NCBI GenBank assembly: GCA_024692715.1
Contig: JAILMH010000014.1
Coordinates: 1 to 64,000, forward strand
From: Lachnospiraceae bacterium
Lineage (GTDB): Bacteria > Bacillota > Clostridia > Lachnospirales > Lachnospiraceae
Length of the DNA stretch: 64,000 nucleotides
Direction of reading: 5' to 3'
The notes under the pieces are model-generated. The model ran no database searches. It was given only the letters and a program-made list of their open reading frames with translations, and was not told where the DNA came from. Position numbers and translations under genes: made by a program. Below are positions 1 through 64,000 of the stretch, in pieces (the stretch's first letter is position 1; each line of letters starts with the position of its first letter).

Positions 1-309
1 AACAAAATGACCTCTATCGATAAAATCCTTCATAAGACCTGACACATTACTTGCATAGGTTGGTGTCCCCAGGATTATTCCATCCGCTTCCGCTATAAGC
101 TCGGATAACTTCTCTGCATCATCTCGTATACAGCAATGTCCAGTCCTGTAGCAGGAGCAACATCCCAGACAGTGGGCCATCTCAATCTCAGCAAGACTCA
201 CAAAGTCAACCTTCACACCACTATCTAGCAGTTCCTTTTCCAACACATGTAATGTAGTTGCTGTAATACCCTGATTTCTTGGACTTCCATTTATTATTAT
301 GACTTTCAT
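1..309 (-). CDS. NADPH-dependent FMN reductase/flavodoxin-like protein (partial, runs off left edge)
   Basis: Reverse-strand translation from an ATG at ~309 reads MKVIIINGSPRNQGIT...; the GSPR FMN-binding start and C-rich CLGCCSCYRTGHCC segment are typical of flavodoxin-family reductases. Confidence 0.75.
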   Translation of the reverse strand, partial: MKVIIINGSPRNQGITATTLHVLEKELLDSGVKVDFVSLAEIEMAHCLGCCSCYRTGHCCIRDDAEKLSELIAEADGIILGTPTYASNVSGLMKDFIDRGHFV

Positions 310-323
310 CTTCCTACACCCCG

Positions 324-854
324 TCACACTTCAATTAATTCTCTCATCCTATCATTCACAAAATGAGCCAGTTTATGAGCCAGTTTCAAATTAAGCATCA
401 TAAAAAGAATACTCACAATTATGATTAGAATTGTTACCGTATTAAACATCATCACCCACGTACATCTAAGAAGAATATTCACGCTGACAGGTAAACATAT
501 AAGACTCGTAACAAAACTTGGAATATATTTCCTAAGATAAATCGTTTGTCCAATATGAATTATGAAATGTCCCGCAAGCGCAAGGAACAGTCCGTACCAC
601 ATAGAAATAAGCACCTTATTGGGAAAATAATATGCCAGCAGGCTCACTCCAAAAAAAGGAATAAACTCTTCGTAAACAGCTGCTGCAAAGCCTTCCGTCT
701 TAAAGTTCCGATATGCCTTCATGACTCTCGGAAATCTATCATATAGATCAGGATTCTTCTTAAAAAAATATCCAAATCCTACCACTTCCTCCATATCATG
801 AAATATAAATATAATTGGTAATAGTAAAATATATTCTTTCATAAAGCCCTCCAA
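324..854 (-). CDS. HXXEE-domain membrane protein
   Basis: 176 aa hydrophobic ORF with an N-terminal HDMEE motif matching the HXXEE family. Confidence 0.65.
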   Translation of the reverse strand: MEGFMKEYILLLPIIFIFHDMEEVVGFGYFFKKNPDLYDRFPRVMKAYRNFKTEGFAAAVYEEFIPFFGVSLLAYYFPNKVLISMWYGLFLALAGHFIIHIGQTIYLRKYIPSFVTSLICLPVSVNILLRCTWVMMFNTVTILIIIVSILFMMLNLKLAHKLAHFVNDRMRELIEV

Positions 855-1009
855 TTACACACTTGTGTAACTTGTATCTTTATGATACTCTTGATTGGTA
901 TTTCCGTAAACACATCTAGAGAAAGTTACTCAATCTTGTAAATATGTGTAAGTTCATATCACAAGGAAATGATTACTGTAATCTACAAAAATAAAGGACA
1001 AACTATATT

Positions 1010-1744
1010 ATGAAAAAACATTTAATCCGTGCTGTACTATATCTTCTGGGGATTGTAGTTCTTGCATTCGGTATAGTGCTTAATACAAAGGCATCGCTGG
1101 GAGTATCTTCCATAATTACAATCTAATATTCCATCGCTCACATATGGAATCTTAACTTTGCTAATACATCACTGGTTATGTATTCCTCATTTGTTATTAT
1201 AGAAATGATTCTCCGTGGAATAAGAAAAGAGAAAAGAGAGTTTTGGCTTTCTATACTTCAGATTCCATTCAGTATAGTCTTCACAAGATTCATGAATATA
1301 TTTGACAATATGCTTCCGGATTTTAAGACTGCTTATGACGGAGCATTCTGGGGTTCTATCGGTGGAAGATTCGTCGTACTTCTTGCCGCTATACTTCTTA
1401 CAGGTTGGGGCGTCGTCCTGACAGTTAATCCAAGACTCGTCCCAAATCCAGCAGACGGAATCGTCCACACCATATCTGAATGCATTGGTAAAAGTATGGG
1501 ACTTACAAAAAATATATTCGACATCTCCTGCGTTGCCATAACGTGCATACTCTGTCTTATAGCAAATGGAAAGATTATCGGAGTTGGTATCGGAACAATC
1601 GCTTCAATGCTGCTTATCGGAAGAGTTATCGCTATCACAAATCATTTTGTTAAAACACCTATGGAACAAGCCATGGGTTTAACAAAAGCTAACACTAAAA
1701 AAGATGACACTAAAAAAACTAATACTAAAACAACAAATAAATAA
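1010..1744 (+). pseudogene. YczE/YitT-like integral membrane protein interrupted by an in-frame TAA
   Basis: ATG at 1010 reads MKKHLIRAVLYLLGIVVLAFGIVLNTKASLGVSSIITI*YSIAHIWNLNFANTSLVMYSSF..., in frame with the 1178-1744 ORF; the only interruption is TAA at 1124-1126. Confidence 0.7.
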
Positions 1745-1762
1745 AACAACCAGGAGCATATT

Positions 1763-2116
1763 ATGAATAAGTCTTTAAACCCCTCTTCCATAAGATCAAA
1801 AAAAGAGATCACCAATGCATTACTTAAACTAATGCAGGATCACTCTTATTCTGAGATATCTGTAAAGCAGATTGTCCTTGATACACCTCTGGAAAGAAAA
1901 ACATTTTACAATAACTTTTCTTCCAAAGATGATGTTCTGGATGCTATTATATCTAACGCGATACATGAATATGTAGTTGCACTGACTTCGGCTCCGGATG
2001 GTCCCCTTTCAGTAATCTTTGAATTCTGCGATAAGAATAGAGAACTACTTTGACTACTTCATAAGAATAATCTTCTCTACCTGCTTTTACTAAAACTAAA
2101 TAAAGTAATCCCAGAG
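1763..2116 (+). pseudogene. TetR/AcrR-family regulator, truncated by an internal TGA and by the IS end
   Basis: N-terminal TetR HTH (ITNALLKLMQDHSYSEISVKQIVLDTPLERKTFYNNFSSKDDVL). TGA at 2051-2053; the frame continues as LLHKNNLLYLLLLKLNKVIPE until the IS boundary at ~2117. Confidence 0.7.
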
Positions 2117-2290
2117 GTGAACTACTCCGACTTATAGAAGTCGGAGCTTCCTGCTTCAACCACTACTGCGCTGGCTACGATGATACGTAACGGCTCGTCT
2201 TACACAGTGTCCACAGGCGTATAAGTTTGGGCTATTCCATCCCTACTGTCATATTTAGTTTCAGGCTACCTCAGTCAGTAGTCGTAATCC
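2117..2290 (-). ncRNA. Putative omega (right-end) RNA overlapping the tnpB 3' end and IS right end
   Basis: Position-based inference: TnpB guide RNAs come from the tnpB 3' end/RE. A GC-containing structured stretch and terminal hairpin are present. Confidence 0.45.
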
Positions 2291-3400
2291 TTCGTTTAGA
2301 ATGTTGATAGCAGCGTTCTGGTCACGGTTTATTGTGAGTCCGCAATCACATTTCATTGTACGGTTTTTCAAATCTTTCATCTCTGGATGGAGTTTTCCGC
2401 AACAATGACAGATTTGAGATGATGGATACCATTTATCTATTTTAATCAGATATTTGTTCCTATCGGATAACTTATATTCAAGTAGATTCAGGAACATTCC
2501 GTATCCATTATCGAGAGTGGCTCTGCCGTTACCAAAACCTTTGTTAGACATAGACTTCATGTTTAAGGATTCTACGCATACAACATCATACTGATTGGCT
2601 ATCTCAGTAGATATTTTATGTAGATTATCTAAACGCTGATTAGCAACATGTCTATGGATTTTATTGACCTTACGGAGCTGCTTCATGTAGTTATTGGACT
2701 TTACCTCATGTTTCTTAGAACCCTGCATGCGTGATAACTTGCGCTGTGCTTTAGCAAGCTTGTCATGACTCTCACGATAATACTTGTGATTAGTTCCTAC
2801 GTTACCGTTGCTATCTACATATAAGCCATCAGAGGCATAGTCTAACCCAATAGCATTAGTTTTATCAGCCTTATAAGGATTTAAGACATTCTCAAACTCA
2901 AAAAGGATAGAGATATAATACTTACCATCAGATTCCTGCGATACAGTAGCTGACTTAATTACCCAACTATCATCAGGGATACGATGAATAACAACTTTTA
3001 CCTTTCCAATCTTAGGGAGTTTAATATAATTATTGTCTATGATAGCTACAGTTCCCTTTTGATTGTTTGTGGTATAGGATTTACGGCTATGCTTCGCAGA
3101 CTTGAATTTAGGAAATCCGTTTTTCTTTTTGCGGGATTTACTAAATGTATTGCGAAATGCCGCCTGTAAATCCATCTGTTTGTTAGCAAGAGCGAGACTG
3201 TCAACCTCTTTGAGATATGGATAGTCTTTCTTGTATTTAGCGGGTGTGACGGTAGGAAACTTACCAGTTAGCTTATAACCTTCAATCTTATCAGAAAGCA
3301 TAAGATTGTAGACCTTACGGCAACAGCCAAAGGTTTTAGCAAACATAATACTTTGTTCAGTTGTGGGGTATACTCTGTACTTGATTGCTTTGTTTGCCAT
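2261..3400 (-). CDS. tnpB: IS605 OrfB / TnpB RNA-guided nuclease
   Basis: 379 aa; RuvC-like acidic residues in GLDYASDG, VCVESLNMK and NRDQNAAINI; zinc finger CHCCGK...CDCG. Confidence 0.92.
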   Translation of the reverse strand: MANKAIKYRVYPTTEQSIMFAKTFGCCRKVYNLMLSDKIEGYKLTGKFPTVTPAKYKKDYPYLKEVDSLALANKQMDLQAAFRNTFSKSRKKKNGFPKFKSAKHSRKSYTTNNQKGTVAIIDNNYIKLPKIGKVKVVIHRIPDDSWVIKSATVSQESDGKYYISILFEFENVLNPYKADKTNAIGLDYASDGLYVDSNGNVGTNHKYYRESHDKLAKAQRKLSRMQGSKKHEVKSNNYMKQLRKVNKIHRHVANQRLDNLHKISTEIANQYDVVCVESLNMKSMSNKGFGNGRATLDNGYGMFLNLLEYKLSDRNKYLIKIDKWYPSSQICHCCGKLHPEMKDLKNRTMKCDCGLTINRDQNAAINILNEGLRLLTEVA

Positions 3401-3797
3401 CTTTCTTACTTTGAGATTGAATGTATTGCTTGATAATGTCTACTGTAGCTCCGCCCGTGGTCAGTAGACAAAAACTCTGCGACCAGAACATCTCTTTCCA
3501 TAGAGATTGACGTATTTGAGGAAACTCTTTTTTGATAAGCCTGCTACTTGCAGATTTATATGCATTTATAAATTTGCTTATCTCTGTATTAGGCTGTCCT
3601 CGGAACAAGATATGTACATGGTCAATATCATGATTCCATTCCTCTAACGTAATGTTATACGCAGGGGTAATCTTCTCGAAAATCTCTTTGAGACGATTTG
3701 AGATTTTATCATTTATCACCTTATTGCGGTACTTCACGCACATGATAAGGTGATAGTGTAACATGAATACTGAATGATTATTTGTATCTAATTGCAT
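3357..3797 (-). CDS. tnpA: IS200-like Y1 transposase TnpA
   Basis: 146 aa; HUH motif HVHILF and catalytic-Tyr context IIKQYIQSQ; overlaps the tnpB start. Confidence 0.9.
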   Translation of the reverse strand: MQLDTNNHSVFMLHYHLIMCVKYRNKVINDKISNRLKEIFEKITPAYNITLEEWNHDIDHVHILFRGQPNTEISKFINAYKSASSRLIKKEFPQIRQSLWKEMFWSQSFCLLTTGGATVDIIKQYIQSQSKKDGKQSNQVQSIPHN

Positions 3798-3960
3798 TGT
3801 ATTTATAACCTTTTTGATATATACGACTGATTTGTAATTAGATTATAATGCTATAAGACACAAAAGTCAAGAAAACGCCGTGTTTATCGCAATTCATCCC
3901 AACACCTACGCTTACGCTTAGAGGTGGGGGATTTCTTGCTCACGGCGTGTTAAAATAAAA

Positions 3961-4000
3961 AACGGGCCGCCTTTCCTGAAATAGGGAAAAGTGACCCGTT
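3961..4000 (-). terminator. Rho-independent terminator downstream of the CsoR-family gene
   Basis: AACGGGCCGCCTTTCC...GGAAAAGTGACCCGTT imperfect hairpin followed on the minus strand by TTTTTTATTTTAA. Confidence 0.7.
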
Positions 4001-4021
4001 ATCTTTATTCGTGATTGTTAT

Positions 4022-4321
4022 TTACTGCATATTTGCAAATCTTTCTATCGCTTTCGTAAAATTCTTTATCTCTGCTTCATCGCCCTTCTCAAACGCATCC
4101 CGGACACAATGATTTATATGCCCTTCAAGGACGATCTGGCCGCATTTATTAAGTGCAGACTTTGCAGCATTTATCTGAGATAATATATCTTCGCACGGTA
4201 CATCCTCATCCACCATACGGTTGATCGCATTTACCTGACCAATAATTTTATTCAATCTTCTATGCAGATTTTCTGAATCCATACACTGCTTCACGTCACC
4301 TATGACCTCCGTTATTTCCAT
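4022..4321 (-). CDS. CsoR/FrmR-family metal-sensing repressor (DUF156)
   Basis: 99 aa helical protein, LHRRLNKIIGQVNAINRMVDEDVPCEDIL...EGHINHCVRD with conserved C-H-C residues. Confidence 0.85.
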   Translation of the reverse strand: MEITEVIGDVKQCMDSENLHRRLNKIIGQVNAINRMVDEDVPCEDILSQINAAKSALNKCGQIVLEGHINHCVRDAFEKGDEAEIKNFTKAIERFANMQ

Positions 4322-4387
4322 AAGCCCATAAAAATGGAATATACGAATACTCTAGCCGAAACACGCCTATATGTCAAATAATGGATC

Positions 4388-5425
4388 TTATAATCTGTCA
4401 AGCACTTCGGCAAGCTTTTCTATCTGTTCCGTTGTTGTTGCCCAACTGGTGCAGAAACGTACCACCATATGTGCTTCGTCATAAGGCTCCCATCTGCTGT
4501 ATATGACCTCTTCCTCATCAAGCTTTAAGAGCTTACTGTTCTCCATTATTATGAACTGCTGATTTGTGGGAGAATTCATGAAAAACTTATAATTTCTCTC
4601 AGCAAAGATCTTTTTCAATTCCTCAGCTCGTTCAATGGCATTTTTAGCGATATTAAAATAAAGATCATCTGTAAATAAGGTGTCAAACTGAATTCCGTTT
4701 AATCGTCCCTTTGCAAGAAGCGCTCCATGCTCCTTGATCATTGTAACAAAATGCTTCGGTGAATTTCCCTTAGGAAATACCACCGCTTCTCCGCAGAGTG
4801 CGCCGACCTTTGTTCCGCCTATATAAAATACATCCGTAAGCTCAGCTATATCCTTGATCGTAACATCTGTATCCTTGCTCATGAGACCATATCCGAGTCT
4901 CGCTCCATCAAGGAAAAGCGGGAGTTTCCATTTTCCGCACACCTCACTTATTGCTTTGAGTTCTGTTTTTGTATAGAGTGTTCCGAACTCAGTCGGATGG
5001 CTTATATACACCATTCCCGGAAAGACCATATGCTCATGGTCAGAATCCGCATAAAAGCCGGCCACATATTTATCAAGTTCTTCTGCATCCATCTTTCCCT
5101 CATGGGCCGGAAGCGCAAGAACCTTATGTCCTGTAAATTCGATCGCACCTGCCTCATGCACATTGACATGACCTGTCTGCACCGAAACCACGCCTTCATA
5201 CATTTTAAGCATAGAATCAATCACAGTCTGATTTGTCTGTGTACCGCCTGTCAGAAAGAAAATATCTGCCTCTTTTCTGCCGATGATACTGCGTATCTTA
5301 TCCTTCGCAGACTCAGTATATATGTCTGTTCCATATCCTGTTGTCTGCTCAAGATTTGTTTTTGACAATGCCTCTAATATCTTCGGGTGGCATCCTTCTG
5401 TGTAATCGCTGGCGAAATTCATCAT
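4388..5425 (-). CDS. Low-specificity L-threonine aldolase / beta-eliminating lyase family (PLP)
   Basis: 345 aa; MNFASDYTEGCHPKILEAL, FLDGARLGYGL and the PLP-Lys context DVFYIGGTKVGALCGEA. Confidence 0.85.
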   Translation of the reverse strand: MMNFASDYTEGCHPKILEALSKTNLEQTTGYGTDIYTESAKDKIRSIIGRKEADIFFLTGGTQTNQTVIDSMLKMYEGVVSVQTGHVNVHEAGAIEFTGHKVLALPAHEGKMDAEELDKYVAGFYADSDHEHMVFPGMVYISHPTEFGTLYTKTELKAISEVCGKWKLPLFLDGARLGYGLMSKDTDVTIKDIAELTDVFYIGGTKVGALCGEAVVFPKGNSPKHFVTMIKEHGALLAKGRLNGIQFDTLFTDDLYFNIAKNAIERAEELKKIFAERNYKFFMNSPTNQQFIIMENSKLLKLDEEEVIYSRWEPYDEAHMVVRFCTSWATTTEQIEKLAEVLDRL

Positions 5426-5514
5426 TTTAGCCTGACCTCCAACTGAATCAAATGTTTTGCTCTATATTTTAATGTGCGATTCAATTTTAATCAACATTTT
5501 TCTTTTGCAATTTA

Positions 5515-5551
5515 TAAGAGACAGAGAACCCTTTCAGGTTCCCTGCCTCTT
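5515..5551 (-). terminator. Terminator-like hairpin after the iron-sulfur flavoprotein gene
   Basis: AAGAGGCAGGGAACCTGAAAGGGTTCTCTGTCTCTT long imperfect inverted repeat; T-tract is weak. Confidence 0.5.
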
Positions 5552-5607
5552 ATGTTTGATCTGTTTATTTAATGTGTGTTGTTGTGTGTTATTTAAATTC
5601 CGGATGA

Positions 5608-6588
5608 TTATGCCTTTACAAGCTCTTTTTCAGTCTCGGCAGACTCCATTGCAGGATAAATAGGTTTAATGAAATCCCTATATTTTGCCTTACGTGTCTT
5701 GAACTCATCGCTGTTCTTCTTAAGCTCATCAAGACGGCCCTCATTGTACTGAATATCCTCACCGTGTTTCATTTTTCCGCTGATGGTATCGTGTGCAAGT
5801 GCATACTGCTCCTCAGGGTAGTTAATGACGATCTTGCCGTCTCTTACCTCAAGCTCACCCTCCATACCGCAGAGTCCACATATAGCATGTGTTGTACCCG
5901 GCTCGATATAGAAGTTATTCATATGGCAGTGAGGACATACGCCTTCAGGTCCCTGCCACTTTGCATTCGGGATATCCTCTGCAGCCTTTGCAAGATTAAT
6001 ACCGATCTGATGAGCACGTGCAAGTGCCTCATCATCCATAAGAATTGTCTTTGACCATTGGAATTTATCATTGTCAATGACCTTCCACATAGGGCTCATT
6101 GCAAGCATTCCGTGGTCCATCTGTACAAGTGAGCCCCAGTCAGAGCCGCCTACAGCCATGAATGAGATCACCTTATCCTTCATGAAGCGAGGGTCGATAC
6201 CCTTTCCTCCGTTCTTCTTGTTAAGTTCATCTGCGATCATAAGATTTCCGCGATCCATAGATGGTCCGAAACGATCACAGATAGTGTGAATGATACCCGG
6301 AACACCGTTTTCAAAGATCGGTGATGTCATAATGATTCCATCAGCATCAAGCATCTTATTAAGTACCCAAAGGAAATCATCCTTCTGAACACAGATTCTG
6401 CCCTTTCCGCCCATCATAGCCTTTACACATGCGATACAGCCTGTGCAGCTCTTGATGGTGATGTTATGGTGAAGGTTGATGAACTCGATCTCAGCTCCTG
6501 CCTCCTTAGCACCCATAAGTGCTTCCTTACACATTGCATCATTAGAACCATTAAGTGTTCCGGATGAAATTCCTAATACTTTAGCCAT
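5608..6588 (-). CDS. Iron-sulfur flavoprotein / NADPH-dependent FMN reductase with C-terminal Cys motifs
   Basis: 326 aa; flavodoxin-like N-terminus MAKVLGISSGTLNGSN, CTGCIACVKAMMGGKGRICVQKDD, plus a CPHCH...CGLCG zinc-ribbon-like region. Confidence 0.8.
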   Translation of the reverse strand: MAKVLGISSGTLNGSNDAMCKEALMGAKEAGAEIEFINLHHNITIKSCTGCIACVKAMMGGKGRICVQKDDFLWVLNKMLDADGIIMTSPIFENGVPGIIHTICDRFGPSMDRGNLMIADELNKKNGGKGIDPRFMKDKVISFMAVGGSDWGSLVQMDHGMLAMSPMWKVIDNDKFQWSKTILMDDEALARAHQIGINLAKAAEDIPNAKWQGPEGVCPHCHMNNFYIEPGTTHAICGLCGMEGELEVRDGKIVINYPEEQYALAHDTISGKMKHGEDIQYNEGRLDELKKNSDEFKTRKAKYRDFIKPIYPAMESAETEKELVKA

Positions 6589-6671
6589 TTTAATACTTTC
6601 TCCTTTTTCATTCGCTTAGTCATGGCCTGAGGATTATCAGGCCACCGTTGCCCATACGGGTCTTTTTATTC

Positions 6672-7835
6672 TCAGAAACGTCCAACCCTGGTGAGTTTCT
6701 TAGGAAGTTTGATAGAACCATCATTAAGTACGATCGCATCCTCGTCACAGGCTTCGACACACTTGCCGCAGGCACTGCACATATCCGGATCGATCATATA
6801 GATAAATTTCTTTTTGCCCTCGATCGCCATCTCATCACACTCGTCCTCGCAGCCTCCGCATCCTGTGCAAAGTGTAGGATCAATGCAGTATGACTTCTTT
6901 GAAAATGCTGCACAGACACCTGCGCTGCACTTCTTTCTGACAATGTGCTCCTCAAATTCATCTCTAAAAGCTTCAACTGCACTGACAGCTGTGAGCGCCA
7001 TGTTCTGACCAAATGAACAGAACGCCCCGATGTTGATGAGCGGGCCTATATCATTGACCATATCAAGGTCTTCTTTTTTGCCTTTTCCAAGTGAGATATC
7101 GTTAAATATCTCTGAAAGATGCCATGAACCTTCACGACAGAGAACACACTTGGCACAGGAAAGCTCCTTTGCCCTTGTCAATGTCCTGGCAGCCTCAGAT
7201 ACCATACAGCATTTTTCCGTGTAAAGAGTTATGCTGTCTGAAAGGTAAGAATATTCGATCCGGAATTCCTTTGAAGCCATGAATTTACCACTTACTCCGC
7301 CGAAGAGATATCCCTTTGCTTCGCCAAGCTCCGCAAAAGAATCTATCGGACAGACCATGAGACTGCATTTTCCTGCTTCATTAAGGCAGATAAGCTTCAC
7401 TTCTGTATTAAGACCTGCAAGCCTTAAAAGTGTTTCTGCGTCAGTAATGACTTCAGCTCTTCCATCCATTCCCTGAGAAGTAAATTCTTTATATAAAGGC
7501 TCTGAACGGAGCTCACCTCTCTCCAGCAGTCTTCCGACCGCTGACTCTTCCCTTAATACAGGGTTGGGATCATGTTCTATCACCTTTGCACCTTCGATTT
7601 CAAAATCAATAGATGCAGGCTTCAGTAAAATAAGCTCTTCAGCCTTAATTTTTTCTGAAAGAGACTTGAAAGCCTCCTTAAGCTCACTTCCGTATTTTCC
7701 GACGATCAGGCTGCTCAAGCAGTTTTCCGGATCATCACAGGAAAGATTCAGGATAAGTCTGGCATTTTCATGCTCCGATGCATCAGCTATAAGTGCATCC
7801 ATATCCACGCCGTTTTTATTAAATACCTTCATCAC
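6672..7835 (-). CDS. NuoF-related Fe-S protein (SLBB/4Fe-4S domain + two C-terminal ferredoxin clusters)
   Basis: 387 aa; CAKCVLCREGSWHLSEIF, ICSFGQN-like segment and two CxxCxxC ferredoxin motifs (CTGCGGCEDECDE, CSACGKCVEACDE). No GRGGAGFPTG FMN-binding motif. Confidence 0.75.
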   Translation of the reverse strand: MMKVFNKNGVDMDALIADASEHENARLILNLSCDDPENCLSSLIVGKYGSELKEAFKSLSEKIKAEELILLKPASIDFEIEGAKVIEHDPNPVLREESAVGRLLERGELRSEPLYKEFTSQGMDGRAEVITDAETLLRLAGLNTEVKLICLNEAGKCSLMVCPIDSFAELGEAKGYLFGGVSGKFMASKEFRIEYSYLSDSITLYTEKCCMVSEAARTLTRAKELSCAKCVLCREGSWHLSEIFNDISLGKGKKEDLDMVNDIGPLINIGAFCSFGQNMALTAVSAVEAFRDEFEEHIVRKKCSAGVCAAFSKKSYCIDPTLCTGCGGCEDECDEMAIEGKKKFIYMIDPDMCSACGKCVEACDEDAIVLNDGSIKLPKKLTRVGRF

Positions 7836-9985
7836 TCAGCCTTCTCCTTTCCCTGATAATCATTCCAGAATTTCTGCGGAGCAAGGTCGCAACGAAGATC
7901 ACACTGAAGACATCTAGATGCCTCACAACGTGCCATTTCCTCGTCAAAGCCGTAGTCCATAGGACCTGCGGTCTTGTACTCTGCAACTCTCTTTGGTGCA
8001 GGTACTACTCTCGGTGCTGTACGCTCCTTATCTCCAAAATTCTCGACCTTACCAAGATGAGGGTCTCTGAACTGCTTAGGTGCAAGGGCCTCTTCGATAT
8101 TTCCCTCACCGCCAAGGTATTTATCAATGGCGATGATAGAATCCCTTGCTGCCGCAATGGCTGCTATGACTGATCTTGTTCCTGTCACACAGTCACCCGC
8201 TGCCCAGATACCTTCAACAGATGTTTCACCGTCAGGTCCCTGTGCTGCAACATAATTACCATGTGTAAGTGCAAGTCCAAACTTCTCCTCTTCCATAGGA
8301 ATAGACGGTCTCTGACCTGTTGCAAAAATAACGGTGTCAGCCTCAAGTATCTCTTCTGTACCCTCAAGCTTATCGAAGACCATACGGCCATTTTCCTTAC
8401 GGAAATTGCCGACACTCTGGATAAGTACGCCTGTGCAGTGACCATTTTCGCCCTTTATTTCAGGGAAGGTCTTTGAATTATGAAGTACCACTCCTTCTTC
8501 CTCTGCCCATGAACGCTCTTCATCAGAAGCTGTCATCGCATCATAAGCCTCAAGACATGCCATATCAACTGTTTTCGCACCAAGTCTGAAAGCCGCACCG
8601 GTGCAGTCGATAGCTACATTTCCGCCGCCAAGGACCACAACATGCTCACCGACCTCTGCTGTACCATTTTCGAAATCTCTTAAGAAATCAGTATTTACCT
8701 TAACGCCTTCAAGATCATTTCCGGGAAGCGGAAGTCTTGCTCCGACATGTGTTCCAAGTGAAACAAATACAGCATCATATCCCTGCTTCAAAAGCTCAGG
8801 AGCATTCTCCACCTTTGTATTATTCTTAACTTCAACATCTCCGGCTTCCAGTACTGTCTGAACCTCATCATCGACAACCTCACGAGGCAGACGATATCCA
8901 GGAATACCGTATCTCATCTGGCCTCCAAGCTTTTCCTGTGCTTCAAAGATCGTGATGGAATGACCAAGTTTAGCTCCATAATAGGCAACTGTAAGTCCGG
9001 CAGGACCACCGCCTATAACAGCGATCTTTTTACCTGTTGCAGGCTTATGGAAGGCAAGCTTCTTCCATTCTCCGTCATCATGCTCGGCGGCAAATCTCTT
9101 CAAATTCCTGATAGAGACAGCTTCATTGAGATAATGATGTTTACATGCACTTTCGCAGTTGTGAACACATATATATCCAAGAGCGTGCGGGAAAGGAACC
9201 TTTTCGCGGATAACTGCATTTGCAGCCGCATAGTTTCCCTGATTTATAAATCTTATATACTCCGGAACATTTACATGAGCCGGGCACTCACTTCTGCATG
9301 GGACAAATCCCTCTTCTCTTGTTTTACCAAGACGTGCATCTTCGATCTCTTTATATTCACGGATAGAGCCTGTCGGGCAGACCTCAACACAGGCTGTGCA
9401 GAAGCGGCATCCACCCTTTTTAAGATTTTCTCCGTCGATCACGACCTTCTGTCTGCCGTTTACCTTCTTAAATTTAAGTACTCCGACTCCTCTCACCTCA
9501 TTGCAGACTCTCACGCATCTTCCACAGAGAATGCAGCGGTGCATTTCATGAAGGATGATAGGATTTGTCGTATCCTCTTTGCAGTTGATAGGATTTGCTT
9601 TAAGCTTTCTTCCTGTATCTCCTACATACTGTGAGATCGAGGCAAGCTGACACTTACCAAATTTAGGGCAGCCCGTGCACTCTGACGGATGTGTTTTGAA
9701 CATGAAATCACAGCTAAGCTTTCTTATCTTTTCTGCAGTTTCATCCTTTGTGTTTACAACCATTCCGTCTTTACATTTTTCGGTACAGGAAGTTACGACA
9801 CCGTCAACTCCTTCGATACCTACAACGCACATACGGCATGAGCCTTCCGGATGTAAATTCTCATGACTGCATAAATGTGGAATATAGATCCCATTAGCCA
9901 GTGCAGCATCGAGAATCGTTGTATCTGATGTTGTTTTGATGGTAACGCCGTCAATGACAAGCGTTACCTCCTTTGCTTCACTCAT
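7832..9985 (-). CDS. NAD(P)H-dependent Fe-S oxidoreductase: HydA/NuoG-like 2Fe-2S + 4Fe-4S N-terminus fused to a GltD-like FAD/NAD(P) domain
   Basis: 717 aa; CSHENLHPEGSCRMCVVG 2Fe-2S, HPSECTGCPKFGKCQL, ferredoxin CILCGRCVRVC, then GGGPAGLTVAYYGA and VVLGGGNVAIDCTGAAFRLGAKTV. Confidence 0.85.
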   Translation of the reverse strand: MSEAKEVTLVIDGVTIKTTSDTTILDAALANGIYIPHLCSHENLHPEGSCRMCVVGIEGVDGVVTSCTEKCKDGMVVNTKDETAEKIRKLSCDFMFKTHPSECTGCPKFGKCQLASISQYVGDTGRKLKANPINCKEDTTNPIILHEMHRCILCGRCVRVCNEVRGVGVLKFKKVNGRQKVVIDGENLKKGGCRFCTACVEVCPTGSIREYKEIEDARLGKTREEGFVPCRSECPAHVNVPEYIRFINQGNYAAANAVIREKVPFPHALGYICVHNCESACKHHYLNEAVSIRNLKRFAAEHDDGEWKKLAFHKPATGKKIAVIGGGPAGLTVAYYGAKLGHSITIFEAQEKLGGQMRYGIPGYRLPREVVDDEVQTVLEAGDVEVKNNTKVENAPELLKQGYDAVFVSLGTHVGARLPLPGNDLEGVKVNTDFLRDFENGTAEVGEHVVVLGGGNVAIDCTGAAFRLGAKTVDMACLEAYDAMTASDEERSWAEEEGVVLHNSKTFPEIKGENGHCTGVLIQSVGNFRKENGRMVFDKLEGTEEILEADTVIFATGQRPSIPMEEEKFGLALTHGNYVAAQGPDGETSVEGIWAAGDCVTGTRSVIAAIAAARDSIIAIDKYLGGEGNIEEALAPKQFRDPHLGKVENFGDKERTAPRVVPAPKRVAEYKTAGPMDYGFDEEMARCEASRCLQCDLRCDLAPQKFWNDYQGKEKAE

Positions 9986-10014
9986 TTTAAATCTCTCCTG
10001 ATCAAAGGTACGTC

Positions 10015-11469
10015 TTAGTCTTCCTGAGCGTATTCAGCCGCAGAAGAGCCTGCGAAACGACCTGTGTTAATGCAGTAACCCATTGTATTACCAGGCATAA
10101 GGAACATGTATGAATCTCCGTAAATAGTACATGTATCTGTACCTGCAGCGAAAAGTCCCGGAACCTTCTCCCATTCCTGTGTAAGAACCTGAGCATCCTC
10201 ATTGATCTTGATTCCGCCAAGTGTACCATAAGCGCCCGGTCTGAACTTAGCTGCATAGAATGGAGCCTTTTCGATAGGTCTCATGTATTTTGAAGGCTTG
10301 TAGAAAAGGTTATCTCCTGTCTCACACATATCGTTATACTCGTCGATAGTATCCTGAAGTGCCTCTGCATCAACTCCGAGCTTCTCAGCCAGTTCTTCGA
10401 TAGTGTCAGCCTTGACTACATCCGGGTTATCATTTGCGATAGAGTTATCAACTGCCTCAGCAAAGTCAGCCACATCATCCGGATGATGTACGAAGTTAAC
10501 AACGTCAACACCCTTCTTCATGTAGTACTTAGCAATCTTAGAATCAATGATAGAGAATGCGATAGCGTCCTTCTGGAATGAAATAGCATTACCTGTGAAG
10601 GTTGTATTCTGCATCTGCTCTTCGTCGATAAATCTCTGACCGAGCTTATTAACAAGAAGGTTAGGCTGCATAAATACTGCCGGAATGCAGTCCGGGCCTG
10701 CATCAGAGTTAGGAAGGATATACATCATCTCAACGTTCATAGGTGTTGTACCTGCGCCTGCCTCTGCTGCCATCTTGATTCCATCACCCTTAAGACCCGG
10801 AATCGCAAAGTTAAACATATTCTTCTGGAATTCATAGCCTGTACGCTCTTTGATCATCTGTGGGTTATCACCACATCCGCCTGTGGCAATTACTACTGCC
10901 TTACAATCACAGCGAACTTCTTCTCCTGAAGCATCTGTTCCGATAACTGCGCAGATCTTTCCGTCATCACTCTTAACGATCTTCTTTGCAGGTGTCTCCA
11001 TAAGGAACTCTGTTCCATTTTCCTCAGCGTACTCACGGATATGTTTATTCATGATCGCACCGCCATTACGTCCGATACCACCATTTACAGCAACAATGTG
11101 CCAGGTCTCATGAGATTTCGGGAAATATTTGTAGGCACCGGCAAATTCAACACCGCAGGATTCCTCGAGCCACTTAATGGTATCTGCTGAATTCTCGAAA
11201 TATTTCTTTACCATGCGTGCATCACTTCTCCAGTGCGTGTACTCCATAAATTCCTTGAAAGCACTCTTAACATCGATGTCTACCATCATGTCCTGCTGAT
11301 GCTTTGTACCGATTCCAAGAGGTCCCATACCCATGTTTGCAGCACCACCTGATACATTGGCCTTTTCAAATACAACTACCTTTGCTCCATCCTCTGAAGC
11401 CTGTGCTGCTGCAGAAAGGCCTGAAGGGCCTGATCCTATTACAACAACGTCTGCTGTTAATGTTTTCAT
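10015..11469 (-). CDS. FAD-dependent oxidoreductase (FAD_binding_2 / fumarate-reductase-like), cytosolic
   Basis: 484 aa; VVVIGSGPSGLSAAAQASEDGAKVVVFEKANVSGGAANMG; no signal peptide, no FMN-binding domain. Confidence 0.85.
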   Translation of the reverse strand: MKTLTADVVVIGSGPSGLSAAAQASEDGAKVVVFEKANVSGGAANMGMGPLGIGTKHQQDMMVDIDVKSAFKEFMEYTHWRSDARMVKKYFENSADTIKWLEESCGVEFAGAYKYFPKSHETWHIVAVNGGIGRNGGAIMNKHIREYAEENGTEFLMETPAKKIVKSDDGKICAVIGTDASGEEVRCDCKAVVIATGGCGDNPQMIKERTGYEFQKNMFNFAIPGLKGDGIKMAAEAGAGTTPMNVEMMYILPNSDAGPDCIPAVFMQPNLLVNKLGQRFIDEEQMQNTTFTGNAISFQKDAIAFSIIDSKIAKYYMKKGVDVVNFVHHPDDVADFAEAVDNSIANDNPDVVKADTIEELAEKLGVDAEALQDTIDEYNDMCETGDNLFYKPSKYMRPIEKAPFYAAKFRPGAYGTLGGIKINEDAQVLTQEWEKVPGLFAAGTDTCTIYGDSYMFLMPGNTMGYCINTGRFAGSSAAEYAQED

Positions 11470-11489
11470 AAGTTACATCCTTTCTGACA

Positions 11490-11936
11490 TTAGCCTTCTA
11501 ATGCCACATCAATTTTATTGTTAAGCCATGCTGCCGGTCGTTCGATGATAAGCCCTGTCACAAGCCCCACAAGATGAAGCTGCAGATAGGTGCCAAGCCA
11601 CGCCGGTACTGTAGAAGCATTTATTCCCACATTGACCATTGCCATGCAAAAGCTGACAACTGTAACATTTATTGCATTTATAATAAAATTCCTTGATAAA
11701 AATTCCAGGAGGCTTCCATCGGATGAATGGCAGACATCCTTTGAAAACCACTGACCTATCGCTCCCACCGGAATAATGGCCAGTTCAATAGTGTTGATCG
11801 TGAACGCGCACGCACAGCCTTTCACCCATCCCTGCAGTGTATCTCCACCTGCAAGAAACGTAGCCGCTGTATTTATCGAAAGCGCCATGATCAGATTTAC
11901 GATCGCATTCCATCTGAAAAAAGATTCCTTACTCAT
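11490..11936 (-). CDS. Small integral membrane protein of unknown function
   Basis: 148 aa, about four hydrophobic segments; 4-bp overlap with the upstream hydrolase gene supports an operonic gene. Confidence 0.65.
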   Translation of the reverse strand: MSKESFFRWNAIVNLIMALSINTAATFLAGGDTLQGWVKGCACAFTINTIELAIIPVGAIGQWFSKDVCHSSDGSLLEFLSRNFIINAINVTVVSFCMAMVNVGINASTVPAWLGTYLQLHLVGLVTGLIIERPAAWLNNKIDVALEG

Positions 11937-12892
11937 TCCTTCTCAAACCTCCGGGTAAAGAAATCAGCTGATATCTCAAGAGCTGTTTTTGCCCAGACTC
12001 TGAAGTAAGGATCGTGAAGTTTCCGCTTATTCATATCAGAAACCTCATAGGACGGCTCATGAGCCGCATCCTCGATATATCCATGATGAGTTCCGGGTAT
12101 AGCTGCAGCATATGTATCTACTCCCGCTGCCCTAAGATGTTCGCCATACTCAAGTCCTTCATCCTTTAGTGCATCCCTGTCTGCTGTTAAGATAAGCGTG
12201 GCAGCAGTTCCTTCAAGTTCTTCACGTTTCGCCATTATAGGTGAAACATAGCTCAGAGCTCTCTCCTCTTTTTTGGAGTAAAGCTCTGTAAAGCTCTTCA
12301 TGACCGCCGCATCCATATCCACGTCATAGTGCTTCTTTTCTGAAGGCATCCTTGTCGAATCCAGATATGGATAATGCAGCGCCTGTGCTGTCACATTGAA
12401 ATCTCCTGATTTCTTTGATCTAAGTGATATGGCGGCAGCGAGTGTGGCTCCGGCCGAGAAACCGATAAGTCCGATCTTTTCCATATCAAATCCATATTCA
12501 GCAGCATGTTTCTTAAAGAAAAGTATCGTATCATAAACATCATCTAACGGTGCAGGATACGGAAATTCAGGCGATAATCTATAGTTAATACCCACAACAT
12601 TTACGTCAGCATTTTCTTTAATGCTCTCGCAGATAGAATCATCCTTCTCCGCATCACCCAGAATAAAACCGCCTCCATGCATTTCAAAAACAACCGGTCT
12701 GTTTTTTCCTTCAGCTCTGTGAATATAGACTGTAAGCTCTCTCTCCTTAAGAGTGATGGATGTCTTTTCACCCTTCAGCAGACTGTCATCAATGATCCCT
12801 CTCATGTATTTTCTTACACTTGGAACCATATCCAAAAAACCTCTAAGCTCCGGATCTGTGATCTCAGGGCAGAGTCTCACTCGCTTTGCCAT
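11933..12892 (-). CDS. Alpha/beta hydrolase (HSL/acetyl-esterase-like)
   Basis: 319 aa; FEMHGGGFILGD oxyanion motif, IGFSAGATLAAA nucleophile elbow, C-terminal THHGYIED. Confidence 0.85.
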   Translation of the reverse strand: MAKRVRLCPEITDPELRGFLDMVPSVRKYMRGIIDDSLLKGEKTSITLKERELTVYIHRAEGKNRPVVFEMHGGGFILGDAEKDDSICESIKENADVNVVGINYRLSPEFPYPAPLDDVYDTILFFKKHAAEYGFDMEKIGLIGFSAGATLAAAISLRSKKSGDFNVTAQALHYPYLDSTRMPSEKKHYDVDMDAAVMKSFTELYSKKEERALSYVSPIMAKREELEGTAATLILTADRDALKDEGLEYGEHLRAAGVDTYAAAIPGTHHGYIEDAAHEPSYEVSDMNKRKLHDPYFRVWAKTALEISADFFTRRFEKE

Positions 12893-12895
12893 TTT

Positions 12896-14014
12896 TTACT
12901 CCTCTGTTTCAGGCTCGAAATCAAAACCTGTCCAAACAGGCTCTCCTGTGTACTCCTTTGTTTCCTCAACTCCATCAAGTGCGCGGATCGCTCCTGATGC
13001 AAGGGCCTCCATTTCAAAGTCACCTCCGTAAACTATGAACGGAGCGATCCAGCCTGCATATTTCTTAACAAGTTCAACGAACATCTCATCTTTTGAACAT
13101 CCGCCTGTGAGAACGACTGCGTCAACCTTTCCTTCCATTACGCAGGCATATGAGCCAATGTACTTGGCTAGCTGATAAGCAAAATTCTTCATCACAAGAG
13201 TTGCCCACTTATCGCCCTTTTCGATTCTTTCATCGATTTCCATCATATTGTCTGTTCCAAGAAGTGAAATAAGTCCGCCTGTCTTTGAAACCTTCTTTTT
13301 CATCTCATCAAGTGTGTACTTTCCTGAGAAGCACATCTTGATCACAGGAAGAAGCGGAACATAACCTGATCTATTTGGAGCCATAGGACCGTCTCCATTG
13401 AGAACATCATTTCCGTCAACGATCCTTCCGTGCTTCTGAGCTGTTATTGAAAGTCCTCCGCCCACATGACATACAACCAGGTTACAATCCTCATATTTCT
13501 TACCAAGTTCCTTTGCTGCTCTCATGGCAACTTCCTTCTGGTTAAGAACATGCACATGTGACTCACGGTAAATACCCTTGATTCCGCTTATTCTTGCAAC
13601 ATCATCAAATTCATCAACATCAGGCGGATTTACAAGAAATGCAGGCTTCCCTGTCTCTTCTGCAAAGGCACCGATTATCTGGGCTCCAAGGATTGCCGGA
13701 TGCTCCATGAGTCTGCCTGAGCTGCAGTCTTCAAGTATCTTCTCATTTACAGGGAAGATTCCGCCCGGAGTAGATGCAAGTCCGCCTGAGTATGCTGCAA
13801 AAGCATCCATATCATTGATATCAATATTGTTTTTCTTTAATTCATCAAGAATCGTCTCGACTCTGTAAGGCTTCTGCTCACTTACTCTTTCAAAGCTTTT
13901 AAGCTTTTCAGGGTCATGCTGGACATTTGCCTTAAAAAGTCTTGTTTCACCGTCAAATACAGCGAGCTTTGTGGATGTTGATCCAGGGCTCAGCGTAAAA
14001 ATCTTATATCCCAT
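12896..14014 (-). CDS. buk: Butyrate kinase (acetokinase family)
   Basis: 372 aa; MGYKIFTLSPGSTSTKLAVFDGE, NPPDVDEFDDVARISG, HVGGGLSITAQKHGRIVDGNDVLNGDGPMAPNRSG. Confidence 0.92.
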   Translation of the reverse strand: MGYKIFTLSPGSTSTKLAVFDGETRLFKANVQHDPEKLKSFERVSEQKPYRVETILDELKKNNIDINDMDAFAAYSGGLASTPGGIFPVNEKILEDCSSGRLMEHPAILGAQIIGAFAEETGKPAFLVNPPDVDEFDDVARISGIKGIYRESHVHVLNQKEVAMRAAKELGKKYEDCNLVVCHVGGGLSITAQKHGRIVDGNDVLNGDGPMAPNRSGYVPLLPVIKMCFSGKYTLDEMKKKVSKTGGLISLLGTDNMMEIDERIEKGDKWATLVMKNFAYQLAKYIGSYACVMEGKVDAVVLTGGCSKDEMFVELVKKYAGWIAPFIVYGGDFEMEALASGAIRALDGVEETKEYTGEPVWTGFDFEPETEE

Positions 14015-14031
14015 TTGTATGTTATCTCCTA

Positions 14032-15039
14032 TTAGTCAATACTCGCGTTCGCTGCTGCAATAACGAGCATTGCGATATCGCCTACGATCTCTTCTACAGA
14101 TGCACCTCTTGATGAATCTGCAACAGGACGGGCAAAGCCTGAAAGTGTATGACCATAACCCTTACCACCGGCAAAGAGCTGTACCATCTTGATGCCGATG
14201 TTCGCTGCATTGAGCTCAGGGAAGATCAGTACATTTGCTCTTCCTGCAACCTCTGATTCTCTCTTGACCTTCTTTGCTGCAACCTCAGGCTTGATTGCCG
14301 AATCAAGCTGGAACTCGCCATCGATCTTAAGATCAGGACGACGTTCCTTTGAAATCCTCAAAGCCTCAAGTATCTTCTCTACGCTTGAAGCTGTACCTGA
14401 TCCACAGGTAGAAAAACTTAAGAATGCGCATCTTACATCCCAGCCGAGAAGTGCCTTTGCATTATCACAGGTTGCTATAGCGATAGAAGCAAGCTCTTCT
14501 GATGTAGGCTCTGCATTAAGTCCACAGTCACCCATTACCATTATGTTTCCTTCAGGGCCATTGAAATTCGGAATCTCTGTAACAGCCATGATAGAAGGAA
14601 CATCTACACCATCCTGCATTCCAATAGTCTGCTGGGCACAGATAAGAACATCACCTGTTGTATTTGTATGACCGCAGAATGTACAGTCTACATCGCCGAC
14701 TGCTTCCATGATCATTGCGTAATACATAGGGTTCTTCATCTTACGCTTGGCACCTTTTTCAGAAAGGATGAGCTTTGGATAAGACATATATCTTGCTGCA
14801 AGGGCTTCCTTGGCGGCCTCATCTGTATTATCAACTATCTCCATTCCTTCGAGAGATACCCCTGCTCTTTCAGCTGTTTCTTTTATAATTGCCGGATCGT
14901 TTACAAGGACCGGAACACCGATTCCGTCATCAAGGATCTTTCTGGCAGCCAGAAGGGTTTTGTCTGCTTCACATTCCGGAAGAGCAACTCTCTTGGGAGC
15001 AGCCTTGGCTTTATCTATTAAAGTTTCAATAAGACTCAT
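14032..15039 (-). CDS. Phosphate acetyl/butyryltransferase
   Basis: Pta/Ptb family: KRVALPECEADKTLLAARKIL, MVQLFAGGKGYGHTLSGFARPVADSSRGA. Start set at MSLIETL because the longer ORF overlaps acpS. Confidence 0.88.
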   Translation of the reverse strand: MSLIETLIDKAKAAPKRVALPECEADKTLLAARKILDDGIGVPVLVNDPAIIKETAERAGVSLEGMEIVDNTDEAAKEALAARYMSYPKLILSEKGAKRKMKNPMYYAMIMEAVGDVDCTFCGHTNTTGDVLICAQQTIGMQDGVDVPSIMAVTEIPNFNGPEGNIMVMGDCGLNAEPTSEELASIAIATCDNAKALLGWDVRCAFLSFSTCGSGTASSVEKILEALRISKERRPDLKIDGEFQLDSAIKPEVAAKKVKRESEVAGRANVLIFPELNAANIGIKMVQLFAGGKGYGHTLSGFARPVADSSRGASVEEIVGDIAMLVIAAANASID

Positions 15040-15052
15040 TTTTTTCTCCACT

Positions 15053-15427
15053 TTATGCTTCAAACACCGCAAAAGCGACAGCATAATCTCTTTCATAGGA
15101 AAGGGATATCTGGATATTTTTCACTCCGCGCTTTTGTGCCTCTTTCTTCATGTTTCCATAAAGATTTACATGCGGTGCACCATTTTCGTCATTTAGTATT
15201 TCGATCTCAGACATCAGCACATGATCACCTGACATCCCGAACGCCTTGAATACCGCCTCTTTACCGGCAAATCTCGTGGCATAATAATCAAGTGGAAGCT
15301 CCCTTTTTTTAGCATCACTGATCTCTGCTTTTGAATATGTCTTAACGAGAAACGGATCATCAGTTTTCAGGTATTCAGGTTGAAGCTGACCGATACGAAG
15401 TATATCTGTACCAACGCCAATTACCAT
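15053..15427 (-). CDS. acpS: Holo-[acyl-carrier-protein] synthase
   Basis: 124 aa; MVIGVGTDILRIGQ...FLVKTYSKAEI...YYATRFAGKEAVFKAFG. Confidence 0.92.
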   Translation of the reverse strand: MVIGVGTDILRIGQLQPEYLKTDDPFLVKTYSKAEISDAKKRELPLDYYATRFAGKEAVFKAFGMSGDHVLMSEIEILNDENGAPHVNLYGNMKKEAQKRGVKNIQISLSYERDYAVAFAVFEA

Positions 15428-15487
15428 TTAATACTCTCCACTCTCTTTATGAGGCAGAGCAGTTTTCACTGCCCGCCCCGATATTTC

Positions 15488-17668
15488 TTATCTATATGTA
15501 TAATCTCCGGCCTTATACTTAGGCGGGATAACAGGAACCTGAATGAATGACTCATATCTTCCGCCTGTATAAATGATCTGGTTTCCATGGTTATCTGTAT
15601 CCCATGCAAGCGGCTCGAACCAGCCTTCGCGGATGTAACGTCCTGCGATCTGGATTCTAAGCTTCTGACCCTTGTGCCAGATTCTTGATGAAGGTACGAT
15701 CTCGATATCTACCGGTACGATCTCACCCGGCTGAACCTTAAGCTCTCTCTTGTGTGCCATTACCGGCTGAACAAGCTGTCCCTTAACATACTGTGACTCT
15801 TCCTTACTGAGCTCTCTATGCGAGATTCTGCACTTGCCCCATGCTCCAGGATGATGCTCACCGAGAGTATCCCACGGGATCCAGTTGCCGTTCTCATCAG
15901 CCTTCTGGATATTGATGAACATATCCATATCGTTGTAAGCCTCTGCTGCAACATAAAGGTGAAGATAAGCATAACCCGTAAGCTCTGTATCCTCATTAAA
16001 GGTCATATCAAACTCAACCTGCTGAGTATTTCCGTCGTACTTAACGCTTGCTTCTGTAGAAACAGGCTGGTCGTGCATTGTGAGATTCTTCGGATCAGAT
16101 GCATCAAGGTAAAACTTCTTATATTCGGTTCTCTTAAGAGGGAACTCATTCTCAGGACGACGTACCTGATAGTCACAGTCGTAAGCATCCATAACGTCGA
16201 TCCTTACTCGTGGTGTCATCTCCCAGCCGTTGTGAATTCCCTTAAGATATCTGTCATAGAACTTCTTAAGGTCCTCAAGATTCTCAGGAGTGTATGTATC
16301 AGGCCACTCGAAATCTCTGTGTGCTCTCATCCACTTAAGTCTTGACTTACACTTACGGAAAGCCTGGAATGAACCTCTGAGGTGGAAGTGTGAGAAACCT
16401 GCTGTCTGATATACAGGAATTGTTACCTTGCTGAAATCAGGTCTCTTGTCTTCCCAGTAACCATTCATGAGAGGATACTTAATAGCCATATCAACCTGGC
16501 TGTCTACTCCGCCTGTGCCTGTAACCTGTGCAGAAATGAACTTATTGAATGAAAGTGCCGGTACACCGCCTTCGTAGAAGGACTCTCTGTAAAGGTCTGT
16601 TGTGCACTCCCAAGGTGCGATACACTTAAGGTGAGGTGGCTGCATAGCTGCGATACCCCACTGATGCATTGCTACACCTGAGTTACCTGACATACCGATG
16701 TTGCCGTTTGACCACCACTGCTGAGCTGCCCACTCAATGAAGTCATAACCGTCTTCACGGTCCTGATGTGTGAACATGTGAACGTTACCCTCAGAATGAC
16801 CTGCACCTCGTACATCTACATTAGCCACTGCATATCCCTGATAGCACCAGTACATTGGATCAGGAGACTCGAATTTGGCAAGCTTTGATACTGTGTGAGG
16901 CGGAACACCCATGATCTGCCATTCTGACATTCCCTCGCCAGGTCTCTTACCAAACCATGACCATGAAACGATACAAGGATATTTCTTTGTTGTATCTGCC
17001 GGACGGAAGATATCACAGTAGATCGTCACTCCGTCTCTCATCTTTACAGGTACATCCTGATCACACATGATCCCCGGAGCTGCCTCATAGGTTCTCTGCT
17101 TGAACTCAGGGCAGAATCCCTGTCCCATTCTTGCCATAGGATCATCTGAAGCCGAAAGGTCCAGAGAAGGATCAACTGAAGTTGGCTTTCTTGCAACCAT
17201 GTAAACTGCCTCAAGTTCCTCGCCTGCAAATGTCTCCTTAAGAGTAAATCTCTCTCTTGCTGCAAGCTCATCATCATGATCTGATTTCTCAGCCTGTGCT
17301 GCCATTGATCCTGCCGGTGCTGCTGCAGGTGTTTCAACTGCTGCTGCAACAGGAGCTGCCTCATTAGAAACTGCTGCAGAAGAAGCAGGGGCTGCGCAAT
17401 CCTCAGATTCATCCCACTCTTCTTCAAGGCACTCAGTAACAACATACTTTACAGCCTCTCCGAAAGTCTTCTGACGACGGAAATCCATATAAGAGATCTC
17501 AATGTCGAATTCATCCTCAAGGAATGTTGTGATCTGTGAAATCTGCACTGACTTTGCCTGCAGATCCTCTGCGAAACGTGTTGCTTCGTTCAGTTCTTCT
17601 GCGTTCTTGCCGAAAAGGCCTGCGGCTCTTTCAACAAGCTTACTCAGAACATCTTGTCTGATACTCAT
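15488..17668 (-). CDS. Acyl carrier protein domain fused to a CocE/NonD-family (X-Pro dipeptidyl-peptidase-like) hydrolase
   Basis: 726 aa; N-terminal ~90 aa ACP fold with candidate phosphopantetheine Ser40 (EDLQAKSVQISQITTFLEDEFDIEI), Ala/Pro-rich linker, then MRDGVTIYCDIFRPADTTKKYP, IGMSGNSGVAMHQW nucleophile motif and C-terminal jelly-roll-like region. Confidence 0.85.
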   Translation of the reverse strand: MSIRQDVLSKLVERAAGLFGKNAEELNEATRFAEDLQAKSVQISQITTFLEDEFDIEISYMDFRRQKTFGEAVKYVVTECLEEEWDESEDCAAPASSAAVSNEAAPVAAAVETPAAAPAGSMAAQAEKSDHDDELAARERFTLKETFAGEELEAVYMVARKPTSVDPSLDLSASDDPMARMGQGFCPEFKQRTYEAAPGIMCDQDVPVKMRDGVTIYCDIFRPADTTKKYPCIVSWSWFGKRPGEGMSEWQIMGVPPHTVSKLAKFESPDPMYWCYQGYAVANVDVRGAGHSEGNVHMFTHQDREDGYDFIEWAAQQWWSNGNIGMSGNSGVAMHQWGIAAMQPPHLKCIAPWECTTDLYRESFYEGGVPALSFNKFISAQVTGTGGVDSQVDMAIKYPLMNGYWEDKRPDFSKVTIPVYQTAGFSHFHLRGSFQAFRKCKSRLKWMRAHRDFEWPDTYTPENLEDLKKFYDRYLKGIHNGWEMTPRVRIDVMDAYDCDYQVRRPENEFPLKRTEYKKFYLDASDPKNLTMHDQPVSTEASVKYDGNTQQVEFDMTFNEDTELTGYAYLHLYVAAEAYNDMDMFINIQKADENGNWIPWDTLGEHHPGAWGKCRISHRELSKEESQYVKGQLVQPVMAHKRELKVQPGEIVPVDIEIVPSSRIWHKGQKLRIQIAGRYIREGWFEPLAWDTDNHGNQIIYTGGRYESFIQVPVIPPKYKAGDYTYR

Positions 17669-17711
17669 TTTGTGTTTCCTCCATATTCTTATCTAAAATT
17701 CAGTAGTTGTC

Positions 17712-18896
17712 TTAAACATTTACCGTTTCTCTCTTTTTGCCGAAAGCACTTGCTATCATGTGGATCACAAACGGGATCACTATGACAACTATGCAGGCAA
17801 AGCCGAGATAACTGTATCCCTTCTTGACCAGAGGGAGAAGGCCGAACTGTGATATTGAAAATGTTACGAGCGTACAAACAAGCGCTGTAACAACTGTTCG
17901 CATTGTGCGTTTTTTTGCTGAAACTTCAGGTTCCTCTTTTTTCTCAAGTCCTGTGACTACGCGGTTTACAAAGCCGACTATCATATTTACTCCTGAGAAA
18001 ACAGAACCGATTATTATCAAAAGTGAAACTACAGGTGCCAGTGCAGATGGAAGTACACCTTCCTGAGCAAAGAGCAGTGTATAGACAGAGTAGTTAGGAA
18101 GCTCAGGGTTAAGAGCTACTGCCATAAGTCCAAGAGTCACCACCGTTATAACTATGGTATTGATGAAGAAACCGTATATCATCGAAGTCGCACACTGCTT
18201 TTTATCTGTAAATTTCTGTGCATGCTGTACATAAAGCCCTATCGAAGCCACATGGTATGCTCCATAGAGAAGTGAGAACCAGAGTGCACTTCCAAATGTT
18301 CCGCTCTCAGTTGAGCCAACCGGAAGCTGACCTGCTGAAAGAGCACTGATAGAAGCTGTTATTGAATCCCACTGGGCAATGATATTTGGAATGAAAACCA
18401 AAAGAATGCCTATGATAAGAACATAGCTGACTATTGTCGCTGCCTTTCTGATCATATCTGTGTTCATCATCGAGATTCCAAAAATAAAAACTCCGACTAT
18501 TGCCGTACAGAGCATATATGGAATACCTGTAAGCTCATGCAGAGTTGCTCCGCCTGTTGCAAACGCGATCGAAGGTGCAAGCAGTATGAGCATGAAGTAA
18601 ACCACTTCATAAAGGTTAGAAAATATGATCTTAAATCTTCCATAGAACTGGTCTGTAAAATCACGATAATTTGATGTTTTGTGCTCAAACGCAAACTTCA
18701 GGGCATACCACTGGAAAAATGCCTGAAAAAGCTGAGCTATCGCCGGTGTTATGAGACACCAGATACCGAAATTTATAAAATACTGATACAACTGAGTTCC
18801 TGAAGCAAAGCCGCCTCCGAACTGACTTGTAAACCAGACAAATCCAACGCCCAGCGCAACGCTGGCCTGAGAAGCCTTATTTACTGATTTATCCAT
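17712..18896 (-). CDS. YkvI-like membrane transporter (APC-superfamily type)
   Basis: ~394 aa polytopic protein (VGFVWFTSQFGGGFASGTQLYQYF...). Start set at MDKSVNK. Confidence 0.7.
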   Translation of the reverse strand: MDKSVNKASQASVALGVGFVWFTSQFGGGFASGTQLYQYFINFGIWCLITPAIAQLFQAFFQWYALKFAFEHKTSNYRDFTDQFYGRFKIIFSNLYEVVYFMLILLAPSIAFATGGATLHELTGIPYMLCTAIVGVFIFGISMMNTDMIRKAATIVSYVLIIGILLVFIPNIIAQWDSITASISALSAGQLPVGSTESGTFGSALWFSLLYGAYHVASIGLYVQHAQKFTDKKQCATSMIYGFFINTIVITVVTLGLMAVALNPELPNYSVYTLLFAQEGVLPSALAPVVSLLIIIGSVFSGVNMIVGFVNRVVTGLEKKEEPEVSAKKRTMRTVVTALVCTLVTFSISQFGLLPLVKKGYSYLGFACIVVIVIPFVIHMIASAFGKKRETVNV

Positions 18897-19023
18897 TAGA
18901 ATTATTCTCCTCCATTGCCTTATGATGCATCGATACATCTAACTGACAGTAAAGATTGTATGAAAATTTAACAATCTTTCCAATGGAATTGAATTTAAAT
19001 AAATACAATACAACTTATGAATT

Positions 19024-19041
19024 TTTGTGCTGGAACACAAA
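19024..19041. promoter_or_regulatory. Inverted repeat TTTGTG-N6-CACAAA in the divergent promoter region
   Basis: TTTGTGCTGGAACACAAA, perfect 6-bp arms, between divergently transcribed operon and regulator; an extended -10-like TGATATACT follows toward the regulator gene. Confidence 0.45.
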
Positions 19042-19109
19042 TGCTTAATGTTTTGATAAGAAAAATATGATATACTAGCAAAAGTTATCAAAATGGAGTT
19101 TAAGAAACG

Positions 19110-20717
19110 ATGAAGATTTGTACATTTTTTCAATTATTATGTAATGATCACATATGTGATTGTGATTTTGCTGTTCCTGATGCTGATATTTACACCTTTA
19201 AGCCGCTCTATCACAACCAGGCAAGCCTGAAAAAGATACTTTATCTGACCAATACAGAACAACTTCCTGTATTTGATCCTAATGAGACCCATAATATTCT
19301 CTTCTTCCACAGATGGCCCGATGTTGATATTTTGAGAGAAAAATATCCGAAGAGCAATTTCATCTTCTGGAACGAGGAAGGAGTAGGTGCTCTATTTGAA
19401 GTTTTCGATGTGGTCTCAGATATGTTTCTGCAGGAAAATCGCTACACTGCTCAGCTAAACGAGCTTTCAACCATTTCAAATCAGGGCCGCGGGCTCAGAA
19501 ATCTTGTGGAAAATGCCAGCCGTATCATCGGCTCGCCTATAAATATTCTGGACAGCCACTATAGAGTCATAGGAACTGCCGGAACTTTTATATGGGAAAA
19601 TGATGAAGATCCTGAAGATCATGTAAAAAATGGTCAGGTTACTTACTCTACCCTTGAGCGTATGAAGCGTGACCGGGTGATCGAGCGTTTACGTGAGGCG
19701 CCAGATTATCTCCTGTATGAGAAACCAAAGGACGAAACAAGAGCCTGGGTAAATATGATGGTCTTTGTGAGCGGAGGTATAGAAGCCGCTGAAATCGGCA
19801 TTCAGGAGTCCGATCACAAATTCAACTACTATGAAATAGAACTGATAAAATTCTTCCGCCAGCTTGTCGCTTTTGAGATTGAAAAGGGAAATTTTTATAA
19901 AAATGATTATGGACTGCTGCACTCTATCTTCGTTTCTGAGCTCATTCAGCAGAGATTCGTAAATGAAGATCTTATCCACGAGAGAATGGCCAATCTCTTA
20001 TGGAAAGAAAAACCATGGTACTTTGTGATGACAGTGATACCTGCCGGAGATATACCTCCTCACTACCAAAAGATCGCAGAGATCTTTGCCCTCAATCTCT
20101 CAGGTTTACTTGGAGATACTGCACACTGGACGATCACAGACTCCAGCATCATTTTCCTTATAGGCTCAGATGACGACAATATAGAAAAATTCCGTGAAGG
20201 CGGAAGCATTGAAGACATGCTTAAGCTGAACAACAGCATAGGTGTTCTAAGTAATCCCTTCAACAACCTTATAAATACAAAGATCTACTACGAACAGACT
20301 ATGTCACTTATACGCATGAGGCATGGGATAAATGCCAACAGTTCAATATGGTTTTATTCCGATTACTATATTTACGATATTGCTGATGCACTTAGCTCGA
20401 TCAGAAATTTACGGGACTTTTATCACCCTTATATAATGCTGATAAAAAGATATGACGAAGAAAACAACACCCAGTATTTCGAAACTCTTTACGAGTATCT
20501 GGTAAATATCGACAATCCTACTGCCTGTGCCTATAATCTGCACGTGCACAAAAATACTCTTTATTATAGGATAAATAAACTAAAGGAATTATTTCCGATA
20601 GACCTGAATAATGGTCTTGAAAGACTGAGGATCCAACTCACAATGGAATTCATGAAGCTGGATCGCTCAAAAGAGACTGACTCGTCAGCCGATCATATTA
20701 AACCAGTCCTGTTATAA
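19110..20717 (+). CDS. PucR/CdaR-type transcriptional regulator
   Basis: 535 aa; C-terminal HTH ACAYNLHVHKNTLYYRINKLKELFPIDLNNGLERLRIQLTMEF. Confidence 0.85.
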   Translation: MKICTFFQLLCNDHICDCDFAVPDADIYTFKPLYHNQASLKKILYLTNTEQLPVFDPNETHNILFFHRWPDVDILREKYPKSNFIFWNEEGVGALFEVFDVVSDMFLQENRYTAQLNELSTISNQGRGLRNLVENASRIIGSPINILDSHYRVIGTAGTFIWENDEDPEDHVKNGQVTYSTLERMKRDRVIERLREAPDYLLYEKPKDETRAWVNMMVFVSGGIEAAEIGIQESDHKFNYYEIELIKFFRQLVAFEIEKGNFYKNDYGLLHSIFVSELIQQRFVNEDLIHERMANLLWKEKPWYFVMTVIPAGDIPPHYQKIAEIFALNLSGLLGDTAHWTITDSSIIFLIGSDDDNIEKFREGGSIEDMLKLNNSIGVLSNPFNNLINTKIYYEQTMSLIRMRHGINANSSIWFYSDYYIYDIADALSSIRNLRDFYHPYIMLIKRYDEENNTQYFETLYEYLVNIDNPTACAYNLHVHKNTLYYRINKLKELFPIDLNNGLERLRIQLTMEFMKLDRSKETDSSADHIKPVLL

Positions 20718-22053
20718 GTATTATTAAAACAAGAACAGGAAGTACAAATCTAAAATAATTTTTCAATGCCGGAGACAGCTTTATACCGTCTCCGGTATTT
20801 GCCTCTTTAAGAAAGTTTTCAAACCTCCAGCCAAATCTGCTTACACAGAAAAGTGCAAATATCAGCGAACCTGCCGGAAGAAGCATATTACTTACAAGAA
20901 AATCCTCTGTATCAAGTACATTTCCACCTTTTATAAGATGAACACCGCTCCATACATTATATCCCAACACGCAAGGAATACTTGCTATCAGAATAAATAT
21001 AAGATTCACCGCTACTGATTTTTTTCTCGACCAGCCAAGGTTATCAATACCTGCCGCAATAAGATTCTCAAACACGGCAGTAACTGTAGAAAAACTTGCA
21101 AAAGTCATGAATATGAAGAAAAGAAAGCCCCAGAGCCTTCCCGCTGCCATATGATTGAACACCCTCGGAAGCGTTATAAAAATAAGCGATGGACCATTAT
21201 CCGGCGAAACATTATAACTAAAACATGCAGGGAAAATGATCAATCCTGAGATTATCGCAACAAAAGTATCGAGTATACTTATCCTTACTGCCTCACCTGC
21301 AAGAGAATGACTGTCTCCCATATAGCTTCCGAATATCTCTATGGCACCTATTCCAAGGCTAAGAGTGAAAAATGCCTGATTCATGGCTGCAACTATTACA
21401 TTTATAAGTCCAACATCCTTAACATTTTCAACGCTTGGCATAAGAAAAAAGCTGATTCCCTCAGCAGCACCTGGGAGGACAAAGCTGTGTCCCGCAAGCA
21501 GAATAATAAGAACTAAAAGACCAAGCATCATGTATTTGGTGATTTTTTCAATACCGCCCTGTACTCCAAATGAGCATACAAGGAAACCGGCAACTACTGT
21601 TATCACCATGAAGATACCCATCTCAAAAGGATCTGCGAGCATACCGCTGAACACATCTCCTATCGAATCGTCTCCTATTCCGGCAAACTGCCCTGTAGCA
21701 AATTTCCACGCATAGGCCATCATCCAGCCCGAGACCGTTGTGTAATACATCATCAGCAGCGCACAGCCTGCTGTACAGAACCAACCGTAAATATGCCATC
21801 TGCTCCCTGCCGGTTCAAGCTTTTTGAAGCCTCCGACAGCACTCTTTCTGCTTGCACGCCCTACAGCAAGTTCCATCGTCATTACAGGTACTCCAAGTAT
21901 CACCAAAAAAAGCAAGTAAAAAAGTACAAATATCCCTCCTCCATTTGCTCCCGCAACATACGGGAATTTCCAGACATTCCCGATACCTATCGCACAGCCT
22001 GCACTTACAAGTATGAATCCCAAACGGGATCCAAAATTTTCTCTTTCCTTCAT
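20698..22053 (-). CDS. Sodium-dependent transporter (NSS/SNF family)
   Basis: 451 aa; FGSRLGFILVSAGCAIGIGNVWKFPYVAGANGGGIFVLFYL. Confidence 0.92.
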   Translation of the reverse strand: MKERENFGSRLGFILVSAGCAIGIGNVWKFPYVAGANGGGIFVLFYLLFLVILGVPVMTMELAVGRASRKSAVGGFKKLEPAGSRWHIYGWFCTAGCALLMMYYTTVSGWMMAYAWKFATGQFAGIGDDSIGDVFSGMLADPFEMGIFMVITVVAGFLVCSFGVQGGIEKITKYMMLGLLVLIILLAGHSFVLPGAAEGISFFLMPSVENVKDVGLINVIVAAMNQAFFTLSLGIGAIEIFGSYMGDSHSLAGEAVRISILDTFVAIISGLIIFPACFSYNVSPDNGPSLIFITLPRVFNHMAAGRLWGFLFFIFMTFASFSTVTAVFENLIAAGIDNLGWSRKKSVAVNLIFILIASIPCVLGYNVWSGVHLIKGGNVLDTEDFLVSNMLLPAGSLIFALFCVSRFGWRFENFLKEANTGDGIKLSPALKNYFRFVLPVLVLIILITGLV

Positions 22054-23489
22054 TCCATACTCATCTTTCTAAAAATCTTTTTACTGCGTACTTTCATATG
22101 ATTCTGTTCATAGTCTTTCAATGCCTTTATCACATCTCCTGACATAGGTATAAGAGCCATAACATTAAATATAGTCATAAGACCTATACCTACATCTCCA
22201 AGATCCCAAACCACAGAATATGCTGAAAGTCCTCCAACAAACAGCATTGCAAGTGCGATTATCTTATAAATGATCTGAGAGATCATCTTATCGCCAAAAA
22301 GGTAGGCAATATTTGATCTGGCATAGAACAGAATTCCAATAAAAGTCGAAAAACTAAAAAGCCACAAGATGACAGCAATAAATACCTCTCCTGCATATCC
22401 AAGATGATAATTCATCGCAGCCTGCATGAGGTTCATTCCTGCTGCATCTCCAAGTGCACTTTTCGGTGTCATCAAAATGATAAATGCCGTACAGCTGCAT
22501 ATCACTATAGTATCTATGAATACTCCAAAGGCCTGGGATAATCCCATTTTTACCGGATGGTCTATATCTGCCGCAGCAGCTGCACATGGTGCTGAACCAC
22601 TTCCAGCCTCATTAGAAAAAAGTCCTCTTTTGACACCATTCATTATAACTGCTCCAAAACCACCTGCAGCAGCCTGACGAAATCCAAAGGCTTCAGCAAA
22701 GATTTGTGAAAATACTTCAGGGATCACCGTAATATTCTTAATTATCAAGATCAATGTTATAAAGAAATAAATACCTGCCATTACAGGAACTATTATATCA
22801 AGCACTTTAACTGTTGCATTTTTTCTAAGGACAATAAATGCTGCAATTATCACGAGTGCTGTAGTGGAATAGATCGGAGATATCTTAAAAGCAGTCTCAA
22901 ATGCCGATGAAACTGAATTTCCTATGACCTGACTTATTCCAAACCAGCAGATAAGTCCTGAAAGTGCAAAAAGTGAAGCTATTATCGTTCTTTTCTTCTT
23001 CTTTTTATAAATTTTATCAACGACAAAGTCATGGATATAATATGCCGGGCCTCCGCGATATCCTCCATAAATCGGATCTTTCTGCTTATGCTGCTGTGCA
23101 AGGACCGCTTCTGCAAAAGCTGTTGATGAACCAATAATAGCTGTGATCCACATCCAGAACACAGCTCCTGCCCCTCCCGCAGAAATAGCTGCGACCACTC
23201 CTGCAAGATTTCCCATTCCAACTCTTGTCGCAGTAGAAACAATAAGTGCCTGCACTCCGCTTATCGCCGAGTCATCTTTTTTCTTATTTTCAAGTGTTAC
23301 CAAAATTATCTCTCTCCAAAGACGTATTGGAAGGACTCTGGTTTTAACAGTAAAAAATATTCCTGTTGGTATCAATATGATAACAAGCAGAGGAAGTCCA
23401 AAAGACAGGCCTCCCGGAAGCTGCAGTGTTACCAGATCACCCCAAAGGAATGTGTAAACTGCTTCAATTGCAGATATAATAATTCTCAT
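22050..23489 (-). CDS. Sodium:alanine symporter (AGCS family)
   Basis: 479 aa; RVGMGNLAGVVAAISAGGAGAVFWMW, GLFSNEAGSGSAPCAAAAAD. Confidence 0.92.
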   Translation of the reverse strand: MRIIISAIEAVYTFLWGDLVTLQLPGGLSFGLPLLVIILIPTGIFFTVKTRVLPIRLWREIILVTLENKKKDDSAISGVQALIVSTATRVGMGNLAGVVAAISAGGAGAVFWMWITAIIGSSTAFAEAVLAQQHKQKDPIYGGYRGGPAYYIHDFVVDKIYKKKKKRTIIASLFALSGLICWFGISQVIGNSVSSAFETAFKISPIYSTTALVIIAAFIVLRKNATVKVLDIIVPVMAGIYFFITLILIIKNITVIPEVFSQIFAEAFGFRQAAAGGFGAVIMNGVKRGLFSNEAGSGSAPCAAAAADIDHPVKMGLSQAFGVFIDTIVICSCTAFIILMTPKSALGDAAGMNLMQAAMNYHLGYAGEVFIAVILWLFSFSTFIGILFYARSNIAYLFGDKMISQIIYKIIALAMLFVGGLSAYSVVWDLGDVGIGLMTIFNVMALIPMSGDVIKALKDYEQNHMKVRSKKIFRKMSME

Positions 23490-23575
23490 TAAAAAGCTCC
23501 AAATATTTTGATTTTATTTAACGTCATGATGCGACACCATGTGATTATACATCAAATTCTTTTCCCGTGCAACGC

Positions 23576-23589
23576 TTTAACGCGTTAAA
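23576..23589. promoter_or_regulatory. 14-bp perfect palindrome TTTAACGCGTTAAA upstream of the AGCS/NSS genes
   Basis: Direct reading; a related site TTTAACATGTTTAA follows at ~23617-23630. Confidence 0.45.
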
Positions 23590-23630
23590 TATTATCAAAA
23601 AATACTTAAATTTTTTTAACATGTTTAACA

Positions 23631-23667
23631 ATAAAAAAGTAGTGAAAACTTTTACATTTTCACTACT
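23631..23667 (-). terminator. Rho-independent terminator of the BMC islet
   Basis: AGTAGTGAAAA-CTTTTACA-TTTTCACTACT, 11-bp perfect stem overlapping the eutP stop codon, followed on the minus strand by TTTTTTAT. Confidence 0.85.
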
Positions 23668-24157
23668 CCCATGCATTTATACCGCACGCCTGCTTTCTTT
23701 TCGCCTCTTCAAGAGAAATATTTATACTATCCTCATCCAGATATTTGATCAGTGCCTCGACACCTTCTCTTGTCTTATTGTTTACCTCAAATATCCTCTC
23801 ACATCCGGCATTTTCCATCCACTGCCTAACCTTCGGAACATTTGCCAACGGAGAATCCACTTTTGTTATAATTCCTATGAACGGCCTGTTTATGCAGCAG
23901 TTACAGTTATTTCCAAATATGCTGAAAGGTTCATCTGCTGCACAAAGCATTGCCACCACATCTGCATCAAAGGAAAAGCACGCGAGCCCGGTCGAGGCAG
24001 ACTTGGTTTCCGCATATTCCCCCGGCGTATCTATCGTAGTATCTTCAGAATATGTATATTGGGTCTTTACATAATGAAGCTCCTCGCCTTTCATTGCCTG
24101 AGTCAATGAAGTTTTTCCGGCCTCACTTCTTCCCATAAGAAATAATCTTTTCATCAA
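23663..24157 (-). CDS. eutP: EutP/PduV-family microcompartment GTPase-like protein
   Basis: 164 aa; P-loop LMGRSEAGKTSLTQAMKG, IDTPGEYAE, GIITKVDSP. Confidence 0.85.
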   Translation of the reverse strand: MMKRLFLMGRSEAGKTSLTQAMKGEELHYVKTQYTYSEDTTIDTPGEYAETKSASTGLACFSFDADVVAMLCAADEPFSIFGNNCNCCINRPFIGIITKVDSPLANVPKVRQWMENAGCERIFEVNNKTREGVEALIKYLDEDSINISLEEAKRKQACGINAWE

Positions 24158-24160
24158 AGC

Positions 24161-24595
24161 CTACCTTTCTGTAACCTCACAGCAGGTGAAATTGAGTGTA
24201 TATTTAAAATAGTCATGAATTCCATATACAGCACTCTGCACATCACTGTATCTGCCTGTGAAGATCACCGTTCCGGAAAATCTATCCATAAATCCTATAT
24301 CCACATCCCCGTACTTAAGAGCCATATCCGCAGCTATCACAACAGATTCCCATGGTGTAACATCAATTATCCCTATCGCCTCTTTATTGTGGACTTCTCC
24401 TGCGTGAACTCCTATGTTCAATGCAAGATTTGTATATACCTCTTCCCTTGAAACTCTGATGACATGCGCCATAGACATCTCGCGTCCGTTTACACGCACA
24501 CGGATAAGACGAAGATCCTTTGCATCTTCTCCGGGATTATAGCCTTCCCTATATATCTTCTCAATAAGTTCATTATTAGTCATTCGCTCTGCCAT
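24161..24595 (-). CDS. BMC-domain shell protein, EutS/PduU type, with N-terminal extension
   Basis: 144 aa; AHVIRVSREEVYTNLAL...KEAIGIIDVTPWESVVIAADMALKYGDVDIGFMDRFSGTVIFTGRYSDVQSAV. Confidence 0.85.
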   Translation of the reverse strand: MAERMTNNELIEKIYREGYNPGEDAKDLRLIRVRVNGREMSMAHVIRVSREEVYTNLALNIGVHAGEVHNKEAIGIIDVTPWESVVIAADMALKYGDVDIGFMDRFSGTVIFTGRYSDVQSAVYGIHDYFKYTLNFTCCEVTER

Positions 24596-24612
24596 AAGCG
24601 TACTTCACCACC

Positions 24613-24975
24613 TTATCTCTTGGTTATAGGACATGAAACATATCCCAGTTCACCATTGAAATAGCTTATGACTTCCTGAATAGCCGAGGTAACAGCCTCG
24701 ATCTGGCCTGTAATGATCAAAGTTCCTGTGAAACGATCTGCAAATCCAAGATAAATATCACCGCTTTTAACAGCAATATCTGAAGCGATGATAGCAGACT
24801 CCGGCGGAGTCATATCCATTATTCCTATTGCTGCATTGTGATAATCTATAGACGGGTCTAACCCTAATTTTCGATAAATGATTGGAGACGGTCCACTGAT
24901 AACATGGGCCAATGTGATTTCTTTACCACATACAGTTTCCTGTACTATACGAATTTTCTGTTCCTGCTCACTCAT
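24613..24975 (-). CDS. BMC-domain shell protein, EutS/PduU type
   Basis: 120 aa; GKEITLAHVISGPSPIIYRKLGLD...AAIGIMDMTPPESAIIASDIAVKSGDIYLGFADRFTGTLIITG. Confidence 0.88.
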   Translation of the reverse strand: MSEQEQKIRIVQETVCGKEITLAHVISGPSPIIYRKLGLDPSIDYHNAAIGIMDMTPPESAIIASDIAVKSGDIYLGFADRFTGTLIITGQIEAVTSAIQEVISYFNGELGYVSCPITKR

Positions 24976-25015
24976 GCTGTTTCCCTCATCTTTTATATAC
25001 TTATCAAAAGACTGA

Positions 25016-25039
25016 ACCCACTACTTGTATGTAGTGGGT
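25016..25039. terminator. Hairpin ACCCACTAC-N6-GTAGTGGGT between the PilZ gene and the BMC islet
   Basis: Perfect 9-bp stem with 6-nt loop; T-tract is weak, so a leader element is equally possible. Confidence 0.45.
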
Positions 25040-25118
25040 CATCTTTAGATCTTTATATTATTTTACAGCATTAGCGATAGAGCTTCTTGTACTTTAATGT
25101 ACTAAATGTGGTATTAAT

Positions 25119-25799
25119 TTACACAACCGGATGATTTCCGTGTGCCTTTAGATACTCTGTCTGCTTTGTATTGATGTACTTGCTGAGATCCGCATCTGCA
25201 CCGACTATCCTGCAGCCGAGCCGCGTAACACTGCCTCCGATTTCCTGCTTACGTACGCATATCCCCACCAAAACGACCTCTGAATGAAGAACAGGATCAT
25301 GAAAGCGGCACGAAAAATGCGCTCCTCTGACATCCAGATTGCTCGGAAAATCTCTGATATTCACTGCAACACCTGACATGGAAAGATCATGAAGAGTACA
25401 TGAAAACTCCTTCTTTTTTGCCTCTCCCAATACTATCCTGCCCTCTGCATACATAGGAACTCTGTAAAAAGCTCTTCTATTGACAGTAAATCCCTCAGAA
25501 TCGCACTGAATGCAATAAGCCAGCATTCCCGGCTCATTTATAAGTGTAATTCTCACCGGCATGAATTCATAAGTCTGGTCTTCCTTGGCATCATACCAGA
25601 AAACACTGAAATGACTTATGGACAGATTCGGGGCTACCACTTTGACATAATACATTGATGCATTGGTAAAACAATGATGTCCCTTTACCTTTACATCAAA
25701 ATCATTTTCCATAATATTTACCGGAAAATCCATCTTTAGCCCATTGTTTTCCACATGGATCGTAAGTGGTTCGCCGATGCTAAGATCGTCTAGATACAT
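25119..25799 (-). CDS. YcgR-like PilZ-domain protein (c-di-GMP receptor)
   Basis: 226 aa; RAFYR (RxxxR) and DLSMSG (D/NxSxxG) PilZ motifs. Confidence 0.8.
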   Translation of the reverse strand: MYLDDLSIGEPLTIHVENNGLKMDFPVNIMENDFDVKVKGHHCFTNASMYYVKVVAPNLSISHFSVFWYDAKEDQTYEFMPVRITLINEPGMLAYCIQCDSEGFTVNRRAFYRVPMYAEGRIVLGEAKKKEFSCTLHDLSMSGVAVNIRDFPSNLDVRGAHFSCRFHDPVLHSEVVLVGICVRKQEIGGSVTRLGCRIVGADADLSKYINTKQTEYLKAHGNHPVV

Positions 25800-25804
25800 A
25801 TGTT

Positions 25805-27757
25805 TTAGTCCTTTTTCTTATCTTTTTTCTTCTTTTTCTTCTTTTTATCTTTTTTGTCTGAAGAGCTGCCGCCATTTAATGCCTCAGCTGCTTCTTTGCC
25901 TTCAAAGAGAAGCGGGTGATCTGCCTTAAAGGTACTCTCTACCGAATCCTCTTCCTCAGCTTCATATTTTTTCATCTTAGGAAGCTGATAGCGATTTTCG
26001 TAATAATAGACCGCCTGCTCAAACTCCTGATTCTTCTCTGCCTTAAGCATCTCAAGATATTCATGAGTATCAAATCCGTCTTCACGAACCTGAATGAGAC
26101 AGACTGCTATATTCGAACAGTGATCAGCTATGCGTTCATAATCTGTTCCTATATCTGAAAGATCAAATCCAAGCTCTATTGTACATTTGCCTTTGCTGAG
26201 TCGTCTCACATGTCGTCTCTTCACCTCATGATGAATACCGTCAATGACCTCTTCCAAAGGCTCTACGCTCTTGGCAAGTCGCACATCATTATTCTCAAAA
26301 GCCTGAATTGCGATCGTCAGTATCTCCTCAACAGCATTTCCGAAAACAGCCAGCTCATCCTGTGCACGTTCTGAGAAATGTCTCTTCTTCTCTGCCATTC
26401 TGCTTGTGACCTGAGCAACATTAAGAGCATGATCACTTATCCTCTCAAGATCACTTATCGTATGAAGCAGCACTGAAAGTGTATGGTTTGCTTCAGGAAC
26501 AAGATGATGACGGCTTACTTTCATAAGATAAGTGCCGATCTGATCCTCATAACTGTCGATCTTTTCCTCAAGTCTGATAACCTCTTCAGCCTTTTCCGGA
26601 TCATAGTTCTTTATAAGATCCATTGCTGTGAAAAGTGACTTCTTTGAAAGCTCTGCCATATCAAATGCAGCCTGCTTTGCCTGTGCAAGAGCAAACGGCG
26701 GGTTAGAGACAAAGCGATCATCAAGGATCTGAATAGCTGCAGCACTTTCTGCCTGCTCTTTTTCCTTTTCCTCGATTGGGATAGTCTTAAGGGCAAGCTT
26801 TACAAGTATACCTGAAAACGGAACCATTAACGGTGTCGAAATAAGGTTTACAAGTGTATGAATTATAGCAGGACCTGAATAGCTTGCCGGATCATTCAGG
26901 AAGCTAAAATGCAGGATCGCATTGAGAAGATAGAATCCACACATGAAAAGACCGGCCTTCAGGAAATTAAAATACAAATGCATAAGTGCTGTTCTTTTAC
27001 CGTTTTTATTTGCACCGAATGATGAAAGAATAGCTGTTATACAGGTACCAACTTCAGCACCCATTACAACAGGTACACACATTCCATATGTCATCATACC
27101 CTCGCCGGCAAAGGTCTGAACTACACCAATAGTTCCGGCCGAGCTCTGAATTATCATTGTAAATCCAATACCGATAAAGAATCCAATAATCGGATTTGAG
27201 AAACTTCTAAGGAAGTTCTGAAATTCCTCACTTGATTTAAGCGGTGATACCGAACTTGACATCATGTTCATTCCAAACATAAGAACTGAAAAGCCAAGCA
27301 GGATAGTTCCGATATTTCGTTTTTTCTCATTCTTTGAAAACATGAGAAAAGCTATGCCGATCAATGCAAGGAACGGTGTAAATGAAGTAGGCTTAAGAAG
27401 GTTTGTGAAAAAGTTTCCGCCTTCGATTCCATTAAGTGAAAGTATCCATGCCGTTACTGTAGTACCAAGGTTCGCACCCAGAATAACATTAACCGCCTGT
27501 GTAAGCTTCATGATTCCGGAATTTACCAGACCAACGACCATGACCGTTGAAGCGGATGAGGACTGCACGAGCGCAGTGATACCGATACCGAGCAGATACG
27601 CCATCCACCTGTTTGAAGTAACCTTTGCAAGCATTGACTCAAGCTTACCGCCTGCAACCTTTGTAAGGCCATCGCTCATTATATTCATTCCATAAAGGAA
27701 TAGAGCCAGACCTCCTATAATTCCAGAAATCAATTCAAATATTTCCTGTGCATTCAT
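25805..27757 (-). CDS. Na/Pi cotransporter family protein with PhoU-like C-terminus and Lys-rich tail
   Basis: GLALFLYGMNIMSDGLTKVAGGKLESMLAKVTSNR, repeated QSSSAST/QSSAGTIG transport motifs, PhoU-like helices, C-terminal KKDKKKKKKKKDKKKD. Confidence 0.88.
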   Translation of the reverse strand: MNAQEIFELISGIIGGLALFLYGMNIMSDGLTKVAGGKLESMLAKVTSNRWMAYLLGIGITALVQSSSASTVMVVGLVNSGIMKLTQAVNVILGANLGTTVTAWILSLNGIEGGNFFTNLLKPTSFTPFLALIGIAFLMFSKNEKKRNIGTILLGFSVLMFGMNMMSSSVSPLKSSEEFQNFLRSFSNPIIGFFIGIGFTMIIQSSAGTIGVVQTFAGEGMMTYGMCVPVVMGAEVGTCITAILSSFGANKNGKRTALMHLYFNFLKAGLFMCGFYLLNAILHFSFLNDPASYSGPAIIHTLVNLISTPLMVPFSGILVKLALKTIPIEEKEKEQAESAAAIQILDDRFVSNPPFALAQAKQAAFDMAELSKKSLFTAMDLIKNYDPEKAEEVIRLEEKIDSYEDQIGTYLMKVSRHHLVPEANHTLSVLLHTISDLERISDHALNVAQVTSRMAEKKRHFSERAQDELAVFGNAVEEILTIAIQAFENNDVRLAKSVEPLEEVIDGIHHEVKRRHVRRLSKGKCTIELGFDLSDIGTDYERIADHCSNIAVCLIQVREDGFDTHEYLEMLKAEKNQEFEQAVYYYENRYQLPKMKKYEAEEEDSVESTFKADHPLLFEGKEAAEALNGGSSSDKKDKKKKKKKKDKKKD

Positions 27758-27839
27758 TTTTTTCTCTCTCTTTACTATGTTTTTACAATCTTTTCTACTA
27801 TACCATACTTTGCACAGACAATGATACATTTTAAGCAAA

Positions 27840-30479
27840 CTATCTGCTATCTTTTCTCTGTTTTTCCACTAATGCCTCAAATTCACTGACAGGCATAGGT
27901 TTATAAAAATAAAATCCCTGGCAGTATTTGCAGCCGATACTCGTCAAAAGTCTGCACTGCTCCTCTGTTTCAACCCCTTCTGTTATTACTGTCATATCCA
28001 GCAGATTAGCCATACTTACAACAGATTCGATTATATACATACTCTTAGGGTCTTCATTCTGTGTAAGAAGGAATTTCCTATCCATTTTCAATACGTCAAT
28101 ATTTATACTCTTGAGCATATTTAGTGACGAATATCCGCTTCCAAAATCATCAAGCAGGATCTTAAAGCCATATTCATGGAGAGTTTTTATGGTCTCATCT
28201 AGTTTTTTACTGTTTTCAGAATATGCGCTTTCTGTTATCTCTATTTCAAGCCATTCCGGTTTTATCTCGTATTTATTTACCAGAAAATCAAAGTACGAAG
28301 CGATATCCATAAAATGAATATCTATACGCGACACATTGACAGAAGCCGGCAGCGGCTCTATTCCTCTGTCTGAAAGGTTTTTGAGCCATTTACATACCTC
28401 TTCCCATATATGCCTGTCTACGGCCACGATATAGCCGTTATTTTCCATTGCTTCAACAAATTCACCGGGAGGTACTATCTCCCCATTATGCATCCACCTT
28501 ACGAGCGCTTCCGAGCCAATTATCCTTCCGGTCTCTATCTCAACCTTTGGCTGAAGATAAATGCAGAATTCGCCCTCCTGAAGTCCCTTTGTAGCATCCA
28601 TCAGAAGAAGCTGGGTATTTCTCATTTTCTGATAGCTCGACTCATCATAAAAGCATATATGATTAGAAAAATTGCCGCGAATATTCGCCAGTGCCACAAG
28701 TGCCTTATCATAGCGCTCCGTCATATATTCATTCCTGTCTGAAGAAATATACACACCAAAAGAAGGCGAAAATCCATCCTTAAAATCGATTCTCTCCGTT
28801 CTCTGATTAATTATATTTCTGATTTTATCCTGATCAAATTTATGCATAGGAAAAATCATGCAGAAATTATCTCCATTAAGATATTCCACACGACCATTCC
28901 ATTTTCTCATTTCTGAGGTCATTTCATCATTAAAAAGTTTTAAATACTTGTCTCCTGCCCTTCTTCCAAAAATATCATTGTAAAGCTTAAAATTGTTAAT
29001 ATCACAGGCAATCGTGCAGATATACGGTGCTTCTATGGAATGAAGCCAGTTATCTGCACCGCTGAAGATATCCATGGACTTATCCATTGCAAAAATCTCA
29101 TGGCTCTCAATATCCCCAACAGGGTCCAGTTTTTCATCGAACTGCTTTGAAAAGCAAAGAAAGGTCGGATCATCCACATTTCCGGCAAGTAATATCACCG
29201 TTATCCTATACCATTTCCACTGTCCGTCACTGCTGGCGATCCTAAAATTCTGGTAAATACTATGTCCGGAGGTTCTATGTTTTAATGCCTCCAGCATATT
29301 TGTCTGATTCCAGAATTCCCTGAATCGTACCTGATCCAGTGGGTGTACGAACTGCATCTCTCTGTTTTTCAGCTTTTTATAAAAACCATATTCAAACTCA
29401 GTTTTCTTTCCAAACCTCGAATAAAGAGTTCTATAGGTATCCTTAAGCGGATGAACCTCGACCATCTCATCAAAGAGATCCGTGGCATGCATAATATCCG
29501 TTTCTTCTCCGCTTAAGAGCTTTTTCTCCTCATAAACATGCGTATCAGCTTCAAGCATGAGTTCTTCGAAATTACCCTGATAAAAGTCTTCGAATACCGC
29601 TCCCATCGAAGCACTCACACTATTATTATTAAACTGTGCTTTAAGAGTACGTATGATATTTCCAATCTCTTTTTTTTCGATATTCCTGCTTATGCATATG
29701 AACTCATCTTCGCAGATCCTGAACGTATTTTCAGTGCCAAAAAAAGAGGTAAGTATATCCGATACGATAACTAGCATATCGTTTCCAACCTGAGTTCCGC
29801 GAGTCTCATTTATCACCCTGAGTTCATAAAAAGAAATGTAAAAAACCGCCAGCCTTGAGCCCGGACTGATCTTATCTATACAATCCACAAGAGCACGCCT
29901 GTTGCCTGTCCCTGTCAATTTATCATAATAACCTATATGCTCGATCCTGTTTCTTAGATGCTTTGAATGTATCAGAGATGCCACATAGATACTCATTATA
30001 TTTGCAAGTACTGAGAGCTCTTTGACGCTTTTGGCCCCAAGGTTTTCTATCTTCCAGTATCCCAGATCAGTTCCTTCAAATATCAACTGCCCTGCCATCA
30101 TAGAAGTCAGTCCCTCTTTAGCCATATATTCATAAAGCGCAGAATCCTCTTCTTTTATATCTCCGATGTCATCTATCGCAACATTTTCATCATTTAAGAA
30201 ATACTGATAAAAGCAGCGGACATCATCCCAGTTCATATCCTGCTGAATCTTTTTCTTTGAAGGCGCTCCTTCTGTACACCACTCCCTGGTAACACGATAT
30301 TTACCATTTTGTGATTTTTCAACAACCATGAGTCTTTCAGCCCGAAGCGCCTTGCCCAAAAATTCCATAAGTGCTTTTACAGAATCTTCTGAAGACGCAA
30401 AAAGTACAGCTTTTCTAAGCTGCTTTTCGAGTTGTTTTATTCTATACTCATTATTCGCTGTTTTCATTGCGACCCCCAA
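27840..30479 (-). CDS. GGDEF-EAL protein: two degenerate GGDEF-like domains plus apparently intact EAL phosphodiesterase
   Basis: 879 aa; RICEDEF and LNGDNF in GGDEF positions; EAL motifs SEALVRW, NVSR, EIEITES, LLDDFGSGYSSL, LKMDRKF, TEGVET. Confidence 0.85.
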   Translation of the reverse strand: MGVAMKTANNEYRIKQLEKQLRKAVLFASSEDSVKALMEFLGKALRAERLMVVEKSQNGKYRVTREWCTEGAPSKKKIQQDMNWDDVRCFYQYFLNDENVAIDDIGDIKEEDSALYEYMAKEGLTSMMAGQLIFEGTDLGYWKIENLGAKSVKELSVLANIMSIYVASLIHSKHLRNRIEHIGYYDKLTGTGNRRALVDCIDKISPGSRLAVFYISFYELRVINETRGTQVGNDMLVIVSDILTSFFGTENTFRICEDEFICISRNIEKKEIGNIIRTLKAQFNNNSVSASMGAVFEDFYQGNFEELMLEADTHVYEEKKLLSGEETDIMHATDLFDEMVEVHPLKDTYRTLYSRFGKKTEFEYGFYKKLKNREMQFVHPLDQVRFREFWNQTNMLEALKHRTSGHSIYQNFRIASSDGQWKWYRITVILLAGNVDDPTFLCFSKQFDEKLDPVGDIESHEIFAMDKSMDIFSGADNWLHSIEAPYICTIACDINNFKLYNDIFGRRAGDKYLKLFNDEMTSEMRKWNGRVEYLNGDNFCMIFPMHKFDQDKIRNIINQRTERIDFKDGFSPSFGVYISSDRNEYMTERYDKALVALANIRGNFSNHICFYDESSYQKMRNTQLLLMDATKGLQEGEFCIYLQPKVEIETGRIIGSEALVRWMHNGEIVPPGEFVEAMENNGYIVAVDRHIWEEVCKWLKNLSDRGIEPLPASVNVSRIDIHFMDIASYFDFLVNKYEIKPEWLEIEITESAYSENSKKLDETIKTLHEYGFKILLDDFGSGYSSLNMLKSINIDVLKMDRKFLLTQNEDPKSMYIIESVVSMANLLDMTVITEGVETEEQCRLLTSIGCKYCQGFYFYKPMPVSEFEALVEKQRKDSR

Positions 30480-30552
30480 ATAAAGATAAAATCCTATATA
30501 TAGTTAATATTATCACAAATAGTATGGGACTTCTGTTCTTTATTAAGGACAG

Positions 30553-30589
30553 AAAAAGGGCATCCGGACAATGTCCGAACACCCTTTTT
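30553..30589. terminator. Bidirectional-looking terminator
   Basis: AAAAAGGGCATCCGGACAATGTCCGAACACCCTTTTT. Confidence 0.75.
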
Positions 30590-30635
30590 ATATCTGATCA
30601 GCCACATAACTATAACTGACCGGACAATTTCTAAA

Positions 30636-32057
30636 TTATTTATTTCTCTGCATCTTTGCAATCTTTGGAAGGATCATTCCAAGAGCTGTAAGTACTACAG
30701 GTGTGCAAATATTAAGTGCCATTGTAAATGGATCCTTATCATACATACCCATGATGCAGCATGCTGCTGTTACAAGGAAGCACCAGATACCGGCTGCCAA
30801 TGCAAGACCATGACTTCTTACAAAACGATACTCCGGATTGAACTTCTCCTCTGCCTTACGAAGTGCGATGTAAGCAGCAAATACCCAAAGGTAACGAAGT
30901 GGCATACATACTGAGTTAAGCTTATTGAGCTGACTGAGTACGGAAGCTGCTCCCGGAACTACTGACTGAATGAGAATGATGGCACCGGAAAGAACCATTA
31001 CCATCTTAATACCGTTAACATATGCACCATGCTCATTTTTCTTAAGGAGTGAGCTTGGGATATATTCACGTGAAGCCTCATTGTCGAGAAGCATACGAAG
31101 CGGTGCATCAATACTGATAACCAGTGTTGAAAGCTGACCGATAACATTACATACAGCGTAAATGATCATGATGAGGTTACCAACATGATAGTACTGACCA
31201 AGCTTCTGGAAAGCCCAGTATGAACCGTTTGAAACATATGAATGGAATGACTCATCTGAAGCATTGATAACTGCAGGGTCGAACATCATACCCATTGCAA
31301 CTGTTCCGAGCATGGCACAAACAACTACCATGATCGCAAGCGAGATCATACCCTTAGGGAAGCCCTTACTTGGGTTCTCAACCTTATTTACGTATGGAGA
31401 GATCTTCTCACATCCGCCTACAGCAAATACAAGGATTGAAAGTGATGTAAAGTATCCTACGTTGAACTGCGGGATCAGGCTCTTCATGCTGAAATCCATA
31501 GAAACGTAATCAGCACCAGGATTAATGGCAGGTGCTGCAAACATCATAAGGATGTAAAGGATGGACATTACGAACATACTTGTTCCTGCAAGTGTTGCGA
31601 GCTTCTTAAGAGGATTAAGTCCACGGCTTGCTACCCAGCAGAAGAAAAGGAACACGATAAGTGTTGCGATCTGAACATAGATAGTCGGAAGTGTATCGTA
31701 TGTCTCTGCGTTCTGGAATACAGCCCAGCTAAGTGCCTTAAGTCCGCCTGATGACTTACTTGCAATATATGTTACGTGACATGCCCAATAAGTCCAGCCT
31801 GCATAATATGCAAGTTTTGTACCCATTGTTTCGTTTATCCATGAGCTGACACCGCCGCCGTCATTCTTGAAAGCAGAACCAAGCTCACCAACCATAAGTG
31901 CATATGGTACGAAATACAGAAGGAACATAAAGATCCAGCTGAATATTACCTGAATTCCGTTAAAATAAACGAAACCGTTTGCTACATTACCGAAGCCCCA
32001 TACTGTTGAAAATGCCATAAACGCAAGCGTATGCCATTTCATTTTTTTATTATCCAT
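30636..32057 (-). CDS. APC-family amino-acid permease
   Basis: 473 aa, ~12 TM; TVWGFGNVANGFVYFNGIQVIFSWIFMFLLYFVPYALMVGELGSAF. Confidence 0.85.
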   Translation of the reverse strand: MDNKKMKWHTLAFMAFSTVWGFGNVANGFVYFNGIQVIFSWIFMFLLYFVPYALMVGELGSAFKNDGGGVSSWINETMGTKLAYYAGWTYWACHVTYIASKSSGGLKALSWAVFQNAETYDTLPTIYVQIATLIVFLFFCWVASRGLNPLKKLATLAGTSMFVMSILYILMMFAAPAINPGADYVSMDFSMKSLIPQFNVGYFTSLSILVFAVGGCEKISPYVNKVENPSKGFPKGMISLAIMVVVCAMLGTVAMGMMFDPAVINASDESFHSYVSNGSYWAFQKLGQYYHVGNLIMIIYAVCNVIGQLSTLVISIDAPLRMLLDNEASREYIPSSLLKKNEHGAYVNGIKMVMVLSGAIILIQSVVPGAASVLSQLNKLNSVCMPLRYLWVFAAYIALRKAEEKFNPEYRFVRSHGLALAAGIWCFLVTAACCIMGMYDKDPFTMALNICTPVVLTALGMILPKIAKMQRNK

Positions 32058-32106
32058 TGCGTTAAAAATTCTCCTGTTTAGTTTTCAATGTGCGCAAATA
32101 AATTTA

Positions 32107-33444
32107 TCAGAACTCAATTTTATAATTTCCGTTGCCTACACCTGTGATAGTTGAGGCGAATAACTTACCTGCCGCATTAATAAGATATGCAGTATCCTTT
32201 GCTCCTGCTGTCTCATAAGGAGAATGCATAGCAAGCTGAGGAAGACCTATATCTACTGTATTTAGCGCTACCTGCGAATTAGAAATATTACCCAGTGTTG
32301 AGCCTCCGAGCATATCAGAACGATTTGTAAAAGTCTGATAAGGAACATCTGCCGCATCACAGATTTCTCTGAAGATTGCTCCCGAAACAGCATCTGTAGT
32401 ATATTTCTGATTTGCACTATATTTAATGACAATACCCTTGTTCATGTATGAACGGTTTGTAGGATCTGACTTATCTGAGTGATTTGGATGTACCGCATGT
32501 GCGTTGTCTGCCGATACCATAAAGCTTGATGTAAGAGCTATGTGGTAATCTTCCTCACTTCTTCCAAGTGCAGAATTGATTCTGTGAAGAGTATCCTTAA
32601 GGAATGTAGAAGCTGCTCCCTGCTTGGTTCCGCTTCCCACCTCTTCGTTATCATAGACACAGTGAACAGCCACTGAATCCTTCGGCTGTGAATTAATGAT
32701 TCCCCTGAGTGACGCAAATGCACACTGAAGATCATCAAGTCTTCCTGAAGAAATATATTCGCCGTTAACACCGACGACTGTTCCCTTCATACGGTTATAA
32801 AGGAAAAGGTCTGTATCGATTATATCATCTGCTGAAACGCCCGCTTCTTCAGCAACAATATTAAGGAATTTATCCTTAGAATCACTATCACCAAAAAGAG
32901 GAAGCATATCAACCTGTGCGTTGAACTTATAACCATCGTTGACTTCGCGATTCATGTGGATGCAAAGATTAGGGATTATAACGAGGTCACGGTCGATATT
33001 AACAAGTCTCGTTTCTACTCCATTTCCTGTCCTTACAAGCACACGTCCTGCAACTGATAACGGTCTGTCAAGCCAAGGTGCACAGATCATTCCACCATAT
33101 TTTTCGACATTGAGCTTAACATATTCTTTGTCTACTTCGATTTCAGCATTTGTCTTAATCTTAAAGGTTGGAGAGTCACAATGACTTGCCATGATATTAA
33201 AGCCTTTGAATTCTGTCTTTGGAATTCTGAAAGCAATAATCGCAGAGTCATTTCTTGTAACAAAATAGCTTCCGCCATTTTCAAGGCCCCACTTTTCACC
33301 CTCATGAAGTTCACTGAAACCTGCATTGAGAAGCTCTGTTCTCATGTTAGAACAGGCAAAGAATGCGTTTGGACTTCTGTCGATAAAGTCCAGAAGATCT
33401 CGATTTACATTTTCGAATTCTTCACGGTTTTCTAGTTTACTCAT
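32107..33444 (-). CDS. M18-family aminopeptidase
   Basis: MASHCDSPTFKIK, LDDLQCAFASLRG, YDNEEVGSGTKQGAAS, SADNAHAVHPNHSDKSDP. Confidence 0.92.
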   Translation of the reverse strand: MSKLENREEFENVNRDLLDFIDRSPNAFFACSNMRTELLNAGFSELHEGEKWGLENGGSYFVTRNDSAIIAFRIPKTEFKGFNIMASHCDSPTFKIKTNAEIEVDKEYVKLNVEKYGGMICAPWLDRPLSVAGRVLVRTGNGVETRLVNIDRDLVIIPNLCIHMNREVNDGYKFNAQVDMLPLFGDSDSKDKFLNIVAEEAGVSADDIIDTDLFLYNRMKGTVVGVNGEYISSGRLDDLQCAFASLRGIINSQPKDSVAVHCVYDNEEVGSGTKQGAASTFLKDTLHRINSALGRSEEDYHIALTSSFMVSADNAHAVHPNHSDKSDPTNRSYMNKGIVIKYSANQKYTTDAVSGAIFREICDAADVPYQTFTNRSDMLGGSTLGNISNSQVALNTVDIGLPQLAMHSPYETAGAKDTAYLINAAGKLFASTITGVGNGNYKIEF

Positions 33445-33608
33445 TTGCACATTCCTTTCGTTATTTTTATAACAGCACACGTCGGTGATTATACTACATT
33501 ACATTAGCTTTGTGAACTTCTATGCTGTAACGTTTCACCGCTATATTACTACACCGCTACGTCGCTACAGCGTTATATTGCTTCACAGTTTTAGTACGTT
33601 AATTTGTA

Positions 33609-35198
33609 TCAACCTGCATACATTAATCCGTCAAAAACATCTTCTTCATTCTGGCCGTCTACAATACGTGGATAGCCCTCTGTAGAAGGATAAACTCTTA
33701 CATACCTTCCATCATCTGTCACAAGATCGACATATGTTCCATTTGTGGCATAAAAGCTGAGCTTTGTACCGGCAGAAACTGTCTCCTCTTCACCCTTTTC
33801 ATCTTCAGCGGAATTTCTGACCTCAGCCTTAAGATTTTTCTTTAAGGTGAGCACGACATCTGAATCTATGAGATCATAATCACTGTCAGCCATCGGTATT
33901 CCAGCATCATTAACATGATATTTTCTTGAGCCCTCATAAGTGCTTAAAATATCATAATGTGTGCAAAGTCTCATATTTGCAGGATCTGACGGATAGTAGT
34001 CAAATGCAAAGTAAAGATCAGTTGCCAGGAGCATCTCCGGATTTCCGTCAAGGCTGAAGATATTGATGTGACGGTAGTCATTGTCTTCACAGGCCTGAAT
34101 ATAAAGATAATCCTTTCCTCCGTTATGAACTAAATAATTATCATTTGAAAAACCGTAGATCTGACACTTAATGCTTTTATCCCCGACAGATATAGTATAC
34201 TCGTTGTCATAATCATCAGAAGTACTTACATCGACTTTAAGCTCTTCATTATTTTCGAGTATGATCGAATCGTTAAACTTCGTAATGTAATTCTCGCTGT
34301 GTTCTTTATACTCATCCTTCACAAGATCCGGATATTCATCAAAGGTAAGTGTCACCTGCTGACATCCTGCCGCATACGGAGCTATCTCATAGTTTGAGAA
34401 ATAGAATGTAAGGCCATTATTTCCAAGAGTGAATGTAAGACCTCTCTGAGGCTCAGCACCCTCCTCCGCATACTCTGACACTTCACCCTCGTATCCCATT
34501 ATCGTCTCTATATCCTCCTTAAGGTTCTCAGGTTCCATAAAGGTTTCCTCAGGATATGCTTTCTTTAATTCCTTATCAAGGATCTCCGGAAGAACACTCT
34601 TATCATTTACTATATCTCCAAGTTTCAGCTCTTCGCCTGTCTTTGAATCATAGGTATATGTCGTGTACCAGGTAGACGGATGGGCTCCTCCCGCATACGA
34701 ATAAACATTTTCAAGGATGCTGACGACCTTTGAATCAGCTCTTACTGCACTTGAAGTGCTCTCATAGAATATATTTGACTTATAATCTTCCTGAGAATCA
34801 TCTTCTCCTGCCATGTTGTCTTCATAGCTTGCAAGATTTTTCTCAACCTCAGCCCCTCTGTCCTTACTGTAAGATTCAAGAGCCTCTGCAAGCTTATCAT
34901 AACCCTCTGTCTTTAGGCTAAACTGAGTATATTTTCCGGATAAAACAGCATTTCCTATTTTTTTATTAACATTTTTTGTCTCTGTTTCAACTTCAAGGTT
35001 GGTTAAATTTCCTTCTGACTGTACTTCATCAGAAGATGCTTCCGAACTTCCTGACTGCTCTGCTGTATCTGAAACTTCATTTCCTGTTGATTCTGCTGTC
35101 GCTTTAGCACCCTCATTTTCTGTTTTAACATCACCACATGCTGAAAAAACAGTTGCTGTTGATAAAGCAATGAGTACTGCTGCAATTCTTTTTTTCAT
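33609..35198 (-). CDS. Lipoprotein with DUF4163/DUF3298 (RsiV-like) domains
   Basis: 529 aa; lipobox STATVFSACGD, NVYSYAGGAHPSTWYTTYTYDSKTGEELKLGDIV. Confidence 0.75.
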   Translation of the reverse strand: MKKRIAAVLIALSTATVFSACGDVKTENEGAKATAESTGNEVSDTAEQSGSSEASSDEVQSEGNLTNLEVETETKNVNKKIGNAVLSGKYTQFSLKTEGYDKLAEALESYSKDRGAEVEKNLASYEDNMAGEDDSQEDYKSNIFYESTSSAVRADSKVVSILENVYSYAGGAHPSTWYTTYTYDSKTGEELKLGDIVNDKSVLPEILDKELKKAYPEETFMEPENLKEDIETIMGYEGEVSEYAEEGAEPQRGLTFTLGNNGLTFYFSNYEIAPYAAGCQQVTLTFDEYPDLVKDEYKEHSENYITKFNDSIILENNEELKVDVSTSDDYDNEYTISVGDKSIKCQIYGFSNDNYLVHNGGKDYLYIQACEDNDYRHINIFSLDGNPEMLLATDLYFAFDYYPSDPANMRLCTHYDILSTYEGSRKYHVNDAGIPMADSDYDLIDSDVVLTLKKNLKAEVRNSAEDEKGEEETVSAGTKLSFYATNGTYVDLVTDDGRYVRVYPSTEGYPRIVDGQNEEDVFDGLMYAG

Positions 35199-35278
35199 AT
35201 TTTACTCCTTTATTGTTTTTCACATATTAACAAGAAAAACACAAATTTATTCACACTTTCTTTAATATAGCATAAAAA

Positions 35279-35305
35279 GAGACCGTGGAATGTATCCACG
35301 GCCTC
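35279..35305 (-). terminator. Terminator downstream of the 71-aa ORF
   Basis: GAGACCGTGGA-N5-TCCACGGCCTC, followed on minus strand by TTTTTATG. Confidence 0.7.
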
Positions 35306-35318
35306 ATTTAAGATAACC

Positions 35319-35534
35319 TTATGCTTTATTTAATTTTTTACGGAACAAGTTTAAGAATCCAACTCCCATGCTTTCTCTCACCCTGTGAGCTTTCTCATCG
35401 AGCTTCCAGTTGTTTTTCATCCACTCGTCCTGCAATACAGGATTATGCATATCTACGCTATTCACTAGTGCTTTTGTTCCGGCCATGCCATACTCAGCAG
35501 CTTCTTCCGGTGAAATCTCACTTGCAAATCTCAT
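35319..35534 (-). CDS. Small hypothetical protein (71 aa)
   Basis: ORF with its own downstream terminator and an RBS-like GGAAGGAG upstream; no recognised domain. Confidence 0.55.
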   Translation of the reverse strand: MRFASEISPEEAAEYGMAGTKALVNSVDMHNPVLQDEWMKNNWKLDEKAHRVRESMGVGFLNLFRKKLNKA

Positions 35535-35997
35535 ACAAACACATCTCCTTCCGCCTTATGGAACATCAATAATTGCGCAGCATAGATGTTCTTTTCTTGA
35601 TCAATATTATACCATAATAACGATCAGTTATTGCATCCAGAGCACATTTTACATGTTCTTTTACAAGTACATTCCGCAGTTATGCACCGCCTTGTCTGTT
35701 TCAAAGATCACCTTTAATTTCAGGACTTGCCTGCTGTAAAACTTCTCCTTTCCGGACCGGTCTTCCGATCTACCGTATCCTATTATCAGATTTAACAGTA
35801 ACTACGCCTATGAATTCTTATTACTGCATTTGTCGATTCGAGCTGATTGTCACTTTTCTTAAACCTTCTGCGAAAAATTCGCGTTTTTACAATCGCTCTT
35901 TTCAACATTCCGATTTGTATTGTTGTATACATTATACACTGTAGCAACTGTTTTGTATACACAATTCTGCAATTTTATTTTTTCCTTATAATCATAA

Positions 35998-36040
35998 AAA
36001 ATCCCGAAGAGTCACATTTTGTGCTCTCCGGGATCATTTT
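35998..36040 (-). terminator. Terminator of the opp-type operon
   Basis: ATCCCGAAGAGTCACATTTTGTGCTCTCCGGGAT flanked by A and T runs. Confidence 0.8.
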
Positions 36041-36041
36041 T

Positions 36042-36836
36042 TTAATTATTTTTGCTTGGCAAAAAGTGAAGATCAGATGCCAACAGATACTTTGTATATT
36101 CATGTTTTGGATTTTTATAAAGCAAAGACGCCTCTTCTGTCTCACATATCTGCCCGTTTTTCATAACACAGATCCTGTCTGCGATAAAGTTGACCACCGC
36201 AAGATCGTGGCTTATAAAAAGGCAGGTCAATCCCATTTGCTGTTTTAAAGACTTTAAAAGATTCAATATCTGAGCCTGAACACATACATCCAGCGCAGAA
36301 ACAGATTCATCACAGATGAGCAGCTTGGGATCAAGCGCGATCGCCCTGGCAATACCTATGCGCTGGCGCTGTCCGCCGGAAAACTGATGCGGGTAGCGGT
36401 CAAGACAGTCTTCTCTCAGATCCACAAGATCCAGTAATTCTGAGATTCGTTCATCTAGTCTGCTTTTAGAATCGTAAACTTTCCACGCTAAAAGCGGCTC
36501 CGCGATAATATCCCTGATCTTCATCCGAGGATCGAGTGAAGAAGCCGGGTCCTGAAAGACCATCTGCATTTCCCGCCTATAGGGTCTGAGTGCCCTTTCA
36601 GAAAGCTTTGAGATCTCATTGCCTTCAAATGCTATACTGCCTTCATCCGCATCGATCATCCGCATGATTACCCGAGCAAGAGTGCTTTTTCCACATCCCG
36701 ATTCGCCAACGAGCGCCAGAGTTTCACCTCTGTAAATATCAAGACTCACGTCATTTACCGCCAAAAAGCTTTTTTTATCTCTCGTACGAAAACTTTTCTT
36801 TATATGAGAAGCTGATAAAATGACCTTATCCTTCAC
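36042..36836 (-). CDS. Oligopeptide/dipeptide ABC transporter ATP-binding protein (OppF/DppF type)
   Basis: 264 aa; GESGCGKSTLARVI, FSGGQRQRIGIARAIALDPKLLICDESVSALD. Confidence 0.9.
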   Translation of the reverse strand: MKDKVILSASHIKKSFRTRDKKSFLAVNDVSLDIYRGETLALVGESGCGKSTLARVIMRMIDADEGSIAFEGNEISKLSERALRPYRREMQMVFQDPASSLDPRMKIRDIIAEPLLAWKVYDSKSRLDERISELLDLVDLREDCLDRYPHQFSGGQRQRIGIARAIALDPKLLICDESVSALDVCVQAQILNLLKSLKQQMGLTCLFISHDLAVVNFIADRICVMKNGQICETEEASLLYKNPKHEYTKYLLASDLHFLPSKNN

Positions 36837-37835
36837 TTATTCCTCCCCGCCGCCGGCCGTATGACAGCGCACATAATGCCCCTCAGATATCTTCTTAAGC
36901 TTTGCCTGCTCATAGAAACATTTTTGAATATCATCAGAACATCTAAGGCAGAATTCACATCCCCTAAACGTACTCTTCCTAATAGGTATCGTTCCGGGAA
37001 TCGTCTCCAGAAACTCAGGGTTCTCATCTATCCTTGGAATAGATGACAGAAGTCCTCTGGTGTATGGATGCATGGGATTTTCAAAAAGTTCCTTTGCAGG
37101 TGCCTGTTCCATTATGGTCCCAAGATACATAACATAAACATAGTCACAGATGGCAGATACAACTCCCATATTATGGGTTATCATAAGGGCGCTCATTTCA
37201 CGTTCTTCGCACATATTCCGGATCAGTTCAAGGATCTGCGCCTGTGTTGTAACATCGAGCGCAGTTGTAGGTTCATCCGCAATAAGAAGCTTAGGAGAGC
37301 CGATCATTGCCATTGCGATCATCACCCTTTGCCGCTGTCCCCCCGAAAGTTCATGGGGAAAGGCTTTATAGCGTACAGCAGGATCAGGGATCCCTACAGC
37401 ATCAAGCATTTCGATAACACGTGCTTTTGCCTTCTCCGGATTTTTTTCCAGCTCGTGTATCTTTAATACTTCTTTTATCTGATCTCCGATTCGCACCATA
37501 GGATTAAGTGAAGTCATAGGCTCCTGAAATATCATAGCTATATCAGTTCCGCAGTGTTTTCTGATTTCCTTTTCATTAAGTGCTGCAAGATCAATCAATT
37601 CTCCGGAGTTCCCATGCCATATCATCTTTCCCTTTGTCAACTGTGCAAAAGGCGGCAGGATATGGTTGATCGATTTTGCAGTCATGCTTTTTCCACAGCC
37701 GGATTCACCCACAAGTCCTACTACCCGTCGGCGCGGGATATCAATATCAATACCCTTGACAACATCTGACGTTTCTTTTCCCTGTTTAATTGATACGGTG
37801 AGATCTCTGATCTCTAACAGTTTGTCTTCATTCAT
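36837..37835 (-). CDS. Oligopeptide/dipeptide ABC transporter ATP-binding protein (OppD/DppD type)
   Basis: GESGCGKSMTAKSI, LSGGQRQRVMIAMAMIGSPKLLIADEPTTALDV, C-terminal Opp/Dpp Cys region CEFCLRCSDDIQKC. Start set at MNEDKLLE. Confidence 0.9.
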   Translation of the reverse strand: MNEDKLLEIRDLTVSIKQGKETSDVVKGIDIDIPRRRVVGLVGESGCGKSMTAKSINHILPPFAQLTKGKMIWHGNSGELIDLAALNEKEIRKHCGTDIAMIFQEPMTSLNPMVRIGDQIKEVLKIHELEKNPEKAKARVIEMLDAVGIPDPAVRYKAFPHELSGGQRQRVMIAMAMIGSPKLLIADEPTTALDVTTQAQILELIRNMCEEREMSALMITHNMGVVSAICDYVYVMYLGTIMEQAPAKELFENPMHPYTRGLLSSIPRIDENPEFLETIPGTIPIRKSTFRGCEFCLRCSDDIQKCFYEQAKLKKISEGHYVRCHTAGGGEE

Positions 37836-37839
37836 AATT

Positions 37840-38661
37840 TTAATAATTTGTCTTTGGATCGAGGATATCCCTAAGAGCATCCCCAAAAAAATTGAAGGTC
37901 AGAACAAGGATCATTATCATTCCAGCAGGCGACAATGCAAGCCATGGCATCTGAAAAAGCAGCCCTTTGGACTGATTTACCATAAGCCCAAGCGACACAT
38001 CTGGAGGCTGGATTCCTATCCCAAGAAAACTCAGCGCACTCTCCGAAAGGATCGAAGAGGGAATGTTGAGCGTAAAAAGAACTATAAGCGTGGGTACAAG
38101 ATTGGGGATAATATGCTTGATGATTATAACGTTTTTCCTTACACCCATCGTACGTGATGCCTGTATATATTCGTTCTCTATTATTGAAAGAGTCACTGAC
38201 CGGACAATTCTTGCTATACTTCCCCATTCCATGATCACAATGGATATCAGTACTGAAGAGAAAGATCCACCAAAAGTATACATTATAGCCATAGCGAGCA
38301 GCATTCCCGGAAAAGCCAGCGTTACATCTGCAAACCACATAATGATAAGATCTGCCGCTTTTCCATAATAAGCTGATATGATCCCAAGAAGCATTCCCAC
38401 AAACACTGCAAGTGCCGTGGGAATTATGGCAATAATAAGCGAAAATCTTGTTCCATAGAGCATGCGCAGAAAGACATCTCTTCCAAGCTCATCTGTTCCA
38501 AGCAGATGTCCCGCTCCCGGCATCTGCAGCCTTGAAAGAAGATCCTGTCTTTCCACATCATAAGGTGTAAGAAATGGCGCAAACACTGCCATTAATGTGA
38601 CTAACAAAATTATCCCCATCGATATGACCACTATTTTATTGTGAAAAAGTGTTTTTGCCAT
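37840..38661 (-). CDS. ABC transporter permease (OppC/DppC type)
   Basis: 273 aa; LLGTDELGRDVFLRMLYGTRFSL, ESALSFLGIGIQPPDVSLGLMV. Confidence 0.92.
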   Translation of the reverse strand: MAKTLFHNKIVVISMGIILLVTLMAVFAPFLTPYDVERQDLLSRLQMPGAGHLLGTDELGRDVFLRMLYGTRFSLIIAIIPTALAVFVGMLLGIISAYYGKAADLIIMWFADVTLAFPGMLLAMAIMYTFGGSFSSVLISIVIMEWGSIARIVRSVTLSIIENEYIQASRTMGVRKNVIIIKHIIPNLVPTLIVLFTLNIPSSILSESALSFLGIGIQPPDVSLGLMVNQSKGLLFQMPWLALSPAGMIMILVLTFNFFGDALRDILDPKTNY

Positions 38662-38663
38662 AT

Positions 38664-39578
38664 TTACACTCTAAGCCTCGGATCTATACATACATTTATA
38701 ATGTCTGCGACGATATTTCCAACTGAAATGACCAGGGCTGAAAAAAGGACCGTTCCCTGAAGAAGCGGCATGTCTCTGGTCTGCACAGCTGTCAGAGCCA
38801 GCTTTCCAAGCCCTGAGATACCGAAGATACTCTCTGTGATAACTGCACCTGAAAGCATTCCCGAAAGCTGCATAGCAAGCATTGTAATGACCGGAACCAT
38901 CGCATTTTTTAGGCCATGTGTCAGTAAAGCCTTTCTCGCACTTATACCCTTTGCTCTGGCGGTATCAAGATATGGCTGGCCAAATTGCTCCATAAGACTT
39001 GATCTCGTGAGCCTTGCCACACTTCCTGCGCTGTTCCAGCCCAGTGAGATCGCCGGCAATATGAGAGACACGAAACTTCCGTCATAGGACAGCGGCAATA
39101 GTGAAAATTTGAAATAGAAAAGATACTGCAGAAAAAGTGCCACCATAAAGACAGGCACCGAAACCCCCAGAAGGGACAAGCCTCTGAAAAGATAATCCGG
39201 CAGCCTGTCATGATGCATGGCAGATATCACACCTGTAACAATTCCAAAAATCCACGCAAAAGAAGCCGCAAGAACAGTCAGTTTGATGGTATTCGGGAAA
39301 ACATCAAGAACCAGTGTGAGGACCGGTCTCTTCATAAAATAGCTCTCTCCAAGATCTCCTCTTATCGCTCCCGACAGATATAAGAAAAACTGCTCCGGCA
39401 TCGATTTATCAAGATTCATCGATGCCGTCAGTCTTTCTATGGTTTCTTTATTAACATGATCATTAAGGAGAACTGCAACCGGATTTCCGGGTATGATCCT
39501 CAAAACTATAAAGATAAGGACCATGACTCCCAGAAGAACCAGTACAACTCCGAGGAATCGTCTGATGTAACCCCTCAT
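38664..39578 (-). CDS. ABC transporter permease (OppB/DppB type)
   Basis: 304 aa; FIVLRIIPGNPVAVLL, TARAKGISARKALLTHGLKNAMVPVIT. Confidence 0.92.
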   Translation of the reverse strand: MRGYIRRFLGVVLVLLGVMVLIFIVLRIIPGNPVAVLLNDHVNKETIERLTASMNLDKSMPEQFFLYLSGAIRGDLGESYFMKRPVLTLVLDVFPNTIKLTVLAASFAWIFGIVTGVISAMHHDRLPDYLFRGLSLLGVSVPVFMVALFLQYLFYFKFSLLPLSYDGSFVSLILPAISLGWNSAGSVARLTRSSLMEQFGQPYLDTARAKGISARKALLTHGLKNAMVPVITMLAMQLSGMLSGAVITESIFGISGLGKLALTAVQTRDMPLLQGTVLFSALVISVGNIVADIINVCIDPRLRV

Positions 39579-41180
39579 TTACTTCAATGTCACTCCTTTG
39601 AAATATATATCACTCCAGCCTGCCCACTGGGGCACGAAGGATTCTACACGGTCACTTTTAACAAACAGATGCTTTAATGAATACATCGGAACCCATACAG
39701 CATCTTCCTCTACAAGCTTCTTTTCTATTGCTGCATATTCTGCCGCTCTTTCGTCCGGATCTACAATACCTCTTGCAGCTGCGACACGTGCTATGGTTTC
39801 CTCATCCTGATAATTATCTGATCTGATCAATGTATTGTCCTGATTTCCAAAGAAAGTATAGATAACATTGTCAGGATCATTGTAATCAAGAGTCCACATT
39901 GCCATGAACGAAGGCATTTTTCCGCTGTTTCTAAGCTCCAGCCAGCTTGCGTGATCGTAGTTTTTGATGTTTGCATTGATTCCCACATCTTTAAGATTCT
40001 GGGCAATTATCTGTACAACATTTTTAACAGCATCGGTTGAATCTGAGTCAAGTGAGATTTCAAGATCAAAGCCATCTGCATAACCGGCTTCCGCTAAAAG
40101 TGCCTTTGCAGCATCAGGATCATACTTAAGCCATCCCTGATTGGCATCACTGTAATAAAGACATCCTGAAGGAAGTGCACCATCTTCAAGTTTGCCATCT
40201 CCATTGTAAATAGAATCCAGTATTGACTGGCGATCGACAGCCATCTGAATTGCTTTCCTTACCTTAACATCTCCCAGCGGTTCAATTCCCTCATTGAACA
40301 TAAGATAACTAAGGCCAAGACGATTGATCGCTACGATATCATCTGAATATTTTGTCTTATATGTAGACTCGGCAATGGCAGAATCAACCATCAGCAGGTC
40401 TATGATATCAAGATCACCTTTCTGGAAAGCCATATCCATAGTTGATCCATCCATTAAACTGATCTTAACATTTTTTACAGAAGGCTCTTCGCCCCAGTAA
40501 CGTGTATTGTAAGTAAAACTCAGACTTGAACCTCTCTCCCATGAAGTTACGACATACGGGCCGGTTCCAAGTGTCTTTTCAGGATCTACGCCAAAATCGT
40601 CACCGGCTTCTGTCACAATAGATTTCGAAAGAATACTTGTGGAAGGAGTTGCAAGCTGTGCAAGAAATGCAGAAAAAGGCTCTGAAAGAGCAATTGTCAA
40701 ATGAGTATCATCGATAACCTTGATTCCGCTCAGCTCATCTGCCGTGCCATCCAGAAGTGCCTGGGCGCCTTCAATAGACATGGCATAGTCAGTCTGCTCA
40801 CTTTCCGGAAGAGTAAGTATACGCTCAAATGTGAACTTTACATCCTCAGCGGTAAGCGGTGTCCCATCCGAAAATACTACGCCGTCGCGCAAAGTGATGT
40901 CATATGTGAGACCGTCATCAGAAATAGCATAATCCTCTGCAAGACTGTTCTTAATACTTGTAGTTCCATCATCATTTACAACTACTTCAAAAAGAGTATC
41001 AAAAACATTCATCGGAACAAGATAGTCGTTAGTCGTTTTATGAACGTCCATGCTGACAATATCTGCTTTCATAGCGAGATTAAGGCTGTCATTTTTCTTC
41101 TTTGCTCCACCGCAGGAAGTTACCGTTAAAACCGCCATAGTTAAAGCTACCGCAGTCAGTACCCTTTTTAATTTTTTCAC
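39579..41180 (-). CDS. Family-5 extracellular solute-binding lipoprotein
   Basis: 533 aa; lipobox LTVTSCGG, YDITLRDGVVFSDGTPLTAEDVKFTFERIL. Confidence 0.92.
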   Translation of the reverse strand: MKKLKRVLTAVALTMAVLTVTSCGGAKKKNDSLNLAMKADIVSMDVHKTTNDYLVPMNVFDTLFEVVVNDDGTTSIKNSLAEDYAISDDGLTYDITLRDGVVFSDGTPLTAEDVKFTFERILTLPESEQTDYAMSIEGAQALLDGTADELSGIKVIDDTHLTIALSEPFSAFLAQLATPSTSILSKSIVTEAGDDFGVDPEKTLGTGPYVVTSWERGSSLSFTYNTRYWGEEPSVKNVKISLMDGSTMDMAFQKGDLDIIDLLMVDSAIAESTYKTKYSDDIVAINRLGLSYLMFNEGIEPLGDVKVRKAIQMAVDRQSILDSIYNGDGKLEDGALPSGCLYYSDANQGWLKYDPDAAKALLAEAGYADGFDLEISLDSDSTDAVKNVVQIIAQNLKDVGINANIKNYDHASWLELRNSGKMPSFMAMWTLDYNDPDNVIYTFFGNQDNTLIRSDNYQDEETIARVAAARGIVDPDERAAEYAAIEKKLVEEDAVWVPMYSLKHLFVKSDRVESFVPQWAGWSDIYFKGVTLK

Positions 41181-41288
41181 TTTTGTCCCCCTTATAAAGA
41201 CCGTACCAAAATATTATTATCAATTATATCATATCGGCTAGTTGCTTTTTGACTTTAGTTTAGTGCATGACTCTTTACCAGAAGCCAA

Positions 41289-41330
41289 AAAAATCCCGAG
41301 GAGTCACTGTTTTGCCCCTCGGGATCATTT
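41289..41330 (-). terminator. Terminator downstream of the tyrosine-phosphatase gene
   Basis: AAATCCCGAGGAGTCACTGTTTTGCCCCTCGGGATCATTTT; closely resembles the terminator at 35998-36040. Confidence 0.75.
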
Positions 41331-43082
41331 TCAGTCAATATCAATTTCGCCTGCATAATCATTCTTAAAAATTATTCTGTTACTGTCATCATCAAAGTAA
41401 TAATTTTTTCGTCTGATCTTTTTACCTGTGTCAAGATCAACGATCTTCTTTATCCTTGTATCATCATTTTCATCCATTTCGATCTCGACCAGATCCTCTG
41501 TTACACACCTTGGCGCTATTGAAACAGTATATAAAAGCTTAGAGATACCTTTTTCCGGTAATCCCGAACTCTCATTAAAAATAAATTTCTCAGTAAGAAT
41601 TCCCGCATGTGTATTTCGTCTTACCTCAAGTTCATAGTCCTCACCATTTTTATAAGTCTTACCGCCGATAGTCAGCGAATGGTCTCCGGGAATGATCTTA
41701 TCACCTGTATACTCATAAAATACACGGTCTGAATCATATATCCTCATGATTCCGTTTTCATTGGTATCATATCCGGATATATCGATTGCTATATCAGCTG
41801 ACGCGGACGTATCCACCGTTCCAGTTTTTTTACGGAACCTGCGTATCTCTTCTCTGGTTGATCCGCCGTTTAAAAGAAAGATCTCAGCAGCACTTCTAAG
41901 ATCCAGACTGCTGTTTTCATAATCTTCTCTTCCGTACAGAGCCTCAAAAATATCTCTTAGCTGGTTTTCCTCAATATACCGGTATTCTTCATCATCTTCA
42001 TCCATGTCATAATAATTTACATACGTCTTCATGTAATCACTTACGATCTCATCTCTGTCTGCGTCGAGCAGCGCTTCTATCAGGGCACACATAAAACCCG
42101 TTCTGTCCTTACCCTCAGTACAGTGAATAAGATACGGACCATCATGCTCCAGCATAAATCTGATGCCCTCAGCTGCCTTTTCCTTAAAGACATCTGCCTT
42201 AAAATCATAATCCATATTAAGGCAGGCAACACTTCCGGCGCTGACAAGCGAAGCATAATACTGAACATTGCTTGAATCCATATGTTCATCGATCTCTTTT
42301 TCTGAATCTGCCAGATTTAATACCGTCTTTATCCCGTTATTTACCTCAAGCTGTTCCACATAAGCAACTCTGCTGGCATTAGTAATGTTTATAGGGCTGC
42401 TTCCCCTGAAAATAAGGCTTTCTTTGATACTGCCTCCGCTCACAGCCCTCCAGTTGGCGAACTGCTCATCATCGTCGAAATCTGTACGTTCAGTGCTCCT
42501 GTCCATATTCCGAATATTATAATCATCAAGATATGCATCATTTTCAAGAAGAGAAATAGTCACAAGAATCTTGTTTAATTCTTCTCCGTCCTTTATTTCC
42601 CAGCCTGTTTTACCACTCTCATCCTTTACTTTCTTAAATAATCCTGTGCTTTCGGCAAAATTTCCCCCATTGATAGTAAGACCAACAGAGCCATCCTCAT
42701 TCACAAGAACACTCTCATTGACGTCCACGTCATTATCTTTATAGCAGAAGGGCATCGAGACGCTGTAATCCTTTATCGTTACATTTACAACGTCTCCGAC
42801 CTTATACCCTACCTCTTTCATATTATTGTAACTGACAGCAAGAACCATCATACCACTTTTCTTTATCATCGTTATCGCAGACGGTACATCGACAACATCT
42901 GCATACTCTGAAGTTTCAGATTCCTCAGAATTTTCCTCCTTCAGAGCCGTCTCTGTATCTTCCTCAACTGCCGCATCTTCGTTGACGACCTCTATTTCAT
43001 TGTCTGCGTAAACACTCACAACAGATGCCATTAGCATTATCAATGCAAGTAGTGTAACGTAAAAACGTTTCCTGATGTTCAT
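41331..43082 (-). CDS. Secreted tyrosine-phosphatase-like protein
   Basis: 583 aa; signal peptide MNIRKRFYVTLLALIMLMASVVSVYADNE, CX5R active site IHCTEGKDRTGF, VFRGSSP-like N-terminal motif. Confidence 0.8.
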   Translation of the reverse strand: MNIRKRFYVTLLALIMLMASVVSVYADNEIEVVNEDAAVEEDTETALKEENSEESETSEYADVVDVPSAITMIKKSGMMVLAVSYNNMKEVGYKVGDVVNVTIKDYSVSMPFCYKDNDVDVNESVLVNEDGSVGLTINGGNFAESTGLFKKVKDESGKTGWEIKDGEELNKILVTISLLENDAYLDDYNIRNMDRSTERTDFDDDEQFANWRAVSGGSIKESLIFRGSSPINITNASRVAYVEQLEVNNGIKTVLNLADSEKEIDEHMDSSNVQYYASLVSAGSVACLNMDYDFKADVFKEKAAEGIRFMLEHDGPYLIHCTEGKDRTGFMCALIEALLDADRDEIVSDYMKTYVNYYDMDEDDEEYRYIEENQLRDIFEALYGREDYENSSLDLRSAAEIFLLNGGSTREEIRRFRKKTGTVDTSASADIAIDISGYDTNENGIMRIYDSDRVFYEYTGDKIIPGDHSLTIGGKTYKNGEDYELEVRRNTHAGILTEKFIFNESSGLPEKGISKLLYTVSIAPRCVTEDLVEIEMDENDDTRIKKIVDLDTGKKIRRKNYYFDDDSNRIIFKNDYAGEIDID

Positions 43083-43094
43083 ACTGTCCTCACC

Positions 43095-44822
43095 TCATAC
43101 ATGAAGTATTTTTTCTGCTTTTTCACTCATAGGCTTTCCAAGCTCTTCATCATAGAGCTTCTTTACAGCCGGATTTTCATGGCTGAATCTAAGCGGCATA
43201 TTTCTGTCGAGATCATAGAGAATACGTCCCCGCTCATCCGCCCTTTCGATATCATCACAATGTATAGGCTGTCCGCCGCCTCCGGCACAGCCTCCCGGGC
43301 AGGCCATAACCTCAACAAAGTCAAACTTAACCTCCCCGGAAAGGATCGCATCACATAACCTTCTGGCATTTCCAAGCCCACTGGTCACTGCTATATTCAG
43401 CTTTGTCCCTGCTATATTGAAAGTCTTTGCCCTCCACGGCACATCCTTTTCATTCGGATTTCTGCGCACCTCCTGGAATGCATCCGGCTCAGGATTCTTA
43501 CCTGTGACAATGAATGAAGCTGTTCTTAAGGCAGCCTCCATAACACCGCCTGTAGTTCCGAAAATAACCCCTGCACCTGTATAATCGTCAAGAATCTCAT
43601 CAAAGGCAACCCCTTCAACTCTTCTTGGCGAAATCCTCTCTGAACGGATAAGCCTCAGAAGCTCCCTAGTGGTTAAAACCACATCCACATCAGGAGTTCC
43701 GTCTTCACGACGCATTTCAGGAAGAGTACATTCTTTTTTCTTCGAAACGCAAGGCATGATTGAAATACTGAATATCTCTGAAGGCTTAAGATCATGTTTT
43801 TTTGCAAAGTATGTCTTTAACACTGCCCCAAACATCTGCTGAGGGCTCTTGGAAGTTGAAAGCTGCCCTGCAAGCTCAGGATACTGGCTTTTAACAAAGC
43901 TCACCCATCCAGGACAACAGCTTGTGAACATCGGATATTTTGAAAGTTCTCCATTTTGAAGTCGTTTCAAAAATTCTGTTCCCTCTTCCATTATCGTAAG
44001 ATCTGCCGCATAGCTTGTATCAAAGACATAATCTATACCTATTGTTTTAAGCACTGCAGCTATCTTATTGACTGAAGCCTTCTCAAAATTTATTCCAAGT
44101 TCTTCTGCGACCGATGTCCTCACTGCAGGTGCTATCTGGACTGCAGTGACTATATTCGGATTTTCAATAGCCTCAAGTACCTTGTCAATATCATTTCTTT
44201 CACGAAGCGCCCCCACAGGACAATGTGTTATACACTGCCCGCAAAGCGTACAATCAGATTCCGTAATACTTATGTTATTTGATACATTTACACGAGTACG
44301 GCTTCCTGTCGCCTCAAGATCCCAGATCTTCATTCCCTGAACTTTATCGCATATCTGGATACATCTCATGCATTTTATACATTTATTGGCATCACGGATC
44401 AGAGGGAATGTAGAGTCCCACTCAGTAAATTTTTTCGGAAGTAAATGTTCTCCATAAGGATTATCTATTATTCCATAGTCATTTGCAAGACTTTGAAGCT
44501 GACAATTTCCGCTTCTTGAGCAGGTAGCGCACTTGCAGTCATGTTCTGAAAGGATAAGCTGAAGATTCATTTTCCTTGAAGCTCTTGCCCTTGGTGAATT
44601 TGTATTTATCACCATACCTTCCCGTACACGGTTATTGCAGGCAGGCACAAGCTTCTCTTCACCTTCCACATCCACGCAGCAAAGTCTGCAGGCGCCTATC
44701 TCATTGATATCTTTTAAATAACAAAGATGTGGGATATGGATACCGCATGCCCTTGCTGCATTCAAAATCGTTGTACCCTCAGGCACACTCACATTCCTGT
44801 CGTTGATTCTTAAATTTACCAT
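43095..44822 (-). CDS. [FeFe]-hydrogenase catalytic subunit (HydA type)
   Basis: H-cluster motifs FTSCCPGWVSF, MPCVSKKKEC, EVMACPGGCAGGGGQP; N-terminal 2Fe-2S and ferredoxin clusters. Start set at MVNLRIN. Confidence 0.95.
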   Translation of the reverse strand: MVNLRINDRNVSVPEGTTILNAARACGIHIPHLCYLKDINEIGACRLCCVDVEGEEKLVPACNNRVREGMVINTNSPRARASRKMNLQLILSEHDCKCATCSRSGNCQLQSLANDYGIIDNPYGEHLLPKKFTEWDSTFPLIRDANKCIKCMRCIQICDKVQGMKIWDLEATGSRTRVNVSNNISITESDCTLCGQCITHCPVGALRERNDIDKVLEAIENPNIVTAVQIAPAVRTSVAEELGINFEKASVNKIAAVLKTIGIDYVFDTSYAADLTIMEEGTEFLKRLQNGELSKYPMFTSCCPGWVSFVKSQYPELAGQLSTSKSPQQMFGAVLKTYFAKKHDLKPSEIFSISIMPCVSKKKECTLPEMRREDGTPDVDVVLTTRELLRLIRSERISPRRVEGVAFDEILDDYTGAGVIFGTTGGVMEAALRTASFIVTGKNPEPDAFQEVRRNPNEKDVPWRAKTFNIAGTKLNIAVTSGLGNARRLCDAILSGEVKFDFVEVMACPGGCAGGGGQPIHCDDIERADERGRILYDLDRNMPLRFSHENPAVKKLYDEELGKPMSEKAEKILHV

Positions 44823-46648
44823 TCTGCGTGCCTCCCTCCTTTGAAACCACCGTAGCCAAAGTGATCGCATCGAAGGCATCGGCCGCATTCCTGTGCACAC
44901 TCTTCATCACTCATACCGACACTTACAAGCTCAAAGTTTCCTTCGATATTTGTAAATGACTTAGCTTTAAGATTGACTCTTCCACATGCCGGACTATTGG
45001 TAAGCTGAGGCAGCGGTATATCGACCTCAGTTGCTATCCTGTGATCAAATCCCAGAAATTCATCTATATTTGCGGCTGCCACTTTACCTGCCGCAACTGC
45101 AAGGATAACTGTAGCCGGGCCTGATACAGCATCTCCGCCTGCAAATACATTTCCACTGCCCTCAACAAAGCTGGAGTTTTCTGCCTGTATCCTTCCTCTC
45201 TGAGTGCTTATTCCATTGTCTTCAAACGGTCGGAGCTCAGAAACCTGACCGATAGCAACAATAATATAGTCTGCCGGTATCTTTACCTCATCACTGTCTG
45301 CTTTTTTAATTCCCGGCCTTCCATCCCTTCCGATATCGGATATGATCTGAGGCTGAGCCCAAAGAGCTGTTGCCATTCCTTTTTTATTCTTTTCAATATG
45401 TGCCGGTGCGTGCAAAGGTAATATCTCAGCCCCTTCAGCCTGTGCTTCTTCAATTTCCTCAAACAGAGCCGTCATATCCTCTATTCTCCGCCTATACACA
45501 CATGTCACATGCTTTGCGCCAAGACGAAGAGCTGTGCGTGTCGCATCCATCGCAACATTGCCGCCGCCTACTATAACTGCATTTTTACCATGCATATCGA
45601 TAGTTTCGCCCTCACCTATACTTCTGAGCATTTCTACAGCACTCAAAACATTAGGTGCATCTTCTCCATCTATTCCGAGCTTTCTGTCTCCATGCGCACC
45701 TACAGAAAGATATACAGCATCGTACTTTTTCTTAAGTTCATCCACAGTTATATCTTTACCGACGGATGTATCCAAAACCACATTTACACCCGTATCGATG
45801 ATATGCTGAATATCCTTGTCAAGTACATCCTGTGGAAGTCTGTAATCCGGTATTCCGTATCTGAGCATTCCTCCGAGCTTGTGACGCTGCTCATAGACTG
45901 TGGCCGAATGTCCCATAAGCGTAAGAAAATAAGCCGCTGTAAGTCCTCCCGGGCCGCCACCGACTATTGCAACTGACTTTCCCGTAGCTTCTGCACACTT
46001 AGGAATTTCATCATTCTTTGCATGATCCACAGCATATCGCTTGATACCGCATATATTTATTGCATCATCCATCATCGTACGACGACACTTTTCCTCACAT
46101 GGATGCTCACAAACATACGCACAGACTGAAGGAAACGGATTATCCTTTCTGATAAGCTTAACCGCCTCTTCATTTTTACCGGCTCCGACAAGAGCAATAT
46201 AGCCGGGTACATCCACATGTGCCGGACACTGTGACATACAGGGGATCGCCTGTTTTAAGCCACAGATACATCTTCCCTTTGTAATATGCTCAACATAATC
46301 ATCACGAAATCCCCGAATACCCATAAGGATCGCTCTGGCTGTTTCTGCTCCTATTGCGCAGTCTGCAGTCATTGATATTGACAATGCAGTTTTCTCGATC
46401 TCATCGATTATAGCCAGATCAGCATCCCCATCAAGTACATCCTCAAGCATCTCGGCGAGCCTTCCGAGACCAATCCTGCACGGAGTGCATTTACCGCAGG
46501 TCTGTGCATGACTCATACGCAAAAAGCTAAGAGACATGTCCACAGGACAGATTCCCGGCGGGCTGGCTTTAATACGCCGCTCAACATTTCTGTACAATTC
46601 GTCCATGTGTTTTTGAATCCTGTCGGATTCCATTATCAAACGACTCAT
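44816..46648 (-). CDS. NuoF 4Fe-4S domain fused to GltD-like FAD/NAD(P) oxidoreductase; hydrogenase partner
   Basis: HAQTCGKCTPCRIGLGRLAEML (NuoF C-terminal cluster), then GGGPGGLTAAYFLTLMGH and VIVGGGNVAMDATRTALRLGAKHV; overlaps the hydrogenase start. Confidence 0.88.
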   Translation of the reverse strand: MSRLIMESDRIQKHMDELYRNVERRIKASPPGICPVDMSLSFLRMSHAQTCGKCTPCRIGLGRLAEMLEDVLDGDADLAIIDEIEKTALSISMTADCAIGAETARAILMGIRGFRDDYVEHITKGRCICGLKQAIPCMSQCPAHVDVPGYIALVGAGKNEEAVKLIRKDNPFPSVCAYVCEHPCEEKCRRTMMDDAINICGIKRYAVDHAKNDEIPKCAEATGKSVAIVGGGPGGLTAAYFLTLMGHSATVYEQRHKLGGMLRYGIPDYRLPQDVLDKDIQHIIDTGVNVVLDTSVGKDITVDELKKKYDAVYLSVGAHGDRKLGIDGEDAPNVLSAVEMLRSIGEGETIDMHGKNAVIVGGGNVAMDATRTALRLGAKHVTCVYRRRIEDMTALFEEIEEAQAEGAEILPLHAPAHIEKNKKGMATALWAQPQIISDIGRDGRPGIKKADSDEVKIPADYIIVAIGQVSELRPFEDNGISTQRGRIQAENSSFVEGSGNVFAGGDAVSGPATVILAVAAGKVAAANIDEFLGFDHRIATEVDIPLPQLTNSPACGRVNLKAKSFTNIEGNFELVSVGMSDEECAQECGRCLRCDHFGYGGFKGGRHAEW

Positions 46649-46842
46649 ACAATTTCCTCCCATTCGCTTTTAATTGTACATAAATTATATCATCATACGT
46701 GAGCCATTGTAATAATAGTTATTTTTATAACGAAATTGACTTATTTTTTGTGCATAATTCTCATATTTTTGTATGCATAATTATATTAAATTTATTCTAG
46801 TTTGTGGAATTTATCTAAGAGCATTAGAAAATCAGAAATTAA

Positions 46843-46870
46843 GGACCCCCGCAAATATATGCGAGGGTCC
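46843..46870 (-). terminator. Terminator of the Rnf operon
   Basis: GGACCCCCGCAAATATATGCGAGGGTCC hairpin just downstream of rnfB. Confidence 0.8.
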
Positions 46871-46904
46871 CTGAGCCATATGTGAAATTCAGTTCACAAC
46901 AAAA

Positions 46905-47735
46905 TTACTGTGCTGCAGACTTAACTACAGGCTTTGCATCAGCAGAGCTGATAATAACATGTGCAGGACACTTTTCAGCACACTTATTACATCCAACACA
47001 CTTTTCATAATCGATGTGTGCAATATCATTTATAACATGAATTGCATCATGTTCACACTGCTTTTCACAAAGGTGACATGCGATACATCCTGCAGAACAC
47101 TGCTTACGGACAACCATACCTTTTTCAGTGCTTGAACACTGAACAGCCTGAATGTTCTTGACCGGCTTGAACTCAATGATCTTCTGAGGACATTCTTTAA
47201 TACATTTTCCACAGGCGATACATTTATCAGGATCAACATGAGCAACGCCATCCTTAACTGTGATAGCATTCTCTGGACATACAGCTGCACATGAGCCAAA
47301 TCCGAGACATCCGTGCTCACAATCCCAGATCTGAAGACCTGAAAGAGCTGCTGCACGACAGTCCATGATTCCGGCATAGTTTGCCTTCTGCTGTGTAACG
47401 TGACAGCTTCCGATACATTTAACAAATGCTGCCTTTCTTTCTTCTGCTGTTCCATCAACAGCAACACCCATAACTTCACCAACTTTGGCAGCTACAGGAG
47501 CACCACCGACAGGACATCCGTTTACAGGTGCCTCGCCTGCTGCAATAGCAGCAGCCATAGCATCACATCCTGCATATCCACATGCACCGCAGTTATTTCC
47601 AGGGAGACACTCTCTAACCTTTGTCTCTCTCTCATCAACAGCGACATAAAACTTTTTATTAAAAAATACCAGACCGATTCCAACAAGGATACCGGCCACG
47701 GCAAGAACCAGTGTAGCAATCACTATTCCGTTCAT
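46905..47735 (-). CDS. rnfB: Electron transport complex subunit RnfB
   Basis: 276 aa; N-terminal TM, CLPGNNCGACGYAGCDAMA, multiple ferredoxin motifs. Confidence 0.94.
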   Translation of the reverse strand: MNGIVIATLVLAVAGILVGIGLVFFNKKFYVAVDERETKVRECLPGNNCGACGYAGCDAMAAAIAAGEAPVNGCPVGGAPVAAKVGEVMGVAVDGTAEERKAAFVKCIGSCHVTQQKANYAGIMDCRAAALSGLQIWDCEHGCLGFGSCAAVCPENAITVKDGVAHVDPDKCIACGKCIKECPQKIIEFKPVKNIQAVQCSSTEKGMVVRKQCSAGCIACHLCEKQCEHDAIHVINDIAHIDYEKCVGCNKCAEKCPAHVIISSADAKPVVKSAAQ

Positions 47736-47750
47736 GATCGATATTCCTCC

Positions 47751-48326
47751 TTAAATTGATAATCCAGAAAATCCCATAAATGCAATTGACATAAGAGCTG
47801 CACAGAGAAGAACAATAGGTGCGCCCTTTACAGGTGCAGGAAGATCATCTTCATTTATACGGCTTCTTAATCCGGCAAGAAGTACGATAGCGATCGTATA
47901 ACCGACTGCTGTACCAAATCCGGCAAGCACGCTCTGTGCGAAGTTATATTCATTAGTTACATTTGTAAGAGCGACACCAAGTACTGCACAGTTGGTAGTG
48001 ATCAGCGGAAGATAAATACCAAGAGCCTTATACAGTGCAGGTGATGTCTTTTTAAGGAACATCTCAACGATCTGAACAAGTGCTGCAATGATCAGGATGA
48101 AAACGATAGTCTTCATGTAATCCAGACCGAATGGATCAAGTACATAGTTATAAAGGAGACTTGCAACCGCTGATGCGATAGTTATAACGAAAATAACTGC
48201 TGCACCAAGGCTTGCTGAAGCCTTCATGTTTTTTGATACGCCAAGGAAGGAGCATATTCCAAGGAACTGTATCAGAACGACGTTATTAATGAGCGCCGCT
48301 GTAATAACGATCATTAAATATTCCAT
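47751..48326 (-). CDS. rnfA: Electron transport complex subunit RnfA
   Basis: 191 aa; NNVVLIQFLGICSFLGVSKN, PLITTNCAVLGVAL. Confidence 0.94.
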   Translation of the reverse strand: MEYLMIVITAALINNVVLIQFLGICSFLGVSKNMKASASLGAAVIFVITIASAVASLLYNYVLDPFGLDYMKTIVFILIIAALVQIVEMFLKKTSPALYKALGIYLPLITTNCAVLGVALTNVTNEYNFAQSVLAGFGTAVGYTIAIVLLAGLRSRINEDDLPAPVKGAPIVLLCAALMSIAFMGFSGLSI

Positions 48327-48329
48327 CAG

Positions 48330-49100
48330 TTAGTTCTCCTTTCCTTTATTTGTTTCTTCTGTCTTAGGAGCTGCAGGCTTTGCTGCCGGCTTTACAGCTG
48401 ATTTAGCTGCTGTCTTGAGCACGTCTGCTGCTTCTTTACGAGCTGCACAGGAAACACCACATGAGCCACATGAACCTGCACAACCTTCTTCAACAATATC
48501 ATTAGCGCGAGTTGTGATAGAAGCCGCATTCATAACCATGACCATGAATGCGATAACCATAAATGCGCCCGGAGCCTTAACGAAGATTCCGATAGGCTCG
48601 ATAGAATCAGGAAGAACCTGAGCACCAAATGCAGTACCTGCTCCAATGAACTCACGGATAAGACCGAGGATACCAAGTGCAATGGTGAATCCGAGACCCA
48701 TTCCGATACCATCGAAACAAGCAAGGCCTATAGAATTTTTATTAGCATATGCCTCGGCACGGCCAAGGATGATACAGTTAACAACTATAAGAGGTATATA
48801 AATACCCAACGCTTCATTCAGTGCCGGAAGATAAGCCTCCATAAGAAGCTCTACTGTTGTAACAAGAGTTGCAACAATAACGATGTAACTTGGAAGTCGT
48901 ACATCATCCGGAATAACTTTTCTAAGTGCGGAAATGATCATATTTGATGCGATCAGAACCACTGTAGTTGAAAGACCCATTCCGATACCATTTGTGGCAG
49001 ATGTAGTTACCGCGAGGGTAGGACACATACCAAGCATGAGTACCATACAAGGGTTTTCTTTTACGATACCATTATAAATTCGCTCAACATACTTATTCAT
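48330..49100 (-). CDS. rnfE: Electron transport complex subunit RnfE with Cys- and Ala/Lys-rich C-terminal extension
   Basis: 256 aa; ENPCMVLMLGMCPTLAVTTSATNGIGMG, YIPLIVVNCIILGRAEAYA; tail CAGSCGSCGVSCAARKEAAD... Confidence 0.93.
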   Translation of the reverse strand: MNKYVERIYNGIVKENPCMVLMLGMCPTLAVTTSATNGIGMGLSTTVVLIASNMIISALRKVIPDDVRLPSYIVIVATLVTTVELLMEAYLPALNEALGIYIPLIVVNCIILGRAEAYANKNSIGLACFDGIGMGLGFTIALGILGLIREFIGAGTAFGAQVLPDSIEPIGIFVKAPGAFMVIAFMVMVMNAASITTRANDIVEEGCAGSCGSCGVSCAARKEAADVLKTAAKSAVKPAAKPAAPKTEETNKGKEN

Positions 49101-49113
49101 CTCTTAGCCCTCC

Positions 49114-50685
49114 TTACTGTGCATTTGCAGCTACAAAGTCAAGCGCTGCATTAACTGCATTAACAACTGCACCAGATGTAATTGAGGCTCCAGAAATAGA
49201 GTTGATCTCATCATCAGCTGTAGAACCGCCAGCCTTATTAAGTGTGAACTTAGAAGCTGTTCTTCCAACAAACTGACCCTTGAATTCATCCTCGTCTGCT
49301 CTCATACCCATACCGGCTGTCTCATTCAACTCTGTGAATGCGATTCCGTTAAGAGTACCGTCAAGACTGATACCTGCTGAAAGTGTGATCTGACCGTCGA
49401 AACCATCCTTAGATGATACACTTACAACATAACCAACTGTATTTCCTGATGAATCTTTACCAGCAACAACGCTGTTGATCAATACATTACCAAAGTCAGT
49501 GCCATAAACTTCACCGTTGAGTGCATCTACAGCCGCTGTCATTGTTTCGTCATTTTCGAATGTCTCAGCATCCGGCATAACTGCCTTATAAGATTCCATA
49601 TTCTTTGCAATGTTCTGCTGCTCGATGGTCTCCTTTGTTGTCTCATAAACTGAGCTGAGAAGAAGGCCTGCGATAATTGCGATCGCACCAAGAACAATTA
49701 CAGGAACAGGAATAATAGAGCTCTTTTCATCGTTCTTCACGTTGATAGTATTATCAGTCTGAGCTCCGCTTCTAAATGCGTATGGCTTAGGAATGATAAA
49801 CTCATCGATCATAGGAGTAAAGAGGTTTGACATAATAACCGCATAGCTTACAGAATCTGCTGAGCTTCCGAGTACACGGAAAAGTCCGGCAAGAACACCT
49901 ACGATAACACCGTAGATAACCTGTCCTTTACTTGTAACAGGACTTGAAACAGGATCTGTAGCCATGAAGAAGGCTGCCATTATAACACCGCCTGCAAAAA
50001 GCTGTCCCATGAGATAGTTAAGGCTGAATCCTTTTCCACCAAAGATTCCCATGAATGCAACGAATGAAAGAATTGTTGCGGCCGGGATTTCAATTGTGAT
50101 ACCTCCAACTACCCAAAGGTACATACCACCAATGAAAAGTGCAAGTGTTGAACATCCGATCACACCGTTTGTAAATCCAAATGCCATTTTTACGACACTT
50201 ACAGCAGTGCCACCGGCCATATCAGCAAGAGGTGTAGCTCCTGAGATGCCATTTACTGCGTATGAAGTCATTGTTGTTCCAAACGAAATAAGAAGGAAGC
50301 ATCTTGCTGCAAGAGCCGGATTCATCACATTCTTACCGAGTCCTCCAAAGAGTGACTTAACGATGATAATTGCAAATACCGCACCGATAAACGGAATGTA
50401 GAGCGGAACACCTGCCGGAAGACAAAGTGCAAGAAGAAGACCTGTAACAACAGCACTTCCGTCTTTGATAGTGTTTTCCTTCTTAGCAATATAGTCAAAT
50501 ACAAATTCAGAAAGAACTGCAGATACAATACTTGTAAGTATTATAAGAGCTGCATGCAATCCGAAATGATAAATTCCTACAACTGTAGCAGGGATCAGAG
50601 CAAGTACCACATCATACATTACCTGACCTGTAGATAACTTGCTTCTCACATGCGGGCTCGGTGAAACGTTTAATACATTACTCAT
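49114..50685 (-). CDS. Fused RnfD-RnfG electron transport complex protein
   Basis: 523 aa continuous ORF: RnfD (SPHVRSKLSTGQVMYDV, flavinylation site SGATPL) followed by RnfG FMN-binding domain (ISGASITSGAVVNAV). Confidence 0.9.
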   Translation of the reverse strand: MSNVLNVSPSPHVRSKLSTGQVMYDVVLALIPATVVGIYHFGLHAALIILTSIVSAVLSEFVFDYIAKKENTIKDGSAVVTGLLLALCLPAGVPLYIPFIGAVFAIIIVKSLFGGLGKNVMNPALAARCFLLISFGTTMTSYAVNGISGATPLADMAGGTAVSVVKMAFGFTNGVIGCSTLALFIGGMYLWVVGGITIEIPAATILSFVAFMGIFGGKGFSLNYLMGQLFAGGVIMAAFFMATDPVSSPVTSKGQVIYGVIVGVLAGLFRVLGSSADSVSYAVIMSNLFTPMIDEFIIPKPYAFRSGAQTDNTINVKNDEKSSIIPVPVIVLGAIAIIAGLLLSSVYETTKETIEQQNIAKNMESYKAVMPDAETFENDETMTAAVDALNGEVYGTDFGNVLINSVVAGKDSSGNTVGYVVSVSSKDGFDGQITLSAGISLDGTLNGIAFTELNETAGMGMRADEDEFKGQFVGRTASKFTLNKAGGSTADDEINSISGASITSGAVVNAVNAALDFVAANAQ

Positions 50686-52013
50686 TTCTTTGCCCTCCTT
50701 GAAAGAATTTCTGATTTTGCCTGCTTAAAGAGCTGCATAAGCGGACGCTTAGCCGGGCAGACATATGTACAAGAGCCGCACTGGATACATTCAAGTCCGT
50801 AATACTTATTCTCAAATGCATCATAATCCTTACGGTTAAGGCTTTCCTGCATCAGCTGTGGAACAAGTCCCATCGGACAAGAACGGTTGCATCGTCCGCA
50901 TCTGATACATGCTGTCATCTGCTCAATTGCAAGAACAGCTCCATCTTCAACAAGTGCTGTAATAGCGTTATTGCCCTTCTGAAGCGGAACTTCAACTGAT
51001 GACATTGCAATACCCATCATTGGTCCACCTGAAAGAACCTTCTGTGGTTCACTCTTATAGCCGCCGGCAGCCTCAAGAAGCTCCTGCTGAATCGTACCGA
51101 TCCTAACCATGAAATTTGAAGGATTTGCAATAGCATCACCAGATACTGTAACAGCTCTCTGTACGAGCGGAATATTCTTACATACAGCATTGTAGATAGC
51201 ATTGAAGGTACCAACGTTGTCGACAATGCAGCCTGCATCTGCCGGAAGCATTGTTGATTTGATATCAATACCTGATACAACCTTTATGATAGAACGTTCT
51301 CCGCCCTGCGGATACTTTGTTTCAGCCTGAATAAGACGGAACCGGTCATCACCGGCGATCGCCTTGCGCATAGCATCAATAGCTTCAGGCTTGTTATCTT
51401 CTATAACAACAACGCCTTCTGCCTGAGGAAACATTGAGAGAACAACTTTCATACCTGCAACAATATCTTCAGCATGAGTTCTCATGAGCTGATCGTCACA
51501 GCAGATATAAGGCTCGCATTCTGAACCATTGGCAATAATGTGTCTTATCTCATCATGATTTTTCGGATTAAGCTTTACTGATGTAGGGAAACCGGCACCA
51601 CCCATACCAACGATACCTGCATTTCTTACCTTCTCAATAATTTCATCCTTTGTAAGCTTAGTGTAATCTGTTTCTTTACCAAAGCCTTCTACAGTCTCAT
51701 ACTTACCGTCATTTTCTACAACGATAGATTCAACTGATTTTCCCCCGGCTGTAAGGCGTTTCTCCACCGCCTTTACTTTACCTGACACCGAACAGATAAT
51801 TGGTGCGGAAACAAATCCGTCAGCTTCGGCAATTGTCTGTCCTACAAGAACAGCATCGCCTTTTTTAACAATTGGCTTAGCGGGTTTACCGATGTGCTGA
51901 CTAACAGGAAATACAAGGTCTCCCTGCGGTTCATATACCGTAAGAGCTGCATTTCTTGCCAGTTCCTTATGCTCATCGGGGTGAATTCCGCCGCGAAAAG
52001 TTTTACCTGACAT
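50682..52013 (-). CDS. rnfC: Electron transport complex subunit RnfC
   Basis: 443 aa; FRGGIHPDEHKELA, GMGGAGFPTSVKL, CIRCGRCNRSCPMGLVP, CIQCGSCTYVCPAKRPL. Confidence 0.94.
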   Translation of the reverse strand: MSGKTFRGGIHPDEHKELARNAALTVYEPQGDLVFPVSQHIGKPAKPIVKKGDAVLVGQTIAEADGFVSAPIICSVSGKVKAVEKRLTAGGKSVESIVVENDGKYETVEGFGKETDYTKLTKDEIIEKVRNAGIVGMGGAGFPTSVKLNPKNHDEIRHIIANGSECEPYICCDDQLMRTHAEDIVAGMKVVLSMFPQAEGVVVIEDNKPEAIDAMRKAIAGDDRFRLIQAETKYPQGGERSIIKVVSGIDIKSTMLPADAGCIVDNVGTFNAIYNAVCKNIPLVQRAVTVSGDAIANPSNFMVRIGTIQQELLEAAGGYKSEPQKVLSGGPMMGIAMSSVEVPLQKGNNAITALVEDGAVLAIEQMTACIRCGRCNRSCPMGLVPQLMQESLNRKDYDAFENKYYGLECIQCGSCTYVCPAKRPLMQLFKQAKSEILSRRAKK

Positions 52014-52086
52014 ACAATCCTCCTAGTTTTATATATTCCAAAAGTTCAGAGCCCGGCCTATCCGGGCCCCGAACAATCAGTCTTAA

Positions 52087-54162
52087 TTATAATGCTGCAA
52101 TATATTTTGCTGCATGACGTCCAAATGTCATTGAACGACCACATGCAAGACCTGTAAACAGGTTAGGATAATTATTAGCAAAGAAATTACCTGAGCAATC
52201 ACCTGCTGCATAAAGACCCTCTATAACAGAGCCATCTTCACGAAGTACCTGCATGTTTGTATTGATAGAGCATCCATCAAGTGTTGTAAGATGCCATGCA
52301 CATGTACGGATTCCATAGAATGGTGCTGTATCAACAGGAGTCATTCTATGCGGTGACTTATTATAGTCCTCATCCACTCCCTTTGCGCAAAGCTCATTGT
52401 AACGCTCTACTGTCTTAACAAATGTATCTGAAGGGATATTGAGCTTTTCTGCGAGTTCCTCAAGTGTATCTGCCTTGATAAGATAGCCATCCTCGATCAG
52501 CTGCTCATTAGATTCCCAGCATGAATCATAATCCCTGTTTGAAATCGCTCCATTGTCGAATGGCCATAAGCGGCAGCATCCTACTTCCTGGAACTGTTTT
52601 GTATACTCTTTATTATTGGCATCAAATACATCAACGTATGTATGATTTGGCTGCATTTCCATTGAGTGAAGCATGAATTCATAAGGGCCTGACTCATTAC
52701 AGAAACGCTCACCATTAAGATTTACCTTAAGGAAAGGCTGCTCACCAAACCAGAACCATGCACCTACTGTATCTGCTCCTGCAACTTCATCCGGCTTGAC
52801 CGCACATCTGTTGAACATCATTGATGTATGGATAGGGTCCATTGCAGCACCGGCCCAGAGCATAGCTTTGATGCCTGAACCATCTCCCTTTGAACCAACC
52901 TTACACTGAACCTTCATTTCCTGAGTCATAGGCTGAAGCGCATTCATCATAGCACCATTTGTAGCATAGCCTGATGTACTCATAAGTACAGCCTTTGCAA
53001 CATTGATCTTTACATAATGCTCTTCTGTGACCTTATCGGTTCCATCGGCCTGAGCTTCAAGTGTTGAACTCTTTGCAATCGCTCCTACGACCTTTCCTGA
53101 ATCATCCTGAAGGAGCTTCACGAGCTCACAGTTGCAGCGAAGTTCAGCATTAGAATATTTTGCAAGATGCTCTTCAAATACAGATGTTGTTGTAACATCA
53201 TCTCCTGCGTCATCTGTCTTATGCGGGCTGTGTCCTGTTGCATAAGCTTTATCACGCTCAGGGTATCTTGTATCTCCAAGACCTCCCTCATGCTGCATGT
53301 AATACTTACCTGAATCCTCAAGGATTCCTCCGATCCACTCAGTTGTCTCTGCTGATTCATTAGCCCAGAGCTTGATAAGATCATATTTACAATAACCAGT
53401 GGCATATCTTACGATATCCTCGATAGCCTCTGTCTTATCGATCTCCATCTCAGGAAACTGTTCGATAGTTTCCTTCTGCCACTTTGTACCGATTGCACCG
53501 ATATCTTCTCTGACATTAGTCGGAGCCTTGCCTTTTTCGATAGCTAATACATTTACGCCCTCTTCTGCTGCTGTCATAAGAGCAGGCCATCCTGCTGTAC
53601 CTACACCAACGATAAGCATATCTGTATCTACTGTCTCTGTAATATCTGAATCTGCGATTTCAGGTGCCTCACCAAGCCAGTCAGAACCTTCTGAATTGCC
53701 TCCGACAGCAACAGTTGTTCCGCTTGCCTGTGATATACAATCAGCTGCGGCTTTCTTAACAGCCTCACTAGTGATAGTTGCGCCTGAAACAGCATCAACA
53801 TCAGCACTCTGGGCTGTGACGATCTTTTCAGCCATCTCGTCACCGATCATCGCACCGATATCCGGTGTCTCGCCTGAAACATCTATATCACAAGCTGTGA
53901 TCATTGTCTCATCGAATGTCATTGTAACCTTGACATCACTTGCAAGACCCTTTGCAGTAGCTTCATAGGTACCCGGTGTAAATGTAAGACCGCTTGCTGC
54001 TGCCTGAATATCAGCCGGTACTGTAGCACTTCCCGAACCGGCTGAACCAGATCCGGACTTTGACTTCTCAACTGTAGAAAGAGCTCCGAATGCTGCGATT
54101 GAAGCAGCTCCTGCTGCAAGCCCTTTAATAAATGTTTTTCTTGAAATTTCTTTTTTAGCCAT
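52087..54162 (-). CDS. Extracytoplasmic FMN-binding/FAD_binding_2 flavoprotein reductase with Tat-like signal
   Basis: 691 aa; signal SRKTFIKGLAAGAASIAAFGAL, FMN-binding domain with DAVSGATITS, FAD domain DMLIVGVGTAGWPALMTAAEEGVNVLAIEKG. Confidence 0.88.
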   Translation of the reverse strand: MAKKEISRKTFIKGLAAGAASIAAFGALSTVEKSKSGSGSAGSGSATVPADIQAAASGLTFTPGTYEATAKGLASDVKVTMTFDETMITACDIDVSGETPDIGAMIGDEMAEKIVTAQSADVDAVSGATITSEAVKKAAADCISQASGTTVAVGGNSEGSDWLGEAPEIADSDITETVDTDMLIVGVGTAGWPALMTAAEEGVNVLAIEKGKAPTNVREDIGAIGTKWQKETIEQFPEMEIDKTEAIEDIVRYATGYCKYDLIKLWANESAETTEWIGGILEDSGKYYMQHEGGLGDTRYPERDKAYATGHSPHKTDDAGDDVTTTSVFEEHLAKYSNAELRCNCELVKLLQDDSGKVVGAIAKSSTLEAQADGTDKVTEEHYVKINVAKAVLMSTSGYATNGAMMNALQPMTQEMKVQCKVGSKGDGSGIKAMLWAGAAMDPIHTSMMFNRCAVKPDEVAGADTVGAWFWFGEQPFLKVNLNGERFCNESGPYEFMLHSMEMQPNHTYVDVFDANNKEYTKQFQEVGCCRLWPFDNGAISNRDYDSCWESNEQLIEDGYLIKADTLEELAEKLNIPSDTFVKTVERYNELCAKGVDEDYNKSPHRMTPVDTAPFYGIRTCAWHLTTLDGCSINTNMQVLREDGSVIEGLYAAGDCSGNFFANNYPNLFTGLACGRSMTFGRHAAKYIAAL

Positions 54163-54199
54163 AATTCTCTTTTCCTACTCCATTACTCCAAAAACACCA

Positions 54200-54943
54200 C
54201 TAACTTTTTCTGAACTTTCCAAGTATATCGCAAAGTATAATGCTGAATTCATATAACAATATCATTGGTATTGCTGTCATAACCTGTGAAACCACATCCG
54301 GCGGCGTTATGATCGCCGCAACAAAAAAGATGAGTACGATAACAAACTTTCGTCCTTTTTTCATCCAGGCTGTCTTTAAGATTCCAAGCTGTGTAAGTAT
54401 CACAGATACTATCGGAAGCTCAAAGACTACAGCAAAAATTATAAATATCGTTATCAGAAACGAAATATAACTCTGTACGCTTATATTAGCTTTTATATCT
54501 GTTCCAGCGCTTAAGTCTATCAAAAATTTCAGCATAAAAGGAATCAGAACCTTTCCTGCGAAAAATACGCCTAGTGCTGCGAAAACAAGTCCAAATAAAA
54601 ACGTTCCCAAGAAAAAGAGCTTCTCCCTAAACTCCATACCGGGCGTCATAAAAGCCCAGATCTGATACAAAATAATTGGAAACGTTACTGCGACAGCAAA
54701 TACAAACGCCAGCGAAAAATACTCTATAAGAAGCTCCTGTGGTGTAAGATAAACAAACTCATAGTTATATTTCGCTCCAAAGTCAAGAAAAAGCTGAACA
54801 AGATCTCCTGCAAAATAAAGTCCGACAAACATCGCCGCCATAAGGAACACTATACATACTCCAATACGGTTCCTGAGTTCTCTCAAATGAGAAGACAGCG
54901 ACATATTGCCGTCATTTTCATGTGATTTGTTACTTTTATCCAT
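54200..54943 (-). CDS. tatC: Sec-independent protein translocase TatC
   Basis: 247 aa; MSLSSHLRELRNRIGVCIVF, FMTPGMEFREKLFF, IITPPDVVSQVMTAIPMILLYE. Confidence 0.93.
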   Translation of the reverse strand: MDKSNKSHENDGNMSLSSHLRELRNRIGVCIVFLMAAMFVGLYFAGDLVQLFLDFGAKYNYEFVYLTPQELLIEYFSLAFVFAVAVTFPIILYQIWAFMTPGMEFREKLFFLGTFLFGLVFAALGVFFAGKVLIPFMLKFLIDLSAGTDIKANISVQSYISFLITIFIIFAVVFELPIVSVILTQLGILKTAWMKKGRKFVIVLIFFVAAIITPPDVVSQVMTAIPMILLYEFSIILCDILGKFRKS

Positions 54944-55131
54944 TATTCTTTACTGTCGTCTTCAGACGATTTTTCTTTTTTCTCAGAAGAGGACTCATCG
55001 TCTCCCATTCCTTCGCGAAAATTTTTTACACTTTTACCAAACATCTTAGTAAGCTTGGGAATCTGTGTCGGTCCAAAAATAATCACAACCACTGCTAAAA
55101 TGATAAGCAGCTCTGTCTGGCCAATTCTCAC
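54943..55131 (-). CDS. TatA-family translocase subunit
   Basis: 62 aa; GQTELLIILAVVVIIFGPTQIPKLTKMFGKSVKNFREG. Confidence 0.88.
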   Translation of the reverse strand: MRIGQTELLIILAVVVIIFGPTQIPKLTKMFGKSVKNFREGMGDDESSSEKKEKSSEDDSKE

Positions 55132-55571
55132 GCCTCATCTACCTCCTTAGAATCATTTTTATCATCAACGGCTGCTTCCGCGGAAGTAGTTACCTCAGAA
55201 TCGGTTTCCACCTTTTCTTCATCCTGAGCAGCTTCTGCAGTCACATTTTCTTCAGGCTTTTCTTTCTTTTTAGTATCTGAAGAAGTTGTTTTTCCAATAC
55301 CATTAAAAGACTGCTTCACTTCACGAATATTACCGTTAACTTCTTTCTCAATGTCCTTCAAAGGCTGCATAGCCTCCTTCAAAGGTTTCTGTGCTTCTTC
55401 AAGGGGGTCGGTCACATTTTTCTTAATATCTGCAGTGACCTCACTTGACGCTTCTTTAAACTTTGCAAGTGCCTTGCCGAGCTTGCCTGCAAATTCAGGC
55501 AGCTTATCCGGGCCTATAACAAAAAGTGCAACCACAAAAATAAGGATTACTTCTGAAAGCCCTATCTTCAT
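55128..55571 (-). CDS. TatA/TatB-family translocase subunit with long acidic C-terminus
   Basis: 147 aa; GLSEVILIFVVALFVIGPDKLPEFAGKLGKALAKFK. Confidence 0.85.
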   Translation of the reverse strand: MKIGLSEVILIFVVALFVIGPDKLPEFAGKLGKALAKFKEASSEVTADIKKNVTDPLEEAQKPLKEAMQPLKDIEKEVNGNIREVKQSFNGIGKTTSSDTKKKEKPEENVTAEAAQDEEKVETDSEVTTSAEAAVDDKNDSKEVDEA

Positions 55572-55678
55572 TTAGTTTTCTCCTTTTTTTCTCATAATTC
55601 ACCGTATTTTATATCGGCATATTTTTTCTATGACCTTAGTCATATACTGTCTCAAAAATAAAAGTGTGCAAATCAAAA

Positions 55679-55704
55679 AGGAACTGTAATTCAAAACAGT
55701 TCCT
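55679..55704 (-). terminator. Hairpin between the PfkB gene and the Tat operon
   Basis: AGGAACTG...CAGTTCCT. Confidence 0.5.
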
Positions 55705-55729
55705 GATGCAGTCCACGACCTACGATGAT

Positions 55730-56659
55730 TTACTTCCTCTTAACATTAAGACCGAACTCTTCCGGATTAAAGCGAGGGCACACATTCTCCCTTGTCGCAA
55801 TAACAGAAGCAGCCAGTCTGGTTCCTATTTCGCAGGACTCTCCAAGTGTCTTACCATAAGTAAGTCCGATGGCAACACCTGAGAAAAATGAATCGCCGGC
55901 GCCGGTGGTATCTACAACATTTACCTTCCATGCCGGACAGAAACCGCTATTACCTTTATCATCTGCATAAACCGCACCTTCAGAGCCCATGGTAACTACC
56001 ATCTTCTTGATCTTAGCACCACGAATTCTTGCAGTAAGTTTTTCACACATCTCTTCATGCGTAGTTGTCTCATAATTTTCCGAGAACAATAAACCCGCCT
56101 CCTGCAGGTTGCACACAACGCACCCTGTCCTTGAAAGCAGATCTCTTCTTTCCATTGCTATAGACATGTTAGAAACAACAGCATAAACATCCTTATGATA
56201 CTTTTCCGCCAGATTGAATATTCTCTTAAGCGTATCTGATTCCATATCGATCTCAGCGACAACACTGTCGCAATTCTTGATGATCTCATCTCCCTGCTCA
56301 TCAAGGATCGTATCTATAAGAGACAGATCAGGTCTCTGTGAAATAGACGCAACAACATCTCCGTCGTTGTCAAACACAGCAAGCCAGCGTCCAAGACCGT
56401 CCTTGGACTTACGTATGTAATCAACGTTGATGTTATGGCGTTTTAATTTTTCTAAAACTTCCGTACTCATTCCGGATTCATCCAGTATTGTCACAAACGT
56501 CGGTTTTAACTCAACATTTGCAATGTCCTCAGCAACGTTCCTTGCCACCCCGCCATGAACCTGCATAACTCTACCGACATTTCTACCTTCCGCATAAAAC
56601 GTGCCGATCGGATATCCTTTTATATCCATAAGCACTGCGCCAAATACGACAATACCCAT
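55730..56659 (-). CDS. PfkB-family carbohydrate/nucleoside kinase
   Basis: 309 aa; VHGGVARNVAEDIA and DTTGAGDSFFSGVAIGLTYG. Confidence 0.9.
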   Translation of the reverse strand: MGIVVFGAVLMDIKGYPIGTFYAEGRNVGRVMQVHGGVARNVAEDIANVELKPTFVTILDESGMSTEVLEKLKRHNINVDYIRKSKDGLGRWLAVFDNDGDVVASISQRPDLSLIDTILDEQGDEIIKNCDSVVAEIDMESDTLKRIFNLAEKYHKDVYAVVSNMSIAMERRDLLSRTGCVVCNLQEAGLLFSENYETTTHEEMCEKLTARIRGAKIKKMVVTMGSEGAVYADDKGNSGFCPAWKVNVVDTTGAGDSFFSGVAIGLTYGKTLGESCEIGTRLAASVIATRENVCPRFNPEEFGLNVKRK

Positions 56660-56785
56660 TGATTCCTCCTGAAAAAGCTTTGTCTAATATGTAACAATTA
56701 TAAAATTAAATCACCCTTATTACAAGTGCTGTTTCACATGCTGAAACAATTGTACACAGTGAGCAATTTAACCACACAAAAATAG

Positions 56786-56812
56786 AGCACCTTTTCTTCA
56801 AAAAAGGTGCCC
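56786..56812 (-). terminator. Terminator of the zinc-ribbon/ABC cluster
   Basis: GAGCACCTTTTCTTCAAAAAAGGTGCCC hairpin. Confidence 0.65.
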
Positions 56813-56832
56813 TACGAGTATAACAGATTCTT

Positions 56833-57501
56833 TTATAAAATGCTATCAGAAAGTTTCCACTTTCCATTTTCTTTTATAGCAAAGACAGTGACATTGTCAT
56901 GTGTACTTCCGTCCTTGCCCTTGAGATTATATCTGATGTCAACCTTATATACTGCTTTAATAGAGTCAACATCAAAGTCTGTCTTTACTCCGTCAAGCAG
57001 TCTGTCTGCAAGATCTTTATAATCCTCCAGGTCGCTCTTTTTAAGCTTCTCAACATCTTTATATTTATATGTGATCTTATATTTGCCGTATTCATCTTTC
57101 AGATTGTCAAACTTGGCTTCGAGATAATCCTCAAGGTCATTGCTTCCGTAAACATAGCAGTATGAATCCGAGATAAGAGACGCAGCCTTTTTTTCATCCC
57201 CGTCATTCACTGCTGCAAAATATTTCTTAAATGTTCCCTTATATCCTGTGTTTGCAGAGATAAGTGTACCTGCCACGATGCATAAGACAACAACCACCAG
57301 AGCAGCAACTCCGATCGCTATATACTTAGTATAGTTCACCGGCTTCTTTACCATTTCTCTGACCTGCTTATAGCTGTTCTGAACCTGGTTTCCAAGGTCG
57401 ATATTTCCACTTTTAACACTTACTACAGGTGTACCGCAATTTCCGCATACCTTTGCACCGTCTTCTATCGGTGCTCCGCAATTACCACAAAATCCTGCCA
57501 T
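56833..57501 (-). CDS. Zinc-ribbon membrane protein with extracytoplasmic DUF-like domain
   Basis: 222 aa; CGNCGAPIEDGAKVCGNCG, then one TM segment and a soluble domain. Confidence 0.75.
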   Translation of the reverse strand: MAGFCGNCGAPIEDGAKVCGNCGTPVVSVKSGNIDLGNQVQNSYKQVREMVKKPVNYTKYIAIGVAALVVVVLCIVAGTLISANTGYKGTFKKYFAAVNDGDEKKAASLISDSYCYVYGSNDLEDYLEAKFDNLKDEYGKYKITYKYKDVEKLKKSDLEDYKDLADRLLDGVKTDFDVDSIKAVYKVDIRYNLKGKDGSTHDNVTVFAIKENGKWKLSDSIL

Positions 57502-57526
57502 CTTATTCTCTCCTCTTTTTTTCTTT

Positions 57527-58279
57527 TTACTGTCTGGTTCCGCATTCTGTACAGAACAGTGCGCCTTCGATCAGCTTTGCACCACAGTTCTTGCAAAATC
57601 CCACATTAGCCTTATCTATCACAGGGCTTTCCTTCACCTCTTCTGTAACTTCAGGCTCTGCTGCAGGTGCTTCAGGTTCAACTACTGGTACTTCAGGCTC
57701 AACTACTGGTGCTTCAGGCTCTGCTGCAGGTGCTTCAGGCTCAACTACCGGTGCTTCAGGCTCAACTACCGGCGCCTCAGGCTCAACTACCGGTGCCTCA
57801 GTTTTTACGCTGTTTAATTCCTCGATATTTGCACCGCATGAAGTACAGAATCTCACATCTTTCTTTACAGGATTACCACACTTTGGGCAGAGCATCATAT
57901 CATCTGCAAGCGGAGAAGCCTCTTTAGGTATCGGCTTACCGCATGAAGTACAGAAATTTGCACTGAGCAGATTCTCTGCACCGCATGCCGGGCATACTTT
58001 AACACCCTTTATCACTGAGATCTGATGTCTCATATCCTTGACACTTGCAATAGAATTCTTTATCTGCTGAATCCTGCTGACCATCTCTTCATCGGCATTA
58101 TCTGCATATTTGCCAAAATAATACTTACCGATCTCAACATACAGCTCATTCTGAATTTTTTCTTCCTGTGCGATCTTTGACTTAAGACTTGCTGTCTCTG
58201 CAACAGCATTTGTCATATTGACTGCTTTCTCAGAAACATTACTGATGTTAGTTTTCATCTTATCAAAAAAAGATGCCAT
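57527..58279 (-). CDS. Multi-zinc-ribbon protein with N-terminal coiled coil and PEAPVVE repeat linker
   Basis: 250 aa; three zinc ribbons (CPACG..CTSCG, CPKCG..CTSCG, CKNCG..CTECG) and an (EPEAPVV)n linker. Confidence 0.8.
   Translation of the reverse strand: MASFFDKMKTNISNVSEKAVNMTNAVAETASLKSKIAQEEKIQNELYVEIGKYYFGKYADNADEEMVSRIQQIKNSIASVKDMRHQISVIKGVKVCPACGAENLLSANFCTSCGKPIPKEASPLADDMMLCPKCGNPVKKDVRFCTSCGANIEELNSVKTEAPVVEPEAPVVEPEAPVVEPEAPAAEPEAPVVEPEVPVVEPEAPAAEPEVTEEVKESPVIDKANVGFCKNCGAKLIEGALFCTECGTRQ
57655..57804. repeat. In-frame ~21-bp tandem repeat (PEAPVVE)
   Basis: GGTGCTTCAGGCTCAACTACC and close variants repeated about seven times. Confidence 0.85.
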
Positions 58280-58303
58280 AATTTATCCCTCCTAAAAATC
58301 ATC

Positions 58304-60595
58304 TCATCCCGCGAGCATAATATTCTCCGGGAATAATATCCTTATCATCTTCAACATCGGAAGCATTTCACTTATATCAAAAAATACCGAACATACGAGC
58401 AGTGAAACAATAAATATCGAAAACATCGTGCATAGATATGTCTCATCCTTTACACATATCCCGCTTATGATCATTCCCCACACCGAAGCCAGCAGTACCG
58501 ACGGTATGGCTCTCAGCACATCCGGAAGCCCGGTAAAGCCAAAGAAAACAGCGGACATGATCACGAGAATTTCCGACATGACAAGCCCCGGAATCAATAT
58601 ATTTCCAAATAAATACAGTTTTGAAAATCTTATGGGAAGCTTACGGCTTATGTTCTTAAATTCATCTGTATATCTATATCTTCCAAAGCCAAGAGTAAGT
58701 ATAAATATCGCTGCTGCCAGTAGTCCGAGTGAAGAGCCTCCCGACATTTCAGAGTTTTTAACTTCATTTCCTATATCTTTATAATTTACCGTAAAAACAT
58801 ATTCGCTGTTCTGAAAATCTCTATATGCTTTTATCGCATCATCTGCCGCTTCATCTCCGGCTTCAGTAAAGACCGTATTATCATGCGCCAGTTCAGTGAC
58901 CTTATTTTCGGCAATTTTACCAAAAACAGCCGAGTAAATTCTCTCTTTTGCTACATAGCCCTTTGTCGAAGAACCCGACGTAATGAAGCATATATTTTCA
59001 CCATTATCAGAAATCACAAAACCGCAATCCGCTTTTCCCGATGTCACATCTTCTCTAAGCGTTTTTTCATCTGTATATCTTGTATAGTCAAAGCCTGTAT
59101 CTTCCTTAAAGATACTCTCAGCGTACTCGTTGTCATCTGATGAACATACTCCGATCACCTTGTTTGAAACGCTTGGAAGTACCGCCTCACTGTATATATA
59201 AATAGCTCCTGCAGTAAAAATGCACATTGCCAATATCCCGGGCACGCTGATATTTCTCTTTATTATCACCCATATCCATCTTGCCGGATACGGAAGCTCG
59301 AAGCCGGAATATACATTTTTCTTTTGATCTTCAAGTCTGTCACTTCTCTCTTCTTCCGCCATCTGCAATTTTCCTGCAATTATTTCCGCCGCCAAAGCTG
59401 CTGCAAAAACTGCCACAGAAGCCAATATCAGGATAAGTATGTTCGAAGCATTGATCTTTCCAAAGAAAAGCCCTGTCATATATTTTTCAGCAATTCTCAC
59501 TGCTGAAAATTCCCCGGCAATTCTTAAGCTCTTTGGGAGATAGGCCATCGGTATTACCCCGCCGCCGCAGATCATCTGAACCGACATCACAATAATAAAT
59601 ATCAGAGCACTGTTTCTGCTTTTCCTCACCAGCGTATATATAAGATGAAACACCGAAGCAAAGAAGATCATTGCCGGAAAAAGAGCTGCGGCCTTAAATA
59701 AACTAAAGCTTTGACTGCTTTCACCCATTTCTTCTAAAACCTTAAAAGCTGCTCCGGAAAAGATCAGAGAAAAAATATATATGACTGTTACCATTGACAA
59801 TATATGCACTGCACCGGTCCATGGCCTGCCTATCCCTGCCCTTCTAAGGGCAACCAGCGTATCCTTTTTTTCTTCCGAATACAGTGCGGCAAAAACTGTT
59901 CCAACCGCTGATATCAGTATTATCAATATCGATACCATATAGAATTCTGAAACAGAAGCTTCGCCGTAGACCGATATATTTTCTTCATCAAAAAGATCTC
60001 CTCTTGCAAAAAACTTCTGTAAAAGCTCTGTTGAAATTCTATTTTCAACATCGACCTGTGATTCAACATATTTATATTTAACTGCTGCAAGATCCAGTGC
60101 ATATACTGCAGATTCTGCGTCCTGCAAAACATTTACCAGTGAACTCACATTTTCTTTGAATACAGCATTATTTAAACTATTTGCCTTTGAAACAAGTATC
60201 GTAAGCGGAGTATTTTCACCTCTGTTGATATTGTCATAAAAGTCAGCCGTCAATACTATCGCCGCTGCCGCTTTTCCGGTCTCAACATCTTTTCTTGCAT
60301 CTTCCTCTGTATCCTTAAATACAAACCTGCTCACAGACTGAAAACTGTCCATCTGAGAAACCATTCCTGCTGCAAGCTTTGTCTGACTATTGATCTGCTC
60401 CATTGTGCCTTCATTTGCAATGTATACATCTATCTGCATTTTATCGAAATCTCCGGCTTTATTCATAAAAAAGGCCGTCGCCGCAGTTATCACTGCCAAA
60501 AGCAGAAATGAAAGCAAAAATGATCTTATAAAAAAGGGAATCAAGCAGATTCCCCTTTTTATTTCTATATACAGATATGTGAGTTTTTGTTTCAT
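58304..60595 (-). CDS. Large ABC-2-type exporter permease (two-halved)
   Basis: 763 aa; two copies of TM + extracytoplasmic domain + multi-TM block (…ICLIPFFIRSFLLSFLLLAVITAATAFF… and …IKRNISVPGILAMCIFTAGAIYIYSE…). Confidence 0.7.
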   Translation of the reverse strand: MKQKLTYLYIEIKRGICLIPFFIRSFLLSFLLLAVITAATAFFMNKAGDFDKMQIDVYIANEGTMEQINSQTKLAAGMVSQMDSFQSVSRFVFKDTEEDARKDVETGKAAAAIVLTADFYDNINRGENTPLTILVSKANSLNNAVFKENVSSLVNVLQDAESAVYALDLAAVKYKYVESQVDVENRISTELLQKFFARGDLFDEENISVYGEASVSEFYMVSILIILISAVGTVFAALYSEEKKDTLVALRRAGIGRPWTGAVHILSMVTVIYIFSLIFSGAAFKVLEEMGESSQSFSLFKAAALFPAMIFFASVFHLIYTLVRKSRNSALIFIIVMSVQMICGGGVIPMAYLPKSLRIAGEFSAVRIAEKYMTGLFFGKINASNILILILASVAVFAAALAAEIIAGKLQMAEEERSDRLEDQKKNVYSGFELPYPARWIWVIIKRNISVPGILAMCIFTAGAIYIYSEAVLPSVSNKVIGVCSSDDNEYAESIFKEDTGFDYTRYTDEKTLREDVTSGKADCGFVISDNGENICFITSGSSTKGYVAKERIYSAVFGKIAENKVTELAHDNTVFTEAGDEAADDAIKAYRDFQNSEYVFTVNYKDIGNEVKNSEMSGGSSLGLLAAAIFILTLGFGRYRYTDEFKNISRKLPIRFSKLYLFGNILIPGLVMSEILVIMSAVFFGFTGLPDVLRAIPSVLLASVWGMIISGICVKDETYLCTMFSIFIVSLLVCSVFFDISEMLPMLKMIRILFPENIMLAG

Positions 60596-60621
60596 AAAAC
60601 ACCCATTCCTCTGTAATTTAA

Positions 60622-62445
60622 TCAGTAACTAAAGGTATTTCCTTCACTGTCGGTCACACCTGAAGAATAATCATCTGAATCATAGTCTCCATATGAGCTG
60701 TAATCATCGTCTGAACCATAACTGTCATATGAATCATAATCATCATCTGAGCCATAACCGCCGTATGAACCATAGTCATCATCTGAACTTCCATAGCCGC
60801 CTAAAACGCCGCCCATTAAGCCGCCAATTGATTCCTGAAGGTCAGAAACCATCTCTCTCATATCATCCTCTGAAGCCTTACCTATATCAAGTGCATCAGA
60901 ATCCTTTATCTCTTTGATCTTTGCGCCCTTAGAAATCGTTGCAGAAAGTGAAAAGCTTACATCTCCATACTTTGTATCCTTTGTAGAAAATACGTATTTT
61001 CCATCTTCCTTAGTGAAATTAAACTTATAGCTTACGCCCATGGCGCTGACTTTGATCTCACCATTCTTATAATCATAGTCTAAACCGCCCTTAATAGACT
61101 TTCCGTCAGCAGTTCCCTTAATGCTGATAGACTCTACAGAATCCTCATCTGTCTTAGACACATTGATCTTGTCTTCTCCGCTTGTGATCTCGATCTCATC
61201 AAGTGGCTTGCTGCCCTTATAGCAGTTCATTACAAAATCTTTCTCACCATCAACTGTGATTACAGCGGCAGCTCCCTTGTATAAGTAAACATTGAAATCT
61301 GTTTCAGGAAAATCCACAAGATCCTTGAGCATCTGCTCCTTAGCCTCTTCGTAGACTCCAACTCCGAAGAACTGATCCATTGCATCATAGTAATCAGGAT
61401 TTTCTTCTTCAGCTTGATCAAGTATATCCTTATAAAGTTTTGAAAGATCATCGCCTGTCAAAGTAACTGTGTAACCGTTTAGTTTTCTGTCCTTACCATT
61501 GATCTCAAATTCTTCCGGATCAGCCTTCTCGATCTCCCAGTCAGCCATTGATTCTTTGACAGTCTTTTCCATAGCCTCTGACTGCTTATTTCTATTGGCT
61601 GTCATCTTAAAGAACTGTGCAGGGAAAGTATTAATAGCCTTGATCTGATCTTTATTCATTTCCTTAAGAAGAAATCCGTCATTATCATCATCGAAAGAAT
61701 ACTTAAGAACTCTTGAATATAATGCTCCAAGATCTGCATAGATCTCCTTATCTGTCATATATTCAGAAACTGTGAACTCAAGATCTCCAACACCTGCAGA
61801 TGCCACTGCAGACTGCTGTTTCTTCTTGGAATTCTGAGCATAGTTCAGACTTCCCTTAACCTTATAACCTGAACTATCTACTGAACCATCCAGATCAAAG
61901 TTATAATCTCCTGAATTTATGATCGCAACCATATCAGAGAGATCTTTAGTTATGTGAGATGAATTTGAAGTCAGTGTCTTATCTATTCCGTCATAAACCT
62001 TTTCATAAGGCTTCTTGAAAACGCCAAGCTTAAACGCTGCAAATACGCATCCTGCGATAGCAATAAGCACTACGATCACAGCAACTACAGCAACGGCCGC
62101 CTTATTGCCTTTCTTAGGATTCTCTGCCGGTACAGATGAAAAACTGTTTCCACCATAAACAGGCTCACCTGTCATCGGGTCGAACTGTACGCTTCCTCCG
62201 GCCTGCGCATCATTGTTGACCGGTTCTCCGGTCATCGGGTCAAACTGAACATCACTCTGAGACTGCTCACCCTTTTTTACAGGCTCACCTGTCATCGGAT
62301 CAAATTCAACACCATTATCAGGCTCTGAATCTGCCTTTTTTATCGGCTCCCCTGTCATTGGATCGAAGCTGTTCTCGTTTTCCGGCGCCGTATCATTTTT
62401 GATCGTCTCTCCAGTCATCGGGTCAAACTTGAATTCGTTACTCAT
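60622..62445 (-). CDS. Membrane-anchored protein with five N-terminal FDPMTGEP repeats and D/S/Y/G-rich C-terminus
   Basis: 607 aa; five FDPMTGE(P/T) units, TM AAVAVVAVIVVLIAIAGCVFAAF, large soluble domain, tail GSSDDDYGSYGGYGSDDDYDSYDSYG.... Confidence 0.75.
   Translation of the reverse strand: MSNEFKFDPMTGETIKNDTAPENENSFDPMTGEPIKKADSEPDNGVEFDPMTGEPVKKGEQSQSDVQFDPMTGEPVNNDAQAGGSVQFDPMTGEPVYGGNSFSSVPAENPKKGNKAAVAVVAVIVVLIAIAGCVFAAFKLGVFKKPYEKVYDGIDKTLTSNSSHITKDLSDMVAIINSGDYNFDLDGSVDSSGYKVKGSLNYAQNSKKKQQSAVASAGVGDLEFTVSEYMTDKEIYADLGALYSRVLKYSFDDDNDGFLLKEMNKDQIKAINTFPAQFFKMTANRNKQSEAMEKTVKESMADWEIEKADPEEFEINGKDRKLNGYTVTLTGDDLSKLYKDILDQAEEENPDYYDAMDQFFGVGVYEEAKEQMLKDLVDFPETDFNVYLYKGAAAVITVDGEKDFVMNCYKGSKPLDEIEITSGEDKINVSKTDEDSVESISIKGTADGKSIKGGLDYDYKNGEIKVSAMGVSYKFNFTKEDGKYVFSTKDTKYGDVSFSLSATISKGAKIKEIKDSDALDIGKASEDDMREMVSDLQESIGGLMGGVLGGYGSSDDDYGSYGGYGSDDDYDSYDSYGSDDDYSSYGDYDSDDYSSGVTDSEGNTFSY
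62150..62440. repeat. Five imperfect repeats encoding FDPMTGEP
   Basis: GGCTCACCTGTCATCGGGTCGAACTG-like units repeated five times. Confidence 0.8.
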
Positions 62446-62565
62446 ACTTTTTTCCTTTCACTCCTCTTTTTCTGATATTCAGAAAATATCAGATCTGCAA
62501 GTCAGCGTTAATTGCTCACTAATCTGTCAGACTACGAACCTTTCATAATCTGCTCTATATATTAA

Positions 62566-63216
62566 TCACTTAAAAAGTGAATTAATATCACAATCCTTCG
62601 AGATTTCTTTCTGCACTCCGCCTTCAATAAAAAACAGTCTGTCACACATATCTATCTCATCTCTGTCATGCGTGGACATTATCACTATGCCGTTTCTTTT
62701 AAGAAATCCTTTAAGGAATTCATGTATCTTCTTTTTCTGAAAAATATCCAGCGATGCACAAGGCTCATCCATGACGAGCACAGGCTGATCATTAGATGCA
62801 GCACAGGCTATATCTGCCCTGCGTCTCATTCCTCCGGAAAGCTTTGAAACCTTTTTATTCAAAAAACTTCCCAATTCAAATTCTTCGATCAATTCCCGGT
62901 TCTCCGCAAGTTTTTTCTTACTCCAAAGGCCGAGATTATCTTTAACCGATATGTCACCTATCAAAGCACTTCCCTGCGGTACATAACCGATCATTTTCGA
63001 AAAAAGTTTTGTATCTTTAAGTGGATCTTTATTCCAGAATGAAATATTTCCAGAATCAGGCTTCGCAACACCTGTTATGATTGAAAGAAGCGTCGACTTT
63101 CCGCTGCCGTTTGCACCGATTATACCAATGCACTGCCCCGGTGCCGCTTCAAAACCGGCATCCTTGAGCACCTGCCTCTTTCCTAATTTTTTTGAGATGT
63201 GTTCTACTCGAATCAT
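62566..63216 (-). CDS. ABC transporter ATP-binding protein
   Basis: IIGANGSGKSTLLSIITG, KLSGGMRRRADIACAASNDQPVLVMDEPCASLD. Start set at MIRVEHI. Confidence 0.92.
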   Translation of the reverse strand: MIRVEHISKKLGKRQVLKDAGFEAAPGQCIGIIGANGSGKSTLLSIITGVAKPDSGNISFWNKDPLKDTKLFSKMIGYVPQGSALIGDISVKDNLGLWSKKKLAENRELIEEFELGSFLNKKVSKLSGGMRRRADIACAASNDQPVLVMDEPCASLDIFQKKKIHEFLKGFLKRNGIVIMSTHDRDEIDMCDRLFFIEGGVQKEISKDCDINSLFK

Positions 63217-63422
63217 AAATTCCCTTTCTCCCACACAATAAAATACAATACTTCTTTTCATAAATCAACCAAGTTCGTGGGAGTTTGTAATTGCGTGTAC
63301 TAATAATACAACAAAATCAATTTAAAAAGTGCAATTCCTGACGAATGGTAGCTTCAAATGGGATGAACTGCATTTTTTGCAAAAAAAGAATCCGGCACAC
63401 TCACCGGATTCCCTTAAACTTT

Positions 63423-64000
63423 TTATACAACTAAAGCTTCTTTCCAGACCTCTTCCGCGATCTCCCGTACCAGTCGTACCTTGGCCCACTGCTCCTCATC
63501 TGTAAGCTTATTACCTATTTCACATGAAGCAAAGCCACACTGCGGAGAAAGATATAATCTCTCAAGCGGAACATATTTTGCCGCTTCGTAAATTCTTTCT
63601 ATGATCTTTTCTTTATCCTCAAGCTCCGGTCTTTTAGTAGTAACAAGGCCTAAAACCACCTTTTTATCACCGGAAACATATTTAAGAGGTTCGAATCCAC
63701 CAGATCTTTCGTCGTCGAACTCAAGATAATATGCATCTACGTTCTCTCCTCCAAAAAGCGGCTCAGCAACCTCAGAATACGGGCCGCTTGAAAAGAATGT
63801 TGAATGATAGTTTCCTCTGCAGACGTGAGTATTTATGACCATATCTGCAGGCTTTAAGTCGATGACTCTGTTATTGATGTCAGCAAGCAGATTCATATAC
63901 GAAGGGAGCTGGCTCTTTGGAAGCCCTGTAAGCGCTGTAGCCATTGTCGCATTGACAAAGCCTCCCCAGGTGCAGTCGTCAAGCTGAAGTATCCTTCCGC
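63423..64000 (-). CDS. Cobalamin-independent methionine synthase (MetE)-like / YxjG family protein (partial, runs off right edge)
   Basis: VINTHVCRGNYHSTFFSSGPYSEVAEPLF, YLSPQCGFASCEIGNKLTDEEQWAKVRLV; frame continues to 64000 (LQLDDCTWGGFVNATMATALTG). Confidence 0.85.
   Translation of the reverse strand, partial: GRILQLDDCTWGGFVNATMATALTGLPKSQLPSYMNLLADINNRVIDLKPADMVINTHVCRGNYHSTFFSSGPYSEVAEPLFGGENVDAYYLEFDDERSGGFEPLKYVSGDKKVVLGLVTTKRPELEDKEKIIERIYEAAKYVPLERLYLSPQCGFASCEIGNKLTDEEQWAKVRLVREIAEEVWKEALVV

Follow-up and report, generated by a model that had tools for sequence, protein, structure and literature searches.

The operon and its surroundings

The window, by which we mean the whole stretch of 64,000 nucleotides of Lachnospiraceae DNA that was analysed, carries a minus-strand operon of mostly tightly spaced genes and a regulator gene divergent from it. 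A transporter-like gene is followed by a gene for an acyl carrier protein (ACP) fused to a hydrolase, by those for AcpS, a phosphotransacylase, a butyrate-kinase homologue and an HSL esterase, and then by reductase genes, where a small hydrophobic protein precedes the FAD reductase, two electron-transfer proteins and the FMN reductase:

19110..20717, plus strand: divergent PucR-type regulator (PF13556, E 2.9e-15; homologues in 18 loci)
17712..18938, minus strand: transporter-like membrane protein, in the operon direction (no Pfam match; orthologues in 12 loci)
15488..17668, minus strand: ACP-hydrolase fusion protein, 726 aa (reading frame and its coordinates verified)
15053..15427, minus strand: dedicated AcpS-type phosphopantetheinyl transferase (PF01648, E 1.5e-11; TIGR00516, 68.1 bits, above the cut-off of 59.8)
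14032..15039, minus strand: phosphotransacylase without the CoA-binding arginines (PF01515, E 1.1e-85)
12896..14014, minus strand: butyrate-kinase homologue (TIGR02707, 406 bits, above the cut-off of 289)
11933..12892, minus strand: HSL-type esterase (PF07859, E 1.5e-51)
11490..11936, minus strand: small hydrophobic, probably membrane protein (in several loci; no Pfam match above cut-off)
10015..11469, minus strand: FAD-dependent ene-reductase, flavocytochrome c / vinylphenol reductase-like (PF00890, E 8.4e-54)
7832..9985, minus strand: NuoG-like 2Fe-2S / GltD-like electron-transfer flavoprotein (Pfam and NCBIfam profiles)
6672..7835, minus strand: NuoF-C-terminal-like / ferredoxin electron-transfer protein (Pfam and NCBIfam profiles)
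5608..6588, minus strand: flavone reductase (FLR)-like FMN ene-reductase (PDB 7d38, E 3.9e-118; 58% identity)

The phosphotransacylase likely starts at the ATG at 15039; the listed reading-frame start, 15096, falls within acpS. On the FAD reductase the VprA model scored 340 bits, below its cut-off of 600. An IS605 OrfB/TnpB-like transposase gene (2261-3400) lies near the downstream end of the operon, and a EutP/PduV-like GTPase gene (23663-24157) is a lone one: the neighbours that were searched include no further microcompartment gene.

Across the 44 related loci scanned, a fixed gene set recurs that consists of ACP, hydrolase, in most loci AcpS, phosphotransacylase and a butyrate-kinase-like enzyme; 37 loci have the phosphotransacylase, 36 the kinase and 30 AcpS. 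The linkage of ACP, hydrolase, phosphotransacylase and butyrate kinase extends across Lachnospiraceae, Oscillospiraceae, Bacilli and Coriobacteriia. One locus (L093, 7331-12945) has ACP, hydrolase and butyrate-kinase homologue with an acetate-type CoA-transferase pair in the position of the phosphotransacylase, and a second hydrolase gene (13116-14960) follows that cluster. An initial annotation, made from the letters of the window, had named the neighbour of the fusion gene as an AcpS, which the TIGR00516 match confirms; the only other PF01648 match in the window genome is an Sfp-like frame of 206 aa. Since Pta, phosphobutyryltransferase-like and ACP genes are also present elsewhere in this genome, one ACP with the canonical DSL motif, the operon copies are extra, dedicated ones.

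Domain structure and active site of the fusion protein

The 726-aa protein, whose frame has a GGAGG ribosome site directly 5' of it, is an ACP domain joined by a disordered linker to a CocE/NonD-type serine hydrolase. Its features, all on the minus strand, are:

17429..17659, minus strand: ACP domain, aa 4-80, four-helix bundle (NF002150, E 4.6e-11; AlphaFold2 pLDDT ~90)
17549..17551, minus strand: Ser40, predicted phosphopantetheine site, AKS in place of DSL (invariant, 52/52)
17273..17422, minus strand: Ala/Pro-rich flexible linker, about aa 83-132 (residues 91-132 with AlphaFold2 pLDDT <50)
16520..17035, minus strand: Peptidase_S15/CocE alpha/beta-hydrolase domain, aa 212-383 (PF02129, E 7.9e-38)
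16679..16681, minus strand: Ser330, predicted nucleophile in a GNSG elbow (invariant, 42/42; aligns with the GVSY serine of 3ib3)
16607..16609, minus strand: Glu354, candidate triad acid, after the strand that follows the nucleophile strand (41/42; also in SACOL2612)
16319..16321, minus strand: His450, predicted catalytic base (41/41)
15542..16231, minus strand: PepX_C jelly-roll domain, aa 480-709 (PF08530, E 1.6e-29)

Profile scores for the ACP domain are modest: NF002150 matches residues 5-78 with 42.8 bits, below the model's own cut-off of 66, and PF00550 gives 16.5 bits on the whole protein, below its cut-off of 20.8, and 21.7 bits in a scan confined to residues 1-91. An AlphaFold2 model built from 44 family sequences, the modelling that the initial annotation had called for, folds both domains and leaves the linker disordered. 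The ACP bundle comprises helices 3-19, 40-54, 60-64 and 69-80, and helix II begins at Ser40. In the alignment this position is Ser in all 52 ACP domains of the relatives, each time with K or R before it; in place of DSL the fusion ACP reads KSV, with Lys39 at the position of the canonical Asp. For the hydrolase half, the TIGR00976 CocE_NonD model matches with E 4e-62 (211 bits, cut-off 66.3), and the closest fold match is S. aureus SACOL2612 (3ib3; target TM 0.85). The N-terminal ACP, the choice of Ser40, its non-canonical motif, the flexible Ala/Pro-rich linker and the CocE/NonD assignment, all read from the sequence beforehand, are thus borne out.

In E. coli AcpS, Arg14 presumably meets the Asp of the DSL motif. 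The equivalent of Arg14 is missing from most operon AcpS proteins, but the AcpS of Coriobacteriia and Bacilli keep it; for this reason the pattern is not taken as evidence for or against a co-varying contact between AcpS Arg and ACP Asp.

In the hydrolase, the Asp after strand 7, which is Asp259 in cocaine esterase, is not kept: the family has Ser/Asn-His at this position, and SACOL2612 also lacks the Asp. Glu354 is a candidate for the triad acid.

Distribution of the family

The 44 loci came from a scan of 84,980 genomes, which is not exhaustive because it was pattern-based. Of the 44 loci, 40 have an ACP fused to the hydrolase or encoded beside it, and in two of the other four a contig end truncates the locus, so the association of ACP and hydrolase is not chance. 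A single fused ACP occurs in 6 loci, or 7 if the window is counted; 15 have a fused tandem pair, with two ACP domains ahead of the hydrolase (L032-L034, L036-L044, L046, L048 and L049), and in 19 the ACP has a separate adjacent gene. In a maximum-likelihood tree of the hydrolases, all fused forms make up one fully supported clade nested among the separate-ACP forms. The initial annotation knew of no ACP-tethered member of the CocE/NonD enzymes: we found no published description of the architecture in the open-licence literature, where a subscription paper could be missed, and to this extent the claim stands, but the protein is not a one-off and belongs to a conserved family.

The cluster hosts include rumen Lachnospiraceae, Oscillospiraceae, Flavonifractor, Konateibacter, Slackia, Olsenella and Bacilli. 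A search of 60 kin genomes, of which 36 belong to the same genus, gave no full-length relative, and 391 genomes of the class gave only one other at 60% identity or more; the cluster is therefore patchy. The distant CocE homologues L094-L096 have no ACP and lie in other surroundings, where the operon genes are absent. Two clusters in MAGs labelled Chloroflexi (L046, L049) nest among those of rumen Lachnospiraceae, by transfer or mis-binning, and a Freyarchaeota MAG (L072, 8043-11542) has two tandem hydrolase homologues in which no ACP was detected.

The operon phosphotransacylase lacks two CoA-site arginines

An operon that makes acyl-ACP would be expected to have a phosphotransacylase independent of CoA. 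To test this, 38 operon phosphotransacylases were aligned with 26 ordinary Pta and 7 phosphobutyryltransferases. In the M. thermophila enzyme, Arg87 and Arg133 belong to a site that binds CoA (PMC6461089). Both are missing in 38/38 operon enzymes; among the ordinary Pta, R87 is present in 26/26 and position 133 is R in 24 and K in 2, and the phosphobutyryltransferases have R or K at 133 in 7/7. The catalytic Ser309 is kept in 38/38 operon enzymes and Arg310 in 37/38 (K once); position 316 is E in 37 and D in 1, where the controls mostly have D. The loss of the two arginines with Ser309 retained fits an acyl-ACP rather than an acyl-CoA substrate. By itself it is no proof of ACP use, since neither residue is strictly essential for catalysis in other Pta (PMC6461089), and it may represent one ancestral event because the operon enzymes are related. 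It is nevertheless the pattern expected of a phosphotransacylase specific for ACP, and we consider it quite likely that the enzyme acts on acyl-ACP made with the operon's ACP.

Possible links to flavonoid metabolism

A possible substrate is suggested by the reductase genes. The structure matched by the FMN gene, PDB 7d38, is the flavone reductase FLR of Flavonifractor plautii, and mutations at G106, W149, H271 and I275 strongly cut or abolish its activity (PMC7862272). All four of these residues are present in the window gene, which is predicted to encode an FLR-like flavone reductase; identity is 58% for the window and 63-71% for the loci L051, L052 and L069. HcrAB-type hydroxycinnamate reduction, the first lead for the FMN and FAD genes, was dropped once the FMN gene matched FLR. 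Of the 34 other cluster genomes, 22 have a gene at least 50% identical to FLR, against 3 of 290 genomes of the class (Fisher p 1.5e-22, inflated by relatedness). FLR is absent from the genomes of Slackia equolifaciens and of Bacilli with minimal clusters; flavones are therefore not the sole substrate, a warning that substrates vary among clusters.

Next to the Konateibacter cluster (L069, 296-8244) lie 2-hydroxyacyl-CoA dehydratase, CoA-transferase, acryloyl-CoA reductase-like and Etf-type genes, and parts of the dehydratase / acryloyl-CoA reductase-like set are also found beside the L050, L051 and L052 clusters. In Catenibacillus scindens, a phenyllactate arises from flavonol breakdown (PMC11170127), and by analogy the dehydratase set would be fitting for such a breakdown. 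Together, the FLR gene, its co-occurrence with the cluster and the dehydratase set point to flavonoids, with the dihydrochalcone C-C bond as the putative site of acyl capture.

The phloretin hydrolase family (PF18089) is likewise enriched in cluster genomes (9/35 against 6/291), and its presence in these nine counts against a flavonoid-cleaving role for the operon hydrolase. Speaking for such a role, the family has no match in the window genome, which is 90% complete, and 17 of the 23 cluster genomes with FLR lack it as well, although these genomes are mostly MAGs and maybe incomplete.

Proposed pathway and alternative explanations

Taking these observations together, we hypothesize that the fusion protein uses a hydrolase fold for ACP-dependent acyl transfer, serves ATP formation through acyl-ACP and acts on a flavonoid-derived substrate; judged from sequence and predicted structure, we give this statement as a whole a probability of about 0.5. 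AcpS would load phosphopantetheine onto Ser40. The substrate of the fusion protein would be imported or come from earlier steps, catalysed by the FLR-like enzyme and by the FAD reductase together with the electron-transfer proteins; the most likely candidates are dihydrochalcones and acyl-phloroglucinols derived from flavonoids, phloretin among them. Ser330 would attack the substrate carbonyl, the phloroglucinol-type ring would leave, and the aryl-propionyl group would pass from Ser330 to the ACP thiol and not to water. The phosphotransacylase would then convert acyl-S-ACP and phosphate to acyl phosphate, from which the butyrate-kinase homologue would form ATP and a free acid for export. The tandem ACPs and the flexible linker fit a carrier that reaches both the hydrolase and a separate enzyme. 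It had been suggested earlier that the carrier thiol may serve as acceptor, giving acyl-S-ACP. Such a product is likely, given a probable consumer in the phosphotransacylase without CoA arginines, whereas the substrate and the transfer step are put forward here as proposals. The pathway probably runs in the ATP-forming direction. The specific form of substrate-level phosphorylation in which flavonoid C-C cleavage delivers the acyl group to the ACP thiol, and a CoA-independent phosphotransacylase and kinase complete the route to ATP, is offered tentatively, at somewhat less than even odds.

The same carrier and ATP route might instead start from an amide or from an ester such as a hydroxycinnamoyl ester, with the ene-reductases reducing the released aryl-acrylate. 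CocE/NonD enzymes are esterases and amidases, and we know of none that cleaves a C-C bond; the likeness of the FAD reductase to vinylphenol reductase, the HSL esterase in the operon and the lack of FLR with some minimal clusters also speak for such a substrate. That esterase, however, means that an ordinary esterase is already separately encoded, and the FMN gene is specifically FLR-like, down to the substrate-contact residues of FLR, so we regard an ester or amide as rather unlikely. The direction could also be the reverse, with kinase and phosphotransacylase spending ATP to load an acid onto ACP and the hydrolase passing the acyl group to an acceptor in biosynthesis or detoxification. The reactions of kinases and phosphotransacylases are reversible, as are those of this type of hydrolase. 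Traffic from acid through acyl phosphate to acyl-ACP is known in Firmicutes as FakAB/PlsX (PMC12594616). Against this, the catabolic-type reductases, the lactate-type MFS transporters of several loci and the PucR-type regulators suggest catabolism, which makes loading of the carrier distinctly unlikely.

Two further explanations concern the ACP itself. It could be an apo docking domain rather than a thiol carrier, attached to an ordinary water-using hydrolase; the missing DSL motif would allow this, modification of Ser40 being a prediction, but a serine invariant in 52/52 domains, a dedicated AcpS in most loci and a neighbouring phosphotransacylase without CoA-binding arginines make it very improbable. 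A role for the fusion protein in fatty-acid or polyketide metabolism, such as that of a thioesterase for acyl-ACP, has the ACP domain in its favour but is hardly credible: the genome has other ACP genes elsewhere, one with the canonical motif, and the operon showed neither a ketosynthase nor any other gene of fatty-acid synthesis.

With ACP-dependent acyl transfer from a flavonoid as the preferred reading, the operon suggests a so far undescribed route to ATP from plant polyphenol breakdown. If this is true, capture of the acyl group on ACP would let anaerobes gain ATP directly and would help to explain growth on dietary and forage polyphenols, by a route to acyl phosphate that bypasses CoA and has a carrier, loader, transferase and kinase of its own. 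The operon would provide a set of genetic markers by which gut and rumen bacteria that use polyphenols could be recognised.

Comparison with known systems

The fusion protein resembles CocE/NonD hydrolases such as cocaine esterase and SACOL2612 in fold, nucleophile Ser, His and PepX_C domain, and differs from them in being fused to, or paired with, an ACP; relative to cocaine esterase the canonical Asp is replaced, a loss that SACOL2612 shares, with Glu354 as candidate. Phloretin hydrolase (Phy, PF18089) shares the proposed reaction site, the C-C bond of phloretin-type acyl-phloroglucinols, but is of an unrelated family and conserves no energy, since water cleaves the flavonoid skeleton and the bond energy is lost. 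The F. plautii FLR is a counterpart of the operon FMN gene, with all four critical residues in common, and the available part of its report describes no ACP-hydrolase system. FakAB/PlsX likewise interconverts acid, acyl phosphate and acyl-ACP, but its protein families are unrelated and it belongs to phospholipid synthesis. A dedicated ACP is also used in anaerobic catabolism by citrate lyase and malonate decarboxylase, whose prosthetic group, enzymes and chemistry are different. The route from acyl thioester through acyl phosphate to ATP by Pta or phosphotransbutyrylase with acetate or butyrate kinase uses the same enzyme families as the operon, which is set apart by a phosphotransacylase without R87 and R133 (38/38) and by the dedicated ACP and AcpS encoded alongside it.
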